NCBI GenBank assembly: GCA_007753915.1
Contig: CP036352.1
Coordinates: 1,364,001-1,428,000, forward strand
DNA: 64,000 nucleotides
DNA from: Phycisphaerae bacterium RAS2
GTDB taxonomy: Bacteria; Planctomycetota; Phycisphaerae; UBA1845; UTPLA1
Direction: 5' to 3'
The first letter of the stretch is position 1; every line of letters starts with the position of its first letter. A program made the position numbers and the translations under genes. Below are positions 1-64,000 of this stretch, in pieces. The notes below the pieces were generated by a model. That model was not told the origin of the DNA. It saw only the letters and a list, made by a program, of their open reading frames with translations, and did not search any database.

Positions 1-1
1 C

Positions 2-166
2 GCGGACGAGTTGGGCGAGCTTCCTCCGGCCGGCGCCGGTGCGAATATTCCGGCCGGTGCGGGCAATCCCCTGACCTCCGGAACCCCGGCGAAGCCCGCA
101 GGAGAGCCTTCCGCCTCGGCGGGCGAGGCGGGCGAGGCGGACGAGGCGGACGATCAGCTGCCCTGA
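2..166 (+). CDS. C-terminal end of an unidentified protein (5' truncated by window edge)
   Basis: One frame is open from the window edge to a TGA at 164-166 and encodes about 54 residues rich in Ala, Gly, Pro and Glu, ending in repeated Gly-Glu-Ala/Asp-Glu-Ala units and a final Asp-Asp-Gln-Leu-Pro. The low-complexity acidic tail looks like a disordered C-terminus. The function cannot be inferred because the body of the gene lies outside the window. Codon use (strong G/C at third positions) fits the neighbouring genes. Confidence 0.5.
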   Translation, partial: ADELGELPPAGAGANIPAGAGNPLTSGTPAKPAGEPSASAGEAGEADEADDQLP

Positions 167-246
167 TGCGCCGTCGCCGAAATGGGGGCGCCGCGGGGCC
201 GTTGTCTCCTGTTGACCGGCGTATCCCGACCGGGCGGTGAATTTTC

Positions 247-843
247 GTGGTCTATTACTTCGTCATCGGCAACGACGGTCAGCGCTACGGCCCGGCCGAC
301 GTGGATTCGCTCGTTCTATGGGCGCGCGAAGGCCGCCTGATCCCCGAGACGATTCTTGTCGAATCGGGCACCGAGGTGCAGCGCCGCGCCGATACAATTG
401 TCGCGCTGGCAGCCGTCTTCACGGCGTTCGATGCGCGGCGCGTGGCGCTGGAGCGCAGCGAGGCGCAGACGCTGCCCGCGCGCGGTGCACGGCGCGAGGC
501 CGGGCGTGACGCAGCGCAGGGCGGCGAGCGTCCTGCGCCCCCGGTGTCGCCGGGCTTCGGGTTGTTGCCGCTGGAGCGGGAGCTTCCGGCCGTCGGGTCG
601 AAGAGCCGCGTCGTGGCGGGTTTGCTGGGAATCTTCCTCGGGGCGCTGGGCATCCACCGGTTCTATCTCGGCTACACGGGCATCGGCCTGCTGATGCTGC
701 TGATCACCGTGGCCGGCGGCGCTGCGACGTTTGTCTGCATGCCCGGCTCGGGCTGCGGATTCGTCGCCCTGTGGGGCTTCATCGAGGGTGTGCTTTGCTT
801 GTGTGGTTCGATGCGGGATGCCAACGGTCGCGAGCTGGCGTAG
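247..843 (+). CDS. GYF_2 / TM2 domain membrane protein
   Basis: The 198-residue product starts with a GTG codon. The first ~50 residues resemble the GYF_2 domain (Val-Tyr-Tyr-Phe start, then Gln-Arg-Tyr-Gly-Pro and a 'W..eGRl.petil' stretch), thought to bind proline-rich peptides. A variable linker follows, then from about residue 118 a TM2 domain: Lys-Ser-Arg, a hydrophobic helix, the Gly-Ile-His-Arg-Phe-Tyr-Leu-Gly turn and a second helix. A third hydrophobic stretch rich in Gly and Cys ends the protein. The family fixes a two-helix inner-membrane topology; the specific role is unknown. No strong Shine-Dalgarno is visible, so the start is tentative. Confidence 0.75.
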   Translation: MVYYFVIGNDGQRYGPADVDSLVLWAREGRLIPETILVESGTEVQRRADTIVALAAVFTAFDARRVALERSEAQTLPARGARREAGRDAAQGGERPAPPVSPGFGLLPLERELPAVGSKSRVVAGLLGIFLGALGIHRFYLGYTGIGLLMLLITVAGGAATFVCMPGSGCGFVALWGFIEGVLCLCGSMRDANGRELA

Positions 844-892
844 GCCGGACGAGTCGCCGGATGCGTTCTCAACGCCAATGATTCAATGTCGC

Positions 893-962
893 GTCATTCC
901 CGCGAATGCGAGAATCCGGGGATTCGACAATCAAACTGGACCCCTGCTTTCGCGGGGGTGAC
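893..962. repeat. Imperfect inverted-repeat element ('GTCATTCCCGCGAA' type)
   Basis: The ends of this 70-bp intergenic element are inverted copies: GTCATTCCCGCGAA at 893-906 and TTCGCGGGGGTGAC at 949-962 match at 12 of 14 positions, and internal arms (GAATCC..GGGGATTC) add further pairing. The pattern resembles the small palindromic repeats seen between genes in many proteobacterial genomes. No transposase is present, so it would be non-autonomous. Confidence 0.6.
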
Positions 963-988
963 GGCTTCTTGGGATCATCCCTTGCAAA

Positions 989-1711
989 TCATGGCGCGCC
1001 GAATCCGCCCGAGGATTCCAGCGTGGCAATGGCCTCGGGCACCACGTCCGCCCATTCACCCGTGTAGTCCACGCTGATCTGCGCCGTGAACGCCAAGTTG
1101 TTCTGATTCTGCCCGCTCAACACCACGAAGAGCGTGCGCGCGACTTCGCCCTCGGTGGTCATCGCATCGGGATCAAAAGACCCGGTAATCGTCGAGGCCG
1201 ACAGAACGGCTCCGGCGCCTTGATCCTGATTGCCGTTGTTCGTCGCGCCGCCCGCCAGATCACCCAGGAAGAAATACTCGTAATCACTGTTGATCGCACC
1301 CAGGCCGGTCTTGCTCGTGTCGGCCGGGTTGGTGAGCCGCATGCGCGCGTATTGCGGGAACGTCACGACGACTTCATCGGGAAAGGCCTCATCCAGCGAG
1401 GCGTTCAGATCGGCGAGGCCTGCGTTCCATTGATTGACCAGTGGTGCGAATTCAGACGGAAAATCGTCCGGGTCGAGCGGGTCAAGCTCCCCGGTGGTGG
1501 AATCAGCCTGGGTTTCTCCGCCGCCGTTGGCGCTCCAGGTGAACGTGATTCGAATGTCGCCGCGCTGAAGTGCCCAAAGGCCCTCGAGGTCAGACCCCGG
1601 CAGTGGTCCGCTCGCGGGGAACGTCAGGTTGCAGCTTTGGCCGGACATGCCCATGCAGATCGCGGCGCCGAGGACGAGGCCGGCGGTGATTCGACCGGTT
1701 CGGAAACTCAT
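989..1711 (-). CDS. Secreted hypothetical protein
   Basis: The 240-residue product begins with a classical signal sequence (Arg-rich start, then an Ala/Gly/Leu core) ending near Ser-Gly-Gln-Ser-Cys at about residue 27. This is either a poor lipobox or the mature N-terminal region. The mature part is rich in Thr, Ser, Asp and Gly, contains the phrase Leu-Trp-Ala-Leu-Gln-Arg-Gly-Asp-Ile near its start, and has no recognised catalytic motif. It looks extracytoplasmic and beta-rich. I do not recognise the family. A good sigma70-like promoter lies about 55 bp upstream. Confidence 0.65.
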   Translation of the reverse strand: MSFRTGRITAGLVLGAAICMGMSGQSCNLTFPASGPLPGSDLEGLWALQRGDIRITFTWSANGGGETQADSTTGELDPLDPDDFPSEFAPLVNQWNAGLADLNASLDEAFPDEVVVTFPQYARMRLTNPADTSKTGLGAINSDYEYFFLGDLAGGATNNGNQDQGAGAVLSASTITGSFDPDAMTTEGEVARTLFVVLSGQNQNNLAFTAQISVDYTGEWADVVPEAIATLESSGGFGAP

Positions 1712-1767
1712 AGGGGGCGGACTCCGAGGCGAGTGAGGGTTGAGGATGCGGCGAGGATCGCCACTGA

Positions 1768-1795
1768 ATTATATCGGCCAATGGGTCCGGGGCAA
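1768..1795 (-). promoter_or_regulatory. Sigma70-like promoter for the secreted protein gene at 989-1711
   Basis: On the minus strand a TTGCCC -35 box (1795-1790) is followed after 16 bp by a perfect TATAAT -10 box (1773-1768). The expected transcript start lies about 50 nt before the ATG at 1711. Confidence 0.5.
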
Positions 1796-1813
1796 CGAAG
1801 CAGCGCAAGGCGT

Positions 1814-3271
1814 CTAGCCCGCGGTGCCCGCCAACTCGGGGTGCGGCAGGATTGGCTTGAAAGACCGAGTCGGCGCGTCCGGTTCGTCGAGTTCATCGGC
1901 GTTGCCGGGTGACGCCAGCAGGGCGGCGTGATCGGCATCCGGATCGAAACTCTGCCGCAGAAACGATTCATTGGCTGTGTTCTCAATGAGCCGGCGAATC
2001 AGGTACGCCATGCCGGCGACAAAATCACCGAACGGCGCATAGACGCGAAGCCGCTGGCCCATGTCGACCAGCGCGCGCTTCAACGGATTGCCCATCCCCG
2101 TCAGCATCTGAAATTCCACCGTCCGCGGCGGCAGCTCCATCGCGCGCTCTCGGGCCATGGCGTGTGCGATCGATCGAACGTTGTGACTCGCAAAGGCGGG
2201 CCGGATCACATCCACGTGATCCAGCATCATGCCGGTAATGGCCTCGAAGCTCGTATCCGAAAGGCGCTTCTGGACAAAGACCGGCGGCCGGTCACCGCGC
2301 CGGCGCGCGTCGGCGGTCTCGGAATCCCAATAGGCCCCTTTGACCAGCCGCACCCAGATCGGCGTTCCGCGACGTCTGGCGAAATCAACGAGACTCATCA
2401 GGTCGCGCCGCGCGTCACGCAGGTAGGCCTGCACGACAATGCCGCAATCCGGCCAATCTCGAAACTCCGGCTCGGTCAGCACGCGGCGGAAGACCTCGAA
2501 GGTCATGTCCTTGATCGCGTAGTGCTCGGTGTCGATGTTTACAAACGCGCCGCGATCGCGTGCGCGACGAAGAATCGGCCGCAGTCGATCCAGCACGGCT
2601 TCAATCCCCGGCTCCCCCTGCGAAGGATCCATCGCGTTGACGATGGCGGTCAATTTGATTGAGAGATTGACGCGAGGCAGAGCTCCAAACGGGGCATGAT
2701 CCAGACGCGCATCGCCTTGCCAGGTTGGCGCGACCGTGCTTAGCCGGTCGATCAACTCGATGTAACGCTTTTGAAGGGTCAGCGCGACGGCATCGTCATG
2801 AACCGCCTCGCCCAGAACGTCGAGCGTAAAGGCCATGCCCTGGCGGCGGAGCTTGCGAACGCTGTCGATCGCCTGTTCGGCCGTCGCGCCGCAGATGAAC
2901 TGCTGCGCCATGGTCAGGCTTCCCCTGCGGGCGGCCGCGCCGACCAGCCCGCGCAGGGGCGACGCCGGCCGACTCATCATGGCTGCGAGCAGGACGGGCG
3001 GCGGAAGCGACGAAACGGGGCGGTTTCCCTCGGTCAGTTTGCGCTGAAGTTCCGCTGCGACGCGCCGGGCGCCATCCGCGGACGGCAGTGCTGCAATGAA
3101 TTCGAAGAGCCGCCGCTTGAGGTCCTCGTCGCGCGTCAGCCAGCTCATGCCGAACTGCTGCCAGTACTCAATCGACGCGACGGATGGTGCGCAGGCATGC
3201 GCTCGATGGAAGATCTCCTCCCCGATGCTCCGGGTCGCGGCTTCGATGGACCTGTCTGGAATGGTTGCCAT
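1814..3271 (-). CDS. putA (PRODH domain only): Proline dehydrogenase (stand-alone PRODH)
   Basis: This enzyme oxidises L-proline to delta1-pyrroline-5-carboxylate, reducing FAD and then the quinone pool. The 485-residue product covers only the PRODH (beta/alpha)8 barrel plus an N-terminal helical part of PutA. Signature stretches include Asn-Leu-Ser-Ile-Lys-Leu-Thr-Ala, Asn-Ile-Asp-Thr-Glu-His-Tyr, Val-Arg-Leu-Val-Lys-Gly-Ala-Tyr-Trp-Asp, the Ser-His-Asn segment, and near the C-terminus Leu-Ile-Arg-Arg-Leu-Ile-Glu-Asn, the substrate-binding 'RR..E' helix. There is no P5C dehydrogenase domain and no rocA homologue next to it, so the second step must be encoded elsewhere. Confidence 0.9.
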   Translation of the reverse strand: MATIPDRSIEAATRSIGEEIFHRAHACAPSVASIEYWQQFGMSWLTRDEDLKRRLFEFIAALPSADGARRVAAELQRKLTEGNRPVSSLPPPVLLAAMMSRPASPLRGLVGAAARRGSLTMAQQFICGATAEQAIDSVRKLRRQGMAFTLDVLGEAVHDDAVALTLQKRYIELIDRLSTVAPTWQGDARLDHAPFGALPRVNLSIKLTAIVNAMDPSQGEPGIEAVLDRLRPILRRARDRGAFVNIDTEHYAIKDMTFEVFRRVLTEPEFRDWPDCGIVVQAYLRDARRDLMSLVDFARRRGTPIWVRLVKGAYWDSETADARRRGDRPPVFVQKRLSDTSFEAITGMMLDHVDVIRPAFASHNVRSIAHAMARERAMELPPRTVEFQMLTGMGNPLKRALVDMGQRLRVYAPFGDFVAGMAYLIRRLIENTANESFLRQSFDPDADHAALLASPGNADELDEPDAPTRSFKPILPHPELAGTAG

Positions 3272-3371
3272 GCGGTTTCGACACCCCCCGGCACGACGGG
3301 AGAGTCTAGCTTTTTAGGCGGGCCGCTGCAATGTTTGCCCCGCGCAGGCCGGCGGCGTTAAACTCACGTCG

Positions 3372-4130
3372 ATGGTCAGCTTTCCGATTCGATTCCCCCG
3401 ACGTTTCCTCCTTTCGACCCTTTGCCTGTTGTTTCTCACGGTGGGCTGCGAAGACAAGCGGCGGCATCAGCCGACCCAGCAGGTAACGTTCAGCTCATCA
3501 CAGCCGGGACTTGCGGCGGGAGCGGCCCCACTCGACGTTGCGCGGTCGGCGCTGGACGCCATGATTCAGTTGCAACGCGCCCGGCGCGACGGACTGGGAG
3601 CGCCCGACCGACTCAAGTCGTACGAGTCGGCCATCGGTCGGCTTCATGCCTTGGTCGCGCGCGATCAGATTCACAAATCCATCGTGGAGAGCAAGGCGTA
3701 TCCTGCGGACATTGAGGAAGCGGCCGCTGTGACGCTCATCGTTGAGTCTTGGACAGCGATGCTGGCGCACTATGTCGACGGGATCGATCTCAACCTGGCT
3801 CGCGTCAAGTCAACGCAATCGGGGAATGCCGCGACGGTCTATGTAGCGGGAGTGAATCCCGATGACGCGAAAAAACTCGCCGCAATTCGGTCGCGCCTGC
3901 CGTCCGGGACAGGGGTTGAAAGTGACAAACGCCTTCGAGACGAAGCGCTCAAACAGGGTTTGAACCTGCCAATCGAAACCGGCATCGAGGTTCGGCTGAC
4001 GCGCGGAAAGGGCGATTGGCTGGTTTCCAATGTGAAGCTGGTCCTGCCTTTGCCGGTCCCGACCGCTGCTGTTCCAGCGAATGTGATTGGAGCAACGACC
4101 GGACCATCGTCCGCTCTTTCAGGCGATTAA
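3372..4130 (+). CDS. Hypothetical lipoprotein
   Basis: The 252-residue product has a type II signal peptide: two Arg in the n-region, a Leu/Phe-rich core and a clear lipobox Leu-Thr-Val-Gly-Cys at about residues 22-26. The mature protein is mostly helical (Ala/Leu/Arg/Asp-rich) with a beta-containing C-terminal part that ends in a Pro/Val/Ala tail. No enzyme motif is visible and I do not recognise the family. It is divergent from the proline dehydrogenase gene (about 100 bp between starts) and may share its control region. Confidence 0.7.
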   Translation: MVSFPIRFPRRFLLSTLCLLFLTVGCEDKRRHQPTQQVTFSSSQPGLAAGAAPLDVARSALDAMIQLQRARRDGLGAPDRLKSYESAIGRLHALVARDQIHKSIVESKAYPADIEEAAAVTLIVESWTAMLAHYVDGIDLNLARVKSTQSGNAATVYVAGVNPDDAKKLAAIRSRLPSGTGVESDKRLRDEALKQGLNLPIETGIEVRLTRGKGDWLVSNVKLVLPLPVPTAAVPANVIGATTGPSSALSGD

Positions 4131-4326
4131 GCTCCTGACCTTAATTGAGTTACGTGGCGCGCCATTCTGGTGAAGGGCCGAATCTGCCTTCTCGGACGCA
4201 ATTCCTGCCATCGGGCTAAAGTTTTTTTTGCCCCTGCGCCGATCCTCTATATTGCCCAGATTACCAAGAATCGCCAAGCTAACATTCTTGGTCTTCAGTC
4301 GGGCGTGCAACGGGAGCGAGATTCAA

Positions 4327-5232
4327 ATGAGCGACACGTTTTCAGGATTCGGCGAGAACCGGATGGCGAACGAAGGTCGGCGAGCCGAAGTCGGCGTCCT
4401 TCCGCAGTTGCCGCGAGCCATGATGAACGCGCAAAAGCTGCGCCACCAGCCGGCCGAGGCCGGTCAGCGCATCGAAGCAGCCCCGGCGCGACCCACGCGC
4501 AGTGGCTCGAATCTCGCGCTCAACGATTACCTCAATCCGCTGCTTCGCGGCCACCGTGCCGCCTGTCGGCAGTTGATCACCAGCGCCCTTGAGATGGGCA
4601 CCGAACCGCGAACGCTGTATCGCGAGATCATCTGGCCCGCCATGGAGCACGTCGATCGGCTCTATCGGGATGACCGGATCAATCTGGCTGCCGAACATAT
4701 GGCGACACGGATCAATCGAACCGTTGCCGATCACCTGCAAGCGAGATTGGAACGCCAGCCCGCCAACAACAAGAAGGTGCTCGTTACCAGCGCAGCCGGG
4801 GAGGCGGAGGAGTTCAGTGCGCAAATGTGCGCGGACCTCTTTGAGGCCGACGGATGGGAGACGTTTCTGGTCGGCGGTGGTGTACCGCACGATGAGATTC
4901 TTGCGCTGGTCGGGCAGATTCGGCCGGACCTGTTGATCATTGTGGGCAGCAAGCCGAGCGATGCCCCGCTGGTCCGCCTAATGGTGGACGAGATTCGTCA
5001 GATCAATGCGTGCCCGCACATGAACATCATGGTTTCCGGCGGGGTCTTCAACCGTGCCGGCGGCCTTTGGAAGGAAGTAAAGGCTGATCTGTTCGCAGAA
5101 ACAGCGATTCAGGCGGTCGAATCGGCCAATCAGATGCAACCACGATCAACCGAGACACGTTCGCCCGTCGGCCCCAAGAAGCGCCGCCGCCGCCGCAAGC
5201 CGCCGCTTCTCGAGCAGGAACTGGTCCACTGA
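4327..5232 (+). CDS. B12-binding-type protein (helical cap plus Rossmann domain) with polybasic tail
   Basis: A 301-residue product is read from the ATG at 4327, chosen because a GGGAGCGAG ribosome site precedes it; an in-frame ATG 99 bp upstream lacks one. Residues ~64-140 match the helical B12-binding_2 cap of CarH-like and corrinoid proteins, including the Glu-His pair (123-124). Residues ~149-265 match the Rossmann B12-binding domain ('VLVTSAAGE', 'D.LIIVGS', 'NIMVSGGVF'). The usual E-x-H cobalt-ligand motif reads Glu-Ala-Glu (159-161), so base-off/His-on cobalamin binding is doubtful. There is no MerR helix-turn-helix; instead a disordered N-terminus (1-60) and a Lys-Lys-Arg(5)-Lys stretch (284-291). 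A candidate TATATT -10 box lies at 4248-4253. A sensory or regulatory role is inference. Confidence 0.75.
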   Translation: MSDTFSGFGENRMANEGRRAEVGVLPQLPRAMMNAQKLRHQPAEAGQRIEAAPARPTRSGSNLALNDYLNPLLRGHRAACRQLITSALEMGTEPRTLYREIIWPAMEHVDRLYRDDRINLAAEHMATRINRTVADHLQARLERQPANNKKVLVTSAAGEAEEFSAQMCADLFEADGWETFLVGGGVPHDEILALVGQIRPDLLIIVGSKPSDAPLVRLMVDEIRQINACPHMNIMVSGGVFNRAGGLWKEVKADLFAETAIQAVESANQMQPRSTETRSPVGPKKRRRRRKPPLLEQELVH

Positions 5233-5561
5233 TTCCGGCAGATGTTCACGCCGGCGGAAGACATCGGCCGATATAAACGATGCAAGGCCGTCGAGGCAGA
5301 AGGATCTGCAAGCCGCGGCCGCTTGATGTTGAGCAGTCGCCTGGGCCACGGTCGGCCCCGGTCGGCTGGGAAGAGCCGTCCCGATCTCGGCTCTGCTGTC
5401 AAGCCGGCTTAGCGACTGGCGGCCGATCTTTTTTCTACCGGAGCGTGCTCCGGTGGAGTTCCCCGAGAGAAGTTAACATCGCTCGTGCGGTTGTGCGCCT
5501 CGCGCGGCTGCTCGTAGCATGAAGTGGTCGGCAGCGAAACCTGTCGATTGAGGGTCGCGTC
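5233..5561. other. Intergenic region with a palindrome, no supported gene
   Basis: About 330 bp separate the B12-type gene from the alcohol dehydrogenase. I see no convincing coding frame. A perfect 8-bp inverted repeat with a 2-bp spacer (ACCGGAGC-GT-GCTCCGGT) lies at 5437-5454, preceded by a TTTTTT run on the plus strand. The spacer is too short for a good terminator hairpin, so it may be an operator or a fragment of a repeat family. Confidence 0.4.
5437..5454. repeat. Perfect palindrome ACCGGAGC-GT-GCTCCGGT
   Basis: The two 8-bp arms are exact inverted copies separated by 2 bp. It lies 107 bp before the GTG start of the alcohol dehydrogenase. The symmetry fits a dimeric regulator site or a REP-like remnant; nothing here decides between them. 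Confidence 0.45.
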
Positions 5562-6521
5562 GTGCGCTGTGTCACCGTACATGACGAAACCGTGCAGGTC
5601 GGAGAGCGGCCGGAACCGGTCGCTCCGCCGGGTGAAGTAATCATTCGCCCGCGCGTCAGCGGCATCTGTGCGACCGACTTGGAGATCGTGAAGGGCTATT
5701 CCAGCTTCACCGGCGTGCCGGGTCACGAGTTTGTCGGCGTGGTGGCGTCGCGCGGCTGCGCGCTGGACGGCCGCCGCGTGGTGGGCGACATCAATTGCGT
5801 CTGCGGCAAATGTGATCTTTGCGGGAGCGGGTTGTCGAGCCATTGCCGCATGCGGACGGTGCTCGGCATTGTCGGGCGCGACGGTGCGTTCGCGGAGGCG
5901 TTCTCGTTGCCCGAACGGAATTGTTACGAAGTGCCCGATGGGTTGCCCGATGAGGAGGCGGTGTTCGCGGAACCGCTTGCGGCGGCGATGCAGGTGCCGC
6001 GGCAGGTCAAGGTTGATAGTAAGACAAGTGTCGCCGTCCTGGGGACGGGGCGACTGGGCATCCTCGTGTGCCAAGTGCTGGCCAGGACGGGCTGCAAGCT
6101 CATGGGGGTGGGGCGCAATCGGCGAACGCTGGACCTTCTGGACCGCAAGCGCATCCGGGGGGTGCACGTGGATGAGTTCGACGCCCGAGCCGAGACGGAT
6201 GTCGTCGTGGAATGCACCGGCTCGCCCGAAGGCCTGGCCCTTGCGCTGCGGGCCGTGCGGCCGCGCGGCACGATCGTGCTCAAGTCCACGTATCACGATC
6301 GGCCCGGTGTGGACCTATCGCCGATTGTCGTGAACGAAGTGACGGTGCTGGGCAGTCGATGCGGTTCGATTCCCGACGCGCTGCGAGCCTTGGCTCGACG
6401 CGAGATCGATGTGACGGGGATGGTCACGCGAACCTTTCGGCTGGACGACGCGGCGGCGGCGTTTGCGGCGGCAGCCGAGCCGGAACATCTCAAGGTGCTG
6501 CTGAAGATCGGCGCGCCGTAG
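5562..6521 (+). CDS. Zinc-dependent alcohol dehydrogenase (MDR superfamily)
   Basis: The 319-residue product is a medium-chain NAD(P)-dependent oxidoreductase acting on alcohols, polyols or sugars. Catalytic-zinc residues are visible as Cys36 and the Gly-His-Glu-Phe motif (His55, Glu56). The structural-zinc lobe is present as Cys81, Cys84, Cys87 and Cys95. The coenzyme-binding fold begins with Val-Leu-Gly-Thr-Gly-Arg-Leu-Gly (about residues 159-166). It is somewhat short for the family (~340-350). The start is a GTG. The substrate cannot be deduced, and the following pgeF gene is not an obvious partner. Confidence 0.85.
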   Translation: MRCVTVHDETVQVGERPEPVAPPGEVIIRPRVSGICATDLEIVKGYSSFTGVPGHEFVGVVASRGCALDGRRVVGDINCVCGKCDLCGSGLSSHCRMRTVLGIVGRDGAFAEAFSLPERNCYEVPDGLPDEEAVFAEPLAAAMQVPRQVKVDSKTSVAVLGTGRLGILVCQVLARTGCKLMGVGRNRRTLDLLDRKRIRGVHVDEFDARAETDVVVECTGSPEGLALALRAVRPRGTIVLKSTYHDRPGVDLSPIVVNEVTVLGSRCGSIPDALRALARREIDVTGMVTRTFRLDDAAAAFAAAAEPEHLKVLLKIGAP

Positions 6522-6537
6522 GTGAGAGGTCGCTTGA

Positions 6538-7338
6538 GTGAGTCAGCCGATTCGAACCGTTGAGTTGATCGAGACGCGGCTGGGCGACGGCGTCCTGCTG
6601 CAGTTCGACGCGTTGCGGAACATCGACGGATTTCGACATGGCATCACGATGCGCCCGTGGAACATGGCGCCGCATCGCGGGCCGCAAGCGGATCAGGCCG
6701 TGGCGCGGCGCCGGCGCGTGTGTGAGCATCTGGGGTTCTCGTTCGACCGTTTGACCACGCCGGATCAGATTCACAGTCCGCATGTGTTGCGCGTGCTGCC
6801 GGGTGATGTGGGCCGCGGGCGAGCCGAGCGCGAGACGGCGATTCCCTTCACGGATGGGTTGATCTGCGATCTGGCGGGTGTGCCGGTGATGCAATTCTCG
6901 GCGGATTGTCCGGTCGTGGTGCTGGTGGACTCGGAGCGCCGGGTGTTCGGGACGGCGCACGCGAGCTGGCGCGGGACGGTCGCGGGAATCTCGGCGGAGC
7001 TGGTTCGACAAATGCAGCGTGAGTTTGGCGTGGACCCGGCGGGCCTGGTCGGGGCGATCTGTCCTTGCGCGGGGCCGGGGGAATACGAAGTGGGCGAAGA
7101 CGTTCGTCGCATTGCCGCGGCGCGGCTGGAGGCCGGCGAGACGTTTTTCTCGTCGCGCGGGGGACGGCTGTACTTCGATCTTCGCGCGGCGAACGTTCAC
7201 CAGTTGGTCCGCGCGGGCGTGCCGGGAGATCGTATCTACGTGGCGTCGCCCTCGACGATGTCCGATGGTCGGTTCTACTCGCACCGCCGCGACGGGGCCG
7301 AGACGGGGCGATTCGCGTTCATCGGCGGATTCGCCTGA
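6538..7338 (+). CDS. pgeF: Laccase-domain purine nucleoside enzyme / peptidoglycan editing factor
   Basis: The 266-residue product belongs to the YfiH/PgeF (FAMIN-like) family, formerly called polyphenol oxidase. Members act on purine nucleosides (adenosine deaminase or phosphorylase) and in E. coli prevent misincorporation of amino acids into muropeptides. The His-Cys-His metal triad is visible as His79 (Gln-Ile-His-Ser), Cys124 (Ala-Asp-Cys-Pro) and His141 (Ala-His-Ala-Ser-Trp-Arg-Gly). The Tyr-Glu-Val-Gly motif lies near residue 182. Translation starts at a GTG 16 bp after the alcohol dehydrogenase stop, so the two may be cotranscribed. Confidence 0.88.
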   Translation: MSQPIRTVELIETRLGDGVLLQFDALRNIDGFRHGITMRPWNMAPHRGPQADQAVARRRRVCEHLGFSFDRLTTPDQIHSPHVLRVLPGDVGRGRAERETAIPFTDGLICDLAGVPVMQFSADCPVVVLVDSERRVFGTAHASWRGTVAGISAELVRQMQREFGVDPAGLVGAICPCAGPGEYEVGEDVRRIAAARLEAGETFFSSRGGRLYFDLRAANVHQLVRAGVPGDRIYVASPSTMSDGRFYSHRRDGAETGRFAFIGGFA

Positions 7339-7469
7339 ATCGCGACGTGCCTTATCAGACTCATGAAACAACGCAACTCGCGCACGCTCCCGACCGATAA
7401 GCCCTGCGGCGCGCCGGCGACCGACGGCTGGTCGCAACGAACGCAGCGCGGTTCGCGTGGAGAGGTGTG

Positions 7470-8201
7470 ATGGCAAGCGACAAAGCGGTGGTACTCGTAT
7501 CGGGCGGGTTGAACAGTGCCGTGCTGGCTGCAATGGCCAAACAGGAGCATCCGGCCATGGCGATGCTGCATGTGCGCTTCGGCCATCGCGCGCAGGATCG
7601 CGAGACGGAGTTGTTCGAAAAACTTGCGGCGCACTTTGAAGTGCGCGAGCAGCTCACGGTGGACATGCCGCACTTCGCGGCGATCGGCGGCAGCGCCCGC
7701 GTCTCACGCAAAATGCAATTGCAGGACGCCCTGGCGATCACCGGCGGTGAATCCAACTGCAACGTGCGCGGAATGATCGGCTCATTGCTGTCGGCCGCGT
7801 TCGCCTGGGCCGCGCGGATCGAAGCAAAGCACGTCTACATCGGCGTGGCGGAGAATCTCGGCCCGCCCGCGCCGCCGACCGGCGCGCTGTATCCCGAATA
7901 TTCCCGTGAGTACCTGCACCTTTTCAATCATTTGTACACGATCGCATCGCCCTCGCGCGAAATCGCCGTGGCTGCACCGTTGATGGACTTGTCGCGTGCC
8001 GACATCGTGAAGCTCGGCCACCGGCTGGGCGTGCCGTTTGATCTGACGTGGTCGTGTCTCTCATCGGGCACGCAGATGTGCGGGGCGTGCGTCGGGTGCG
8101 CGACGCGCAACCGCGGTTTCCTCGATGCGGCGGTTCCCGATCCGGTCATGCTGGCGGCGCAGCGCGCGGCAGCGGCCGCCGCGGCCGTCGGGGCTTACTG
8201 A
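7470..8201 (+). CDS. queC: 7-cyano-7-deazaguanine synthase-like protein
   Basis: QueC makes preQ0 from 7-carboxy-7-deazaguanine, ammonia and ATP in the queuosine pathway. The product is 243 residues from the ATG at 7470, with AGAGG at 7461-7465; a GTG directly before it is an alternative. The C-terminal zinc site is intact: Cys196, Cys204, Cys207 and Cys210 in the family pattern. The N-terminal PP-loop reads Ser-Gly-Gly-Leu-Asn-Ser (11-16), with Asn where the family usually has Asp. No other queuosine genes are adjacent. The fold assignment is firm; activity is slightly less certain because of the substitution. Confidence 0.82.
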   Translation: MASDKAVVLVSGGLNSAVLAAMAKQEHPAMAMLHVRFGHRAQDRETELFEKLAAHFEVREQLTVDMPHFAAIGGSARVSRKMQLQDALAITGGESNCNVRGMIGSLLSAAFAWAARIEAKHVYIGVAENLGPPAPPTGALYPEYSREYLHLFNHLYTIASPSREIAVAAPLMDLSRADIVKLGHRLGVPFDLTWSCLSSGTQMCGACVGCATRNRGFLDAAVPDPVMLAAQRAAAAAAAVGAY

Positions 8202-8211
8202 AACTGCGGGA

Positions 8212-10350
8212 TCACATTCGCTCAAGCGTTCGGATGCCGAGCAGGCCCAGGCCGGTGGTCAGGGCGCGGTGCGTCAGCTCGCACAGGCGCAGACGCGAGG
8301 CGAACGTCGCGTCGTCCTCGGCTTGCAAGACCGGGCATGATTCGTAGAACGACATGAATCGGCCGGCCAGATCGAAGAGATAATCACACAGGATGTTCGG
8401 CAGCAGCGTCTCGCCGACGGCGTCGACCACCTCGGCGAGTTGCAGGATGCGCAGCGCGAGGGCCCGTTCAGCGGCGTGCTCCAGGCGAAGGGCGGTGTTC
8501 GCGGGCACTTCGGCGCGCGTCTCGACGGCCTTTCGATGGATGGAACGAATGCGGGCGCAGGCATAGAGCATGTAGGGCGCGGTGTTGCCCTGTAGTGCCA
8601 TCATCTTGTCCCAACTGAAGAGGTAGTCGGTGTTTCGATTCTGGCAGAGGTCGGCGTATTTCACCGAGCCGACGCCGATGGTCTCGGCGATGTCGCGGAT
8701 CTCGGCCTCGCTGAAGCCGCGCTTTCGATCCGGGTCGGATTCGGATTGGCGAACCAGCGCCTCGGCCCGCTGAACCGCTTCCTCCAGCAGGTCCTTGAGT
8801 TTGACGGAATCACCGCTGCGCGTGCGAAGCATCTTCTTGTCGCTGCCGAGCACCGAACCGAACGCGACATGCTCGAGGCGGACGTCCCCTTGCGGCCGAT
8901 GCGTCCAGCCCATTGCATGAGCCGTCGGAAAGAGCATGTCGAAATGGAGTTTCTGCGGTGCGCCGACGACGTAGATCGCGCGATCAGCGCCGAGTCCGCC
9001 GCGGAAGGGCGGGCGCGTGAGCGTGTCAGCCAGCGCCGGCGTGCGCAAGCGAACCGGGTTTCGTTTCGGATGGGCGATTCGATAGAGGACGCCCGCGAGG
9101 TCGGTGGTGGCGTAGAGCGTTGCGCCGTCGGATTTCTGGATGATCATCGGCAGCGGGTCGCCCTGGGGCCCTTTGAAGGCCGGCGAACCGTCGGGCTTGG
9201 TCAGGAAGACGCACAACGCGCCCTGATCGCGACGGCAGACGGCACGGAGCGCGCCGGTTTGGCCATCGGCCGACTGAAGCGACGCGACGACTTCATCCAT
9301 TACCCCCGCCAGCAGCGGCTCATAGAAGCTCTCGCCACAGACATCGCCGTCGGAGAGCAGAACGCCGAGTTTCTGGTACACCGCGTTGCAGTCGCGCAGG
9401 GTGATTTCGATGGCGATTTCGCGAGCGAGGCGTTCCTGTGCATCCTGCTGGCCGCCGCGCTGCATCATCTGCGCCACGTCGCGCGGGTCTTTGAGTACCG
9501 CGGCGAACTCCGTCCCGGCGGCTTCCTTCGTGAGCGTGTTGAGGTAAAGGTATCCCGCTTCGATATCGACGAGCGTCAGTAGCGCCTGCGCGCGGCAGTC
9601 GTGAAGGAACGGTTCGAAGATGCGCTTGCCGTCCTGATCGGCCTCGTAGTCGGCCTTGGATCGCTCGGCGACATTCTTGAGATAGGCTAGTTTCGCTTCA
9701 CCGCCGCTCCCGATGGCGGTGCGCAGTTCGGCGATGGCGCGCGGCAGATAGCCCGGCGCTTCGCCGCGGTGCCGGGCCATGGCGGCGTGCCACATGCCGA
9801 GGATGACCATGCCGAACTGGGTGCCCCAGTCGCCGAGGTGGTTTTGTCGGACAACATCGTGCCCCTGAAAGGAAAGGACGCGCGCGAAGACATCGCCGAT
9901 GGCGGTCGTGCGCAGGTGGCCGACGTGCATCTGCTTGGCGACGTTGGGCGAGGAGTAATCAACGACAACGGTCTGTTTTCGAGCGGCATCCACCGCGTCG
10001 ATGCCGAGGCGGTCGTCTCCGGCAGCCGGCGCGGAGGGGATCGACCCGAGCGAGGCAGCCAGGGCCGCGTTCTTCAGGCGAAGGTTGATGAACCCCGGGC
10101 CGGCGATCTCCGGTGTTTCGAGCAGTTCCATCGCGGCGGACGGCAGGGCGGCGACAATGGCGGCGGCCGCGTCGCGCGGTTTCATGCCGAGTTTCTTGGC
10201 GAGACCCATCGCGACATTGGATTGATAATCGCCGAGTTTGGCATCGGTCGATGTGCGCACAAGCGGATCGGCCCCGGCGGCCTGTTCGCCGAAGGCGGCG
10301 ACCATCGCGGCGGTGACGAGCGACTCAATTTGCCGGAGGAGCGACTGCAT
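8212..10350 (-). CDS. argS: Arginyl-tRNA synthetase
   Basis: Class I enzyme that charges tRNA-Arg with arginine using ATP. Visible elements: an N-terminal additional domain, 'Ser-Ser-Pro-Asn-Val-Ala-Lys' leading into the HIGH-type motif His-Val-Gly-His-Leu-Arg, the Gly-Asp-Trp-Gly-Thr-Gln-Phe-Gly segment, the KMSK region as Lys-Lys-Met-Leu-Arg-Thr-Arg, and a DALR anticodon-binding domain containing Ala-Pro-Tyr-Met-Leu-Tyr-Ala. The product is about 712 residues from the ATG at 10350, long for a bacterial ArgRS (~560-600). Extra length comes from the central region and a basic/Pro-rich insertion before Ala-Ile-Tyr-Val-Val-Gly. An upstream in-frame start at 10398 is possible. It follows rsfS on the same strand. 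Confidence 0.92.
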   Translation of the reverse strand: MQSLLRQIESLVTAAMVAAFGEQAAGADPLVRTSTDAKLGDYQSNVAMGLAKKLGMKPRDAAAAIVAALPSAAMELLETPEIAGPGFINLRLKNAALAASLGSIPSAPAAGDDRLGIDAVDAARKQTVVVDYSSPNVAKQMHVGHLRTTAIGDVFARVLSFQGHDVVRQNHLGDWGTQFGMVILGMWHAAMARHRGEAPGYLPRAIAELRTAIGSGGEAKLAYLKNVAERSKADYEADQDGKRIFEPFLHDCRAQALLTLVDIEAGYLYLNTLTKEAAGTEFAAVLKDPRDVAQMMQRGGQQDAQERLAREIAIEITLRDCNAVYQKLGVLLSDGDVCGESFYEPLLAGVMDEVVASLQSADGQTGALRAVCRRDQGALCVFLTKPDGSPAFKGPQGDPLPMIIQKSDGATLYATTDLAGVLYRIAHPKRNPVRLRTPALADTLTRPPFRGGLGADRAIYVVGAPQKLHFDMLFPTAHAMGWTHRPQGDVRLEHVAFGSVLGSDKKMLRTRSGDSVKLKDLLEEAVQRAEALVRQSESDPDRKRGFSEAEIRDIAETIGVGSVKYADLCQNRNTDYLFSWDKMMALQGNTAPYMLYACARIRSIHRKAVETRAEVPANTALRLEHAAERALALRILQLAEVVDAVGETLLPNILCDYLFDLAGRFMSFYESCPVLQAEDDATFASRLRLCELTHRALTTGLGLLGIRTLERM

Positions 10351-10442
10351 GAACGTTCGAGTCTCGTCTCCGCGAAGAAGGCTTCGTTCCATTCGCACTG
10401 CTTGAAGCAGTGGTACCCGGCACCCGGCACCGGTTTCCGGCT

Positions 10443-10904
10443 TCAGGCCCAGTCCACTTTCGGTCGATCGCCCCAGAGCGAATCGAGATCGTAATAGGCT
10501 CGCTTGTCCGCGTCGAACAAATGAATGACCACGTCGACGTAGTCAACGATGATCCACGCGCCTTCGTCGTAACCGGCGACGCCGAAGGGCTTGTCACCCG
10601 ATGCCTTGCCGAGGTCGGTCAGGTGATCCGCCACGGCCCGAAGCTGGCGGTCGCTGGTTCCGGTGGCGATGACAAAGTAATCGCAGATCGGGCTGACGCC
10701 GACGAGGTCGAGTGCGGTGATGTCCTCGCAGTGATTCTGGGCGAGCAGCTTCGCGCAGGCGACGGCGAACGCGCGGGCCTTATCGGTGGGGCGAGTCGGC
10801 TTGGGCCGCGGGCGCGTGGAATCGGGGATGATCTTTGTCACGCGCGGCGCGCGAGCGGGCTTGGCAGCGGGGGAGCGGGCGGATCGTGGGACACGTTTGG
10901 CCAT
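10443..10904 (-). CDS. rsfS: Ribosomal silencing factor RsfS
   Basis: RsfS (Iojap/YbeB family) binds ribosomal protein uL14 and blocks joining of the 30S and 50S subunits in starving cells. Of 153 residues the last ~110 match the family: Ala-Leu-Asp-Leu-Val, Cys-Asp-Tyr-Phe-Val-Ile-Ala-Thr-Gly, Asp-Arg-Gln-Leu, Ala-Trp-Ile-Ile-Val-Asp-Tyr and a C-terminal Tyr-Tyr-Asp-Leu-Asp-Ser-Leu-Trp. The first ~40 residues are an Arg/Lys/Pro-rich extension, unusual for the ~110-120-residue family. It is 90 bp upstream of argS, likely in one transcript. Confidence 0.9.
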   Translation of the reverse strand: MAKRVPRSARSPAAKPARAPRVTKIIPDSTRPRPKPTRPTDKARAFAVACAKLLAQNHCEDITALDLVGVSPICDYFVIATGTSDRQLRAVADHLTDLGKASGDKPFGVAGYDEGAWIIVDYVDVVIHLFDADKRAYYDLDSLWGDRPKVDWA

Positions 10905-10960
10905 GGTCGTGAATTATCCCCGCGCGACGGCGCGATTTCCAGCGTTCTCGTATCAGAAAG

Positions 10961-10988
10961 AAAGCCCCAGGCAGGTGCCCGGGGCTTT
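10961..10988 (-). terminator. Rho-independent terminator after hppA
   Basis: AAAGCCCC (10961-10968) and GGGGCTTT (10981-10988) are exact inverted copies, extended inward by a GGC/GCC pair around a short loop. On the minus strand the stem is followed by TTTCTTTCT. It lies between the hppA stop (11039) and the rsfS start (10904), so it separates the two transcripts. Confidence 0.75.
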
Positions 10989-11038
10989 CGGGTTTAACGA
11001 CGTCAGTCCGGATCATTCGCGGCCAGCCGCCGCGCAAC

Positions 11039-13876
11039 TCATTGGCCGAGCTTGAGCAATTCGCCGATGCGCGGACCGTACGCCACGACGAGTCCCGCAA
11101 ACACGACGCTGACCATGCTCATCAGCTTGATGAGAATGTTGAGCGACGGACCGGACGTGTCCTTGAATGGATCGCCGACCGTGTCACCGACGACGCCGGC
11201 CTTGTGATCCGATGAACCCTTGCCGTAGATGATCTCATCGTCGGACTCGGCACTCTCGGCACGAGCGGCGATGGCTTCGCGAATGGCCGCCGGAACGCTT
11301 TCGCGAACCTTCGGGTCCTTCTTGAAGGCGCCGGCCGAGATCTTGCCGAAGGTTTCAATGTACTTCTTGGCGTTGTCCCAAGCGCCGCCGGAGTTCGCCA
11401 TGAACACTGCAACGGCGAATCCGCTGACCAAGCCGCCTGCAAGCAAGCCCATCACCCCCGCCACGCCGAAGACCAGGCCCACAAGTACCGGCGCGATGAT
11501 CGCCAGCAAGGAGGGGAAGACCATTTCTTTTTGGGCGCCGGCCGTGCTGATGGCGACGCAGCTCGCGTAGTCGGGAATCTGCCCGCCCTGGAAGCTGACG
11601 GGCGTCCGCGGCCAATTGTCCGGGTTGCGGATGTAGGCGTCGTCGTGACCCTGACCCTTGAGGTAGGACCGCATCAGCGCGAATTGCCGGCGACACTCGA
11701 GCATCATCTGGTTGGCGGCGCGGCCGACGGCCTTCATCGTGAGGGCGCAGAAGAGGAAGGTGAGCAGCACGCCGGCGAAGAGGCCGCACAAGACGCGCGG
11801 GTTCATCAGCGTGATGTTGTAAAAGCTCATGAACTGGTCCATCGAGGCCCGTCGGACTCGGACGACTTTGAGGTGATGCTGGCCGAGGTTGAGAGTCCCT
11901 TCGTAATTGTCTTCACGCTTGCCATCGACGTATTCCGCGGCGGTGAAGCGCTGGCCTTTCTTGAGCAGGCCCTTCGATTCCATCAGCTTGATTTCCTTGA
12001 ACTCCGGGCACATCAGCGCGCCGTAGCTCGACAGCTTCTTCGGGTCGCCGGCCTCTTTGAGCGCAAACTTGCCGTACCCAATGTACACGGGCGCAACGGC
12101 GGCGCTCTTGTCGGGGCTGCCGTCCAGAATGGACCGTTGAACGTATGTCTCGGCTTCGTGCAGCATGCCGATGCGCACCTCATCGATGTATGCGGCGAGG
12201 AGCGCGAGGGCGGTCAGCGCGGCCGAACCGATGGCAAAACCTTTGCCGGTGGCGGCGGTGGTGTTGCCGAGCGAGTCGAGTGCGTCGGTCCGCTGGCGGA
12301 CTTGCGGCTGCTGATGAGTCATTTCGGCGTTACCACCGGCGTTGTCGGCGATGGGGCCGTATGCGTCGGTGGCGAGCGTGATGCCGAGGGTGGCGAGCAT
12401 GCCGACGGCGGCGATGCCGACGCCGTAGAGTCCGAGCATGTATTCCGTGGCACCGCCAGCCGAGACGAATGCGACGAGAATCGCGACGATGACGGTGAAG
12501 AGGCTGGCCCATGTGCTCTTCATGCCTTCGGCGATGCCGCCGATGATGATCGTGGCCGGGCCGGTGATCGCCTGGGCGGCGAGTTCCTGGGTGGGCTTGA
12601 AATCGTAGCTTGTATAGATTTCAGTGGCCTTGCCGATGATGACGCCGGCGATGAGGCCGGAGGCGATGCTGCCCCAGATGCCCAGCCACGATGGGCCGGT
12701 TCCGCCGTCGGGAACTTTCGGGAAGCTCGGACCAAGCAGGTAGTAACACACGCCCAGGGCGGCGATGAGGATGAATGCGCTGCTTCCCCAGATGCCGCGG
12801 TTGAGGGCGGCCATGAGTTCGCCGAGGTTGGCGTTTTCTTTGGTCTTGACCATGTAGATGCCGACGATCGACAGCAGGATGCCGACGCCAGCCAGCACCA
12901 TCGGTGTCGCGACAAGTCGCATGCCGGCGTCGAAGCCGACGGCGGAGGTATCGTCGCCGAACATCGAGACCGCCGCGGCGACGCCCAGGGCGGCCGTCGC
13001 GAGAATCGAACCGGCATACGATTCGTAAAGATCGGCGCCCATACCTGCCACGTCACCGACGTTGTCGCCGACGTTGTCGGCGATGGTGGCGGGATTGCGC
13101 GAGTCGTCTTCGGGGATGCCGGCTTCGACTTTGCCTACGAGGTCTGCGCCGACGTCAGCCGCCTTGGTGTAAATACCTCCGCCGACGCGGGCGAAGAGCG
13201 CCTGTGTCGAAGCACCCATGCCGAAGGTCAGCATGACGACGGTAATGGTCGTCAGGCTCATGTCGCCGCCCCAGAGCCGCAGGGCGATGAACCAGCCGGT
13301 GACGTCCAGCAAGGCGAAACCGACCACAACGAGGCCCATGACCGAGCCCGCGCGGAAGGCGACAACCAGGCCCTGATTCAGGCTCTCACGAGCACCCGCA
13401 GCCGTGCGGTGCGAAGCGTTGGTCGCGGTCTTCATACCGAAGAAACCGCACAGGCCGGAGAAAAACCCGCCGGTAAGGAAGGCGAATGGAACGATCTTGT
13501 GCTGCACGCCGAGGCCGTAGGCGAGATAAGACAGCACAAGGCTCAAGGCAACAAATACCCAGGCAACTACTTTGTATTGCCGCCAGAGATAGGCATATGC
13601 GCCGTCACGGACGAAGCCCGCGATGAGCTTCATGTTGTCATCGCCTTCGCTCTTGCTCATGATTTCGTAGTAGAATTTCACCGCGAACATCAATCCGACA
13701 AAGCTGCTGGCGAGTGCGATCCACCAGATGGACGGAATGCCGTCCAGCCCGGTCGGCGCAGAAGCGGCGGCGGTTGAAGCGGTCGTGCCATCCTGCCCCA
13801 GCGCGGCGGCGGTGAAGGCGAGGATCGCGGCAGGACAGGCCGCGAGAATTGTGAAGATTCGTCGTTGCGTACTCAA
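11039..13876 (-). CDS. hppA: Membrane-bound ion-translocating pyrophosphatase (K+-dependent type)
   Basis: Integral membrane enzyme coupling PPi hydrolysis to H+ and/or Na+ pumping. Landmarks: Gly-Gly-Gly-Ile-Tyr-Thr-Lys-Ala-Ala-Asp-Val-Gly, the Asp-Asn-Val-Gly-Asp-Asn-Val-Gly-Asp-Val-Ala loop, Glu-Met-Thr-His-Gln, and C-terminal Gly-Asp-Thr-Val-Gly-Asp-Pro-Phe-Lys-Asp. The segment Gly-Asn-Thr-Thr-Ala-Ala-Thr-Gly-Lys-Gly carries Ala where K+-independent enzymes have Lys, so K+ dependence is predicted. The product is 945 residues (usual 650-800): it has an N-terminal signal-like helix and a ~115-residue hydrophilic insertion at about residues 568-684. The start is TTG, chosen because AGGAG precedes it by 9 nt and no in-frame ATG fits. 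Confidence 0.93.
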   Translation of the reverse strand: MSTQRRIFTILAACPAAILAFTAAALGQDGTTASTAAASAPTGLDGIPSIWWIALASSFVGLMFAVKFYYEIMSKSEGDDNMKLIAGFVRDGAYAYLWRQYKVVAWVFVALSLVLSYLAYGLGVQHKIVPFAFLTGGFFSGLCGFFGMKTATNASHRTAAGARESLNQGLVVAFRAGSVMGLVVVGFALLDVTGWFIALRLWGGDMSLTTITVVMLTFGMGASTQALFARVGGGIYTKAADVGADLVGKVEAGIPEDDSRNPATIADNVGDNVGDVAGMGADLYESYAGSILATAALGVAAAVSMFGDDTSAVGFDAGMRLVATPMVLAGVGILLSIVGIYMVKTKENANLGELMAALNRGIWGSSAFILIAALGVCYYLLGPSFPKVPDGGTGPSWLGIWGSIASGLIAGVIIGKATEIYTSYDFKPTQELAAQAITGPATIIIGGIAEGMKSTWASLFTVIVAILVAFVSAGGATEYMLGLYGVGIAAVGMLATLGITLATDAYGPIADNAGGNAEMTHQQPQVRQRTDALDSLGNTTAATGKGFAIGSAALTALALLAAYIDEVRIGMLHEAETYVQRSILDGSPDKSAAVAPVYIGYGKFALKEAGDPKKLSSYGALMCPEFKEIKLMESKGLLKKGQRFTAAEYVDGKREDNYEGTLNLGQHHLKVVRVRRASMDQFMSFYNITLMNPRVLCGLFAGVLLTFLFCALTMKAVGRAANQMMLECRRQFALMRSYLKGQGHDDAYIRNPDNWPRTPVSFQGGQIPDYASCVAISTAGAQKEMVFPSLLAIIAPVLVGLVFGVAGVMGLLAGGLVSGFAVAVFMANSGGAWDNAKKYIETFGKISAGAFKKDPKVRESVPAAIREAIAARAESAESDDEIIYGKGSSDHKAGVVGDTVGDPFKDTSGPSLNILIKLMSMVSVVFAGLVVAYGPRIGELLKLGQ

Positions 13877-14000
13877 GGTCGGTGACTCCTAAAGGTGGTT
13901 TTGTATTTCGTTTTATGTCGAGATTCGAGCAATGCTCGATTCATGTCAGTGTGAGCGACGAGAGGGCATCTCCGCCGATGGGGACGACTCGCGCTCGAGT

Positions 14001-14018
14001 TTGTGATAACTTTCACAA
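14001..14018. promoter_or_regulatory. CRP/FNR-family-like operator upstream of hppA
   Basis: The sequence TTGTGATAACTTTCACAA is a perfect 6-bp inverted repeat with a 6-bp spacer and matches the E. coli CRP consensus TGTGA-N6-TCACA exactly. It lies about 125 bp before the hppA start and about 300 bp before the promoter-like sequence of the gene at 14533. The regulator is not in the window. Confidence 0.4.
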
Positions 14019-14294
14019 TCCGCGAGTGCAACACGACCACCCTGATCGCGCTTAGTTCCAGCTCTGAACGGAGTAACAACCCGGCCTACAGCCCGCGAAG
14101 GCTCGCCGAGCCTGCTCAACCGCGCCGTTTCCTACGTTGAATCGCCGACTTTCGGTAATCGGTCGCGGCCAACTCCGCACCCGACTCACGGTGATTCAAG
14201 GGCTGGAATGATAAGGGTTTGTGCGTATTGCATTCAAGCCCCGAAGCCATCGCCCAAATAGCAGGTGTCCAAACGCAGCCCCATTTGGGGGGCT

Positions 14295-14323
14295 TTGGCT
14301 GTTGGCTGTTCATAACATATTAA
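14295..14323 (+). promoter_or_regulatory. Candidate promoter for the FlgT_N-like gene
   Basis: TTGGCT (14295-14300) and TATTAA (14318-14323) are spaced 17 bp in the one distinctly AT-rich stretch of this gap. The resulting leader would be about 200 nt, which lowers confidence. Confidence 0.35.
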
Positions 14324-14532
14324 CAATAAACGAGTTACGTGGTCAGAACCGGATGGGATTCCTGACACGTGATGCAACCATTGCAGCGGGTCCGCTTCGA
14401 ATCGACCGAGACGGGTTGGAGGAGGATGTACGTGTTCGGCGCAACCGTGGAATGCGGTCACAATGCGCCGGTTTGGTTCGGCGTCGTGAATCCTGCAACG
14501 TGATTTCTCGTTGCGGCCCGGGAGGATTGATT

Positions 14533-15699
14533 ATGGCATCGACGAGTCGGTTCGCAGCGTTGGTTTTCGTGGCCTTCGGAATGGGCGGTGGTTTGGCGAT
14601 GCACTCGGCGTCGGCGATGCCGCCGGCGACGAAGACCATCACGATGGAGGGCCGCGCCGCGGGCACGAACGCCAACGCGATGGAACAGGCGAAGCAGGAT
14701 GCGCTGCGACGTGCGGTGGAGCAGGCCTGCGGGACGTTCATCAACTCGCAGAGCCGCGCGCAGAATTATACGGCGGTCTATGATAAGGTGATGGCCTCCG
14801 CCGCGGGCTACGTGACCGAGTTCGAGGTGCTGTCGCGCCGCGTGGAAGCGGGAACAAGCATCTGCGAGGTGCGCGCCGTCGTATCGACCGAGAGCTTCGA
14901 GAGCGAGTGGACGCGTTTGGCGCACACGATCGAGGCCGAGGGCAACCCGCGGTGCATCGTCGTCTTCATCGAGGACAACGACGTGGACGACGACCGGCCG
15001 GCCAAGGCCAACGGCGTGGCGCAATCGGTGATCGAGAACTTTTTCCTGAACAAGGGCGTTCAGTTGATGGATCGCGGCGCGGGGGAGGAAGCGCGCGGGC
15101 GGGACATCACGCTGGCGGCGATGAACGACGACGTGGGAAAGCTGGCGGCGATGGCGGCGAGTTTCAAGGCGGACGTGGCCGTGCGCGGCAACGCCGAGGC
15201 GCGGCGTGCGGGGACGACGCAACTTGGCGGGCGCACGCTGTACAAGTGGTCGGGGACGATCAACGTGCGGGCGTACCACGCTGACTCGGCGCAGATGCTG
15301 ATGGCGAACAGCTACTCGGCGTCGCACAGCACAGTGAACTCGAACGCAGGCGGCGATGAGGCCCTGCGCAAGTGCGCCGAGGAACAAGCCGGGGCGATCC
15401 TGCGAGACGTGGGCGAGTCGTGGCGCAAGCGGCAGCAGGTGCGGCGCGTCTGCCAGATCACGCTGGAGAACTGTTCGCGCAAGGAGTACAAGATGTTTGA
15501 GGAGGCGCTGCGCGAGGTGGACGGCGTGCAGGACGTGAAGCTGCGCGAGCTGGTGAACAATGTCTGCCAGGTCGAGGTGGACTGGTCGTACGACCTCGAA
15601 CGGCTCGTGACGCGGATCGAGGAGTTGAAGGCCGGGGGGATTGCATTCGAGGCATCGGAGCAGACACACGATCGGGCGACGTTCAAGATCCGCAAATGA
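14533..15699 (+). CDS. Secreted FlgT_N/LPP20-like protein
   Basis: The 388-residue product is read from an ATG preceded by GGAGG with 7-bp spacing. A signal peptide covers about residues 1-28. The next ~90 residues match the pattern of the FlgT N-terminal/LPP20 domain: 'MEGRAAG.NAN.M..AKQDALRRAVEQACG', a central Tyr/Ser region, and 'GYVTEFEVLSRR..AG..CEVRAVVST'. A central domain resembles the nucleotide-free TolB-like fold of such proteins, and the last ~90 residues form a small alpha/beta unit with two Cys. FlgT is a flagellar H-ring protein, but no flagellar genes are nearby, so only an extracytoplasmic role is safe. The stop overlaps the next start by 4 bp. Confidence 0.7.
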   Translation: MASTSRFAALVFVAFGMGGGLAMHSASAMPPATKTITMEGRAAGTNANAMEQAKQDALRRAVEQACGTFINSQSRAQNYTAVYDKVMASAAGYVTEFEVLSRRVEAGTSICEVRAVVSTESFESEWTRLAHTIEAEGNPRCIVVFIEDNDVDDDRPAKANGVAQSVIENFFLNKGVQLMDRGAGEEARGRDITLAAMNDDVGKLAAMAASFKADVAVRGNAEARRAGTTQLGGRTLYKWSGTINVRAYHADSAQMLMANSYSASHSTVNSNAGGDEALRKCAEEQAGAILRDVGESWRKRQQVRRVCQITLENCSRKEYKMFEEALREVDGVQDVKLRELVNNVCQVEVDWSYDLERLVTRIEELKAGGIAFEASEQTHDRATFKIRK

Positions 15700-16874
15700 G
15701 CAGTCGGCGCGTTTTCGCATTGGTGTTGGCAGCGGGGCCGAGCCGGCGCATGGGCCGGTCGAAGCTGTTGCTCGAATATGGCGGCGGCACGATTCTCGAA
15801 GCCGTTCTGGACGCGGTGTTTGACTCGCCGCTCGACGGCGCCGTGATCGTGACGACGCCCGAGATCGAAGAGCTTCTGCGAGACTCGGTGCCCGCGGACG
15901 TGGCTGTCGCGGTGAACCACGACGCCGGCAGCGACATCATCACCTCCGTCAAACTGGGCCTTTCCAAGGCCAAAACGCGTTATCACTTGAACGACGAGGA
16001 CGGCATCGTCGTGCTGCTCGGCGACATGCCGGAGATCACGTCGGCAACGGTTTCGATGTGCGTCGAGATGTATCGGATGGCCAAGCAGCCCCGAATACTC
16101 GTCGCGACTTATCACGGCGTGCGCAGTTACCCGGTGATCCTTCCGTTCTCGCGCATGCTGGAAGTGTTTTACTGGGAGCGGCCGCGCGCGCTGGAGGATT
16201 TGTGGGAGCGGCCGGGGGCGGAGATTCGCGAGTTGCCGATCGGCATGGTTCCGCGGCCGATCGATGTGGACACGCCGGAGGACTACGAGCGGTTGGGTGC
16301 CATTCATGCGGCATCGCCCGCCCGGCCGTCGGTGCCGCCTCAACTCCGATTGGCCACGTACGACGATGCACCAGGTCGCGCGGCCGCCCTGGCTGCCTCC
16401 GGCGGCGAACCGTTGCCGGAGCACACGACGGCGACCGACTTGCCGGGCGAAAAGCGCGTATTCGAAGCGCGTCGCGACGATGAGATCGCAGCGTGCTGGC
16501 CGGTGATGGCGGAGCTTCGACCGCACATCACGGCTGTGGAGTTTTTAGAGCGCGTGCGTCGGCAGGAGGAGAGCGGGTTTCGACTCGCGGCGCTGGAAGT
16601 CGATGGCCGCGTAGTAAGTGCCGCAGGATTTCGGTTGAGCGAAAACCTGGCATGGGGTCGGCATTTGTATGTGGACGATCTCGTGACGGCGGCGGCGGCG
16701 CGGTCCAAGGGCTATGGCGAGGCGTTGTTCAACTGGCTACTGGAGGAGGCCCGGCGAAACGACTGCGACGCGCTGCATCTGGACAGCGGCGTTCAGCGAT
16801 TCGCGGCGCACCGGTTCTATCTCGCGATGCGCATGGACATTACGTCGCACCATTTCGCGATCAAGCTCAAATGA
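15696..16874 (+). CDS. Fusion of MocA-like nucleotidyltransferase and GNAT acetyltransferase
   Basis: Residues ~1-205 form a MobA/MocA-type nucleotidyltransferase: Leu-Ala-Ala-Gly-Pro-Ser-Arg-Arg-Met-Gly with Lys for NTP binding, Leu-Gly-Asp-Met-Pro for the metal Asp, and Asp-Val-Asp-Thr-Pro-Glu-Asp-Tyr at the end of the domain. MocA makes molybdopterin cytosine dinucleotide. A Pro-rich linker leads to a GNAT domain (~255-392) with the acetyl-CoA motif Arg-Ser-Lys-Gly-Tyr-Gly-Glu-Ala-Leu and a following 'Arg-Phe-Tyr' helix. The 392 residues are one uninterrupted frame. The start overlaps the preceding stop (ATGA), implying translational coupling. What is acetylated is unknown. Confidence 0.82.
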   Translation: MSSRRVFALVLAAGPSRRMGRSKLLLEYGGGTILEAVLDAVFDSPLDGAVIVTTPEIEELLRDSVPADVAVAVNHDAGSDIITSVKLGLSKAKTRYHLNDEDGIVVLLGDMPEITSATVSMCVEMYRMAKQPRILVATYHGVRSYPVILPFSRMLEVFYWERPRALEDLWERPGAEIRELPIGMVPRPIDVDTPEDYERLGAIHAASPARPSVPPQLRLATYDDAPGRAAALAASGGEPLPEHTTATDLPGEKRVFEARRDDEIAACWPVMAELRPHITAVEFLERVRRQEESGFRLAALEVDGRVVSAAGFRLSENLAWGRHLYVDDLVTAAAARSKGYGEALFNWLLEEARRNDCDALHLDSGVQRFAAHRFYLAMRMDITSHHFAIKLK

Positions 16875-16947
16875 CGCGATCGCAAATGAATTCGCGCGAT
16901 TGACATTGCGCGAGCATCCAGCTTGCTTTCAGGTACTCCCGCGTATC

Positions 16948-16975
16948 GGTGCCCGCTCGCTCGCGCTCGGGGCTG
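16948..16975 (-). repeat. Dispersed repeat copy (AGCCCCGAGCGC..GCGAGCGGGC type)
   Basis: Read on the minus strand, this 28-bp sequence matches 26 of 28 positions of the plus-strand sequence at 32054-32081, 15 kb away. Both copies are intergenic. No gene explains the similarity. Confidence 0.55.
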
Positions 16976-17046
16976 GGATTGAAACGCGCTCATTCGCGAT
17001 GGATTCTGTTCAAGCGATTCCGGCTTGGTGCGGGAATCGATCCCCG

Positions 17047-18369
17047 TCATTCGTGGCGCAGGGCGTCGATGGGGTGGAGGATCGCGGCTTTGAAGGCGGG
17101 GATGATTCCGAAGACGACGCCGACGAAGGCGGAAAAGCCCAGCGCCAGGGCGACAGCCCACCACGGGACGACGACCTCGACCATCAACGGGTGGCGCGTC
17201 GCAATGAGACAAATGGAGTATCCCAACGCGACGCCGATTGCACCGCCGACGGTGGCGAGCACAACGGCCTCGGTGAGGAACTGTGCGAGGATGTCGCGCC
17301 GCCGCGCGCCGACGCTCTTGCGCAGGCCGATCTCGCGCGTGCGCTCGGTGACGGATACGAGCATCACGTTCATGACGCCGATGCCGCCGACAATCAGGGA
17401 GATTCCCACGATGCCGGCGAGCACGCTCGTGGCAATGAGGCGGACGCGCTCAAAGTCGCGCAGGAACTCGTCCTGCCGGAAGATGAGAAAGTCATTGGGT
17501 TCGCCGGGGCCCAGGGCGTGCCGCTCGCGCAAAACACGCGTCACCTGAAGCGAACATTCCTCGACGTCCTTCTCGTCGGTGCATTCGAGGGTGAAGGGCA
17601 TGAAGTATTTCGAGAGCGGCGAGAGCTTCAGGGCCGTCGTGAACGGAATGATGATGAGATCATCCTGCTTGTCGCCGAACATCGAGCCTTTCAATTCGAG
17701 CAGGCCGACCACACGAAAACGCATGCTGTTGAGGAAGATGTGATCGCCGACGATGCGCTCGTCGCACTCCAGTCGCTTGAGTACGTCACGCCCGATGACA
17801 CAGACGTATTGGCCGTGATCGACTTCCAGGGGGCTGAAGAATCGCCCCACGTCGGTGTAAAACCGGCGGATCGACTGGAACTCCTCGGTCGCGCCGCGCA
17901 TCTTGACGTCGGTGAGGCGCCGGCGGCCGTACTCGACGGTCGCGGCGGAGAACACAAGCGGCGAAATCCGGCGGACCTTGTCGCAGCGCATGGCGACCTC
18001 GCGCACGTCGCCGACATCGAGCAGGACGCGGCCCATGAACATGCCGCGCTCGGCGTGCGGGTCGTAGGGGAAGACAAACATCATGTTCGTGCCGAAGTTG
18101 CGAAGCGTGTTGGTCATGTAGTCGCCGAAGCCCTGCACCATCGAGACGACGGTGATGGTGCTGGTAACGGCGATGATGATGCCGAGCGTGGTGAGAAAGG
18201 CGCGGGCCTTGTTGGCCCAGATCTGCGCCAGCGCGGTAAGAAGGTTCTGCCAATGGCGTTCACCGGCGGCGCCGAGACGATCCAGCAGGCCGGCGTGGTC
18301 GGCCGTGGGCCGGCGTGGCGTCGCGAGGGTCGATGGTTGAGCGGGGAGGGTCGTCATTCGATTACTCAT
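17047..18369 (-). CDS. MacB-type ABC transporter permease (second of pair)
   Basis: 440 residues with the MacB layout: a cytoplasmic N-terminus, one transmembrane helix (~residues 58-82), a large periplasmic MacB_PCD domain and three C-terminal helices of the FtsX type. The conserved cytoplasmic segment Val-Thr-Glu-Arg-Thr-Arg-Glu-Ile-Gly-Leu-Arg-Lys-Ser-Val-Gly-Ala is intact. The ATG lies inside the last codons of the preceding permease gene (8-bp overlap). It probably pairs with that permease as a heterodimer over the ATPase encoded at 19693-20460. MacB-like systems use mechanotransmission to export or extract periplasmic substrates; the substrate here is unknown. Confidence 0.88.
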   Translation of the reverse strand: MSNRMTTLPAQPSTLATPRRPTADHAGLLDRLGAAGERHWQNLLTALAQIWANKARAFLTTLGIIIAVTSTITVVSMVQGFGDYMTNTLRNFGTNMMFVFPYDPHAERGMFMGRVLLDVGDVREVAMRCDKVRRISPLVFSAATVEYGRRRLTDVKMRGATEEFQSIRRFYTDVGRFFSPLEVDHGQYVCVIGRDVLKRLECDERIVGDHIFLNSMRFRVVGLLELKGSMFGDKQDDLIIIPFTTALKLSPLSKYFMPFTLECTDEKDVEECSLQVTRVLRERHALGPGEPNDFLIFRQDEFLRDFERVRLIATSVLAGIVGISLIVGGIGVMNVMLVSVTERTREIGLRKSVGARRRDILAQFLTEAVVLATVGGAIGVALGYSICLIATRHPLMVEVVVPWWAVALALGFSAFVGVVFGIIPAFKAAILHPIDALRHE

Positions 18370-19690
18370 GCCTCAACGCATCGATGGGGTGAAGGATGGC
18401 AGCCTTGAACGCGGGGATGATGCCGAACAGCACGCCCGCGCCGGCGGAGAAGACCAGCGCCAGCGCGACCGACCAGAGCGGCACGGACAGATCGACCATG
18501 CTCGGGTGCATGCCGGCGATGAAGGAGATGCCGTAGCCGATGGCGATGCCGACGGCGCCGCCGATGGTGCTAAGCACGACCGCCTCGATGAGGAATTGCA
18601 GGAGGATGTCGCGCCGGCGACCGCCGACGCTCTTGCGCAGGCCGATTTCGCGTGTGCGCTCGGTGACGGAGACGAGCATGACGTTCATGATGCCGATGCC
18701 GCCGACGAGCAGCGAGATGCTGACGATGCCGGCAAGGACGGCGGATGTGATGTTGCGAATCTTGGTGAACTCACGCAGCGCCTGATCCTGTCGCTCGATT
18801 TCAAAGTCGTCGGGCTGGCCGGGGCGAAGCCGATGGCGCTGGCGGAGGATACGCTTGATGTGGGCTTCAACTGCGTCGATTTTTTCCTCGCTGCTCGCCT
18901 CGGCGAGGAAGCGAATGAGGTCGCGCTGTTCGGGATACATGTCGAGCATGGTCGAATAGGGGATCATGACGGTGAGGTCCTGATCGTCGCCCATGAAGCT
19001 GCCTTTGGCTTCGAGGATGCCCACGACGCGGAATCGGCGGTCGGCGATTTTGATGCTGCCGCCCTCAATGCTCTCATCGATGTCGAGCCGCTTGAGGACG
19101 TTTCGCCCGACGACGCATACGTCGCTGGCGCGGTCCACGTCGATCGGCCCGAAGAATCGACCGCGATCGACAAAGTAGTTGCGAATGACCTGGTAATCCT
19201 GCGTGACGCCGCGCAGGGGGATGCCGGTGACCTCGGCCTTGCCGCAGGAGACGCCGACCTCGCCGTAGAGAAAAGGCGTGAGGCGCTTCAGGTCTTCGCA
19301 GTTGACGCGAATCGCGTTGACGTCGTCGAGCGTCATACGAACCTGGTTGGTGCCGGTGATCTCCTGCTCCCAGCGCACATCGGGGCTGACGATCATGTAT
19401 TGCGTGCCGTAGCCGCGCAGCATGCTGGTCATGTAATCGCCGAAGCCCTGCACAAACGTCACCACCACAATGATGGCAGTCACGGCGATGATGATGCCGA
19501 GCGTGGTCAGGAGGCTGCGGCCCTTGTTGGCCCAGATCTGGGTGAGCGCCGTGAGGACGCCCTGCATGGAGCGGCTCACAAACGCGCCGGCCAGGAGCGC
19601 CGCGCGAACCAATCGGGACCGCCGTGGCGCTGCCGCATCGTCGCGCGATTGCCGGTCGGGTTGCGAAGTGTGCGCTGAATCGTGGGTCAT
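18362..19690 (-). CDS. MacB-type ABC transporter permease (first of pair)
   Basis: 442 residues, clearly paralogous to the next gene along its whole length: N-terminal helix with 'LTTLGIIIAVTAIIVV', MacB_PCD periplasmic domain, and three C-terminal FtsX-type helices including the Arg-Thr-Arg-Glu-Ile-Gly-Leu-Arg-Lys-Ser-Val-Gly-Gly loop and the Pro-Ile-Asp-Ala-Leu-Arg-His-Glu C-terminus. Its start follows the ATPase stop almost directly. Two unequal permease genes rather than one imply a heterodimeric channel that arose by tandem duplication. Confidence 0.88.
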   Translation of the reverse strand: MTHDSAHTSQPDRQSRDDAAAPRRSRLVRAALLAGAFVSRSMQGVLTALTQIWANKGRSLLTTLGIIIAVTAIIVVVTFVQGFGDYMTSMLRGYGTQYMIVSPDVRWEQEITGTNQVRMTLDDVNAIRVNCEDLKRLTPFLYGEVGVSCGKAEVTGIPLRGVTQDYQVIRNYFVDRGRFFGPIDVDRASDVCVVGRNVLKRLDIDESIEGGSIKIADRRFRVVGILEAKGSFMGDDQDLTVMIPYSTMLDMYPEQRDLIRFLAEASSEEKIDAVEAHIKRILRQRHRLRPGQPDDFEIERQDQALREFTKIRNITSAVLAGIVSISLLVGGIGIMNVMLVSVTERTREIGLRKSVGGRRRDILLQFLIEAVVLSTIGGAVGIAIGYGISFIAGMHPSMVDLSVPLWSVALALVFSAGAGVLFGIIPAFKAAILHPIDALRHE

Positions 19691-19692
19691 GT

Positions 19693-20460
19693 TCAGGCGC
19701 TCGCGGCGGCGGCCGCTCCGCCGGTTCGTGCATGGGCGGCGTGCGAGTCAATAACGCGGCCGGTCTGTTGATCGGAGGCAATCAACCCGTCGCGCAGCGT
19801 GATGATGCGTTTGCAGCGAGCGGCGATGTCGGCCTCGTGGGTGACAATGATGATGGTCTGCCCGGCGAGGAAGAGGCGGTCGAAGACAGCCATGATTTCG
19901 TCGCCGGTGACGGTGTCGAGGTTTCCGGTGGGTTCATCTGCGAGGATGATGTCGGGCTGCTGGGCGAGCGCGCGGGCGATGGCGACGCGCTGCTTCTGCC
20001 CGCCGGAGAGCTGATTGGGCCGGTGCTTGGCGCGGTCTTCGAGGCCGACGAGGCGGAGGGCGTCCATCGCGCGCTGTCGCCGGCGCGGCACCATCGCGTA
20101 CATCAGCGGGAGCTGGACGTTCTTGAGCGCGGTGGTGCGCGGCAGCAGCTCGAAATTCTGGAAGACGAAGCCGATCTGACGCCCGCGGATTCGCGCGAGG
20201 CCGGACTGCGAGAGTCGGGAGACATCGCGGCCATTGAGGAAATAGTTGCCGCGCGTGGGGATGTCGAGGCAGCCGAGAATGTTCATCAGCGTGCTCTTGC
20301 CCGAGCCGCTGGGCCCCATGATGGCGACGTATTCGTTTTCACCGATAGCGAGCGAAACGCCTCGCAGCGCGTGGACCAGCTCCGTGCCGACGCGGTAGAC
20401 CTTTTCAAGGTCACGCAGCTCGATCAAGGCGCTGGGGGCGTTCGGTTGAGTTGAGTCCAT
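19693..20460 (-). CDS. MacB/LolD-type ABC transporter ATPase
   Basis: 255 residues with all ABC motifs: Walker A Gly-Pro-Ser-Gly-Ser-Gly-Lys-Ser-Thr near residue 48, Q-loop (Phe-Val-Phe-Gln-Asn), signature Leu-Ser-Gly-Gly-Gln-Lys-Gln-Arg, Walker B Ile-Ile-Leu-Ala-Asp-Glu-Pro-Thr-Gly-Asn-Leu-Asp and the H-loop Thr-His-Glu. The ADEPTGNLD wording is typical of the MacB/LolD/FtsE group. It sits between the adaptor and the permeases in one operon and would drive the heterodimeric permease. Confidence 0.93.
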   Translation of the reverse strand: MDSTQPNAPSALIELRDLEKVYRVGTELVHALRGVSLAIGENEYVAIMGPSGSGKSTLMNILGCLDIPTRGNYFLNGRDVSRLSQSGLARIRGRQIGFVFQNFELLPRTTALKNVQLPLMYAMVPRRRQRAMDALRLVGLEDRAKHRPNQLSGGQKQRVAIARALAQQPDIILADEPTGNLDTVTGDEIMAVFDRLFLAGQTIIIVTHEADIAARCKRIITLRDGLIASDQQTGRVIDSHAAHARTGGAAAAASA

Positions 20461-20499
20461 CGCTTGGATTCCGGTTGATTGCGGCGCATCGCGACGGCG

Positions 20500-21882
20500 T
20501 CATCCCTGCCCGGCGGGGGCGGCCGACGCGCTCTTGTCAGTTGTGGTCTCGTCATTCTTGTCGGCTACGTGTGTCTTGGTCTCCGGCGGCGGGGCCGATT
20601 CGGCGAGCTTCTTCTTTTCCTCTTCCGGGAGCGAAACCTTCCGGGCTTCCTTGAGTTGATCGAGGCTGCGATAGGGCCCGGTGATTACGACATCGGTCGG
20701 CTTGATGCCCGTGACCAGCTCGACGCGGCGCGTGTCGGCGATGCCCGGCTCGACGAAGCGCACGCGGGCCAGGTCGCCGTCCAGAACGTAAACCACCTTC
20801 AGGTATTGAGCGGCTCGCGCGCGATCGGAGATATCCGTCGCCGTCTGTTTTGCGTCGTACTCCTTCACCAGATCGGGCGGCAGTTCCTTTCGCATGCGAT
20901 GCACGATGGCCTCGACCGGAATCGTGACCGTGTCGTTCTTGTGATCGACTTCGATTTCGACGTTGGCCGTCATGCCGGGGCGGATGCGCTCGTCGTTGGA
21001 TAGAATCTCGCAAAGCGTCTCAAACGTGACCACGTCGCGGCCTTCCTGCTTGGTGCTTTTGGCGGCGACCCGCAGAACCTTGGCCGGCACAGGATTTTCC
21101 TGGTCGGCCTGGAGATAGACGCGCGCCTTTTGCCCCTCCTTCACCAGCGGCACGTCCACTTCGTCCACGCGCGCTCGCACCTGCATGCGCGACAGGTCGC
21201 TGACGGTCATGATGACGGTGCCGGGATTGTTCATGGTGCCGGTGATCACCACCTCGCCGATCTTCGCATCCAGCCGTGAAACGATGCCGTCGATCGGCGA
21301 ACGAATCACGGTGCGGTCCAGGTCGTCCTTCACGCGCTTCAGGGCGGCCTGGGCCTCGAGGATCTCCTGCTTGCGCATTTCGCAGAGTGCCTTGGACTTC
21401 TTCAAAATCGTGATGTAGTCGTGCCGTTCCTTGTCGCTCGTGGCTTCGGCCTCGGCCAGGCGCAACTGCCAGCGGTAATCGCGCTCGGCCTTTTCCAGTT
21501 CGGCTTCGGAGTCGATCATCGCCGCCTGGAGCCGGGCGATGCGCGCTTCGCATGACTGCACCTCGGCCCGAAGCAGGTCTTCCTTCAGCCGGCAAAGCAG
21601 GTCGCCCTTCTTGACGATCGTGTTCTCCTCCACGGGCATTTCTTCGATCTTCGCGACGATCTCGGAGCTGATCTCCACTTCCAGCGTCGCTTCCACGTCG
21701 CCCGGTGCCTGCACCAGGCGCGTGATGTCCTGCTTGACCGGGCGCGTGACGAACACGGTCAGCGGTATCTCCTCGGCGACGTTGATCAGCGGCTTGTCAT
21801 CGGCGCCGCGGCGGAAACTGCCCAGGGCGAAGACCACGCCGACCACGCCGACGATGGCCAGAAGTGTTACGTATTTCCTCAT
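20500..21882 (-). CDS. HlyD/MacA-type periplasmic adaptor protein
   Basis: 460 residues. An N-terminal membrane anchor (residues ~5-22) is followed by a biotinyl-lipoyl-like half domain (Lys-Lys-Gly-Asp-Leu-Leu-Cys-Arg-Leu), a long coiled-coil hairpin (~95-190, Glu/Ala/Lys/Arg-rich), the second lipoyl half (Arg-Ser-Pro-Ile-Asp-Gly-Ile-Val-Ser), a beta-barrel domain and a membrane-proximal domain. The last ~50 residues are a charged, Lys/Glu/Pro/Ala-rich disordered tail. Such adaptors link the inner-membrane ABC permease to periplasmic or outer-membrane partners. No TolC-like gene is adjacent. It lies 39 bp upstream of the ATPase gene. Confidence 0.88.
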   Translation of the reverse strand: MRKYVTLLAIVGVVGVVFALGSFRRGADDKPLINVAEEIPLTVFVTRPVKQDITRLVQAPGDVEATLEVEISSEIVAKIEEMPVEENTIVKKGDLLCRLKEDLLRAEVQSCEARIARLQAAMIDSEAELEKAERDYRWQLRLAEAEATSDKERHDYITILKKSKALCEMRKQEILEAQAALKRVKDDLDRTVIRSPIDGIVSRLDAKIGEVVITGTMNNPGTVIMTVSDLSRMQVRARVDEVDVPLVKEGQKARVYLQADQENPVPAKVLRVAAKSTKQEGRDVVTFETLCEILSNDERIRPGMTANVEIEVDHKNDTVTIPVEAIVHRMRKELPPDLVKEYDAKQTATDISDRARAAQYLKVVYVLDGDLARVRFVEPGIADTRRVELVTGIKPTDVVITGPYRSLDQLKEARKVSLPEEEKKKLAESAPPPETKTHVADKNDETTTDKSASAAPAGQG

Positions 21883-21901
21883 CGATCAACCTTTCTTCCG
21901 A

Positions 21902-22645
21902 TCAGGCCGTCATCATCGCGCCGGCCGTGCGAAGAGCCGCGCCCAGCACAAAGAGCGTGATGCAGGCTGTCAGGGCCGCCCGGCGCGACAGTTGTTGTGT
22001 CACGGTGACGCCAATAAAGACCACGATCCAGTACCAGATCGCCATCGGGTCAATTCCAGCCAGATACGGCGCTTTGCCCGGCGGGAGCAGCATGTCCAGC
22101 GACGTGCCGACCTGCGTTGTGCGATACGCCAGCATCATCAAGAGTTGCAACGCCTCGCCCGCGAGGTCGATGAACCCGGCAAAGACGCAAATGTTCATCA
22201 ACGTGTGATACTCCGGCTTGCGCCCCGTCAGGGCGACCGCGGCGAAGAGCATCGACGAGACGAACAGGATCGATACAAGCAGCGAGACCGGCGTTGCGAC
22301 GATGGCCTTCAAACGGCCGACGAGCTTCATGAACTCGCCGTTCTTGCGGACGCTGTCCATCTCGTCGCGCAGGGCGACGCGGTCCACCAGGTCGCGCTGC
22401 GCCGACTCCAGCACGGCCAGCTCGCGCTCGGTCTGCAGATCGACGACGCGATCCACCAGACCGGTCTGCACGCGCAGGTAGCCGACCAGGGTCATGAAGA
22501 TGAGCAGGACAGCCAGAGTCCATGCGTACGTGGCGGTGTCTTCGACCCTGCGGAAGAGCGATGCGGGCGCAGCAAAGACAACCGGGGCATCGGCCAGTCC
22601 GGGTCGGCGGGACTCCTCATGACCTGTAACGTCAGCTAGTTCCAA
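21902..22645 (-). CDS. Yip1-family multi-pass membrane protein
   Basis: About 247 residues with five predicted helices: one near residue 45, then four between ~115 and 245, following the Yip1/YIF1 bacterial domain pattern. A soluble, charged helical stretch (residues 65-110) follows the first helix. It is the first gene of the MacAB-like operon, 19 bp before the adaptor gene, so it is likely an accessory component. The assigned start is a TTG without a clear ribosome site and may be wrong. Confidence 0.65.
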   Translation of the reverse strand: MELADVTGHEESRRPGLADAPVVFAAPASLFRRVEDTATYAWTLAVLLIFMTLVGYLRVQTGLVDRVVDLQTERELAVLESAQRDLVDRVALRDEMDSVRKNGEFMKLVGRLKAIVATPVSLLVSILFVSSMLFAAVALTGRKPEYHTLMNICVFAGFIDLAGEALQLLMMLAYRTTQVGTSLDMLLPPGKAPYLAGIDPMAIWYWIVVFIGVTVTQQLSRRAALTACITLFVLGAALRTAGAMMTA

Positions 22646-22793
22646 GCTTTATCGACGCTCCACCGGTCGGCCGACAGCGGCCGCCATTCAACACAACGGA
22701 TTCCGGACACTGTTACTTCGCGGCCAATCGCCATTTATTTGAAGCAATCCCCCGAAAGTCTGCCCTCGTCGGGCGGGCGGGCGATGATGCGAT

Positions 22794-23918
22794 TCAAAAG
22801 AACGCCTTGGCGAGCTTGAGAATTCCCTGTTTCCATGGGACGCGGTGGCTGACGCCGCTGGCGCCCTCGAATTTGTGATGGTTCGCCAGGTACCAGCGGT
22901 AGTTGCGCACCAGGGCGTCCTTGTTTGAGTACTTTGGTTTGAACCCTAGGACGCGCTCGGCCTTTTCGATTGAGACAAACGAATCTTTCGAAGCCGTCTC
23001 GTAGACCCACTTGTAAAGGGGCGACAACCGGAGCAGTTCGAGGAACCGCAAGGTCCAGATCATCGGCGCGGCCGGGAAGCCGCGAATTCGCTTTCCAAAC
23101 CCGGCGGCATCCAGCACGGCCTGGTAGTCCTCGCCCATGGTCGTGAATTCCTTCGCGCCGATGTTGAAGACGTCGTTCACGCGCGTTTTGTCCAGCGTCA
23201 TGCAGAGGTGGATCGCATCGCACAAGTCCTCTACGTCGAGCAACTGGTACCGGTTCTTGCCGTTTCCGATCATCGGGAAGCCGCGGCCGTCCTTGGCCCA
23301 GTCGTAAAACAGGGCGAAGACGCCGAGCCGCTCGGGACCGATGAAGGACTTGGGGCGAATGATGGGGATGCACAAGCCCTTGGCGCGGAATTCGAGGCAG
23401 ACCTGCTCGGCGCGGACCTTGGCCTCGCCGTACGGGCCGACACCATATTGACGGTCGTCTTCTAGTAGGGGATGGTGGTCGGGGATGCCGTACACGGCCG
23501 TGGACGAGATGTGCACGGCGCGATCGACGCCGGCGTCCAGCGCAGCCTGCATGACGTTGCGCGTGCCGTCGATGTCGGTCGTGAGGATGTCCTGCTTGGT
23601 GTAAAGCGGCAGGGCGGCGGCGCAGTGGACGACGAGCCTGCAACCCGTGATGGCCTCGCGCACGGCCGAAAGATTTCGAATGTCGCCGCGGAACTCTCGA
23701 ATGCGCGGGAGGGCATCGGCATAGTCAAACGGGGCGAAGTCGAGCGAGGAGATTTCGTAGCCGCGCTCGAGGAGGTAGCGAATCAAGTTGATACCGAGGA
23801 ACCCCGCACCGCCGGTGACGAGCACGCGGGGCTTGGGAGACGACGAATTTGCGGTTGCCGGGTCAGTCATGGTGTTGATGGGTCGTGAAAAGCTCTGGCG
23901 ATGGTCAAGGCGAGCCAT
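22794..23918 (-). CDS. NAD-dependent epimerase/dehydratase (extended SDR)
   Basis: Up to 374 residues. The nucleotide site is Val-Thr-Gly-Gly-Ala-Gly-Phe-Leu-Gly, and the catalytic residues are seen as Ser-Ser-Thr-Ala-Val-Tyr-Gly and Tyr-Gly-Glu-Ala-Lys (YxxxK). The middle and C-terminal parts follow nucleotide-sugar epimerases (Pro-Lys-Ser-Phe-Ile-Gly-Pro; 'NIGAKEFTTMGE'), and the C-terminal ~70 residues resemble SDR proteins with a lipid-proximal extension. A second in-frame ATG at 23870 is an equally good start. Substrate unknown; a role in surface polysaccharide synthesis is plausible. Confidence 0.82.
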   Translation of the reverse strand: MARLDHRQSFSRPINTMTDPATANSSSPKPRVLVTGGAGFLGINLIRYLLERGYEISSLDFAPFDYADALPRIREFRGDIRNLSAVREAITGCRLVVHCAAALPLYTKQDILTTDIDGTRNVMQAALDAGVDRAVHISSTAVYGIPDHHPLLEDDRQYGVGPYGEAKVRAEQVCLEFRAKGLCIPIIRPKSFIGPERLGVFALFYDWAKDGRGFPMIGNGKNRYQLLDVEDLCDAIHLCMTLDKTRVNDVFNIGAKEFTTMGEDYQAVLDAAGFGKRIRGFPAAPMIWTLRFLELLRLSPLYKWVYETASKDSFVSIEKAERVLGFKPKYSNKDALVRNYRWYLANHHKFEGASGVSHRVPWKQGILKLAKAFF

Positions 23919-23957
23919 GGTATCGCGCGGATTGCAGAAACGCCACGGTGACGCGAG

Positions 23958-25223
23958 TCAGTAAAGGAGCCACCAGAGGAACGCGATGAAAAGCGCGGTG
24001 GCCGCAGCGCCGGCAACGGCGAAGGTCGCCTCACGCGACAACCATCGGCGCGATCGCGTGCTTCGGGCGACATCGAGCAACAGCGTGACATCCTGACCGC
24101 TCGGCGCCAGCGCGCGGAGCAGGTCCGCTGCCAGCAATTCGGCGGATTGGTAGCGGTCGGCCGGGTCGGCCTGCAGGCATTGCACGATCACGTCGCGCAG
24201 ACGAGGCGGCCATCCGGGCGGCACGTCGCCGGCGCGAATGCTCTTTGCCTCTGCCTGCATGCGCACCATCCCGCTACGCGTGGCGGCGCGGATGAGCCGC
24301 TGCTTGGTGAGCGCGTAGTAGGCGACGAGTCCCAGTCCGTAGATGTCACTGGCGGGAGTGGCTTTTTCGCCGCGGGCGACTTCCGGACTGATCCATCCCG
24401 GTGTGCCGAGTGCTTTTTCCGAAAGCTCGGCGATGCCTTCGACCGTGGCAACGTCAGCCAGTCCGAAGTCGGTGACCTTCACCTGGCCGCGCTGATCGAT
24501 CATGATGTTTCCGGGTTTGACGTCGCGGTGGACGATACCGAGGGCATGGCCGGCGGCGAGGGCGCGCGCGGCGTGCGCAATGATGTAAATCGCCTGATTC
24601 GCTGGGAGCGGCCCGGCCGACTCGACGAGGTGGCCGAGCGTGACGCCCTGAACGCGCTCCATCACGAAATAGTGCAACCCGTCCTGCTGATCGACTTCGT
24701 GAATGGTGACAATGTTCGGGTGCTGCAACTTCGCGGCGATGCGCGCTTCCTGAAGAAACATTCGCAGGCCGATCGTTTCGCGATCGGGCTCCATGCGGCG
24801 CGGCAGCATCTTGATGGCCACGACGCGATCGAGCGTCGGATCGATGGCCTCGTAGACATTGCCCATCGCGCCCTGGCCGAGCACGGACTTGATGCGGTAC
24901 TTGCCGAGCATGCGGCCGACCCATTCGCCGGGCGGCGCCTGGGGCGTGGGGACGAGGTCCTTGACGAGTCCCGCCACGGTCGAGGCGTGATCCGCGGCGT
25001 TGAGGACGGTCGAACCGATCTGCTGCCACGGCTCGGCGGCCTGTTCGAGGGCGCCGGTTATTTCTCGGATTGTCTTGGATGTGTCGCGCCAGACATGGCC
25101 GCAGTGCCTGCACTTGATGCGTCGGCCGACGACATTTCGCGTGGGGACATAGCGAGCCTTGCATTGCGGGCAGATCAGGCGGCGCGGCCCGGAGGATTGG
25201 GGTGATGACGATGCGTCGCTCAT
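23958..25223 (-). CDS. Tail-anchored Ser/Thr protein kinase with N-terminal zinc ribbon
   Basis: 421 residues. Residues ~18-47 hold two Cys pairs (Cys-Pro-Gln-Cys and Cys-Arg-His-Cys), a MJ0042-like zinc ribbon. The Hanks-type kinase domain (~105-365) has Gly-Gln-Gly-Ala-Met-Gly-Asn-Val, Val-Ala-Ile-Lys, the catalytic His-Arg-Asp-Val-Lys-Pro-Gly-Asn, Asp-Phe-Gly and Ser-Pro-Glu in place of Ala-Pro-Glu. A single helix at the very C-terminus (~400-420) with no extracellular domain makes it tail-anchored, kinase inside. Planctomycetes carry many such kinases. Targets are unknown. Confidence 0.92.
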   Translation of the reverse strand: MSDASSSPQSSGPRRLICPQCKARYVPTRNVVGRRIKCRHCGHVWRDTSKTIREITGALEQAAEPWQQIGSTVLNAADHASTVAGLVKDLVPTPQAPPGEWVGRMLGKYRIKSVLGQGAMGNVYEAIDPTLDRVVAIKMLPRRMEPDRETIGLRMFLQEARIAAKLQHPNIVTIHEVDQQDGLHYFVMERVQGVTLGHLVESAGPLPANQAIYIIAHAARALAAGHALGIVHRDVKPGNIMIDQRGQVKVTDFGLADVATVEGIAELSEKALGTPGWISPEVARGEKATPASDIYGLGLVAYYALTKQRLIRAATRSGMVRMQAEAKSIRAGDVPPGWPPRLRDVIVQCLQADPADRYQSAELLAADLLRALAPSGQDVTLLLDVARSTRSRRWLSREATFAVAGAAATALFIAFLWWLLY

Positions 25224-25361
25224 GGTGTCGTTTCGTCGATTGCTCGCGCAATCGGCTCTTTGCCGGCGAATCGATGCTTCCTGCCTGGATCAGGGCACGT
25301 TGAAGTATATCGGCAGCGGGCGCGACCGTTTTGTGCGGCAAGTCGTTATGATGCGACGGAT

Positions 25362-25988
25362 ATGAAGCAACCGGAAGAGCCGCCCAACCCCGGCAACCTC
25401 GACGAGTGGCGCGATTTCGCGCTGGCGTACCTCCGCGCGCAATGGCCGAACGACGCGCCGGCGGTGCTGGAAGCGCCGACCGTATTTTCGCATTCTCCGC
25501 TGGAAGGTGAGGGGGCCGTGGCGATTTTCCCGTTTGCGTCGCCGCGCGCGGCGGGTGATTCTCGAATGGTCGTCGTCGTCGGTGAGACGCAGCCGAATTA
25601 CTACCCGAGCTACGGGCTGACGATCGACGATGCGTTCAGTCTGCACCTCGGCACGCGATTCATGTTGGTGATGGGGATTGGTCAGCATGAGGCCGCCGCG
25701 GCGGATGACTACGACGCAGAGGACGATGCGCGACGGATCGTGTCGCGCGTGTCGAATGCCGCGCCGGTAGACGCCGTGCGGATTGCGGCGCAGTTTAACG
25801 TGGAAGGTCAGATTCACTCGGTGCTGGCGGCTCGCGTGGCGGGGCGCGAGGTGTACATCCTGGGGCGTGATGCGCCGATGGGGTTCGTGGAGCGAGCCGA
25901 TCTGCCGGCGCCGGTGGCGTATCGCCTGCACCTGGGGCGCGTGTTGCGCGCCGAGCCGGACCCGGACGGCATCAACGCGAACGGCTGA
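25362..25988 (+). CDS. Hypothetical protein
   Basis: 208 residues, no signal peptide and no transmembrane segment. It begins with a Pro/Glu-rich stretch, then an alpha/beta region with 'VVVVGETQPNYYPSYGLTID' and later 'REVYILGRDAP', suggesting a compact cytoplasmic domain. No known catalytic motif. The stop overlaps the end of the convergent pilT gene by 17 bp. I do not recognise the family. Confidence 0.6.
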   Translation: MKQPEEPPNPGNLDEWRDFALAYLRAQWPNDAPAVLEAPTVFSHSPLEGEGAVAIFPFASPRAAGDSRMVVVVGETQPNYYPSYGLTIDDAFSLHLGTRFMLVMGIGQHEAAAADDYDAEDDARRIVSRVSNAAPVDAVRIAAQFNVEGQIHSVLAARVAGREVYILGRDAPMGFVERADLPAPVAYRLHLGRVLRAEPDPDGINANG

Positions 25989-27081
25989 TCATGGTGGAGG
26001 CGGTTGTCTTGATGCCGCGCAGGGTGCTGGCCAGCGCATCGGGGTTGGGCGCGTTCTGCATGGCGACATCCATAAAAACGAGTTCGGACTGAACGAGCCG
26101 GGCGAGCGAGGTCGTGAAAGAATGCATGCCCTCTTTTTCGCTGCCCGCAATGAGCGCGGGAATGTCCTGATCCTGCTCTTTGCGGATGATGTCCTTGCAG
26201 GTGGACGTATTGGTCAAGACCTCGGTGGCGGGAACCAGCGCGCCTTCCGTGGTCCCAGGCAGCAGCCGCTGAACGCAGATGCCGCGCATGGCGTTGGCCA
26301 GCGCGCCGCGGACGAACTCGTGCTCGGCGCGGGGGAAGAACTCGAGAATGCGCGAGAACGCCTGCATCGCATCGGCGCTGTGGAGACTGCCGAACACCAG
26401 GTGGCCGGTCTCGGCGGCCTGGAGCGCGGCGGTCATGGTGAACTTGTCGCGCATTTCACCAATGAAGATCGTGTCCGGGTCCTGGCGGACGATGTATTTC
26501 AACCCCTCGCCGTAATTGGAGATGTCGATGCCGATCTCGCGTTGGGAGATGATCGACTTTTTGGGCTTGAAGACAAATTCGACGGGGTCTTCAATCGTGA
26601 CGATGTTCTCGGATCGCGTGGAGTTAATGTGCTCGATCATGGCGGCGAGCGTGGTGCTCTTTCCCGAACCGGTGACGCCGGCGACGATGATGATGCCGTC
26701 GTTGGAACGGTCGATGAGCTGCCCGTAGATCGGCGGCAGGTGTAGCTGCTCGTAACTAGGGATGACCGAGTTGACGCGCCGAATGGCCGCGTTCATTTTC
26801 GTGCCCGCGCGAAAGATATTGACGCGGAATCGGTCGCCATCCGGCAGGTCGCAGGAAAAATCCAGGTCGCCGTGCTCGTCGTAGTACGGCCGGCGCGACG
26901 GCGGAATGATCGGCGACATGCAGGCGTCGATTTCTTCGCCGGACATGGGGGGCATTTTGACGGCGCGGAGATGGCCGCCGACTCGATAGGTGGGGGGCAG
27001 CCCGGCCTTGAGATGGAGGTCCGACGCGCCGGTGGTTTTCATCGCCCCCAGCAATTGGTGAATGCTGACCGGTCCCGCCAT
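25972..27081 (-). CDS. pilT: PilT/PilU-type pilus retraction ATPase
   Basis: 369 residues from an ATG preceded by GGGAGGG. N-terminal PAS-like region (Met-Lys-Thr-Thr-Gly-Ala-Ser-Asp-Leu-His-Leu), Walker A Gly-Val-Thr-Gly-Ser-Gly-Lys-Ser-Thr near residue 134, Asp box with Ile-Val-Thr-Ile-Glu-Asp-Pro-Val-Glu-Phe, Walker B with Ile-Phe-Ile-Gly-Glu-Met-Arg-Asp, and the His box Gly-His-Leu-Val-Phe-Gly-Ser-Leu-His-Ser. The Walker-B Glu reads Gly-Glu-Met-Arg-Asp as in PilT. It is a hexameric ATPase that depolymerises type IV pili. No other pilus gene is in the window. Confidence 0.92.
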   Translation of the reverse strand: MAGPVSIHQLLGAMKTTGASDLHLKAGLPPTYRVGGHLRAVKMPPMSGEEIDACMSPIIPPSRRPYYDEHGDLDFSCDLPDGDRFRVNIFRAGTKMNAAIRRVNSVIPSYEQLHLPPIYGQLIDRSNDGIIIVAGVTGSGKSTTLAAMIEHINSTRSENIVTIEDPVEFVFKPKKSIISQREIGIDISNYGEGLKYIVRQDPDTIFIGEMRDKFTMTAALQAAETGHLVFGSLHSADAMQAFSRILEFFPRAEHEFVRGALANAMRGICVQRLLPGTTEGALVPATEVLTNTSTCKDIIRKEQDQDIPALIAGSEKEGMHSFTTSLARLVQSELVFMDVAMQNAPNPDALASTLRGIKTTASTMISRSR

Positions 27082-27107
27082 GGGTCCATCCCTCCCTCGA
27101 TGCAATT

Positions 27108-28679
27108 CTAGGTCGCGCAGCTCCACGGCAGCACGGCGAGCGACAGGCGCGCCGGATGTTGATCGCCGGTTGCATGGTCGCGTCTCGGCGTATCCGTCTC
27201 TCCGGCGAGATCGCCGTGCATCGTGTACGGCGTGACGGCCGTGACGCGCACCGGCACGATGCGACCGATCAGGTCGGCGCGGCCGCTGAAGACGACGATC
27301 TGATCGCCGGATGTCCGCCCGACGAGCTGGCCGGCGAATGCGGCTCGGCGGTCGTCGAGCGAAGCGACTTCGCCACCGCGTTCCTGCTCGGATTCCTGCG
27401 CCTGAATGGCGCGTTTGCTGGGGCCTTCGACGAGCACGTCCACGACCCGGTCGATCATCGCGCGATGGTTGGCAAGGCTGATGTCGGCCTGCACGGCGAG
27501 CATGTCGTTGTTTCGACGGCGCTTGACGGCTTCTGGCACGTCGTCGGGCAGGCGGTCGTGGGCCGTCGTGCCGGGGCGCGTCGAGTACTTGAAGATGTAG
27601 CAATTTTTATATTTGCAATGCCGCAGCAGGTCGAGGCTGGCGGCGAAGTCGGTCTCGCTTTCGCCGGAGAAGCCGACGATCATGTCGCCGGAGATGCAGA
27701 CATCGGGCATGGCAGCGCGGGCGCGGGCGATGAAGGCGAGATATTGCTCGACCGTGTAGCCGCGGTTCATGCGCTTCAGCACGGGATTGCTGCCGCTCTG
27801 TGCGGGGACATGCAGGTACCGACAGATGCGCGGTGATTCGGCCATCACCTGCAATGCCTCGTCGGTGAAATCGCGCGGGTAACTGGTGACAAAGCGCAGC
27901 CGCGGCAGCTCGGGGACCTCGTCGTGCACGCGCCGCAGCAGCGCGGCGAACGATGTCTCACGCCCGGCGTCATCGACATGGTGATAATGATTCACCGTCT
28001 GGCCCAGCAGCGTCACTTCCATGACACCCGCCGCGGCGAGACGGCGCACCTCGTCCACGATCTGATCGGCCGGGCGGTGCACCTCCGGCCCGCGTGTGTA
28101 TGGCACGACGCAGAACGTGCAGTACTTGTTGCACCCGCGGGTGATGCGGACGTAAGCCTGGTGCCGGCCGAAAACGCGAGGCATGGCGACGTGCGACTCC
28201 AGCCCCAGCGCGCGGCCCGAATCCAGCGATTCGAGATCATCGTGCTGCGCCAGGGTGTGAACCGGTGTGGAATGATTGCGTAATCGGCCCGACAGCGCGA
28301 CAGCGCGCTCGCGCCGCGATTGCACGTCGCTGATCAGCGCCGGCAGGCGATGCAACTCCGACGGACCGCAAAGGATGTCCACCATCGGCGCCCGCTCGAG
28401 CAGGCTCTCGCCGTCGCGCTCCGCCATGCAACCGATGACCGCGACGATCTGTTCGGGATTGCGCCCACTGCTGCGCTTGAGCTGACCCAGCCGCGACCAG
28501 ACCTTGTCTTCCGCGTGCTGGCGCACCGAACAGGTGTTGATGACCACGACCCCGGCACGGTGCAGATCGTCGGTCGGCTCGTAGCCGGTCGCACGCAGCG
28601 AGCCGAAGACCAACTCGCTGTCCAGCACGTTCATCTGGCAGCCCATCGTCTCGAGGTAGATGGTCGGGCGCGAGGTCAT
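27108..28679 (-). CDS. miaB: tRNA-2-methylthio-N6-isopentenyladenosine37 synthase
   Basis: Radical-SAM methylthiotransferase that adds the 2-methylthio group to i6A37 of tRNAs. 523 residues. The N-terminal UPF0004 domain has its three cluster cysteines (Gly-Cys-Gln-Met-Asn, Asn-Thr-Cys-Ser-Val, Ile-Gly-Cys-Met-Ala). The radical-SAM motif Cys-Asn-Lys-Tyr-Cys-Thr-Phe-Cys is near residue 180. The C-terminal TRAM domain ends about 30 residues before a Pro/Arg/His-rich tail that is unusual for the family. The ATG overlaps the stop of the upstream TPR gene by 4 bp, with GGAGG 10 nt before it, so the pair is translationally coupled. Confidence 0.93.
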   Translation of the reverse strand: MTSRPTIYLETMGCQMNVLDSELVFGSLRATGYEPTDDLHRAGVVVINTCSVRQHAEDKVWSRLGQLKRSSGRNPEQIVAVIGCMAERDGESLLERAPMVDILCGPSELHRLPALISDVQSRRERAVALSGRLRNHSTPVHTLAQHDDLESLDSGRALGLESHVAMPRVFGRHQAYVRITRGCNKYCTFCVVPYTRGPEVHRPADQIVDEVRRLAAAGVMEVTLLGQTVNHYHHVDDAGRETSFAALLRRVHDEVPELPRLRFVTSYPRDFTDEALQVMAESPRICRYLHVPAQSGSNPVLKRMNRGYTVEQYLAFIARARAAMPDVCISGDMIVGFSGESETDFAASLDLLRHCKYKNCYIFKYSTRPGTTAHDRLPDDVPEAVKRRRNNDMLAVQADISLANHRAMIDRVVDVLVEGPSKRAIQAQESEQERGGEVASLDDRRAAFAGQLVGRTSGDQIVVFSGRADLIGRIVPVRVTAVTPYTMHGDLAGETDTPRRDHATGDQHPARLSLAVLPWSCAT

Positions 28680-29248
28680 GGCTGCTTCGCCTCCGCGCGC
28701 TGCGATGAGCTTGAACCAGCCGCCTGCGATGTCGAAGGCTGGGCGAGCGATTCGAAGCGCTTGGTTGCGGCGTCGTGCAGGTTCTTCGGCGTCGTTTTGT
28801 GCGCGGCGCACTCGCGGTAAAGCTCCATCGCCTTTGTCGGACGCTTCAGGGCTTCATATGACTTCGCCGCCCAGAACAGGGCCGCGCCGACGTTGTCACT
28901 CTCCGGCGTCAGGATCACCAGTCGCATGGCTGTCAGGCCGGCGCGAGCGGCTTGATCGTTTGCCAAAGCCAACTCGCACTCAAAGAGCTGCCACGCCTCG
29001 CGCTCGGCCTGTTGTCGGACGCGCAGACCTGCCTTGAGCATCGCTTCAGCGCGGTCGTAGTTCTTGGCGCGGAGCGCCGTGCGGGCCTGCTGCCTTAAGT
29101 CGGCCGATTCCTTCGCGGACGACGGCGTCTGCACGGTCGGCGACGCCGGGCGCTTGCGCGGTGCGGCCGGGGCATTTTGAAACGCAGTCGCCTGTGCGAC
29201 CAACAGCACCGCAAACGTGACCGCAGCCAATGGGAGCGTGGTTCTCAC
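28676..29248 (-). CDS. Secreted TPR-like protein, coupled to miaB
   Basis: About 190 residues from a GTG at 29248, chosen because a signal peptide (Leu-Pro-Leu-Ala-Ala-Val-Thr-Phe-Ala-Val-Leu-Leu-Val-Ala) follows directly. The mature protein has a Pro/Ser/Lys-rich linker and two to three helical hairpins of TPR type (Ala-Lys-Asn-Tyr-Asp-Arg-Ala-Glu-Ala-Met-Leu; Tyr-Glu-Ala-Leu-Lys-Arg-Pro). The C-terminus is Ser/Gln-rich and disordered. Coupling to miaB (ATGA overlap) may be for expression only; no functional link is apparent. Confidence 0.65.
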   Translation of the reverse strand: MRTTLPLAAVTFAVLLVAQATAFQNAPAAPRKRPASPTVQTPSSAKESADLRQQARTALRAKNYDRAEAMLKAGLRVRQQAEREAWQLFECELALANDQAARAGLTAMRLVILTPESDNVGAALFWAAKSYEALKRPTKAMELYRECAAHKTTPKNLHDAATKRFESLAQPSTSQAAGSSSSQRAEAKQP

Positions 29249-29334
29249 CCGATTATGGTAACTTGCGACGGTGGAGAGGGTCAACGCGTGCGGTGGTTGA
29301 GGCGCGATAACACGCCGCTTAGCATCCATACGCC

Positions 29335-29865
29335 ATGCGAATTCGACCCGCGACAACCCGAATCCAGTTGAGTACCCTGACATTCTTCGTCGGCACGGCT
29401 TCTCTGCTGGCGGCGGCGGGGTGCCATGAGCCGCGACATCAGTATGGCGTCATGCCGCAGGACGGCGAAGAACTTCCGATTCTCGATCTCGTAACCGGCA
29501 CGCATTCGCACGAGACGCAGGGGATGCAGGTCGTGATTCGCGATGCGCCGACGCTGGCCCAGGTGCCGATCGTCGATGTCCCGGTGGACTTCGCGTCGCA
29601 GATGCTGCTCGTGGTGACGCTGGGTCGCGTCACGTCGGACCAGTACCTGGTAACGATTGATCGCGTTTGGCGCGAAGGGGGGAGGCTGCGCGTGAAGACG
29701 ACCGTTCAGACGCCGCCGCCGGGCGCGCCGGTCGCGATGGCCAGCCCGTATTGCATCGCCGTCGTGCCGCGTTGTGACTTGAATGTGGCAGGGTTCTCGC
29801 CGCGGCCGCCGACGCGAACGCGCTCGTGGGAGCAGAGTACGCCTCCGGAGAAGCTGGGCGGCTAG
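29335..29865 (+). CDS. Lipoprotein with PrcB_C-like domain
   Basis: 176 residues. The type II signal peptide ends in Leu-Ala-Ala-Ala-Gly-Cys (about residues 25-30). Residues ~80-145 follow the PrcB C-terminal pattern: 'DFASQMLLVVTLGRVTS', 'YLVTIDRVWREGG.LRV', then 'PPPGA..' and 'SPYCIAVVP'. PrcB_C domains occur in secreted or lipid-anchored proteins; the role is unclear. It is divergent from the TPR gene (under 100 bp between starts) and its end overlaps the convergent small gene by 4 bp. Confidence 0.7.
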   Translation: MRIRPATTRIQLSTLTFFVGTASLLAAAGCHEPRHQYGVMPQDGEELPILDLVTGTHSHETQGMQVVIRDAPTLAQVPIVDVPVDFASQMLLVVTLGRVTSDQYLVTIDRVWREGGRLRVKTTVQTPPPGAPVAMASPYCIAVVPRCDLNVAGFSPRPPTRTRSWEQSTPPEKLGG

Positions 29866-30110
29866 AGCTTCGTCACCAGCGTCTCGTCATCGACAACGAG
29901 TTCGATCACTTCGCCGTCGTCGCGCTTCAGCAGGACTCGCTTCAGCCACAACTTGTCGTTCTTGCCGTGGGCGAACCACGAGCCGGTGGGTTTGGATCGC
30001 ACCGCCTGTACCGTGCCCTCGACCTTCGTCTGCCACGCGCCCTCGCGCGTGCGGATCGTCTGCGTGATGCGCACGCGATCGTTCGGCTTGCATTCATTGA
30101 GATCTGACAT
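29862..30110 (-). CDS. Small hypothetical protein, SH3-like beta barrel
   Basis: 82 residues from the ATG at 30110; a GTG 18 bp upstream is in frame. The sequence alternates short charged strands: Asp-Arg-Val-Arg-Ile-Thr-Gln, Val-Glu-Gly-Thr-Val-Gln-Ala-Val, Leu-Trp-Leu-Lys-Arg-Val-Leu-Leu-Lys, Glu-Val-Ile-Glu-Leu-Val-Val, consistent with a small beta barrel. Length and codon use support a real gene. Function unknown. Confidence 0.6.
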   Translation of the reverse strand: MSDLNECKPNDRVRITQTIRTREGAWQTKVEGTVQAVRSKPTGSWFAHGKNDKLWLKRVLLKRDDGEVIELVVDDETLVTKL

Positions 30111-30344
30111 GGCAATCTCTCGTACCACCGCGATTGCATCCCACGCGGCTTGCCGTTCCGCGGGATGGCTGTGGTGCCTGTTCGAATCCTACCGCGCGAA
30201 CCACACAGCGGCCACATTCTTCGGTCGCGGTCGCCGCGTGCTTGACCTGATCCGCGCTTCGCACAAAAATGCAGTGATTCGGGGCCGCGCCCGGCGGCCC
30301 TGCGCCTCGCGGACCTTGTAACCATTCGGAAGCCCTGCCCCGCG

Positions 30345-31277
30345 ATGTCAACGCCCGCCGTCAGCGTCATCATTCCGACCTTTGAGCGGGGCGACCTCCT
30401 CGTCGAGGCGCTGGACAGCGTCGCCGCTCAAACTTTCACTGACTACGAAGTTCTCGTCATCGACGACGGCTCCACCGAGGACATCGCCGCGCGCGTCGCG
30501 GGCCACCCCGCGCGACCGTGCGTCATTCGGCAGGCCCACGCCGGGCCGGGCAAGGCGCGCAACCGCGGCATGGCCGAGGCGCGCGCGCCGATTGTTGCCT
30601 TCCTCGACAGCGATGATCTCTGGCTGCCGACGAAGCTGGAGCGGTTCATGGCGGCGCTGGCGACGCCCGGCGGTCCGCGCATCTGGTACGGCCCGATGAG
30701 CCCGATGGACGCACGGCGGCAACCGGTGCGAGGGCGCACCAAAGATTGCTACGAAGGCGACATCACCGAGCGGTTGTTCTGCAAGAGTTTTGTCCACGTG
30801 CCGACGGTCGTGTGCGACCGGGCGATGTTGATCGACGCCGGCGGGTTCGAAGAATCGTTGCCGGTATGCGAGGATTATGATCTGTGGCTGCGCGTGTCGG
30901 CGAGGCAGCCGTTCGGGCTGATCTCCGAGCCGCTGGCGCTGCGGCGGCTGCACGGCGGGCGGTTGAGCAAGTCAGACATGAGTCGCAATGTCGCGGTAAA
31001 GGCGCGGATGCTCGAGCGGTTCTATCGGTCGACGCCGGGGGCGAAAAAGCTCGATCGCGGCATCGCGGAGGCGCGGCTGGCCCGGGTCTATCTGGCGGCG
31101 GCGCGGGCGGCGTTCTTCGCGGGGAGTTTTTCCGAGGCGGCGGCGCTGTGCGCCAAGGCGCGCGAGTTCGGCGGTTCGCCGCTCCGCGCGGGACCCATTC
31201 ATTTCATAGCGAATATTCTGCAACGCGTCGCAAAAAAGCAGACGGATTGCAATCCGTCGGCCTCCAGCGTCAGATAG
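30345..31277 (+). CDS. Family 2 glycosyltransferase
   Basis: 310 residues. GT-A fold: Val-Ser-Val-Ile-Ile-Pro-Thr-Phe-Glu-Arg, the nucleotide-binding Val-Ile-Asp-Asp-Gly-Ser-Thr, the metal-binding Asp-Ser-Asp-Asp (about residues 89-92) and a Cys-Glu-Asp-Tyr-Asp-Leu-Trp acceptor-site motif ('ED') near residue 177. After ~residue 230 a helical, TPR-like extension follows. It probably transfers a sugar to a surface glycan. The last codons run through a perfect palindrome at 31241-31258, so the original C-terminus may have been altered. Confidence 0.85.
   Translation: MSTPAVSVIIPTFERGDLLVEALDSVAAQTFTDYEVLVIDDGSTEDIAARVAGHPARPCVIRQAHAGPGKARNRGMAEARAPIVAFLDSDDLWLPTKLERFMAALATPGGPRIWYGPMSPMDARRQPVRGRTKDCYEGDITERLFCKSFVHVPTVVCDRAMLIDAGGFEESLPVCEDYDLWLRVSARQPFGLISEPLALRRLHGGRLSKSDMSRNVAVKARMLERFYRSTPGAKKLDRGIAEARLARVYLAAARAAFFAGSFSEAAALCAKAREFGGSPLRAGPIHFIANILQRVAKKQTDCNPSASSVR
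31241..31258. repeat. Perfect 18-bp palindrome (GACGGATTG/CAATCCGTC)
   Basis: Two exact 9-bp inverted arms with no spacer lie inside the last codons of the glycosyltransferase gene. No T-run follows on either strand, so it is not a typical terminator. It resembles a REP-like palindrome. Confidence 0.5.
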
Positions 31278-31307
31278 ATATGGACGGCGAGAGTCAGGCT
31301 TACTCGC

Positions 31308-31916
31308 TCACTCGATCATCAAAAACTCTTTCATGTGCTTGTCGTACATCTCCTGCGCCGCCGGGTCGAACATCGGCAGGCGCAGTTCATTAATCACTTT
31401 CGTGCCCATGCCGACCCATTCCTTCCAGCACTTCGTGCAGACCGTCGCGAGAATCTCCTCGCCCAGCGGGCCTTTGAACGGTCGGCGTTCCATCTTCGGC
31501 CCCGGCGCGCCGCATCGCCGGCATGAGAAACCTTCGGCCGCCGTGATGGTCCCGCCCGCGCTCGACTCCGCGCGCTTCTCCGCCACCGTCGGCATTTCAG
31601 CGCCGATGGACGTGAGCAATTCGCCCATCGCTTTCATCGGCATCAGATCGCCCTTGCGGTGCGCGATGCGATAGCCGTTGGTCAGCGTCTGAATCGCGAG
31701 ATCGTTGTGGCCCGTGGCGATCTGCGTGCGCCCGAGCATCTCGTAGGCCTTGGAGTGCTGGCTGTTCACCGCCAGCACGCGCTGAAAGCACGGCCCGGCG
31801 TCGGCCGCACGCCCCGCGTCGAGCAGCGCCGTGCCGAGGCTGAACTGGGCCATGTCATCATTGGGGTTCTGCTCGACCAGTTTTTGAAATTGTGCGATCT
31901 TCGCGTCGTCGGCCAT
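31308..31916 (-). CDS. TPR - zinc ribbon - YggX-like fusion protein
   Basis: 202 residues from the ATG at 31916 (CGGAG 9 nt upstream; ATG at 31940 is an alternative). Residues ~5-105 are TPR hairpins (Gln-Asn-Pro-Asn-Asp-Asp-Met-Ala, Ala-Tyr-Glu-Met-Leu-Gly). Cys132, Cys135, Cys160 and Cys163 form a zinc-ribbon-like four-cysteine set. The C-terminal ~40 residues, from Cys-Trp-Lys-Glu-Trp through Val-Ile-Asn-Glu to a terminal Phe-Leu, follow the YggX/Fe(II)-trafficking pattern ('W..W...q..lINE..l......r..l...m..Fl'). YggX guards Fe-S clusters against oxidants; transfer of that role here is inference. Confidence 0.7.
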   Translation of the reverse strand: MADDAKIAQFQKLVEQNPNDDMAQFSLGTALLDAGRAADAGPCFQRVLAVNSQHSKAYEMLGRTQIATGHNDLAIQTLTNGYRIAHRKGDLMPMKAMGELLTSIGAEMPTVAEKRAESSAGGTITAAEGFSCRRCGAPGPKMERRPFKGPLGEEILATVCTKCWKEWVGMGTKVINELRLPMFDPAAQEMYDKHMKEFLMIE

Positions 31917-31979
31917 GGTGGGCGGCTCCGGTTGATTCATGTTTGGATGATTTCTCCGGGATTGTAGCGTGCATCGTCG

Positions 31980-32318
31980 CAGCGTACAGCTTTTTGTTGA
32001 CCGAGCGAAGCTCAATCATAGCCCCGAGCGCGAGTCGCAATCCCGCGCAAACCTAGCCCCGAGCGCCAGCGAGCGGGCACCCGGTGCGCTCGAATCCAGG
32101 CAATTGTTCGGACTTGACGTGCTCCTGTTCGCGAGCGTCCGTTGGAGATTCGCCGGGGCAGACGAGCGGGCACCCGGTGCTCGGACCAGCGCCGCGTTGC
32201 GTAGCGCAACCCCCCAGGCTCGCGCCTGGGTCTGTTGTAGCGCCTGGGTCTGTTGTAGCGCCGGGGTCAGGTACAGCGCCTGGGTCTGGTGATGCACAAC
32301 TCGTATGAGGTTTTTTCG
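31980..32318. other. Repeat-rich intergenic segment
   Basis: No credible gene. It contains two copies of a TAGCCCCGAGCGC unit (32019-32038 and 32054-32081), the second matching the minus-strand copy at 16948-16975; a hairpin around GCACC-C-GGTGC (32070-32092), the core of which recurs near 32168; an inverted CCCAGGC..GCCTGGG around 32210-32230; and the 18-bp tandem array at 32222-32293. Confidence 0.6.
32222..32293. repeat. 18-bp tandem repeat array, 4 units
   Basis: Four contiguous 18-bp units begin at 32222, 32240, 32258 and 32276. The first two are identical (GCGCCTGGGTCTGTTGTA); the others differ at a few positions. A three-unit array of the same repeat lies at 33795-33848. There are no spacers, so this is not CRISPR. 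Confidence 0.85.
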
Positions 32319-33452
32319 TTACCTGAAATCTGACAATTGCTCCACCGTCGGCGGCGGGATCGGGCTGCACCACGCGCGGAGAACCAAGTCCATTTCAAAG
32401 TCGGTCACGCGTAACCAGCCTGTGGATTGTCCATCGGCCACATTAATCGTCCACAGCCTGTTTCTCGCTTCAGTGCTAAGCAGGATGCAACGCGCCGCGT
32501 TAAAGACTTGTAAATCAATATTGCCGCGCTTGGTAGGTTGGCGCATCACAAGACCGCCGGGGACGATTAACCACTGTTGCTTGGGTTTATTGCTGTAGGC
32601 CGCAGGCATCAAGTACATGATGACAATCCAGGCGCACCAGAAGAACAACATAAATGTCGGTCGTCCAAGTTGAATGGACTCAATGATGGGAAATATGAGA
32701 TTGAATAGACCAATTGCCATTAAGAAATAACCACCGCGGAGTCGAATGTTGCGATGTATCGCTGGCGGCAGTCTGGACTCAATGTCAATTGCCTTGCGAA
32801 GTTGTAATTGCGATGCAGGTGTGTTCGGCTTGGCGTGAGATGCGAGCTCCCTGAATGGCGCGTCACCTTCGTTGACGAGCATCGGCTCGAACGGAATGCA
32901 CAAGGGGTCAATTGGCGCGGGTTTGTTCTTTTTATAAAGGCGAAAAACACTTCCGGCCATTCCCTGACCCATGAAATGGGTCATCACACGGCCCAAGACG
33001 CGGTTGTCGTTAGAGAAGTAGTATTTGGATTTGATCGCAATGAGCGTGTGGATGGGGTTTTCGGTCTCGCTACCGTTCAACAGTTTCTCAATCTGGGCGG
33101 TTTCGCTGCCACGCACAACTCGCATGATGATTGCGATGAGGATGGCTACTAGAATACCGACCGTCAGTCCCCTTACAAAAGGTGGAACGTTGGGATACAG
33201 ATTGGAAGTGAAACCAACAAATACTCCGACGATGATGGTTACCAAGATCACCGTGGCGCAGCCAAGCCATCCGATGCGGACTTCATATAATTTGTGGCAA
33301 TACGAGTCGCGTACAGTTCTCTCGCCCGCGCGGGTATTCGTTATAGCAGAGTCGGCGGACGCATGTGCAGCATCAGTTGTTTCGCCCGGCGCCTTGACGA
33401 TAGCGTCTGTGCGGTCTTCGCCGATGATTTCTCGCAGTCGTTCCATATCCAT
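32319..33452 (-). CDS. Multi-pass membrane protein of unknown family
   Basis: 377 residues. A hydrophilic N-terminus is followed by two helices around residues 60-110 and two more around 240-285, with a cytoplasmic or periplasmic region between and a C-terminal ~90-residue soluble part. No catalytic motif. The gene is visibly less GC-rich than its neighbours and is bracketed by repeats: 44 bp covering its last codons (32321-32364) recur at 33461-33504, just before its own start, with 41 of 44 matches. It looks like the survivor of a tandem paralogue pair in an accessory patch. No family recognised. Confidence 0.65.
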   Translation of the reverse strand: MDMERLREIIGEDRTDAIVKAPGETTDAAHASADSAITNTRAGERTVRDSYCHKLYEVRIGWLGCATVILVTIIVGVFVGFTSNLYPNVPPFVRGLTVGILVAILIAIIMRVVRGSETAQIEKLLNGSETENPIHTLIAIKSKYYFSNDNRVLGRVMTHFMGQGMAGSVFRLYKKNKPAPIDPLCIPFEPMLVNEGDAPFRELASHAKPNTPASQLQLRKAIDIESRLPPAIHRNIRLRGGYFLMAIGLFNLIFPIIESIQLGRPTFMLFFWCAWIVIMYLMPAAYSNKPKQQWLIVPGGLVMRQPTKRGNIDLQVFNAARCILLSTEARNRLWTINVADGQSTGWLRVTDFEMDLVLRAWCSPIPPPTVEQLSDFR

Positions 33453-33458
33453 CGGGCG

Positions 33459-33530
33459 TCACCTGAAATCTGACAATTGTTCGACCGTCGGCGGCGCGAT
33501 CGGGACCGTCGGCGGCGCGATCGGGTGATA
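33459..33530 (-). pseudogene. Remnant 3' end of a deleted paralogue
   Basis: Between an in-frame TAA (33531-33533) and a TGA (33461-33459) lie about 23 codons that end in Thr-Val-Glu-Gln-Leu-Ser-Asp-Phe-Arg, identical to the last residues of the membrane protein downstream. A 21-bp unit (encoding Pro-Ile-Ala-Pro-Pro-Thr-Val) is repeated twice at 33483-33524. This is best explained as the tail of an upstream copy of the gene, the rest having been lost. Confidence 0.6.
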
Positions 33531-33691
33531 TTACGATGCCATCGCATCGCAACCAGACCCGGGCGCCAGCACGGGGTGCGAACCACCGCACGCCTGCCAT
33601 GGTTGCGAATCGCAGCGCGCCGGCCGTGGTTGCGAATCGCAGCCTCAGGCTCGCGCCTGGGTCTAAGTGGACCCGAACAAGCCTCCATTTT

Positions 33692-33742
33692 TGTGGCACA
33701 GGCTAATAGCCTGTGTCGGACCGGCTATTAGCCGGTCCCACA
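33692..33742. repeat. REP-like double hairpin (cloverleaf) element
   Basis: Two adjacent hairpins, CACAGGCT-AAT-AGCCTGTG (33697-33715) and GGACCGGCTA-T-TAGCCGGTCC (33718-33738), are enclosed by an outer TGTGG/CCACA pair, giving a three-stem structure. Such pairs of palindromes resemble REP/BIME elements moved by Y1 (RAYT) transposases. No transposase is in the window. Confidence 0.7.
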
Positions 33743-33794
33743 GTTGTTGATCCTTTTGCATCCTACGAAACTATTTGCGGTTCTACTTAGTACA

Positions 33795-33848
33795 GCGCCT
33801 GGGTCAGGTACAGCGTTTGGGTCTGGTGTAGCGCCGGGGTCTGGTACT
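33795..33848. repeat. 18-bp tandem repeat array, 3 units
   Basis: Units start at 33795, 33813 and 33831 and share the consensus GCGCC(T/G)GGGTC(A/T)GGT(A/G)(C/T)A with the array at 32222-32293. The two arrays flank the membrane protein gene and its remnant. Confidence 0.8.
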
Positions 33849-33996
33849 GCATTGAGACGTCTTTCCGCAAACGCGGCGTGTACAATCTCGCTAGTCTGGC
33901 TGTCGTGCCTGCGCTATGTTAAATTACCACGCGCCGAACGAACTCGGCTTTACGGCACGACGATCTGACCATCATCGAACCCCAGGAGGGACTCCC

Positions 33997-35487
33997 ATGA
34001 CCGCCACCGCCGCCGCACCCATCAAGCCCGATGTCGAAATCAAGTATACCCAGTGCCTCATTGATGGCCAATGGGTCCCGGCCGCCAGCGGCAAGACCTT
34101 TGAGACGATCAACCCGGCCACTGGCGATGTGCTGGCACAGGTGGCCGAGGGCGACAAGGCCGACGTGGACAAGGCCGTGAAGGCAGCGCGGAAGGCATTC
34201 GAGGAAGGCCCGTGGCGGAAGATGTCGGCGTCGGAGCGTGGTCGGCTGATGTACAAGCTGGCCGACCTGATCGAGAAGAACAAGGAGACGCTGGCGAAGC
34301 TGGAGACGCTGGACAACGGCAAGCCGATCCGCGACTCGCTGAACGCCGACGTGCCGCTGACCGTCGCGTGCTACCGCTACTACGCGGGCTGGGCTGACAA
34401 GAACCACGGCAAGACGATCCCGATCAACAACGTCGGGCCGAACCAGTTTTTCTGCTACACGCGGCACGAGCCGGTCGGCGTCTGCGGGCAGATTATCCCG
34501 TGGAACTTTCCGATGCTGATGCAGGCGTGGAAGTGGGGTCCGGCGCTGGCGATGGGCAATACGGTGATTCTCAAGCCGGCCGAGCAGACGCCGTTGAGTG
34601 CCCTTTTTGTGGCACAACTGGCGCTGGAGGCAGGCTATCCGCCGGGCGTCATCAACGTCATCCCCGGCTTCGGACCGACGGCCGGCGGCGCGATCGCCTC
34701 GCACATGGATATCGACAAAGTGGCGTTCACCGGCTCGACCGAGGTGGGCAAAATTATCATGCAGGCCGCGGCGGGCAGCAACATCAAGCGCGTCTCGCTG
34801 GAACTAGGCGGCAAGAGTCCCAACGTAATCTTCGCCGACGCCGACGCCGATGCGGCCATTCAGGGCGCGTACTTCGCGCTGTTCTTCAACCAGGGGCAAT
34901 GCTGCTGCGCCGGGTCGCGCCTGTTTGTCGAGGAAAAGATTCACGCCCAGTTTGTCGAGAAGCTCGTCGGCATCGCCAAGAGCCGCCGCGTGGGCGATCC
35001 GTTCGACATGAAGACGCACCAGGGGCCGCAGGTCAGCCGTGAACAGTTTGACCGCGTGATGGGCTACATCGAGAAGGGCAACAAGGAAGGCGCGCAGCGC
35101 GTGGCTGGCGGCGCTCGCGTGGGCGATCGCGGTTTCTTCATCGAGCCAACGGTGTTCGACAACGTGCGCGACGACATGACGATCGCGCGGGAGGAAATCT
35201 TCGGCCCGGTGCTGTGCGTGATGCCGTTCAAGGATATCGACGAAGTGATTGCGCGGTCGAACAAGAGCGACTACGGTCTCGCCGCGGCGGTGTGGACGAA
35301 GGACATCGAGAAGGCGCTGCGTTATTCGAATAACGTGAAGGCCGGCACGGTGTGGGTGAACTGCTACGACGTGTTCGACGCCGGCGCGCCGTTCGGCGGG
35401 TACAAGCAGTCGGGCATCGGCCGCGAGCTGGGCGAGTACGCGCTGGAGCATTATACGGAAGTGAAGACGGTGACGGTGAAGGTGTAG
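33997..35487 (+). CDS. NAD(P)-dependent aldehyde dehydrogenase
   Basis: 496 residues from the ATG preceded by AGGAGG (33984-33989). Typical ALDH1/2-like enzyme: Ile-Ile-Pro-Trp-Asn-Phe-Pro, the cofactor region Phe-Thr-Gly-Ser-Thr-Glu-Val-Gly, general base Glu in Leu-Glu-Leu-Gly-Gly-Lys-Ser-Pro, and the catalytic Cys in Gly-Gln-Cys-Cys-Cys-Ala-Gly near residue 302. The C-terminal Pro-Phe-Gly-Gly-Tyr-Lys-Gln-Ser-Gly is present. It oxidises aldehydes to acids; the substrate is not evident. It is monocistronic. Confidence 0.92.
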
Positions 35488-35518
35488 ATCGCAGCGTTGC
35501 CGGACCGACGTCGGGTTG

Positions 35519-35944
35519 CTACTTCCGATCCAAATGAAACCGGTGCAGCAGGCGGTGGACGACGGGGCCGAAGAGCACGGCTGCGACGGTCAGAAACACG
35601 ACGCCGGAGAAGAGCGCGTAGAGCGAGGCGAAGAGTTTTCCGCCCGTTGTTTTCACCTGATCGACCGGTCCCATGCCGCCGAGGATCATCGAGGCGTTGA
35701 GCAGCGAGTCGATCCACGGCAGGTCTTCGAAACAGTGGTATCCGACGACGCCGATTCCCAGTGATGCGAGCACGATTCCAACGGCCAGGGCGCCCGCGCG
35801 CAGCAGGCGAATCACGAATCGCGCAAACGGTACCAGAGGCTGCGACCGGTGCTCGAACTTCAGGAATCGCGGCCTTGCATCGTGGCCCGTCGAAGCGGAT
35901 CGGGTGGAATGGTCGTCGGCTGGTGATGGTGAGTGGCGGGGCAA
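35519..35944 (-). CDS. Two-helix membrane protein with ion-channel-like pore region
   Basis: 141 residues. After a polar N-terminus with several His/Arg, a first helix (~residues 50-70) and a last helix (~105-130) flank 'LNASMILGGMGPVD...TTGGKLFASLYALFSG'. The layout outer helix - pore turn - inner helix with 'GK.FA..YALFSG' resembles two-TM potassium channels, but the selectivity filter Thr-x-Gly-Tyr-Gly is absent. Ion conduction is therefore not assured. Confidence 0.6.
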   Translation of the reverse strand: MPRHSPSPADDHSTRSASTGHDARPRFLKFEHRSQPLVPFARFVIRLLRAGALAVGIVLASLGIGVVGYHCFEDLPWIDSLLNASMILGGMGPVDQVKTTGGKLFASLYALFSGVVFLTVAAVLFGPVVHRLLHRFHLDRK

Positions 35945-36098
35945 GGGCGGCTCACGGTAAGCGTGATCTTAATTTCGCAGCAGCAGAACAACCGGCGACG
36001 CCGGTAATGGGAGAACGGGTCGGATGCGATCCCTGCGTTCTGCTCGATGCTTGTACCTTGCGCGCGATGCCAACCGCGCGAAGGCAACAACATGGAAT

Positions 36099-36448
36099 TG
36101 GAGGCGGTGGGAATCGAACCCACGTCCCGAAGCACTTCAGGATAGGCCTCTACGTGCATAGTCGGTCGTTTGTTGTCGAATCGCGCGGCGCCGGCCGACA
36201 GGCTCCACGCGAATCCAGCCCCGCGGTGTCTCGTCGATGTGCGGCCGGGCGGCACACGTTCGACCAGCCTGCTAAGTGACGTCTCCCCGCCCAGCAGGCG
36301 TCAGCGGTTCGACGGGCAGCCTGTTTAGGCAGCCATGCTCAACTGTGAGTTGGCATATAAAAGTGTGCCAGGTGTTTAACGAGGCCTCCTAGCAACCTCG
36401 GCACGCCACCTATCCGTCAACTTGCCCGGTCGAAGCCAATTCGCCCCC
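36099..36448 (-). ncRNA. ssrA: Transfer-messenger RNA (tmRNA)
   Basis: The 5' end GGGGGCG (36448-36442) pairs with the 3' end CGCCUCC (followed by A at 36099) to form a 7-bp acceptor stem. The T-arm sequence GGTTCGATTCCCACC directly precedes the 3' end, and the 5' part contains the family phrase GGCTTCGACCGGGCAAG. CCA is not encoded. The tag reading frame on the minus strand starts at GCC (36354-36352) and reads Ala-Asn-Ser-Gln-Leu-Ser-Met-Ala-Ala, then TAA (36327-36325). The ~350-nt length is normal. It rescues stalled ribosomes with SmpB, which is not in the window. Confidence 0.93.
36325..36354 (-). other. ssrA: tmRNA proteolysis-tag reading frame (ANSQLSMAA)
   Basis: Resume codon GCC, nine sense codons and a TAA stop. 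The tag Ala-Asn-Ser-Gln-Leu-Ser-Met-Ala-Ala keeps the hydrophobic-Ala-Ala end recognised by ClpXP-type proteases. The resume codon was placed by the Ala-Asn start common to many tags and by the Ala-Ala end directly before a stop. Confidence 0.8.
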
Positions 36449-36478
36449 GGGCCGCGCGATCGCTCGCGCGACGGCCGG

Positions 36479-36506
36479 ATTATAGTCACGTCTTTGAAAA
36501 TCGCAA
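36479..36506 (-). promoter_or_regulatory. Sigma70 promoter of ssrA
   Basis: On the minus strand TTGCGA (36506-36501) and a perfect TATAAT (36484-36479) are spaced 16 bp. The -10 box ends about 30 bp before the mature tmRNA 5' end, which leaves room for a short 5' leader removed by RNase P. Confidence 0.6.
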
Positions 36507-36646
36507 TTCGGGCCCGGAGCCGGCCAGCGCGATTCATGAATGAGTGCAGCGGGACATCGACCGCCGCACCTGCCCAATTGACATGGCCGCCAGAAGCCGC
36601 GGCCATGCCACGCCATTCATCGCTGCAATGCTCTAACTCAAACTGC

Positions 36647-37132
36647 TTAGCGTCTCTTCAGATCGAACTTGTCCACCTTGTCCGAATCGTGGTGCGGATC
36701 GCTCAACGTGATGACCAGCCGATCGTCCGCGACGCGGTGATACTCGATTCGCGTGGGGAAGTCCTTTTCCGGATTCTCAAACACCACCTTGCGCGCCTTC
36801 GCATCGCACTCGGTCAAGGTGAGCGAGGTCGCCTGCTTGCCGCCGGGGAACGGCCGGAAGACCACGTTGTCTCCATCCTGTTCGAAGACTTCGAACTCGA
36901 AATAGACCTTCTTTTCTTTCTTGATGAGATAGTTGTAGCTCATGACGCGGCCGCCCTCGGGGGTGCAGTAGTAGGCGTGAAAAGTGCCGCCCCAGTTGGG
37001 GCCTTCCCAGTCGCCGGCCAGCCAGCCCATCGCGGCGATCGCGTCCGCGGGTTTGGACTTGCTGGACGGTCCGGCAATCGCGACAACCGTCGATACTAAC
37101 AGGATCAGACCAATCGCAACAGTTCGCTTCAT
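36647..37132 (-). CDS. Secreted DUF6265-like protein
   Basis: 161 residues with a signal peptide (about 1-20). The mature part follows the DUF6265 pattern: 'MGWLAGDWEGP.WGG.FHAYY..PEGG.VMSYN', repeated beta strands (Val-Tyr-Phe-Glu-Phe-Glu-Val-Phe), 'NPEKDFPTRIEYHRVADDRLVIT'. This is a lipocalin-like beta barrel with no known enzyme activity. It lies about 80 bp downstream of an AraC-type regulator on the same strand, which may control it. Confidence 0.72.
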   Translation of the reverse strand: MKRTVAIGLILLVSTVVAIAGPSSKSKPADAIAAMGWLAGDWEGPNWGGTFHAYYCTPEGGRVMSYNYLIKKEKKVYFEFEVFEQDGDNVVFRPFPGGKQATSLTLTECDAKARKVVFENPEKDFPTRIEYHRVADDRLVITLSDPHHDSDKVDKFDLKRR

Positions 37133-37211
37133 GTTTGCTCTCCCAAGATGTCACGGTCCGCAGCGCGACCGGGGCGCTGACCAGGAAACCATCGTAGAGA
37201 TTGCGGGGAGG

Positions 37212-38042
37212 TCAGTCTTGAATAAAAGCGACATCCCTGCCCGTGCTGAAGACCGCGGCCAGGCCGGGATCCGCTTTGAAATGCTCCGAAGGGCAGATTC
37301 CCGCGAAATGGCGGAATTCACGGATGAGGTGGGCCTGGTCGGCGAATCCAAACGCGTGGGCGAGCCTGGCGCCGGATGTCGCGCCGGCCAGGTGGGCGTG
37401 GCGCGCGACCGATGAGAAGCGGATGACCCGTGCAAACTGTTTCGGCCGCAGCCCCACTTCGCGATCAAACCGTCGTTCCAGTTGGCGACCGCTGATGGCC
37501 AGCTCACGACACAGGTCCCCAATCGGCAGTGCGCCGTTCGATTTCAGGATCCTGTCAATGGCGGCGAAGACAAAATCCCTCGATTCACCTTTGCGCGGCA
37601 GCCTGTTCAGCAAGACGTGCTGCAGGCGCTGGATGCAGTCGCCCGGCGCGTGAGCCGCGGCGATCAGATCCCGCGCGAGCGCCGCCCGAAACTGCGTAAC
37701 CTCGATGGAGCGGTCGGTCAGTTCCGAGGCGGGAATGCCCAGAAGTTTGTACAGGCCGTTGGGTGTGAATCGAACGCCGACGATGTCCACGTCGCCCGTG
37801 GGTTGAAGGAGGATATGCCTCGAAAGCTGGCCGACGATCATCACCGTCGATTGAGTACGCGGCTCAACGTTCAGGCCATGGGCGATCATCGGCGCGGCCC
37901 GATGAATCACGATTTCGGCGCTGCCGTCCGGCAGGATGCGATCCGGTGAGGCGTCAAGTGAAACGAATTCGCCCTGGAGTAGCCAGAGACATTTGACGTA
38001 GGGACGAAGCGCATCGACCGGCAAGACTTCTCGATATCGCAT
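37212..38042 (-). CDS. AraC-family transcriptional regulator
   Basis: 276 residues. The N-terminal ~150 residues match the DUF6597 sensor domain (Leu-Arg-Pro-Tyr-Val-Lys-Cys-Leu-Trp, 'ILPDGSAEIVIH', 'VGVRFTPNG'). The C-terminal ~100 residues are an HTH_18 AraC DNA-binding domain with Ile-Gly-Asp-Leu-Cys-Arg-Glu-Leu-Ala-Ile-Ser-Gly-Arg-Gln-Leu-Glu-Arg and a second helix-turn-helix around 'GFADQAHLIREFRHFAGICPSE'. Effector unknown. It is transcribed towards the DUF6265 gene. Confidence 0.88.
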   Translation of the reverse strand: MRYREVLPVDALRPYVKCLWLLQGEFVSLDASPDRILPDGSAEIVIHRAAPMIAHGLNVEPRTQSTVMIVGQLSRHILLQPTGDVDIVGVRFTPNGLYKLLGIPASELTDRSIEVTQFRAALARDLIAAAHAPGDCIQRLQHVLLNRLPRKGESRDFVFAAIDRILKSNGALPIGDLCRELAISGRQLERRFDREVGLRPKQFARVIRFSSVARHAHLAGATSGARLAHAFGFADQAHLIREFRHFAGICPSEHFKADPGLAAVFSTGRDVAFIQD

Positions 38043-38107
38043 ATTGAATCACCCTGTACACTCTTATTGTATCAAATTGGAGCGGAGATAAGTACCGGCG
38101 AAATGGA

Positions 38108-39760
38108 TTAACGCTCGCATCCGGTCGCACGCTCACCGAGCAGGGGGGACAATTCGGCGATGCGTTGGTCGACGAGCTTGCGGTTGCGTGCTTCCAGTGT
38201 CAGGCGAAGCGTGGGCGGCGAGCCGGCGCTGCGGAGATTGAAACGCCAGTCGGGATACTTCACCGTCAGCCCGTCGATGCGCTCCAGTTCGGCGTCCGGA
38301 TGGGCGGTGGTGACGGCCTGAATGACCTGGCCGGGATCGCTGCAGTGGAAGCGGATTTCACCGGAGGATCGGCTTCGCAGGAGCGGCCGTGCGAGGGAGG
38401 CGAGGCTGCGTTCACCGGAAGAAAGCAGATTGATCAACTCGATGATCGCGAAGAGAGGCGACTCGGCGCAGGCGGCATCGCGGAAGTAGAACCGCCCGTC
38501 GAGGTCCGCGCCGAAAACGGCGCCAACTTCCGCCATGCGCTTGCGGATATACGACGGGCCGACGCGTTCGCGGAGGACCGCGCCGCCGGCCTGCGTAATC
38601 TCCTCGATCGCGGCTGAATTGAACCGATGGTCAAACACGAAAACATCGCCGGCTCGGCGCTGAAGCATGTCGCGCGCGATCAGGGCGGCGGCGACATCGC
38701 AACCGATCGGCGCGGCCTTGTCGTCAACGAAGGCGCATTGCGACCCATCGGGGCTGAAGGCGACGGCGAAGTCGGCGGCCTCGGCCTTCGCGCGTTTGCG
38801 CAGCGCGCCGAGGGCATCGGCATGCGTCGGGTCTGGCGGACGTGTGAATGAATCGGCGGGCGTGTCGTTCAAGGCGAGGAGCCGCAGGTTGCGCACGCCG
38901 GTCAGCGCGTCAACCAATCGCCGGCCCATCACGCCGTTGCCCGCATCGAAAGCGATGGTGGTTTTTTTCGCCAGCGCCGCGCCGCCGCGAAACCGTGCCC
39001 GGATCGCCGCGTGGTAGGCGTCGGAAAGATCGCGCGCTTCACGGCGCGCCGACGCGCCGGTGATGTGACGCGGGACGCGCGAGGCGATGTCGCGAATGCC
39101 GGTCAGGCCGGTGTCGACGCTGATGGGCATGGCCCGCGCGCCGCAGATGACGAATCCGTGCCGGTCGGCCGGCTCGCAGCCGCCGGTGGCGTATACGCCG
39201 CCGCCCGCGCCGAGGTGCTGTACGGCGAAGGTGAGCATGGGGGCGTCAACGCATCCGAGATGAATCACGTCCATCGCGGTGCTGTGAACGCCTTCGATGA
39301 AGGCATCGAGCAGGGCCGCGCTGTGCGGGCGGGCGTCGTGGGCGACGACAAGGGCGCGGGCGTTGGGGTCGGAGCGGTCCATCGCGCGGAGGCGGCTTTG
39401 CAGGTACTGCGCGGTGGCGTGACCGATGCGCCAGGCGAAGTCGGCGGTAAGCGGCTGCGGGGCGGAGCCGATTATGTCATGCGTGCGAAAGAGGTCTTCA
39501 ACACGGACCTGCGGCGAAGTCGGCATGCTGACGGAAACCGCCCTGGGGGTCGCCGTTGTCGGCGTGGTCGTCGCTCCGGTAGCGGTCAAAGACGCGGGCG
39601 CGGCGGCCTCGTCGTCATTAAATTGACATCCGTGGCATTTTGGGTAGTTGGTCCGGCGGCGGCCGCGACAGATCGCGTTGGAGAGCTTGAATGGCTCCTC
39701 TCCGGGGCAATAGCGGTAGTAGTCGGAGGTGGGTTGAGCGCCGGCCATGACGCCGGGCAT
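38108..39760 (-). CDS. Phosphohexomutase-family protein lacking active-site motifs (probable pseudoenzyme)
   Basis: About 550 residues from an ATG 1 bp after the upstream phosphatase stop. An N-terminal Cys set (Cys18, Cys31, Cys42, Cys45) may bind zinc. Residues ~90-545 follow alpha-D-phosphohexomutases (Leu-Phe-Arg-Thr-His-Asp-Ile-Ile-Gly start; 'FDAGNGVMG'; Phe-Tyr-Phe-Arg-Asp). The diagnostic sites are altered: the phosphoserine loop reads Ala-Thr-Gly-Gly-Cys-Glu-Pro instead of T-A-S-H-N-P, the metal loop reads Ser-Pro-Asp-Gly-Ser-Gln instead of D-G-D-x-D-R, and the sugar loop reads Ala-Asp-Leu-Asp-Gly-Arg instead of G-E-x-S-G-H. A regulatory or binding role is inferred. Confidence 0.75.
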   Translation of the reverse strand: MPGVMAGAQPTSDYYRYCPGEEPFKLSNAICRGRRRTNYPKCHGCQFNDDEAAAPASLTATGATTTPTTATPRAVSVSMPTSPQVRVEDLFRTHDIIGSAPQPLTADFAWRIGHATAQYLQSRLRAMDRSDPNARALVVAHDARPHSAALLDAFIEGVHSTAMDVIHLGCVDAPMLTFAVQHLGAGGGVYATGGCEPADRHGFVICGARAMPISVDTGLTGIRDIASRVPRHITGASARREARDLSDAYHAAIRARFRGGAALAKKTTIAFDAGNGVMGRRLVDALTGVRNLRLLALNDTPADSFTRPPDPTHADALGALRKRAKAEAADFAVAFSPDGSQCAFVDDKAAPIGCDVAAALIARDMLQRRAGDVFVFDHRFNSAAIEEITQAGGAVLRERVGPSYIRKRMAEVGAVFGADLDGRFYFRDAACAESPLFAIIELINLLSSGERSLASLARPLLRSRSSGEIRFHCSDPGQVIQAVTTAHPDAELERIDGLTVKYPDWRFNLRSAGSPPTLRLTLEARNRKLVDQRIAELSPLLGERATGCER

Positions 39761-39761
39761 T

Positions 39762-40340
39762 CTAATGACCGGGCGAGGGCGCGGCCACCCGGCGCGCCGC
39801 GGCGTCCTGGAGATAATTGCGGACATCCGAGCCGAGTTGTTCGTTCTTGAGGCCGGCCTCCCGCGCGCGGCGGACGGCTTCCTCCGCGGAGCAGGCGCCG
39901 CGCGCCCCAAGATAAAGCCCGAACATGGCTCCGGCCCGGCTCCCGCCGGCGCAATGGATCATGACCGGCTCGTTGCCAGCCAGCTCCATCGCTTCGAGAA
40001 AGGCATTGGCCTGATCGGGGGTCATGCGGTCGGACTGCATCGGGACACGGAAGTATTTCATGCCCAGCGATTCGGCCAGCTTGTTCTCGTCGGCCAGCGG
40101 CTCGTCATCACGGCGCAGGTCGATCACGGTCTTTACACCTTCGCGCGCCATGCGGCGCAGGCCGGCTTCGGTCGGCGTCCCGGCGATGTAGTAGCGGTCC
40201 TGATGGACGAGGTTCTTCACGTCAGCCGCGGGTTCCTGCGGCTTGGGCTGTGCGCAGCCGGTGGAGAGAGGAAGCCCAAAGGCGGCCGCGATCATGAGGG
40301 TCGAAATGACGCGGGTTCGAGCGGTGTTTCGGTTGCTCAT
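39762..40340 (-). CDS. Lipoprotein DSP/BLH-type phosphatase
   Basis: 192 residues from the ATG at 40340 (AAGGA 8 nt upstream). Signal peptide with lipobox Leu-Ser-Thr-Gly-Cys (about residues 25-29). The catalytic loop His-Cys-Ala-Gly-Gly-Ser-Arg-Ala-Gly has the C-x4-R spacing of the DUF442/BLH phosphatase group, and 'Gly-Val-Lys-Thr-Val-Ile-Asp-Leu-Arg' supplies the general-acid region. It would hydrolyse phosphate esters outside the cytoplasm. Its stop is 1 bp before the next start, so it is coupled to the mutase-like gene. Confidence 0.82.
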   Translation of the reverse strand: MSNRNTARTRVISTLMIAAAFGLPLSTGCAQPKPQEPAADVKNLVHQDRYYIAGTPTEAGLRRMAREGVKTVIDLRRDDEPLADENKLAESLGMKYFRVPMQSDRMTPDQANAFLEAMELAGNEPVMIHCAGGSRAGAMFGLYLGARGACSAEEAVRRAREAGLKNEQLGSDVRNYLQDAAARRVAAPSPGH

Positions 40341-40495
40341 GGCGAGGTTCCTTTCTGCATCGTGCGGCGCCTGGCCCGGCGCGACAACGCTCATTGTAGC
40401 GCCGGCAGAATTCGGCACAACCTTTTGGACGGGACCGGTGCGATGGATTGGGCACCGGCTGCTTCCTGACTTGCGCGGCTTGGATCAAGCGAATG

Positions 40496-42151
40496 CTAGC
40501 CGAATCGCGCGGCGATCGGCATGCGCCGGCCGACGCCGAAGGCGCGCGAGGTGACCTTTAGTCCTGTCGCTGCCTGCTTGCGCTTGTATTCGTTCACGTC
40601 GACCTTTCGGATGACGTCGCGCACGACCGCGGCATCGAACCCGCGCGCGATGATCTGGTCGGCCGATTCTTCCTGTTCGACGTAGTGATGAAGTATGGCG
40701 TCGAGGTCTTCGTAGGGGGGCAGCGATTGCTGATCGTGCTGATCGGGGCGCAGCTCGGCCGACGGCGGCTTGGTGATGGAGCCCTCGGGGATCCACTCGC
40801 GTCCGGCGCGGGCGTTGATGGCGCGCGCCAATTTATAGACGACGGTCTTCGGAACATCGCTGATGACCGCCAGCCCGCCGCACATGTCGCCGTACAGCGT
40901 GCAATAGCCGACCGCCAGCTCGCTCTTGTTGCCGGTGGTGAGCAAGAGCCAGCCGAATTTGTTTGAGAGTGACATCAGGATGTTGCCGCGCAGCCGCGCC
41001 TGCATGTTTTCCTCGGTGGTGTCGGGCGGGCGTCCGTCGAAATGCGGCGCGAGGTGCATCTCGATGGCCGCGTGCATCGGTTCGATGGGAATGACGCGAT
41101 AGTCGATGCCGAGGTTGGCGGCGAGGGCCCGGGCATCGGCAAGGCTGTGATCGCTGCTGTACCGCGAGGGCATGGCGACGCCGTGCACGCGCGCGGGCGA
41201 CAGCGCCTCCACGGCGATGGCCGCGGTGAGCGCCGAGTCGATGCCGCCCGACAGGCCAAGCACCACGTCCGTGAAGCCGCACTTGCGAACGTAGTCGCGC
41301 GTGCCGAGCACCAGCGCCTGCCGGATCGAGTCGACGTCGTCAGGGTAAGGCTCTGTGCGCGCCGTGGCCGGTTGCTTGATGTCGACGATCAACAGGTCCT
41401 CTTCGAATGCCTTGGCGCGCGCGATGAGGCGGCCCGTCGCGTCGAAATACGCGCTCGCGCCGTCGAAAACCAATTCATCGTTTCCGCCGACCTGATTGAC
41501 GATGGCAATGGGGCGACCGATGGCAGCGGCCTGACTGCCGAGCAGCTTCTCACGGAAGGCCTGCTTGCCCGCGACAAAGGGTGATGCGGAACTGTTGACA
41601 ATGAGCGCCGCGCCGGCGGCGGCGAGGTCGTCCAGCGGATTGCGTTCGTAAAGCGGACGATCAAAGAATCGCTTGTCATTCCACAAGTCCTCGCAGATCG
41701 TCACGCCGATTCGAAGGTCGCGGCCAGACACGGCGAGATTGCAGATTCCGGGCTGTTGTGCCGGTTCGAAGTACCGATGCTCGTCGAACACGTCGTAGGT
41801 GGGCAGCAATGACTTGTGAAACGTCGCAGCAACCTTTCCGCCCTGGAGCAAGGCAAGCGCGTTGTGCAACCGGCGACCGACCGGCTTCTCACTAGGCTGA
41901 AGGGACCCAACCAAGACTGCCGGTCCGCCGGCCAGACGCTCGGCCAGCGCGGAGGTCGCCCGAACGACGCTCTCGACGAACCGGGGCTTGAGAAGCAGGT
42001 CGCGCGGGGGATAGCCGCAGAGCGTCAATTCGGGAAATACGACGAGGTCGGCGCCGGCCTCGGCGGCCTGCCGTGCGAATTGTTCGATCTTTGTCGCGTT
42101 ACCGGTGACATCCCCGACGAGGGGGTTAATCTGGGCGAGCGCCAAATGCAT
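40496..42151 (-). CDS. nadE: Glutamine-dependent NAD+ synthetase
   Basis: 551 residues. The N-terminal nitrilase-type glutaminase has its triad: Glu in Phe-Pro-Glu-Leu-Thr-Leu-Cys-Gly-Tyr-Pro, Lys in Phe-His-Lys-Ser-Leu-Leu-Pro, and Cys in Ile-Cys-Glu-Asp-Leu-Trp. The C-terminal synthetase has the PP-loop Leu-Ser-Gly-Gly-Ile-Asp-Ser. It converts deamido-NAD to NAD using glutamine and ATP. No Shine-Dalgarno precedes the ATG, and a TATAAT lies only 11-16 bp before it, so the mRNA may be almost leaderless. Confidence 0.94.
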   Translation of the reverse strand: MHLALAQINPLVGDVTGNATKIEQFARQAAEAGADLVVFPELTLCGYPPRDLLLKPRFVESVVRATSALAERLAGGPAVLVGSLQPSEKPVGRRLHNALALLQGGKVAATFHKSLLPTYDVFDEHRYFEPAQQPGICNLAVSGRDLRIGVTICEDLWNDKRFFDRPLYERNPLDDLAAAGAALIVNSSASPFVAGKQAFREKLLGSQAAAIGRPIAIVNQVGGNDELVFDGASAYFDATGRLIARAKAFEEDLLIVDIKQPATARTEPYPDDVDSIRQALVLGTRDYVRKCGFTDVVLGLSGGIDSALTAAIAVEALSPARVHGVAMPSRYSSDHSLADARALAANLGIDYRVIPIEPMHAAIEMHLAPHFDGRPPDTTEENMQARLRGNILMSLSNKFGWLLLTTGNKSELAVGYCTLYGDMCGGLAVISDVPKTVVYKLARAINARAGREWIPEGSITKPPSAELRPDQHDQQSLPPYEDLDAILHHYVEQEESADQIIARGFDAAVVRDVIRKVDVNEYKRKQAATGLKVTSRAFGVGRRMPIAARFG

Positions 42152-42161
42152 AAGTAGGCGG

Positions 42162-42167
42162 ATTATA
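42162..42167 (-). promoter_or_regulatory. -10 element close to the nadE start
   Basis: A perfect TATAAT on the minus strand (42167-42162) would place the transcript start only a few nucleotides before the nadE ATG (42151), consistent with the absence of a ribosome-binding site. No good -35 box is visible. Confidence 0.4.
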
Positions 42168-42403
42168 GAGCGGACCGCCGCATTCTGCGCCGGACGGCTT
42201 GGTGGCAACGGACAAGCGGGGCCTCAGGTCAGGTATGCCCCGGATGCCTGAACGGTGACCGGCGACGGCCGGGAACGGGTGAATTCTGTTGGAATTTGAG
42301 GACCGGCCGGTTAGGATGGATGCCATCAGCATGCCGTGGGTGGGCCAATCGACTTTCGCAATCGACGGACTGGCAGAAACTTTGGGGGAGGCGGAGTCAA
42401 TCA

Positions 42404-43537
42404 ATGCAAACGCCGAGCTTTCGGGCGAAGGGTATCCTGTGCTGTCTGCTGGTGCTCCAGCTTCACGTCTGGCCGTCGGCCTGTTCGCTGCCGGGACTGC
42501 CCGGGCCGGACGGCTGGATGACCGTTCCGATCAATGTGGGCGATGATCTTGATCGCGCGTTAGAAGGCACCCCGTTTTCCGGCGCGCGCTCGTTGGCGGT
42601 GAATGTCTGGACGAGCGAGTTTCGCGTCGCCTCACCCAGCGGGCTGCACGAACTGACAGGCGCGATGGGCGAGAGTCGGTTTGGCTCAATGGTCCGCTCG
42701 ATTCGAGTTTCAACGAGCGAGGCGTGGGCCGAGGCGGCCTTGGACAGCGACGGCAAACTGACCGCGCTCGCGTCGTCATCCGGGCATTCGTGGGAGCGTC
42801 CGGTTGATTGGGCCAGCGAAGCAACCGGCGATGAAGAATCGCTTCATGATGCGTTGCTGAATGCAAACGATGAACTCATCGTGGCGTCGCAGGCATTGGA
42901 TGCGGCCGTGGCGTTCGGCGTGGATCTCGGCGGAGGTGGAAACGGTAGCGGCTCCGGAGCGAATCCGTCGGCGAAGGTTGGATCGCGATCGCAGGCGATC
43001 AGCGGCGATTTGTCGGGGGTGTTGGGGTTGCTGGCGATTCTGCTGGGGGCGCAGTTCGTCGGGGCAAATTTTCCGGCGATCTTCTTCCTGATTCAGGTGG
43101 TTGTTTCGGTGAGCCTGCTCCTGGCGGTATTCAATCTGGGCGGCGGCGCGCCGCAGCCGACGGGCGGAACCAACAATCCGACCAACAACGGCAGCGGCGG
43201 GCAGTCCGGCGGCACGCCGGTGACGGGTGGCGCGACGCTTCGTGTGAGCAACGTGCTGATCAACGACATACCGATCTGGTATGTCGTGCCCTTGCCGCTG
43301 GCGGGGGAGCAGGCGATCGGCAACTTGCTGGGCGACGAAGCAATTCCATCGGGCGGCTCGCGTGATTTCGACGTGCCGTCCGGCACTCGGAAGGTGAACA
43401 TCATCGTGCCGACCGACACGGATTGCCTGCGCGTGTACCAATGGAACGGCGTGCAGCTCCTCACGGGCGAAGTGACCGAGCTGGTTCAGTCCAATGAGAT
43501 GCAGGGCGTCCTCTATCCCAGCGATTGCGGAGGTTGA
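42404..43537 (+). CDS. Secreted/membrane hypothetical protein, partner of the downstream metzincin
   Basis: 377 residues from the ATG with GGAG 8 nt upstream. An N-terminal signal sequence ends near Pro-Ser-Ala-Cys (possible lipoprotein). A Ser/Asp-rich extracytoplasmic region (40-200) is followed by two close hydrophobic segments (~210-250: Leu-Gly-Leu-Leu-Ala-Ile-Leu-Leu-Gly; Phe-Phe-Leu-Ile-Gln-Val-Val-Val) then a Gly/Asn/Thr-rich linker and a C-terminal beta domain. No family recognised. It ends 2 bp before the metzincin start, so the two are probably cotranslated. Confidence 0.62.
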   Translation: MQTPSFRAKGILCCLLVLQLHVWPSACSLPGLPGPDGWMTVPINVGDDLDRALEGTPFSGARSLAVNVWTSEFRVASPSGLHELTGAMGESRFGSMVRSIRVSTSEAWAEAALDSDGKLTALASSSGHSWERPVDWASEATGDEESLHDALLNANDELIVASQALDAAVAFGVDLGGGGNGSGSGANPSAKVGSRSQAISGDLSGVLGLLAILLGAQFVGANFPAIFFLIQVVVSVSLLLAVFNLGGGAPQPTGGTNNPTNNGSGGQSGGTPVTGGATLRVSNVLINDIPIWYVVPLPLAGEQAIGNLLGDEAIPSGGSRDFDVPSGTRKVNIIVPTDTDCLRVYQWNGVQLLTGEVTELVQSNEMQGVLYPSDCGG

Positions 43538-43539
43538 CC

Positions 43540-46020
43540 GTGGCGAGTCACAACGCACAGAAGGGGTCGGCAAGGAAGGCATCTCGCGGAGCGTCAACGA
43601 TGAGTTTCGGTAACGAAGGGAAGCGTGAGTTCGCCGCAGAGAAGTCGCGTTCCTCCGGTGTGGCGAGCCGATGGATGAGTGTCATATTCATGTCTCTCTT
43701 TGCATCGATCCTCCTCGGGTCGGTGTGGTCCTCGATGGTTCGCTCCGAGCCGCCGGGCGGGGGCGTTACCGGAGCAGTGGAACCGCCGGCGATGCAGCCC
43801 GCGGCGAAGATTTCCAAACCGATGAAGGATCGACAGGTTCAGGGCGGTTGGTGCCGCTATCCTGAGGGTCGGCCTCGCGCGCCGCAGCCGCCCGAAGGCG
43901 TGCTGCGATTGCTGGGTGTGTTGGAAGCCGAGCCGAACAACACGGTGGAAACGGCGCAAGTGCTTCCACTGGGAACGGCGCAGGGGCAGGATGTGGACCT
44001 GAATTTAACGGGGTCGGCCAGCTCCGCCGGCGACGTTGACTTTTATCGCTTTTCAGCCCAGAAGGGCGACATCATCGGCGTCGCGGTGGTGGGGGTCGGG
44101 TCGATGGACCCGGTGACGACCCTGGTTCGCGGCAGCGACGGTTCGGCGATCTTCCTGAACGATGATTTCGAATTTCACACCTTCATTTTTCCGGAGTCAG
44201 CGCCATGGCCGGGCGGCGATCAGTTCACGGATTCCGCCATGACCTATGTCGTTCCGGTCACGGGTCAGTATCTCGTACGGGTGCAGGCATTCAGCGGTTT
44301 GAGCACTGGCGATTACCAGCTTCGATTGCGCAGCCGCAAGCCCAATTTGCACAAGCTCGAATCGCCGGGGCAACAGATCGTGTTTCTCGATTTCGACGGC
44401 GCGAACATCAACGTCTGCGAGATTTTCGGGTGCTTCCCTCCGCTCAATCCGCCATTTCGAACGCTGTCTCCGCTTGCCGGCTTCCTCCCGAACTGGGGTC
44501 TGAATGCCAACCAGGAATCGGCCGTGATCGACGCCATCATCGCGGTGGTCAAGGAGAATTTCGACAGCTTGCGACTCGCTTCGTTGAACGGCAACCTCGA
44601 CGCCGGTGACCCGCCGGGCAGCTTTGACGTGATCGTGCTCAACAGCCGCGATCACATGGACCCGTTCGGCCAGCCGAACGTCACGCGCGTGATCATCGGC
44701 GGCACGGTGGATGAGTTCACGATCGACACGATTGGTCTGGCGCAGTTCATCGACCCGGGGAACTACGCGCCGGAGGACACGTCGGTCGTGCTGCTGGATT
44801 ACTTGAGCGAGGCACCGGGCGGCAGCCCGATTTGCTGCTCAATCAATGACCTGCCGCGTGCGCCGGGCTTCACGATGGTGCAGGCCGTGGGGGTCGTCGT
44901 CGGGAACATTGTTTCGCACGAGCTGGGGCACTGTCTGGGCAACTGGCACTCGACGGTGTTGAACGGCGTGACAAACATCATGGACGAAGGCGGGAACATC
45001 CTGGCTCTGGCCGGAGCGGGCGTGGATGGTGTGCTCGGCACGGGCGACGACGCGGACATCGACTTCATTCCTGACACGTTCAGCACCTTTGAAGATCTGT
45101 TTATCGGCACGAACTCGACGGATGTCAACACGGCATTCGGCCTGGCAACCGGGGCGCTTCCGGCCGTGCCGCCGACGCTGCTCAATGTCCTGCCAATCGT
45201 GGACAGCGATCTTGGCGAATTAGGACAAATCACCGTGACCTTCAGCGAGCCGGTGCTGGGCGTGACGGCGGCGGCGTTGCGGGTGAACGGCGTGGCGGCG
45301 TCAAGCGTCAGCGGAGCGGGCGGCGGGCCGTATCTGTTCCAGGGGTTCATCGCGCCGGGCGACGGTCCGGCGGTGGTGGAGCTTGCCGCGGGTCAGATTC
45401 GAGACGGCGTGGGAAACACGTTCACAGGCGGGAATTGGCAGTATCAGATTCGCGATTGCAATGCCAATCGGGTGCTGGACACGACGGAAATCGAGGACGG
45501 CCTCCTTGCCGATTGCAATGACAACGGCGTGCCCGATGTCTGTGAAGCGGGGGTGCTGCGATCACAAACGGTGCCGGCGGCGACGATCGCGGCCGGCCAA
45601 TCCATTCAGTTGGGCGAGTACCTGCCTTTCATCGGCGGACAGGAACCGATCGAGTACGAGTGGGAGCTGCGCGGCAATCCCTCCGGTGAGGTCGCGAATG
45701 GATTCGACCCATCCTATGGACCGTTGCAGCCCGGGACGTACGTGGTCAAGGCGACCGCGGCTGACTCGGCAGGCTGTCAGGCGGTCGGGTTTGTCACGGT
45801 GTTTGTCCTCAGCTCGGGGGGCGACGGCGGTGAGCCAAACGGAAATGGCAACACGAACGGAGCGCCGAATCCGAATCCGAACGGCAACAACAATTTAATT
45901 CCGCCGTGCGGGGATGGCGTGATGTGCGGCGCGACGGGCGGCGGCATGACGATTCTGATGACGCTGATCGGTTCGTCGGTGGGCTTGCGGGTTTTTTCGC
46001 GGCGCAGCCGACGGCGATGA
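43540..46020 (+). CDS. Secreted metzincin-type metalloprotease with PPC domain and C-terminal anchor
   Basis: 826 residues from a GTG with GGAGG 6 nt upstream. A membrane/signal segment (~36-56) precedes a PPC pre-peptidase C-terminal domain (~130-265, Glu-Ala-Glu-Pro-Asn-Asn-Thr). The zinc site is His-Glu-Leu-Gly-His-Cys-Leu-Gly-Asn-Trp-His at ~460-470, an exact HExxHxxGxxH motif, followed by a possible Met-turn (Asn-Ile-Met-Asp). A bacterial Ig-like region and 'Asp-Cys-Asn-x-Asn' repeats (Asp-Cys-Asn-Asp-Asn-Gly-Val-Pro-Asp) follow. The C-terminus is Asn/Gly/Pro-rich, then a helix and an Arg-rich end, like a protein-sorting tail. It probably degrades extracellular protein. Confidence 0.82.
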   Translation: MASHNAQKGSARKASRGASTMSFGNEGKREFAAEKSRSSGVASRWMSVIFMSLFASILLGSVWSSMVRSEPPGGGVTGAVEPPAMQPAAKISKPMKDRQVQGGWCRYPEGRPRAPQPPEGVLRLLGVLEAEPNNTVETAQVLPLGTAQGQDVDLNLTGSASSAGDVDFYRFSAQKGDIIGVAVVGVGSMDPVTTLVRGSDGSAIFLNDDFEFHTFIFPESAPWPGGDQFTDSAMTYVVPVTGQYLVRVQAFSGLSTGDYQLRLRSRKPNLHKLESPGQQIVFLDFDGANINVCEIFGCFPPLNPPFRTLSPLAGFLPNWGLNANQESAVIDAIIAVVKENFDSLRLASLNGNLDAGDPPGSFDVIVLNSRDHMDPFGQPNVTRVIIGGTVDEFTIDTIGLAQFIDPGNYAPEDTSVVLLDYLSEAPGGSPICCSINDLPRAPGFTMVQAVGVVVGNIVSHELGHCLGNWHSTVLNGVTNIMDEGGNILALAGAGVDGVLGTGDDADIDFIPDTFSTFEDLFIGTNSTDVNTAFGLATGALPAVPPTLLNVLPIVDSDLGELGQITVTFSEPVLGVTAAALRVNGVAASSVSGAGGGPYLFQGFIAPGDGPAVVELAAGQIRDGVGNTFTGGNWQYQIRDCNANRVLDTTEIEDGLLADCNDNGVPDVCEAGVLRSQTVPAATIAAGQSIQLGEYLPFIGGQEPIEYEWELRGNPSGEVANGFDPSYGPLQPGTYVVKATAADSAGCQAVGFVTVFVLSSGGDGGEPNGNGNTNGAPNPNPNGNNNLIPPCGDGVMCGATGGGMTILMTLIGSSVGLRVFSRRSRRR

Positions 46021-46104
46021 ACGGACTGCCTGGCTGTTCGACGGACGCCGCGATCCATCGCGCGGTGGTTGACCGCGGAGCGGCGCGGTAAAACAGCGGT
46101 CGCC

Positions 46105-46494
46105 ATGAAAGACGGACTCGTACCCGGCGTTCAGCGCGAAGTGAGTTTTGTTGTCGAAGACTCGATGTCTCCGATCTTCGATGGTCGGCAGGTGCATCGC
46201 GTCTGCGCGACGTGGACACTCGTTCATTACATGGAGCTGGCCGGTCGTCTGGTGCTGATCGATTTCCTGGACGAAGGGGAAGAGGGCGTCGGCAGCCATG
46301 TTTCGTGCGATCATCTCGCTCCCGCTCCGGTCGGCAGCACGGTTCGCGTCGAGGCGACCGTTCGGGATGTGACGGATCGGGAGCTGGTCTGCGACGTGGT
46401 GGCCATGCGGGATTCGCATGTCGTGGCGACCGGCCGAACGGTGCAGAAGGTCTTTCCACGCGACGTACTCAAGCGTATCCTTCACGAAGCCTGA
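46105..46494 (+). CDS. FlK-like hotdog thioesterase
   Basis: 129 residues from the ATG at 46105 (no strong ribosome site; a TTG 36 bp upstream is possible). Hotdog fold with 'Ala-Thr-Trp-Thr-Leu-Val-His-Tyr-Met-Glu-Leu-Ala' (catalytic Thr and Glu) and 'Val-Gly-Ser-His-Val...Asp-His-Leu-Ala-Pro-Ala-Pro-Val-Gly' (catalytic His), as in fluoroacetyl-CoA thioesterase FlK and related acyl-CoA thioesterases. The substrate is unknown; fluoroacetate is not implied. Confidence 0.75.
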   Translation: MKDGLVPGVQREVSFVVEDSMSPIFDGRQVHRVCATWTLVHYMELAGRLVLIDFLDEGEEGVGSHVSCDHLAPAPVGSTVRVEATVRDVTDRELVCDVVAMRDSHVVATGRTVQKVFPRDVLKRILHEA

Positions 46495-46567
46495 CGGGCG
46501 CCGCACTCGCGATTTGCGGGGCGCGCCGGGTTGCACTTTTCAAGAACCAAGCGGGAGACGAACCATC

Positions 46568-46876
46568 ATGGTGAAACTGGTCGCGGTGTATCGCAAGCCC
46601 GAAGATCCGGCGGCGTTTGACAAGCATTATTTCGAGACGCACCTGCCGCTGGCGAAGAAGATGCCGGGGTTGATCCGGGCCGAATTGGAGCGGGGTCGCG
46701 GCACGCCCAATCCGGAGTGGGAGCCGCCGCATCTGGCGGCGCACCTGTACTTCAAGGACATGGACGCGCTGAAGGCGGCGCTGGCGTCGCCGGAGGGCAA
46801 GGCCGCCGGGAAGGACCTGATGGGCTTCGCCGGTAAGTACGTTCGGATGTTCTTCACGGAAGTGGTTGAGGCCTGA
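46568..46876 (+). CDS. EthD-family protein
   Basis: 102 residues. It follows the EthD dimeric alpha-beta barrel pattern: Val-Ala-Val-Tyr-Arg-Lys-Pro-Glu-Asp-Pro start, 'FDKHYFETHLPLAKKMPGL', 'LYFKDMDALKAALASPEGK', ending in Phe-Phe-Thr-Glu. EthD accompanies a cytochrome P450 in ether degradation, but most relatives have no known role. It lies between the thioesterase and the L,D-transpeptidase on the same strand. Confidence 0.78.
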   Translation: MVKLVAVYRKPEDPAAFDKHYFETHLPLAKKMPGLIRAELERGRGTPNPEWEPPHLAAHLYFKDMDALKAALASPEGKAAGKDLMGFAGKYVRMFFTEVVEA

Positions 46877-46887
46877 ACCAGCGCGGC

Positions 46888-47586
46888 GTGACGGATGACT
46901 CTGTTCCGGCCCCTTTGCGGCGACCCATGCGACGGACCGCCCTGATCATTGTCATTGCCCTGGCTGCGTGCGCCATCGTGTATGTGCCGCTGCGATGTCA
47001 CCTCATGCAGGACGCTGCGCCGAGCGAGCCGGTCCTCGTCGCGGGGGAGGCCTGCCCGCCGGAGGTGCTTGCCCGGCTGGACGAAGCGGGCTGGCGTGAG
47101 CGTGTCGGCGAGGAACTTGGGTTGTGGGTCAGTGCGGGCCATCAGCGGCTGGTGGGGCTGCGCGGCGGGCGCGTCGAATTCATCCATGTCTGTTCGACGG
47201 CGGCGCGCGGACTGGGCGGCCGGGAGAATTCCTTTCAGACGCCGCTGGGCTGGCATGCGATTGAGGAAAAAATCGGCGCGGGCCAGCCGTGGGGGACGAT
47301 CTTCATTGAGCGCAAACCGGTGGGCAAGCCGTGGTCGCCCGATCAGCCGACCGAGAAGGATTATGTCTTGTCACGCATTCTTTGGCTGCGCGGGTTGGAG
47401 CCGGGCGTGAACCAGGGCAAGGGCTTCGATTCGCACGATCGCTACATCTACGTTCACGGTACGCCGGCCGAGGGGAAACTGGGCACGCCGGCGTCCATGG
47501 GATGCATTCGGCTTTCGAACGACGACGTGATCGCGCTGTTCGATCGCGTGCCGAGCGGGACGAAGCTGCTGATCACGGAGTGGTAG
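46888..47586 (+). CDS. L,D-transpeptidase (YkuD family)
   Basis: 232 residues from a GTG; an ATG at 46927 is an alternative. One N-terminal anchor helix (~17-35). The YkuD catalytic domain has His-Gly-Thr-Pro and the nucleophile motif Ser-Met-Gly-Cys-Ile-Arg (~204-209). A conserved 'Phe-Gln-Thr-Pro-Leu-Gly' with a preceding disordered region lies upstream. It forms 3-3 cross-links or attaches proteins to peptidoglycan, so it points to a real cell wall. A hairpin after it at 47678-47705 can end its transcript. Confidence 0.88.
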   Translation: MTDDSVPAPLRRPMRRTALIIVIALAACAIVYVPLRCHLMQDAAPSEPVLVAGEACPPEVLARLDEAGWRERVGEELGLWVSAGHQRLVGLRGGRVEFIHVCSTAARGLGGRENSFQTPLGWHAIEEKIGAGQPWGTIFIERKPVGKPWSPDQPTEKDYVLSRILWLRGLEPGVNQGKGFDSHDRYIYVHGTPAEGKLGTPASMGCIRLSNDDVIALFDRVPSGTKLLITEW

Positions 47587-47677
47587 CAAATTCGCATTGC
47601 CGAGTATCGAGTATAAATCCGCGATCCCATCAATATTGCGTATCGGTATTGTCGCGAATGAACGCCATTATTATGAA

Positions 47678-47705
47678 AAAGCCCCAGGTAATTCCCTGGG
47701 GCTTT
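47678..47705. terminator. Bidirectional rho-independent terminator
   Basis: AAAGCCCCAGG (47678-47688) and CCTGGGGCTTT (47695-47705) are exact inverted copies with a 6-nt loop. On the minus strand five Ts (complement of 47676-47680) follow the stem. It lies between the convergent L,D-transpeptidase and citrate synthase genes and is a strong terminator for the latter. Confidence 0.85.
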
Positions 47706-47757
47706 GAACTTGCGCTAGAAATGAAATCGCGTAGCGATCCGTGTACAAGTGATCGCT

Positions 47758-48960
47758 TCACCCGCGCTGATCGATCGGCACGTACGTCGCTTCCATCGGA
47801 CCTTCGTAGACGGCGCGGGGGCGGAAGATGCGATTCTCCGGGAGGTATTCCAGCACGCGGGCCACCCAGCCGGCCGTGCGCGAGACGGCGAAGATGACCG
47901 GGAAGAGCGGCGGGGGGAAGCCGATCGCCTGATAGACCAGCCCGGAATAGAAATCGACGTTTGGAAAGATCGGCTTGCCGGCGGTCTGCATGGCGGCGCA
48001 AACCGCCTCCTCCACGGCAACCGCCGTATCGAACACCTGGGCCATGCCGCGATCGTGACACAATTTCTCGGCGTAGGTCTTGAGCACGCGGGCGCGCGGG
48101 TCATAGGCTTTGTACACGCGGTGGCCGAAGCCGATGATCTTCTCGCCCTTGGCCATTTTCGCCGCGACCCAGTCCTTGGCCTTGGCCGGGCCGCCGATGT
48201 GCTCGAGGTCGTCCAGAGCGGCTTCGTTCGCGCCACCGTGCAGCGGGCCGCGCAGCGAGCCGATAGCCGCGGCGATGGTTGAATACATGTCCGCCAGGCA
48301 ACTGTGCACGATCATCGACGTGAACGTCGACGCGTTCATGCCGTGGTCGGCCTGCAGAATCAGCGTCACGTCGATGACCTGTTCGGTGACAGGGTCGGGC
48401 TTTTCCCCGTACATCATGTACAGATAGTTCGCAGTGAACGAAAGCTTCGGATCGGGCTGGATCGGTTGAAGACCCTGTCGCACCCGGGCGATGGCCGAAG
48501 CCGCGGTGCGCAGCCGGCTCAAGATACGAATGCCGACGGCGACTTCGCTCGCCAGCCCGTCGGCCGGATTGGAAACGTATTCGGTGATCTTGCGCCCGGC
48601 CGGATCGTGGCACCCCAGCGCCGCAATGACCGTTTGGAGCATGTTCATCGGATGGGCGTCGCGCGGCATGGCGGCGATCATCTGCATCACGGAGTCGGGC
48701 AGCTTCGCCTCGGCGTTGAGCAGGGCGTCAAACGACTCCAGCTCCTTCCGCGTCGGCAGCTTTCCGTGAATCAGCAGGTATGCGACCTCTTCGTAGTTAC
48801 TGTGCTTGCAGAGGTCTTCGATGGAATAACCGCGATAGATCAACCGGCCCTTTTCGCCATCGACGAAACCGACCTTGGTGATGTTGGTGATGGCCCCTTC
48901 CAGGCCGCGGCCCAGGTCAATCTTGACGGGAAACTCGATTCGGCCGACGTAATTCGCCAT
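47758..48960 (-). CDS. gltA: Citrate synthase
   Basis: Condenses acetyl-CoA and oxaloacetate. The 400-residue product is the short type II/PrpC-like form. Catalytic residues: His in His-Gly-Gly-Ala-Asn-Glu, His in Gly-Phe-Gly-His-Arg-Val-Tyr-Lys and Asp in Asn-Val-Asp-Phe-Tyr-Ser-Gly. 'Arg-Ile-Phe-Arg-Pro-Arg-Ala-Val-Tyr' at the end is typical. Together with sucC on the other strand, it shows TCA-cycle function. A methylcitrate synthase role cannot be excluded from sequence alone. A promoter lies about 90 bp upstream. Confidence 0.93.
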   Translation of the reverse strand: MANYVGRIEFPVKIDLGRGLEGAITNITKVGFVDGEKGRLIYRGYSIEDLCKHSNYEEVAYLLIHGKLPTRKELESFDALLNAEAKLPDSVMQMIAAMPRDAHPMNMLQTVIAALGCHDPAGRKITEYVSNPADGLASEVAVGIRILSRLRTAASAIARVRQGLQPIQPDPKLSFTANYLYMMYGEKPDPVTEQVIDVTLILQADHGMNASTFTSMIVHSCLADMYSTIAAAIGSLRGPLHGGANEAALDDLEHIGGPAKAKDWVAAKMAKGEKIIGFGHRVYKAYDPRARVLKTYAEKLCHDRGMAQVFDTAVAVEEAVCAAMQTAGKPIFPNVDFYSGLVYQAIGFPPPLFPVIFAVSRTAGWVARVLEYLPENRIFRPRAVYEGPMEATYVPIDQRG

Positions 48961-49046
48961 GATGCATGCCTTGTGGTGTGTGGAGTGTCAGATTCGTGTT
49001 GCCTGCCTGCCGTGGAGTGTGTTCGACCATTTCTGTTGCCGGCGGA

Positions 49047-49075
49047 AGTATAGGGCAAGCACCGGGGCTTGTGAA
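49047..49075 (-). promoter_or_regulatory. Sigma70-like promoter of gltA
   Basis: Minus-strand TTCACA (49075-49070) and TATACT (49052-49047) with 17-bp spacing. The -10 box is about 85 bp upstream of the gltA ATG. Confidence 0.45.
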
Positions 49076-49215
49076 CGCAAGCGCTCGCCGCCGCCATGGT
49101 TGGAATCGGCTCGCAGGGCCGTTACGATTGCGAACTTTCCGAAAGAAGGCGACCCGGGCCGACGCGGCCGGTCGGCGTTATCGGATAGGGACTCAACCAC
49201 ACGGAGCCACACACC

Positions 49216-50391
49216 ATGAAGGTCCACGAATATCAGGCGCGACAACTGCTGCAGAAGGCCGGCGCACCGGTGCCGAACTTCGAAGTCATCGACCAGCCCG
49301 CCCAGGCGGCGGCGGCGATCAAGGCGCTGGGAGGGGGGAATCTCGTCGTGAAGGCGCAGGTTCACGCCGGCGGTCGCGGCAAGGCCGGCTACGTGGTGCT
49401 GTCCGACAACCCCGCCGACATCGAGCAGCATTGCAAGCGCATGCTGACCGTGCCGATGGTGTCGAAGCAGACCGGGCCGCAGGGCATCGCGGTGCGCAAA
49501 GTGCTGCTCGCGCCGGCCGTGGAGATCGACAAGGAGTATTACGTCGGCATGGTGGTGGATCGGGCGAAGAATTGCCCGGTGGTGATGGTCTCGCGCGAAG
49601 GCGGGGTGGAGATCGAGGAAGTCGCCGCAAAGAACCCTGACGCGATCATCAAGGAATGGCTGCACCCGCAGATGGGGCTGCAACCGTTTCAGGTTCGGCG
49701 GCTGTGCGACGCGTTGGGGCTGACCGGAGATCATGCGAAGCAGGCCGGCGCGACGATGGCAGCGCTGGCGAAGTTGTTCGTGCAATACGATTGCAGCCTC
49801 GCGGAGATCAACCCGCTTGTGTTGACGAAGGCGGCGGGGAGCACGCCGGGCCAGATCATGGCGATCGACGCGAAGTTCAATTTTGATGACAACGCACTCT
49901 TCCGTCACCCCGACTTGCAGGAGATGTTCGACCCGACCGAGGAGAACCCCAACGAGCTGCGGGCGCAGAAGTTCAACCTGAGCTACATCGCCCTGGACGG
50001 CAACATCGGCTGCCTCGTGAACGGGGCCGGCCTTGCGATGAGTACGATGGATATCATCAAGCTGCACGGCGGCGAGCCGGCGAACTTTCTCGATGTCGGC
50101 GGGTCGGTCACGCCTGAAGGGGCCGTCGAGGCGTTTCGGATCATTCTGGCCGACCCGAAGGTGAAGGGCATTCTGGTGAACATCTTCGGCGGCATTGCCA
50201 AGTGCGACGTGATCGCCGAGGCGCTGATCCACGCGGCCAAGGAAGTGGGCTTCAAGATTCCCGTCGTCGTGCGGCTGGAAGGCACGAACGTGGAACGCGC
50301 GCGAAAGCTGCTGGCCGAGGCGAACCTGCCGCAGCTGGTCCCGGCGGCCGATTTGACCGACGCGGCGAAGAAGGCGTGCGCGGCGGTGTGA
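49216..50391 (+). CDS. sucC: Succinyl-CoA synthetase (ADP-forming) beta subunit
   Basis: 391 residues. ATP-grasp domain with Met-Lys-Val-His-Glu-Tyr-Gln-Ala start, His-Ala-Gly-Gly-Arg-Gly-Lys-Ala-Gly, Glu-Ile-Asn-Pro-Leu-Val; C-terminal CoA-ligase domain with Gly-Gly-Ser-Val-Thr-Pro-Glu and Asn-Ile-Phe-Gly-Gly-Ile-Ala-Lys-Cys-Asp. It forms succinyl-CoA synthetase with SucD. No sucD follows: the next gene is an AT-richer PIN-like protein. GGAG precedes the ATG by ~9 nt. Confidence 0.95.
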   Translation: MKVHEYQARQLLQKAGAPVPNFEVIDQPAQAAAAIKALGGGNLVVKAQVHAGGRGKAGYVVLSDNPADIEQHCKRMLTVPMVSKQTGPQGIAVRKVLLAPAVEIDKEYYVGMVVDRAKNCPVVMVSREGGVEIEEVAAKNPDAIIKEWLHPQMGLQPFQVRRLCDALGLTGDHAKQAGATMAALAKLFVQYDCSLAEINPLVLTKAAGSTPGQIMAIDAKFNFDDNALFRHPDLQEMFDPTEENPNELRAQKFNLSYIALDGNIGCLVNGAGLAMSTMDIIKLHGGEPANFLDVGGSVTPEGAVEAFRIILADPKVKGILVNIFGGIAKCDVIAEALIHAAKEVGFKIPVVVRLEGTNVERARKLLAEANLPQLVPAADLTDAAKKACAAV

Positions 50392-50456
50392 CAAAAGCGA
50401 ATAAACGGAATCAACAATCGATCAGCATCTGCTATCTGGTGGAATTAGCGGTGTGT

Positions 50457-51272
50457 ATGAAATGCAAAGGCGTTGGGATTTGCCTTGATACATGCGTCAT
50501 TAATTGGCTTGAGAAGCAGAAAGGCGTCGCAGAGATAGTAAACCGGGCGACTCAACAAGACGTTCGTTTTCTAATATCTGAAATAAACCTTGTCGAGTTG
50601 CTTCGCACTCAAGATAGGGGCAAGCGAGCTAAGTTATGCAAGACTGTTTCTGATCTCCTGCAGCAAGGAGGCGATCAGATCCTGCGATGGCCCGGTCGAT
50701 TCTTTTCGAGTATTCCATCAAGTGATGACGAAATCAACTGGTATTGCACTGATAGGAATTCAATTTGGCATTCGCTTGTAAAGTCACCTAATACTACGAG
50801 GTGTGATGCCGAGCTCGATCAGTTTGTAAATAGTCAACTCAAACCGATAGTGAGCCGCATTGAGAAATGCCGAGAACTTCTCAATAACAAGGAACTCAAT
50901 GGGAAGAGTGTCGGGATCAATGAGTATCTTGAATTGTTAATCGACAATGAGGAGAATAGGTTCAAGCTTCTTGAGATTTGCTTTCCCAATTGTGAAAAAT
51001 CGGACTTGTGGAGGTTGAGTATATTTAGATTATATTGGGAAATGATATTAACGTCGATTTGGCGGCATGGTTTTCAGCAAATGTCTGTAAAGCCGAACAA
51101 GAAAAAGTTTGCTGGAGAGCTTGATATCCAACAGCTACTCTATCTAAAAGGCCCGGCAGATATTCTTCTTACGAATGATACTGGACTTAGAGATACCGCT
51201 CACTGCCTAGATGCCAGGCATGGCTTTGCGCCGAAAGTTCAGTGTGGTATCGATTACTTTGCGAAACTGTAG
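50457..51272 (+). CDS. PIN-like domain protein (AT-richer, probably acquired)
   Basis: 271 residues. N-terminal Ile-Cys-Leu-Asp-Thr-Cys-Val-Ile-Asn-Trp-Leu, then Ile-Ser-Glu-Ile-Asn-Leu-Val-Glu-Leu-Leu, and near the C-terminus Ile-Leu-Leu-Thr-Asn-Asp-Thr-Gly-Leu-Arg-Asp: three acidic clusters in PIN order (Asp, Glu, Asp). The middle ~170 residues are helical and unfamiliar. Base composition is much richer in A/T than all neighbours, and it lies directly behind sucC. PIN enzymes cut RNA. No antitoxin gene is next to it, so a toxin role is only a possibility. A GTG overlapping the sucC stop is an alternative start. Confidence 0.65.
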   Translation: MKCKGVGICLDTCVINWLEKQKGVAEIVNRATQQDVRFLISEINLVELLRTQDRGKRAKLCKTVSDLLQQGGDQILRWPGRFFSSIPSSDDEINWYCTDRNSIWHSLVKSPNTTRCDAELDQFVNSQLKPIVSRIEKCRELLNNKELNGKSVGINEYLELLIDNEENRFKLLEICFPNCEKSDLWRLSIFRLYWEMILTSIWRHGFQQMSVKPNKKKFAGELDIQQLLYLKGPADILLTNDTGLRDTAHCLDARHGFAPKVQCGIDYFAKL

Positions 51273-51317
51273 TATGCCAGTCTCGTAGGGCAGGTCATTG
51301 ACCCGACGAATCAACTA

Positions 51318-51572
51318 TTACGGCAGCCATCGTCCGGCCAGCACACCGTCAATGGTCAGGTCTTCATCCAGTTCTTCCCATCGCAGCGCGCGGCCGCGGG
51401 CTTCGATTTGAACCGCGCGGAGTTGTTCGTCCGTGGCGTCGCGTAGTCGACGGAAGCGATCGGCCGGAAACGCAATCTCGCGGCCGTCGTCCAATTCGGC
51501 ATGGACCTTGCGACCTTCGATCCAAGCGCGAACGGCCTTAGCGCTTCCAATGCCGCTAGTCGAAGTACTCAT
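51318..51572 (-). CDS. DUF2442 protein
   Basis: 84 residues matching the DUF2442 pattern: Val-Arg-Ala-Trp-Ile-Glu-Gly-Arg-Lys-Val, 'DGREIAFPADRFRRLRDAT.EQL', Trp-Glu-Glu-Leu-Asp-Glu-Asp-Leu-Thr-Ile-Asp-Gly-Val-Leu. It overlaps the end of the DUF4160 gene by 17 bp. DUF4160/DUF2442 pairs occur widely in plasmid and island contexts and have been proposed as toxin-antitoxin-like modules; function unproven. Confidence 0.85.
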   Translation of the reverse strand: MSTSTSGIGSAKAVRAWIEGRKVHAELDDGREIAFPADRFRRLRDATDEQLRAVQIEARGRALRWEELDEDLTIDGVLAGRWLP

Positions 51573-51789
51573 GCCATTTCCTCAAAAAATCGTCGCGATT
51601 ATCCGCAATGATATCACGTAAACGGGTTAATTCGTGATCCCGCATGCCATCATTATACGCGAGTTCAATCGGATTCAGCCAGAATTTGCAGGTATCTTCT
51701 CCGCGGCGGATATGAACGTGGGGTGGTTCGTTGCCTTCGTCACTATAAAAGTGAAATCGAAAACCCTGCCAGCGGAAAATGGTGGGCAT
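51556..51789 (-). CDS. DUF4160 protein
   Basis: 77 residues with the family's hallmark 'Met-Pro-Thr-Ile-Phe...Arg-Phe-His-Phe-Tyr-Ser-Asp-Glu-Gly-Asn-Glu-Pro-Pro-His-Val-His' start and a C-terminal 'Trp-His-Glu-Tyr-Phe-Asp'. The His-x-His after Pro-Pro is strictly conserved in the family. It is the upstream gene of the overlapping DUF4160-DUF2442 pair. Confidence 0.88.
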   Translation of the reverse strand: MPTIFRWQGFRFHFYSDEGNEPPHVHIRRGEDTCKFWLNPIELAYNDGMRDHELTRLRDIIADNRDDFLRKWHEYFD

Positions 51790-51809
51790 GCTGCCAAGTC
51801 CTTGCGCAC

Positions 51810-51839
51810 TTGTAGATATCGGCCTTGCGGCAGTATAAC
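51810..51839 (+). promoter_or_regulatory. Candidate promoter of the molbindin gene
   Basis: TTGTAG (51810-51815) and TATAAC (51834-51839) with 18-bp spacing, about 50 bp before the molbindin ATG. Confidence 0.4.
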
Positions 51840-51888
51840 ACGCCCGGAGGGCAATTAATCAAACCACGTTAAATCAGGAGGCATAGTC

Positions 51889-52101
51889 ATGAAATACGGC
51901 GCGCGCAATCAACTCGTCGGCAAGGTCACAACCATCAAAAAGGGCGCGGTGATGTGCCAGGTGACGGTCAAGATCAAGGGGCCGGTGGAGATCACCAGTG
52001 TGATGACGATGGACTCGCTGAAGGACCTCGGCCTTAAGAAGGGGGCCAAGGTGCGGGCCATCGCCAAGGCGGTGAATGTGCTGCTCGTGGCGAGCGAATG
52101 A
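51889..52101 (+). CDS. Molbindin (Mop/TOBE domain protein)
   Basis: 70 residues: Ser/Ala-Arg-Asn-Gln-Leu-Val-Gly-Lys-Val-Thr, 'GAVMCQVTVKI.GP.EITSVMT..S...LGLK.G..V.AI.KA..VLL', the full Mop pattern. Mop proteins oligomerise and bind molybdate or tungstate in the cytoplasm. A GGAGG lies 8 nt before the ATG. It fits loosely with the MocA-GNAT fusion elsewhere in the window, but no molybdate transporter is adjacent. Confidence 0.9.
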   Translation: MKYGARNQLVGKVTTIKKGAVMCQVTVKIKGPVEITSVMTMDSLKDLGLKKGAKVRAIAKAVNVLLVASE

Positions 52102-52247
52102 CGCGTCGGCCTTCCTCTCCAGACGCGCCGGCCAACTGTGGCGTGGGCTACCGAGTCGGTTAGGATGCCCCCTTCAACAGTTGCCGTCCGCCGTTACGCG
52201 GAATGGACCGCGCGGCCCGGCAGCGCGTAGCTCGGAATCCTGCCCCC

Positions 52248-53804
52248 ATGTCCAAACCACACACCGCAGCCGCCTCCGGCAGCGAAGGCGGGTTGCTTCG
52301 CGAACTGACCCTTTGGGACGCGATCATGATCGTTACCGGGACCATGATCGGTTCCGGCATCTTCATCGTGTCGGCCGACATGGCGCGGCATCTCGGCTCG
52401 GGCGGGTGGCTGATGCTGGCGTGGGTTGTCACCGGGCTGCTGACGCTGGCCGGGGCGCTCTCGTATGGCGAGCTGGCCGCCATGATGCCCAAGGCCGGCG
52501 GTCAATACGTTTTTCTTCGCGAGGCCTATTCGCCGTTGTGGGGGTTCCTGTTCGGATGGACGCATTTTCTGGTGATCAAGTGCGGTTCGATCGCCGCTGT
52601 CGCCGCGGCGTTCGCCAAGTATCTCGGCGCGCTGGTGCCGGCCGTCTCACCCGACGCGTGGATCATTCGGCCGATCACGCTCTCGGAGAACTACGCGATC
52701 AGCCTTTCGTCACAGCAGCTGGTGGCGATCGTCGTGATCGTGCTGCTCACGGGCGTCAACATGCGGGGCGTGCGTTCGGGGAAGATCGTGCAGAACATCT
52801 TCACCGTCACGAAGACGCTTGGGTTGATCGCGCTCGTAGGGCTGGGCCTGTTTCTCGCATTGCGCGGTGTGCCGGAGGTTGCGAATTTCACGAACGCGTG
52901 GACCCCGCGCGACGCGATTACCGTGCGACCCGATTTGAGTTTCCTGCCGGCGGTGACTCTGTCCGACGGTCTCATGGCGATGGTGGTCGTGTTCTGCCTG
53001 GCGCAGGTCGGCTCACTTTTCGCGGCCGACGCCTGGGGCGATGTCACCTTCGTGCTGGGCGAGGCTCGCAATCCGCGGCGCGACATTCCGTTGGCCATGC
53101 TGGCCGGCACGTTTCTCGTCACGTTGTTGTATGTGCTCGCGAACTACGCGTACCTCGTGATGCTGCCGATGGACAAGATTCAGAACGCACCGGATGACCG
53201 CGTGGCCAGTGTCGCGCTCGAATCGGTCTTCGGCGGTGCGGGCGGCGTGCTCATGGCCGTCACGATCATGATCTCGACGTTCGGCTGTAACAACGGAATG
53301 ATTCTCACCGGCGCGCGCGTGTACTATGCGATGGCGCAGGACGGGCTGTTCTTCCGCGCGACCGGCAAGCTCAACGCGCACCATGTCCCCGCGCTGGGCT
53401 TGGCATTGCAGGGGGTGTGGTCGGTTCTGCTGGTGCTGCCGCGAACGCGCCTGCACGATGCAACCGGGGCCTTGGTCGTCGATCCGGCGACCGGCGCGGA
53501 GCAATTCGGCAATCTCTACAGCGCGCTGCTGGATTACGTGATCTTCGCCCAGTTGCTGTTCTATGTGCTGACGGTCGCGGGTGTTTTTGTGTTACGCCGC
53601 AAGCAGCCGAACGCCGAGCGGCCGTACCGCGCGTGGGGATATCCTTTTGTACCGGCTGCCTACCTTGTGTTCGCGTCGATCATCATGCTGGTCATGCTCG
53701 TGTACAAGACGCAGACGACGTGGCCGGGGCTGATCATCGTGCTGACGGGCATTCCGGCGTACTACTTCTGGAAGCTGCGCAGACCGGTCTCGCCGCGGAG
53801 TTGA
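52248..53804 (+). CDS. APC-superfamily amino-acid permease
   Basis: 518 residues with twelve to fourteen hydrophobic helices. Helix 1 has the unwound substrate motif Met-Ile-Gly-Ser-Gly-Ile-Phe-Ile-Val, followed by 'Ser-Tyr-Gly-Glu-Leu-Ala-Ala-Met-Met-Pro-Lys-Ala-Gly-Gly-Gln-Tyr' in helices 2-3. These are typical of the LAT/APA groups. It imports or exchanges amino acids; the substrate is not predictable. An ATG 45 bp upstream is also in frame. Confidence 0.9.
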   Translation: MSKPHTAAASGSEGGLLRELTLWDAIMIVTGTMIGSGIFIVSADMARHLGSGGWLMLAWVVTGLLTLAGALSYGELAAMMPKAGGQYVFLREAYSPLWGFLFGWTHFLVIKCGSIAAVAAAFAKYLGALVPAVSPDAWIIRPITLSENYAISLSSQQLVAIVVIVLLTGVNMRGVRSGKIVQNIFTVTKTLGLIALVGLGLFLALRGVPEVANFTNAWTPRDAITVRPDLSFLPAVTLSDGLMAMVVVFCLAQVGSLFAADAWGDVTFVLGEARNPRRDIPLAMLAGTFLVTLLYVLANYAYLVMLPMDKIQNAPDDRVASVALESVFGGAGGVLMAVTIMISTFGCNNGMILTGARVYYAMAQDGLFFRATGKLNAHHVPALGLALQGVWSVLLVLPRTRLHDATGALVVDPATGAEQFGNLYSALLDYVIFAQLLFYVLTVAGVFVLRRKQPNAERPYRAWGYPFVPAAYLVFASIIMLVMLVYKTQTTWPGLIIVLTGIPAYYFWKLRRPVSPRS

Positions 53805-53874
53805 ACGCGGCGTTCTCATCTCGATCACAACCGCGCAGGCTGCTGGAATATTCGATCGAGTTTCGGCCGGCTTA

Positions 53875-56472
53875 TTACTTGCCCACCGGCTCGACGCTCT
53901 TGTCTTCGTCCGGTGCGGCTGGGCGTTTGGCTTCCAATCGCTCAATCCGGCGAATTAGCTCGGCCTTCTCTTCTTTCAATTCATCCAGCTCGTCGCGCAA
54001 GTCCTCCCACTCAAGCTTCGCGGGCGTCTTCTCGCGGATCGCTTTCAAGGTCCGTTCGGCGGCGGATCGGACACGCAGCAATCCCGTCCGTGTCAGCTTC
54101 TCGACGTCGCGCAGGGCGGGTCGCGCCTTGTCGCCGGCCGACGCGAGCGCGCCGAGGGCTGCGTTTTGCACGTTCCGCGGCGTTTCCTTCAGGCAGTCCC
54201 GCAAAGCGTCAACCGCCATCTCTTGTGCTTCCGGGTGATCGTCGAACGTGCCCGATGAAAACATCTCCCCTAGCGCTCGCGCCGCCGCCGCGCGGCATTC
54301 GTGCGGGGAGCCGGGCTTGCTCCACTCGATCAGCTCGTGCGCATCCTGGTAGTCGCCATGCCTGCCGATCGATTCGAGCACCGCGCTGCGAATGATCTCA
54401 TCGTCGGAGTCACGATCAAGCAGGTCGCGCAGAAACTCGATCGGTTCGTCGCTCAGGTCGGCGCAGGCCTCGATCGCGGCCGCCTCGACGCGGTAACTCG
54501 GGTCGCCGGCGGTCACGAGTTCCTCGATGGCGCTGGCTACGTCCGGCTCATCGGCGAACTTGCCCAGCGCGGTGACGACCGCCCGTCGCGCTTTGGGGTT
54601 CTCAATCTTCAACCCGGCCAGCAGGGCATCGCGAGCGACGTCGCCCTGGACCTCACCCAGCGCGTCGGCGATGGTCGATTGCACACCGTAGTACGGCTCC
54701 TTCATCAGGCGCGCTGCCAACACCGTTGCGTCCTGCGCCGTACCCTTCTTCTTGAAGTACTCCACGGCGCGAGCGCGGCCCAGCACGGAGGGATCATCGC
54801 TTAGCTGCGCCTCCCAGCAATCGCGTGGCTTCTCTTCCGTCAACGTCATCAGCACGGCGAAGTCCGGATCGACACGCACCATGCGCGGCCGACTCGCCAG
54901 CGGCAGTAGCCACGTCACGTCTTTTGTCGTCACGTCGCGCGCGATGCGCTTGGGCGGCGCTTTGCCGTCGAACACGAACTCCAGAGTGAGCGGAAAATGA
55001 AACGCGTCGTCCTTCTGTGTCTGTTGCACGCGCACTTCAGCGAGCGATTCCTCGGCGCTCCACGAGTAACTGACTTTCACCTCCGGCGCGCCGGGTCGCT
55101 CGGTCCAGTCGTGAAAGAATCGCTCAAAGGTGCGGCCGGTCAGATCCTCGATCGCGCGGCGCAGGTCGCTGGTCTCGACGGTCTGGTACTGGTGCCGCGT
55201 CGCGTAGGTGTTGAGCATCTTCCAGAACAATTCATCGCCCAGCCGCCGACGGATCATGTGCAGCACCCACGCGCCCTTTGGGTAGGCCCGGCTGTCGAAC
55301 TGCTCATCGGGGTCCTTGTAGTTCCGCTCGACGATGGGGCGGGTCTTGCCGCCTTCGATTGCGCCGCGCGCCTTGCCGCGCATGTTCCAGGCGAACTCGT
55401 CCGCGCCGAGCGATTCCTCGTCCCAGAGGGCTTCGAAGTACGTCGCGAAGCCTTCGTTCAACCAGATGTGTGCCCATTCCTTGCACGTGAGCAGGTCGCC
55501 CCACCATTGATGGGCGAGTTCATGTGCCACGAGGCCGTCGCTGTCTTCGTCGACATGCGCCCGGTCGTCGTGCAGGGTCCGCTCGGTGAGCGTCGTGGCG
55601 CTGGTGTTCTCCATGCCGCCGCCGAAGCCGTAGCAGCAGACCTGGGCATACTTGGGCCAGGGGTATTCGACGCCGATCTTGTCGGAGAAAAAGTCGAGCA
55701 TCTTCGTCGTATGGGCAAACGAGTTCTTGATGCGATCCTTGTACTTCTCGCGGACGTAGTACGTCACCGGCCGCCCGCGCCAAGTCTCCTCCTCGACGTA
55801 GAACTCGCCGACGACGAGCGTCATGAGATAGGCGACGTGCGGCTGATCCTGTTTCCAGTGGAAGGTCCGCGTGCCGTCGCCGTTGTCGCGCTGCTCCATC
55901 ATCTTGCCGTTGCTGATGGCGATGTTTGGGGCGTCGACGCGGCAGATGATCTCCGTCGTCTGTCGCTCGTTGGGATGGTCGAAGCAGGGGACCCAGTAGC
56001 GGTTGGTGATGGCCTGCCCCTGCGACCACATGAGATAGGGCACTTCAGGGTCGTTCGGTTTCGGCGCGAAGAAACTCAAACCGGCCCGCGGGTCTTCGAC
56101 GCGGTATTCAATCTCGACCGTCGCGTTTTGGCCGGTAGCAAGTTTGCGCGGCAGCGTGATCGTCAAGTGTTCGCCGTCGTTCTCGAAGTCGCAGCGCGTC
56201 GGTTCGCTGCCGTCGGTCGTGACGCGCAGGCCGCGCACCGCGAAGTTGACCGCATTGAGGCGAATCGTCTCCACGTCGCGCAGGGCGGTGAAGTCCAGCT
56301 TCGCCACGCTGTCGAAAGTCTTGGCTTTCAGATCGACCCGGGCGTCGAGCTTGATGTGTTTCACATCAAGCGGGCGGTCGGCTGGGAAGTGCGGCGGACT
56401 TCCCTCGCCGCGCGCCGCCATTGCCGGAAACAGGATGAAAAAGAACGATGCAAGGGCAGTTCCTCGCTTCAT
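53875..56472 (-). CDS. M1-family aminopeptidase with C-terminal HEAT repeats
   Basis: 865 residues from an ATG preceded by GAGGGG. Signal peptide (~1-22). The M1 metallopeptidase part has Gly-Gly-Gly-Met-Glu-Asn (GAMEN variant) and His-Glu-Leu-Ala-His-Gln-Trp-Trp-Gly, with the third ligand in Trp-Leu-Asn-Glu-Gly (~315-338). The C-terminal ~330 residues are HEAT-like helical pairs (Ala-Leu-Gly-Glu-Val, Ala-Leu-Gly-Lys-Phe, Ala-Leu-Gly-Glu-Met) and a final coiled coil rich in Glu/Lys/Arg. It would remove N-terminal residues from peptides outside the cytoplasm. Confidence 0.9.
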   Translation of the reverse strand: MKRGTALASFFFILFPAMAARGEGSPPHFPADRPLDVKHIKLDARVDLKAKTFDSVAKLDFTALRDVETIRLNAVNFAVRGLRVTTDGSEPTRCDFENDGEHLTITLPRKLATGQNATVEIEYRVEDPRAGLSFFAPKPNDPEVPYLMWSQGQAITNRYWVPCFDHPNERQTTEIICRVDAPNIAISNGKMMEQRDNGDGTRTFHWKQDQPHVAYLMTLVVGEFYVEEETWRGRPVTYYVREKYKDRIKNSFAHTTKMLDFFSDKIGVEYPWPKYAQVCCYGFGGGMENTSATTLTERTLHDDRAHVDEDSDGLVAHELAHQWWGDLLTCKEWAHIWLNEGFATYFEALWDEESLGADEFAWNMRGKARGAIEGGKTRPIVERNYKDPDEQFDSRAYPKGAWVLHMIRRRLGDELFWKMLNTYATRHQYQTVETSDLRRAIEDLTGRTFERFFHDWTERPGAPEVKVSYSWSAEESLAEVRVQQTQKDDAFHFPLTLEFVFDGKAPPKRIARDVTTKDVTWLLPLASRPRMVRVDPDFAVLMTLTEEKPRDCWEAQLSDDPSVLGRARAVEYFKKKGTAQDATVLAARLMKEPYYGVQSTIADALGEVQGDVARDALLAGLKIENPKARRAVVTALGKFADEPDVASAIEELVTAGDPSYRVEAAAIEACADLSDEPIEFLRDLLDRDSDDEIIRSAVLESIGRHGDYQDAHELIEWSKPGSPHECRAAAARALGEMFSSGTFDDHPEAQEMAVDALRDCLKETPRNVQNAALGALASAGDKARPALRDVEKLTRTGLLRVRSAAERTLKAIREKTPAKLEWEDLRDELDELKEEKAELIRRIERLEAKRPAAPDEDKSVEPVGK

Positions 56473-56548
56473 GAAGTCCCCTCGTGAGGTCGTGGTCAGG
56501 TGTGCAATGCCATGCCGCAACGCCGGCCGCGAAGGCCGGCGCAAGCTA

Positions 56549-57112
56549 CTAGGATACCGCCAAACCCAGTTCGGATGCTACCGTGGACAGGGCCGCGATG
56601 CAGTTTCGGATGTGGTCGTCCAGCGGGATGCCCAGCAATTCGGCCCCGGCCGCGATGTCTTCGCGGCTGACGGCGGCGGCAAAGGCGGGCGTCTTGAGCT
56701 TCTTCTTCACGCTCGACGGTTCCATGCCGGCGAGACGGGTTGGACGCACCAGTGCCGCGGCCGTAATGAAACCGCATAACTCATCGACGGCGAAGAGCGT
56801 TTTTCGCAGAGGCCGGTCGCGCGGATGTTCGTCAAGGTTCCATTCGGCGTGGGAGAGGATCGCGCCGACGATTTCCTCATCCACGCCGCGCTCGCGGAGG
56901 ATCTTTGCCCCCTCGCGCGTGTGAGCGGGCGGCTCGGGCCAGCGCTCGTAGTCGAAATCGTGCAACAGGCCGACGAGTCCCCACTGCTCAACATCGCCGC
57001 CCAATCGCTCGGCGTAATGTCGCATCGCGGCTTCGACGGCAAGCATGTGCCGGCGCAGGGAGTCGGATTCGACAAATTCGCAGACGAGGTTCCATGCGTC
57101 GGGGCGGTTCAT
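56549..57112 (-). CDS. HD-domain phosphohydrolase
   Basis: 187 residues. HD metal motif set: His-Met-Leu-Ala-Val-Glu (His), Leu-Leu-His-Asp-Phe-Asp-Tyr (His-Asp), His-Thr-Arg-Glu-Gly-Ala and Ser-His-Ala-Glu-Trp. Related proteins are small metal-dependent hydrolases of phosphate esters. Its ATG overlaps the stop of asd by 4 bp (ATGA), making it the third gene of a tightly coupled operon. Confidence 0.85.
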   Translation of the reverse strand: MNRPDAWNLVCEFVESDSLRRHMLAVEAAMRHYAERLGGDVEQWGLVGLLHDFDYERWPEPPAHTREGAKILRERGVDEEIVGAILSHAEWNLDEHPRDRPLRKTLFAVDELCGFITAAALVRPTRLAGMEPSSVKKKLKTPAFAAAVSREDIAAGAELLGIPLDDHIRNCIAALSTVASELGLAVS

Positions 57113-58140
57113 GCGTTGGCTCGTAGCAATTCCGCAATCTGCACGGCATTCAGCGCCGCGCCCTTGCGGAGCTGATCGCCCACCACGAACAGGTCGATTC
57201 CGCGGCCATCGGGCTGGCTGATGTCTTGCCGGATGCGACCGACCAGACAATCGTCTTCTCCTGTGGCGTCCAAGGGCATGGGGAAGCGATTGGCCGCCCG
57301 GTCGTCCAACACGCGCACGCCCGGCGCGCCTTCTAGTATCGCGCGCGCCTCGGCCTCCGGCATCGGCCGCTCAAACGTGACGTTCACCGACTCGCTGTGC
57401 GCCCGCAACACGGGCACGCGCACGCACGTCGCCGTGATGGCGATGTTCGGTGCGCCGAAGATCTTTCGCGTCTCGGCGACCATCTTCTGCTCTTCCTGGT
57501 TGTAGCCATCAACCTGCATCGCGCTGTTGTGCGAAAACAGGTTGAACGCGATTTGGTACGGCAGCACCTTGGGCGAGACCGGGCGACCTTCGAGCACATC
57601 GCGGGCCTGTTCCTGAAGTTCCAGCATGGCCTGCATGCCCGCGCCGCTTGCGGATTGATAAGTGCTGACGACGATTCGGCGGACGGGATTCACACGATGC
57701 AGCGGCCACACGGCCATGTTCATGATAATCGTCGAGCAGTTGGGGTTGGCGATGATCCGCGCGTCGCCGATGGCCTGCGGGTTGATTTCGGGCACGACCA
57801 GCGGCACGCCCGCGTCCATGCGAAACGCGGAGCTGTTGTCTACCACGTAGGCCCCAGCCTCCACCGCGACCGGCGCCCATTGCCTGCTTACCGATGCGCC
57901 GGCGCTGAACAGGGCAATGTCGATGCCATGGAATGAATCAGCGCGAACTTCCTGCACGGTCAGTTCGCGTCCGGCATAGGTCACCTTCTGCCCGGCCGAT
58001 CGCGCCGACGCCAGCAAGTGGAGGTTGTCGCTCGGCACGCCGCGTGCGTGAAGGATATCCAGAAATTCCTGCCCGACCGCGCCGGTCGCGCCGAGGATGG
58101 CGATGCGAGCTTTGGAGAGGGAACTGTGACTGCTACTCAT
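57109..58140 (-). CDS. asd: Aspartate-semialdehyde dehydrogenase
   Basis: 343 residues. NADPH-dependent reduction of L-aspartyl phosphate to L-aspartate semialdehyde in Lys/Met/Thr synthesis and diaminopimelate supply. Nucleotide motif Leu-Gly-Ala-Thr-Gly-Ala-Val-Gly; catalytic Cys in Asn-Pro-Asn-Cys-Ser-Thr (near 131), Gln in Tyr-Gln-Ser-Ala-Ser-Gly-Ala-Gly, and catalytic His in Arg-Ala-His-Ser-Glu-Ser. It overlaps both neighbours by 4 bp. Confidence 0.94.
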   Translation of the reverse strand: MSSSHSSLSKARIAILGATGAVGQEFLDILHARGVPSDNLHLLASARSAGQKVTYAGRELTVQEVRADSFHGIDIALFSAGASVSRQWAPVAVEAGAYVVDNSSAFRMDAGVPLVVPEINPQAIGDARIIANPNCSTIIMNMAVWPLHRVNPVRRIVVSTYQSASGAGMQAMLELQEQARDVLEGRPVSPKVLPYQIAFNLFSHNSAMQVDGYNQEEQKMVAETRKIFGAPNIAITATCVRVPVLRAHSESVNVTFERPMPEAEARAILEGAPGVRVLDDRAANRFPMPLDATGEDDCLVGRIRQDISQPDGRGIDLFVVGDQLRKGAALNAVQIAELLRANA

Positions 58141-59207
58141 GGTGTCGACTCGGATGGTTCTTGCGGATTCCCAATTTGCTTTTCCAAATCTATCGGCAAC
58201 GACGTCGCGGAGGGTCGAAGTCGGGAAGTCTCAATTCGTTCAAGGATAGCGCGGGCGAGTGCCTGACGGGCTTCCAACGAATCAATTTCCTCGGCGATGA
58301 TCGTCCTGCCTGAAAGGCGTGACAACTGCGCCGTGGCGACTTCTGAAACTGCTCTCGATTCTCTCGGTGCGGTTTGGCCATTTGCTACATGATGGCCTGC
58401 CCGGACAAAAGTTGTAACGGACTTGATCTCGCGTTCCATTGACAACTCTCCAATGAAAGTTGCATCGTCGCGCGTTAACTCAATCAAACGAAGTAACAGG
58501 TCAGAGCAACTGGACTGGCTATCCTTGCAGGCGCTACTGCTTTCGATCCAGTAAGCGATGCTCTCAATGGCTTGTGCCCTCACTCCTGGCAGAGAATGAC
58601 TTGCGGCGCGCATAAGGACCTCGGCAGCAAGCGGTGAGTCAGATCGCGAACAGCTCGCTACCGCTGATGCGGCGGTCGCTTCGTCGTGAAGTGACGAAAC
58701 AAGTAGGAGCGTACCGAGGGCATCTCCATTCAACGCAAATACTAGTGCGCGGCCCGCTGCTTCGCGAGTTTCGACATCGTGATCTCCAAGAAGTTCGGCC
58801 AGAACCTTTGAAGAAGCAGGTCGTGAAAGTTTTGTTGCGGCGAATACGGCGAGCATACGAATATCCGGCCGATCATCTCGAGCCAGCCGCCACACCGCGC
58901 CGGTGGCTTTGTCACCGACCGTTGCGAGAAAAGATAGGTATTGCCCCCGCGCGGCCAGGTCGTCGGTCGCCATCAACCGCGTTGCCCACCAGTGCGCACG
59001 GATCGTGTCGCGCTGCCAGAGCGTGATGAGAAAGAGCGCGACGAGCAGGGCAATCCCCCATCGCGCGCGGCGCGCGCCCCTTATGTCGCGTGGATCAGAT
59101 GGCGCATCGTCTTCGGCTTTCAGCGCGTGGGAGGTCGGCGAGAGCGGCGCGGCCGCGGTGTCGGGCAGCTTTGAATCGGCGGATTGAGAGTCTGCGAGGT
59201 CGGCCAT
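58137..59207 (-). CDS. Membrane-anchored HEAT-like repeat protein
   Basis: 356 residues. A polar N-terminus is followed by one transmembrane helix (~50-66) and a helical-repeat region (Ala-Ala-Thr-Lys-Leu-Ser-Arg-Pro; Asp-Val-Glu-Thr-Arg-Glu-Ala-Ala-Gly-Arg-Ala-Leu) of HEAT type. No catalytic motif. It overlaps the asd start by 4 bp and probably lies in the same operon. Role unknown. Confidence 0.7.
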   Translation of the reverse strand: MADLADSQSADSKLPDTAAAPLSPTSHALKAEDDAPSDPRDIRGARRARWGIALLVALFLITLWQRDTIRAHWWATRLMATDDLAARGQYLSFLATVGDKATGAVWRLARDDRPDIRMLAVFAATKLSRPASSKVLAELLGDHDVETREAAGRALVFALNGDALGTLLLVSSLHDEATAASAVASCSRSDSPLAAEVLMRAASHSLPGVRAQAIESIAYWIESSSACKDSQSSCSDLLLRLIELTRDDATFIGELSMEREIKSVTTFVRAGHHVANGQTAPRESRAVSEVATAQLSRLSGRTIIAEEIDSLEARQALARAILERIETSRLRPSATSLPIDLEKQIGNPQEPSESTP

Positions 59208-59217
59208 GGTGCGAGCA

Positions 59218-61035
59218 TTAGACTCGGCCGTAGTTCGCGAGCTTCCATTGGCGGCGAATTTCTTTGTCGGCCATCTTGGTGCAGACGCGACCGTAGATCG
59301 TGCGCCAGTAGAGCTTCCACGCGGCGGCGGTTCGGCCGGGCCCGCACAGGAATTGCTTGAGGAATCGGAGCTTGTCCGACGCGGTGCAGGCCGGGCTGGA
59401 CAATAAACTGGCACACAGCCTCACAACCCCGCGAAGCTGCTGTGTCTCCGTCGTGCGGCGGACGTGACTGATGCCGTCCATGTCGATGAAAGTCAGAAGC
59501 GGGGGCGTCGTATAGGGCGCGGGCCAGACGACAAGAAGGTTCGGCGCCTTCAGGTCGCGATGAACGAAGCCGCGCTCATAAAACGCTTTCAGCAATCGCA
59601 CCACGGCGTCGATCAGTTGGTTCTTCACCTCGCGCTGCCGATCGGGCGATACCTGCGCGAGATCGCGTGTGAGAAACGTCTCAAGATCGACCGAGTTCTG
59701 CACGAACTCCGTCATCAGCAGCGAATCAACCCGAACAAACCGCGCGACGTACCGCTCCAGCACCAGCATCGGCGCCGCCACCGGCAGATCGCGGTTACTC
59801 AACATGTTGGCGATCTTCCACGATCGGCGATTGCGCGACGGCCCCAATGCATGAATCAGCCATTTCCAACCGTTGCGCGGCAGGTGGCGCTTTACGATCA
59901 CCGGCACCGATTCCGGCTGGACCGGCAACATCGCTTTGCAGACCGTCGCCGTGTGCGAGTCCTTGAGCAGGTCGTGTTTCGTCGGATCGACCCACGCCAG
60001 CGGCTCGCGCAGCCATTCCTTCCATTGGGCTTTCTTATAGGTGAGCCTGGATGCCAGGGCGGTCGGCGACGGATGCTTGCATTGCAGCAACACGTGGCCG
60101 CGCCAGCCTGGTGCGGGCTTGATGCGCGAGAAGTATCGGCTGTCGCGCGCGGTGCGTCGGTCGCGCTTCGACCAAAGTTTGTTGGCGTGCAGGTCCGCCT
60201 GAACCGCGAGATCAGCGGTGAGTCGGCCGGCGTCGATTCGAAAATGCCGTGCATACGGGCTGGTGCTGGCGAACGCATCGCGATGGGTCAGGTACGACTG
60301 CAGAAACCGCAGGCGCTGCGAGCGGGTTGCGTGCCGTCGGAACCATTGGTTGAGTTGTGCCAGGTTCGAGGCAATCTCGCGCATGCCGACCGGCCGGGCC
60401 GTGCGCGCCTTGTGCAAATCGACAAAGAAGACCTCGCAGGCGTCGCCGCGATGCCGCGCGAGAATGTTGCCCGGGTGCATGTCGTCGTGCTGAAAACCGC
60501 ACTGGTGCGCTCGTGCGATCAGGCGGGCCAGTGATTCGCTAAGCTGTGTTGCGCGGCGAGGGTCATCGCGTACCGCGAGCCAGAATTCATTCAATGGCGA
60601 GACATCACGCACGGCCTCGGTCACCAGAAGCGACGTACCCGTGCCCCCGCGGCGATCATCCCACGCAATCGCGACTGGCGCGACTGCGCAGACGCCATGT
60701 TCGGCAGCGTAGGTCCCGATCTTCCATTCACTCATGGCGGCCGGCCCGCGAAGCCGAAGCTTGATCCGGTCGGACACACTGTGCGGATGGTAATACTTGG
60801 CGAAGTACTCACGCCCGCCGCACGACACGCTCCAGACGTCACGGTGGCTGTTTCGCTTCACCAGTGTCGTCGTCGCGTCGGCACGAAGATTGAACCAGTC
60901 AATCCCTCCGCCGCGCAGCATGTCGGCATGGTCCGCAGCGGCGCGCCAGCGATGCGCGCCATCCATCCAGTCCATCCAGCGCGGGCTGGCCGGAGCATTT
61001 TCCACTGAACAGGAAGCAGTCAAGGCGCGCGTCAT
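59218..61035 (-). CDS. Two tandem WaaP/InaA-type kinase domains
   Basis: 605 residues from the ATG at 61035 (GGAG close upstream). The N-terminal kinase-like domain has Phe-Ala-Lys-Tyr-Tyr and the loop His-Asp-Asp-Met-His-Pro-Gly-Asn-Ile with Phe-Val-Asp-Leu-His (~180-215). The second domain has Val-Ile-Val-Lys-Arg-His and His-Arg-Asp-Leu-Lys-Ala-Pro-Asn-Leu with Phe-Ile-Asp-Met-Asp (~483-520). Both keep the catalytic Asp and the metal Asp of lipopolysaccharide-core or InaA kinases. Phosphorylation of envelope sugars is likely but inferred. It lies 10 bp upstream of the HEAT-like gene. Confidence 0.82.
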   Translation of the reverse strand: MTRALTASCSVENAPASPRWMDWMDGAHRWRAAADHADMLRGGGIDWFNLRADATTTLVKRNSHRDVWSVSCGGREYFAKYYHPHSVSDRIKLRLRGPAAMSEWKIGTYAAEHGVCAVAPVAIAWDDRRGGTGTSLLVTEAVRDVSPLNEFWLAVRDDPRRATQLSESLARLIARAHQCGFQHDDMHPGNILARHRGDACEVFFVDLHKARTARPVGMREIASNLAQLNQWFRRHATRSQRLRFLQSYLTHRDAFASTSPYARHFRIDAGRLTADLAVQADLHANKLWSKRDRRTARDSRYFSRIKPAPGWRGHVLLQCKHPSPTALASRLTYKKAQWKEWLREPLAWVDPTKHDLLKDSHTATVCKAMLPVQPESVPVIVKRHLPRNGWKWLIHALGPSRNRRSWKIANMLSNRDLPVAAPMLVLERYVARFVRVDSLLMTEFVQNSVDLETFLTRDLAQVSPDRQREVKNQLIDAVVRLLKAFYERGFVHRDLKAPNLLVVWPAPYTTPPLLTFIDMDGISHVRRTTETQQLRGVVRLCASLLSSPACTASDKLRFLKQFLCGPGRTAAAWKLYWRTIYGRVCTKMADKEIRRQWKLANYGRV

Positions 61036-61151
61036 GCAGTCTCCGGTTCGGCCGTCAAGCGGCCCGCGCGAGGTAACGGCTGTTTGCGCTGTGGAGGCGT
61101 CAATCAAGAGCGGATGTGCGGGATCAGTCTTGTAGGGCGAAGCGCACAATG

Positions 61152-61181
61152 ATTCTAGTCCCTGTGAGGGCCTTGGTCCAA
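61152..61181 (-). promoter_or_regulatory. Candidate promoter upstream of the double-kinase operon
   Basis: Minus-strand TTGGAC (61181-61176) and TAGAAT (61157-61152) with 18-bp spacing, about 115 bp before the kinase ATG. It could drive the kinase-HEAT-asd-HD set. Confidence 0.4.
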
Positions 61182-61324
61182 CCGTGAGGCACCGGTCCGT
61201 CGGCCGCCTCACCGTCAGTTTAGCGGATACAAAGGGTTACGCCACCCCGATTTGCGAAGTTTGGCACAGGCGCCAAGCCGATCAGGCGAAAGCGTGGCGA
61301 CAATCGCAGGCAAGGCTGGGGAGG

Positions 61325-62468
61325 CTACGGCTTTTTTTCACTGGCCGCTCGAACCGGTTCCTTCGCCCGTTTCTCGGCGCGGAGCCGCAACATGGCCTCG
61401 ATGTATTCGTCGATCGCGCCGTCGAGCACCTTCTGCGGATTGCCCGACTCGATGCCGGTGCGCAGGTCTTTCACTCGAGGGTCATCCAGCACGTAGTTGC
61501 GAATCTGATTCCCCCAGGCGATGTCGCCTTTCGCGGCGTTGATCTTCGCCATTTCGCCTTCGCGCTTCGCCTCTTCCAGGGCTTCCAGTTTCGAGACCAG
61601 CATCGCCATGGCCTGCTGCTTGTTTTGCGCCTGGCTGCGCTCGTTCACGCATTCAGCGACGATGCCTGTTGGAATGTGCTTGATGCGCACGGCGGACGCT
61701 ACCTTGTTGACGTTCTGCCCGCCCGCGCCGCTGCTTCGACAAAAGGCCGTGATTTCCAGGTCCTTCTCCGGAAGCTCGATGTTGCTTTCGGGGAATACCG
61801 GAAGCACATCCACCGCGGCAAAACTCGTCTGGCGCTTGCCCTGTGCGTTGAACGGGCTGATGCGCACGAGCCGGTGAACCCCTTGCTCGGTGCTCATGTA
61901 CCCGTAGGCGTAGGGGCCTTTGATAAGCAGGTTGACCGACTGAATGCCGGCTTCTTCGCCATCCTTGCGGTCCAGCTCTTCGACTTTGTAGCCCTTGCGC
62001 TCGAAGTACCGCAGGTACATGCGAAAGAGCATGGATGACCAGTCGCACGCCTCGGTCCCGCCCGCGCCGGCCTGGATGGAGAAGTAGCAATCGCGCCCGT
62101 CGTTCGGGCCGGACAGCAGCGCCATCAACGACACGCGGTCCAGCTCCTCGGCCAGCGCCACGCGTTCCTGATCGGCCTCGGCGAGCGTCGCGTCATCATT
62201 CTCCGATTTGCCGAGCTCGTACAACACGGCGATGTCGTCGGCGCGGCGCGTGACCGCTTCGACCGGGTCAATGATCGCTTTGAGACTCTTCAAATCAGCA
62301 ATGGTGGATTGCGCGGCCTTGCCCGAATCCCAGAATCCGGGGGCGCTCATCAGATCTTCTTTTTCTTTTAGCAGCTTCTTCTTGGTGGGGAGGTCAAAGA
62401 GAGTCCCGCAGCGCGGTGATGCGGGCCGTGAGTTCTTCCAGCGTGGCGGTTCCATCGGGCATCGGCAT
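61325..62468 (-). CDS. prfB: Peptide chain release factor 2 (with programmed +1 frameshift)
   Basis: Full product about 380 residues. Translation starts at ATG 62468 (GGGAG 8 nt upstream) and reads 24 codons to an in-frame TGA at 62396-62394; after a +1 shift at CTT-TGA-C it continues through GAC to the TAA/TGA at 61325. Downstream sequence is RF2: Ser-Pro-Phe anticodon-like motif, Gly-Gly-Gln in Gly-Ala-Gly-Gly-Gln-Asn-Val-Asn near 249, Arg-Asn-Tyr-Val-Leu-Asp-Asp-Pro-Arg. It terminates at UGA and UAA. The frameshift makes RF2 control its own level. Confidence 0.95.
62393..62399 (-). promoter_or_regulatory. prfB: Programmed +1 ribosomal frameshift site (CTTTGAC)
   Basis: Exactly the CUUUGAC heptamer used by RF2 genes: CTT in the P-site slips to TTT, the TGA is bypassed, and GAC is read next. 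A GGGA stretch lies upstream at about the right distance for the Shine-Dalgarno-like stimulator, though it is weaker than AGGGGG of E. coli. Confidence 0.93.
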
Positions 62469-62495
62469 GTCTGGCTCTCCCTATGTGTGTGTCGT

Positions 62496-62524
62496 ACTAT
62501 AGATCGGCTCGCAACGGACCGCAA
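62496..62524 (-). promoter_or_regulatory. Sigma70-like promoter of prfB
   Basis: Minus-strand TTGCGG (62524-62519) and TATAGT (62501-62496) with 17-bp spacing; the expected start is about 20 nt before the prfB ATG, which leaves room for its GGGAG. Confidence 0.6.
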
Positions 62525-62614
62525 CGCAAGACGGCGGCGCCGGCGCGACGTGCACGCCTTGCCGGTCCGGCGCGGTCCGGTGGCGGTAACAACCCCCGAC
62601 TCTATTGGCGACAA

Positions 62615-63907
62615 ATGGATAACACCGACACCCACTCAAACCCCGGCGCGCGGAAGTCGCGGGCCAACTGGCTGCTTCGGATCGTGCTGCTGATTGCGCT
62701 GGCGGTGCTTGGCGCGTGCATCTTCGACTTTCAGACGAAGCCCTTGCTGATCACCGGACCGATGGTTCAGTTGCCGCACGACGGTGGATTGAGCGTCGTC
62801 TGGGAAATGAAGGGTGATTGGATGGTGAACGGCGCCGTGCAGGTTTCCGGCACGGACGGATTGGAAAAGACCGTGGGAACATCCGGCGGCGCGTCGCCGG
62901 GGAAACAGCGATTTCAGGTGGCGATAGAGGACGTCAAGCCGGGGGCGACGTACACCTACACCCTCGTCAATCGCGGCTGGTTTCGCGATGTGCCCGTGGC
63001 CGGCCCGTTCACGGTGACCACGCCGCCGTTGCCGGGCAAGTCGTTTCGCTTCGCTTGCTTTGGCGACAGCGGCAGCGGCAGCAACAGCCAGGCCGAACTG
63101 GCCGAGCTGATCGCTTCGAAGAAGCCGGATGTCGTGATCCACACCGGCGACCTGATCTACCCGGCCGGCGACATCAACGACTATCGCCCCAAGTTCTTCG
63201 AGCCGTACAAGGATCTCATCACGAGTTGCTTCTTCATGCCGAGCCTCGGCAATCACGATTGCGCCACCCAGCGCGGCGCGCCCTTTCTCGAGGTGTTTGA
63301 CCTGCCACAGAACGGGCCGAAGGGAATCCCGCGGGAGCGGAACTATTGGTTCGACTACGGCGATGCGCGGTTCGTCGCGCTGGACTCGAACGACATCTTT
63401 CCGGCCGGTGTCATCACCGCGCTGGATCGCAAGGAAAAGGTCGGCCCGTGGCTGCGCGAGGTGCTGAAGGGCGCGGGCGGCAGGTGGAAGTTTGTTTACT
63501 TTCACCACCCGTTTTACACCCACAGCAAGCACGCGGCCGAAGGCGCGGCCTACATGAAAGAGTCGTATGTCGATATATTCGAGGAGTGCGGCGTCGACGT
63601 GGTCTTCACCGGGCACAACCACTTGTACGAGCGCACCGCGCCGATCCGCAAGGATCAGGTCATGCCTGAGGGGCAGGGCGTGGTTTACGTGGTGAGCGGC
63701 GCCGGCGGGGCCGAGCGCTATGCCAAGCGCCCCAATCCGCCGGCCTACCTACGCGTCGCGGTCGATGACGTGTTCAGCTTCACGCTGGTGGAACTGTCGG
63801 CGACGCGTTTTGAGCTTAAGCAGATCAATGAATCCGATGCGGTCATCGATACTTACGCTATTGAGAAAACGGGAACTTCTATGGCCGGCAAGGCTCAATC
63901 CGACTGA
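62615..63907 (+). CDS. Purple-acid-phosphatase-like metallophosphatase (possible lipoprotein)
   Basis: 430 residues. N-terminal hydrophobic segment with a possible lipobox Leu-Gly-Ala-Cys at ~32-35. A fibronectin-like N-terminal domain (~45-145) is followed by the metallophosphatase domain with Gly-Asp-Ser-Gly-Ser-Gly, Gly-Asp-Leu-Ile-Tyr-Pro, Gly-Asn-His-Asp, His-His-Pro-Phe-Tyr and Gly-His-Asn-His-Leu-Tyr-Glu-Arg, the metal-binding set of PAP-like enzymes (including the Tyr ligand in GDxxY). It hydrolyses phosphate esters outside the cytoplasm. Confidence 0.88.
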   Translation: MDNTDTHSNPGARKSRANWLLRIVLLIALAVLGACIFDFQTKPLLITGPMVQLPHDGGLSVVWEMKGDWMVNGAVQVSGTDGLEKTVGTSGGASPGKQRFQVAIEDVKPGATYTYTLVNRGWFRDVPVAGPFTVTTPPLPGKSFRFACFGDSGSGSNSQAELAELIASKKPDVVIHTGDLIYPAGDINDYRPKFFEPYKDLITSCFFMPSLGNHDCATQRGAPFLEVFDLPQNGPKGIPRERNYWFDYGDARFVALDSNDIFPAGVITALDRKEKVGPWLREVLKGAGGRWKFVYFHHPFYTHSKHAAEGAAYMKESYVDIFEECGVDVVFTGHNHLYERTAPIRKDQVMPEGQGVVYVVSGAGGAERYAKRPNPPAYLRVAVDDVFSFTLVELSATRFELKQINESDAVIDTYAIEKTGTSMAGKAQSD

Positions 63908-63959
63908 ATCGACTATCGTCCGAGTCGGGCCATGGCATCAGTATGATCAAAGTTTGGCC

Positions 63960-64000
63960 ATGGATCCGAGTCGCGACCAAGAGGGATTGGGTTGGGAAAG
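63960..64000 (+). CDS. Possible start of a further gene (truncated by window edge)
   Basis: An ATG at 63960 opens a frame (Met-Asp-Pro-Ser-Arg-Asp-Gln) that runs to the window edge. Another ATG at 63943 opens a second frame. There is no clear ribosome site and only a dozen codons, so this is very uncertain. Confidence 0.2.
   Translation, partial: MDPSRDQEGLGWE

Follow-up and report, generated by a model that had tools for sequence, protein, structure and literature searches.

A putative pseudo-phosphohexomutase with a conserved four-cysteine module in Phycisphaerae bacterium RAS2, from an orthologous family of Planctomycetota in which the active site appears to have been lost several times

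Introduction

A known pseudoenzyme of the alpha-D-phosphohexomutase superfamily is Phosphoglucomutase 5 (PGM5, aciculin). PMC7761743 describes it as a vertebrate protein without mutase activity that is a structural muscle protein in humans, and reports that the herring protein still has the phosphorylated Ser and an intact metal site and still binds substrate. The passages of PMC12419801 that we read mention PMM/PGM only as the neighbour of other genes in an operon and do not refer to planctomycetes. Our search of open-access papers, judged by titles and the openings of abstracts, found no literature on a family such as the one described here or on its Cys module.

Here we analyse a gene in a stretch of 64,000 nucleotides (the window, whose coordinates are used below) from the genome of Phycisphaerae bacterium RAS2, a single contig of 4.32 Mb; the Phycisphaerae are part of the phylum Planctomycetota. 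A preliminary description, made from the letters alone, had presented the gene product as a phosphohexomutase homologue with replaced active-site loops. We consider it probable that this protein is a maintained pseudo-mutase with a non-catalytic second function, whose active ancestor already had the Cys4 module and whose reaction was taken over by other mutases.

Results

The gene is on the minus strand, with its ATG at 39760 and a stop codon ending at 38108, and encodes 550 aa in an intact frame; the upstream ORF stops 1 nt before its ATG. The features of the locus are as follows.

38108..39760, minus strand: putative Cys4-module pseudo-phosphohexomutase, 550 aa (ORF; Pfam PGM_PMM I-III over cut-off; orthologues)
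39611..39730, minus strand: four-Cys module, residues 11-50 (Cys18, Cys31, Cys42, Cys45); the four Cys are invariant in 53/53 rows, with no Pfam or PDB match
39497..39610, minus strand: variable linker, residues 51-88; pairs within the dead clade (see below) average an identity of 0.22, dN/dS 0.54 with the congener
39164..39187, minus strand: former phosphoserine loop TGGCEPAD (intact relatives: TASHNPxx), from the alignment
38738..38758, minus strand: former metal loop FSPDGSQ (intact relatives: FDGDADR), from the alignment
38492..38512, minus strand: former sugar loop GADLDGR (intact relatives mostly GGELSGH), from the alignment
38213..38233, minus strand: former phosphate loop RSAGSPP (intact relatives: RxSNTEP), from the alignment
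39762..40418, minus strand: upstream neighbour, bearing a lipobox-like LSTGC, a PTP/DSP-like domain and an HCAGGSR loop (Pfam PTP-NADK and related models over cut-off)

Pfam PGM_PMM domains I, II and III were detected in the window protein at 69.6, 39.9 and 32.3 bits, all above cut-off; domain IV fell below it (13.8 vs 23.1 bits), and the phmmer alignment nonetheless runs through this domain, so that the four-domain PGM/PMM architecture of the superfamily can be followed in the sequence. The best solved relative is the X. citri PGM (5bmn; E 1.3e-50, residues 90-541 aligned); 1k35 (E 1e-31), presumably the P. aeruginosa enzyme, also matched. Judged from these matches, the window protein is a full-length PMM/PGM homologue, well beyond chance, which bears out this part of the preliminary description together with its intact frame. 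The NCBIfam models PRK09542 PMM/PGM and Arch_GlmM gave 229 and 188 bits for the window protein and 451 and 340 bits for an intact relative (L046); both proteins lie below the curated cut-offs (618 and 439, respectively), and neither equivalog model therefore covers them. A contig scan returned three loci, one of which was a true orthologue (L034, 44% identity to the window protein).

Residue roles, taken from the available part of PMC6443537 and applied to the alignment of the window protein with 5bmn, revealed changes at 10 of 13 catalytic or ligand-contact residues, spread over four loops. In X. citri numbering, the nucleophile pSer97 is replaced by Gly, the Mg ligands Asp237 and Asp241 are both replaced by Ser with Asp239 kept, and further residues are altered (Glu320 to Asp, Ser322 to Asp, His303 to Pro, Tyr9 to His), as are three in the phosphate loop (Ser416 to Ala, Asn417 to Gly and, mildly, Thr418 to Ser); the phosphate-contact arginines Arg414 and Arg423 are unchanged. 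The phosphoserine motif of active PMM/PGM, T-A-S-H-N-P, is absent and reads TGGCEP, with Ser changed to Gly; the Mg2+ site D-x-D-x-D-R reads S-P-D-G-S-Q, with one of three Asp left; the sugar loop G-E-x-S-G-H reads G-A-D-L-D-G-R; and the phosphate loop R-x-S-N-T-E-P reads R-S-A-G-S-P-P. The earlier claim that the phosphoserine, metal and sugar loops had all been replaced is thus confirmed, and the loss extends to a fourth loop, which binds phosphate. Reading of the translation showed neither T-A-S-H-N-P nor D-x-D-x-D-R elsewhere in the protein; their presence had been named as a ground for refuting this claim. At the level of sequence, the phosphohexomutase reaction appears to have been lost in the window's lineage.

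The four Cys ahead of the mutase body are spaced CX12CX10CX2C within the family consensus YxRYCPGEExxKISxAxCxGRRRxxFxKCxGCQFND. Across the 53 rows of our alignment A2, whether the copy is active or dead, all four are invariant, as are a single Ser, a single Arg and a single Phe. A2 leaves out L079 (it carries the four Cys) and L081 and L082 (cut by contig ends before them); a further alignment, A1, comprised 45 of 54 module sequences. The preliminary description was therefore right about the four Cys, but the module is a family-wide trait and not an addition of the window copy. Pfam searches with four module sequences (E up to 10) matched no family, a PDB search with the module (E up to 1) matched no chain, and neither therefore gave a match to a known zinc-ribbon family; the alignments to 5bmn and 1k35 begin only at window residue 90 or 88, so the module is without counterpart in these structures. 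A structure model built from two sequences reached a pLDDT of 38, too low to be usable.

At E<=0.001, the module profile was found in at least 54/61 relatives, at least 51/248 class genomes and at least 62/392 phylum genomes, sets that overlap and whose weakest phylum matches, in short frames, may be due to chance. We read 35 module proteins from outside the order. Fifteen of these make up the complete set of class-level hits beyond the order, and the other 20 loci come from 18 genomes, out of 61 further ones with a hit at phylum level. The module was fused to a mutase in 32 of them, stood in a 171-aa frame in one, and fronted a very long protein in two members of family 114 (family numbers are arbitrary codes): L129:4029-9974, plus strand, the one scanned, in which the Cys module opens a frame of 1982 aa and has 24 PEGA stretches and an Lcl_C domain behind it, and L130:5004-13262, plus strand, in which it heads a frame of 2753 aa. 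These two proteins imply that the module is portable. A 42-aa open frame in the window's own genome (L127:965-1090, minus strand) also resembles part of the module (E 3.7e-4) and is either a remnant or a chance match.

Four conserved Cys/His candidate ligands, as in a zinc ribbon or zinc knuckle, are present. Cys-to-His swaps are typical of metal ligands, and in all four of the distantly related family-51 proteins that we read (L134, L135, L142, L145) the second Cys is a His, as expected at such a position, which lends indirect support to putative zinc binding by the module. The module would most likely bind one Zn2+. The same family-51 proteins have lost the metal and sugar loops and have no domain IV in the alignment, and three of the four keep the Ser at the nucleophile site.

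Orthologues (E<1e-70) were present in 55 of 61 genomes, consisting of the window's own and 60 relatives, at 56 loci with two in G004; none was detected at this threshold in G015, G031, G041, G049, G055 and G058. By simple scripted patterns, all four loops are intact in 31 of the 56 aligned proteins, three are intact in five, and two or fewer in 20, including 14 with none. The window's family 1 contains 14 dead and two intact copies, in addition to L076 (G004:C181), the second, intact copy of G004, which lies on a 3.1-kb contig, groups with family 7 (SH-aLRT 100) and may be foreign, perhaps through contamination. Family 5 is mixed, with 4 of 13 copies intact, and the remaining six families have 24 of 26 copies intact.

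With the loop columns left out of tree building, all 14 dead family-1 members group in one clade (SH-aLRT 100; hereafter the dead clade), beside the two intact members, from G010 and G012. The 13 other orthologues of this clade are 42-86% identical to the window protein and have open frames of 542-646 aa; the single TGA counted in the dead copies of G005, G011 and G016 is their terminal stop codon. The metal loop differs among subclades of the dead clade, and further losses or partial losses occur in families 5, 8 and 2. Parsimony requires at least five changes of the Ser state on the order tree (55 rows) and seven on a phylum-wide tree of 88 proteins, and the state of two or fewer loops, found in 26 of the 88 rows of the latter, at least 10; these are state changes on quick trees with SH-aLRT support only, many weak forks and two long branches (L138 and L142), rather than proven separate losses. 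The active site of one orthologous family therefore appears to have been lost several times within one phylum, with intact sisters surviving. The repeated changes of the Ser state beside the invariant Cys imply that catalysis has repeatedly been dispensable and the Cys module has not.

Codon comparisons (Nei-Gojobori, own script) gave a dN/dS of 0.163 between the window gene and that of its congener, L037, divided into 0 for the module, 0.535 for the linker and 0.134 for the mutase part. A second dead pair, L044-L045, gave 0.053, and two intact pairs gave 0.037 and 0.102. The 33 codons of the Cys module showed zero amino-acid change in either dead pair. Within the dead clade (14 rows), pairwise identity averaged 0.76 over the Cys module, 0.49 over the mutase body and 0.45 over the four loops; the corresponding averages for the intact family 4 (12 rows) were 0.80, 0.72 and 0.95. 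The loops have been released from constraint and the Cys module has not; the mutase body is also less constrained in the dead clade. Two marks of a maintained pseudoenzyme, catalytic residues lost and a gene under purifying selection, are seen here, and this term of the preliminary description is supported by the lost loops, the low dN/dS and the open frames of the other 13 members of the clade.

A recent pseudogene is disfavoured by the dN/dS values of both dead pairs. Slow decay, in which takeover by another mutase would have made the gene superfluous and its open frame only temporary, would be consistent with the presence of another mutase in the genome and with G015, a member of the window's family that has no orthologue and keeps a PgcA-like mutase. 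We nevertheless consider it very improbable, since dN/dS is well below 1 in two dead pairs whose Cys module is without amino-acid change, the 13 other dead orthologues each retain an open frame of more than 500 aa, and conservation of the module roughly equals that in intact relatives. Outright loss of the gene does occur, as the six genomes without an orthologue indicate; this counts against the maintained pseudo-mutase that we favour, as does the relaxed constraint on the mutase body of the dead clade.

A remodelled cleft would be another way to account for a maintained gene: the pocket may have been re-purposed for a new ligand or reaction, making the protein a neofunctionalised enzyme or a sugar-phosphate sensor and not a mere scaffold. 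Of the columns at least 95% conserved in the 31 intact rows, the dead clade retains all 12 that lie in the Cys module and 102 of the 140 that lie in the mutase part, a column being counted as retained if 7 or more of 13 dead rows (L070 left out) share it. Four of the 38 lost positions have been fixed again: Ser194 as Gly (12/13), Glu419 as Asp (12/13), His423 as Arg (12/13) and Asp433 as Glu (13/13), the original residue being present at each in 31/31 intact rows. Re-fixation of Gly194, Asp419, Arg423 and Glu433 in 12-13 of 13 rows, the two phosphate-contact arginines retained in the window protein, and the recurrence in other lineages of the change from Glu to Asp (L137, L138, L146) and from His to Arg (L073, L074, L137) would all suit a new ligand. 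However, this re-fixation is not above background (4/38 lost columns vs 101/462 mutase columns at >=12/13), early fixation followed by slow change would give the same pattern, and the metal loop varies between subclades; we regard a re-purposed pocket as a tentative possibility, and the maintained pseudo-mutase with a second function remains our preferred reading.

The genome of the window encodes three PGM_PMM_I proteins: the window protein, a GlmM of archaeal type (L002; 487 bits, over cut-off) and L128, a 677-aa frame (599 aa used) with loops intact by eye, which we take to be PgcA-like. A PgcA-like mutase (E<=1e-30) occurs in 24 of 61 genomes; it is present alongside 16 of the 19 copies that keep no more than two loops vs 7 of 35 others (tree-blind Fisher p 7e-6; 54 of 56 rows, with L076 and the partly X L079 dropped). 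On independent pairs, of which only 3-5 lie on supported branches, the association was not significant, and for the trait of any loop lost such pairs split about evenly. Four genomes with copies of at most two loops (G003, G004, G028 and G048; 92, 75, 80 and 72% complete, respectively) had no PgcA-like mutase, so takeover by this enzyme is not universal. Outside the order, a further mutase (598-699 aa frame) was present in 12/12 family-51 genomes and in G534, which has the dead copy L138. Another mutase (540-595 aa) occurs in 9/9 family-69 genomes, yet the three copies read from that family are intact, which implies that a second mutase permits loss and does not force it.

GDP-mannose 4,6-dehydratase (E<=1e-60) was found in 42 of 61 genomes, and all but one of the 14 dead-clade genomes, with the window's own, are among these; we therefore reject the idea that catalysis was lost because the entire mannose route had gone. 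Phosphomannomutase activity is hence expected, and this could suggest that the window protein still works as a phosphohexomutase through an atypical active site, all the more as G003, one of these dead-clade genomes with a dehydratase, lacks a PgcA-like mutase. This explanation is very improbable: the protein lacks the nucleophile as well as two Mg ligands, one or more further PGM_PMM_I matches occur in every one of the 14 dead-clade genomes (for G004 the match is L076, perhaps foreign), and five of the six genomes without an orthologue (G015, G031, G049, G055 and G058) keep the dehydratase, so that these five must rely on another mutase. Genomes whose copy is dead or missing should therefore obtain the activity from elsewhere. 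The combination in G003 of a dead copy and a dehydratase is explicable solely by its other mutase match or by sequence missing from this assembly.

The upstream neighbour at 39762..40418 is given as its longest frame, and an ATG at 40340 suits the lipobox better. The usual phosphatase motif is HC-x5-R, whereas the loop of this protein is HC-x4-R; its best NCBIfam match was a sulfur transferase family (TIGR01244) below the cut-off (52.4 vs 85.85 bits), and its identity as a phosphatase is uncertain as a result. Homologues reach E<=1e-8 in 32 of 61 genomes and adjoin the mutase in two only, the window's (G000) and that of its congener (G001). The unusual pairing with a lipoprotein phosphatase noted earlier thus holds for these two genomes, with the phosphatase part in doubt; the check that had been suggested, for conservation of the pair in other genomes, did not show it elsewhere. 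A conserved phosphatase-pseudomutase operon is rejected on the same count of 2/61; the pairing is confined to the genus and is hardly informative as to function.

The neighbourhoods of the family loci, with neighbour kinds named by Pfam from one representative each, contained no shared neighbour pointing to function. M16 peptidase genes lie downstream of the mutase in 35 loci outside the dead clade, in many other families of the order, and a divergent acetyl-CoA synthetase gene belongs to the neighbourhood in 9 of 14 dead-clade loci. Two M16 peptidase genes follow the mutase at L059:4730-7354 (minus strand), by eye one with HxxEH and the other without.

Discussion

A lost active site in a gene that is under selection and has kept its Cys module suggests a second, non-enzymatic job. 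The ancestor of the window protein would have been an active PMM/PGM that already had the four Cys at its N terminus. The sequence of its descendant in the window has lost the nucleophile, two of the three Mg ligands and the sugar and phosphate contacts, with the gene, its frame, part of the fold framework and the Cys module retained under purifying selection. The PgcA-like mutase and the archaeal-type GlmM probably took over the reaction. What is retained despite the loss of catalysis would be the second function, presumably non-catalytic, and we infer that intact relatives share it because they carry the same Cys module. The module may serve in docking, with the mutase body as a structural platform or as a sensor of a sugar-phosphate-like ligand. 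From its sequence, the window protein is probably a Zn-stabilised scaffold or sensor.

A broader reading is that of a bifunctional family of Planctomycetota, in which a zinc-type Cys4 module on a PMM/PGM has a conserved regulatory or scaffold role and the active site is shed repeatedly where another mutase covers the chemistry; we regard the case for this generalisation as evenly balanced. If true, the family would be a natural experiment separating the moonlighting role of an enzyme from its catalysis, its dead, half-dead and intact orthologues would be ready-made separation-of-function alleles, and the question of a second role for a housekeeping mutase would become directly testable. Since Pfam domain models pass the dead copy, PMM/PGM annotation in Planctomycetota should be read with caution.

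The window protein resembles the alpha-D-phosphohexomutases of the PMM/PGM group (5bmn, 1k35) nearly end to end, but it differs from them in the absence of all four loops and in the extra N-terminal Cys module. Its likeness to PGM5, as described in PMC7761743, lies in being a superfamily member predicted to be inactive, as PGM5 is without mutase activity. Herring PGM5 retains the Ser, the metal site and substrate binding, whereas the nucleophile, metal and sugar loops of the window protein are gone, which places it further from catalysis, and the passages of that paper that we read mention no Cys module for PGM5. Furthermore, PGM5 is a paralogue of PGM1, whereas in the family described here the loss appears to recur among orthologues.
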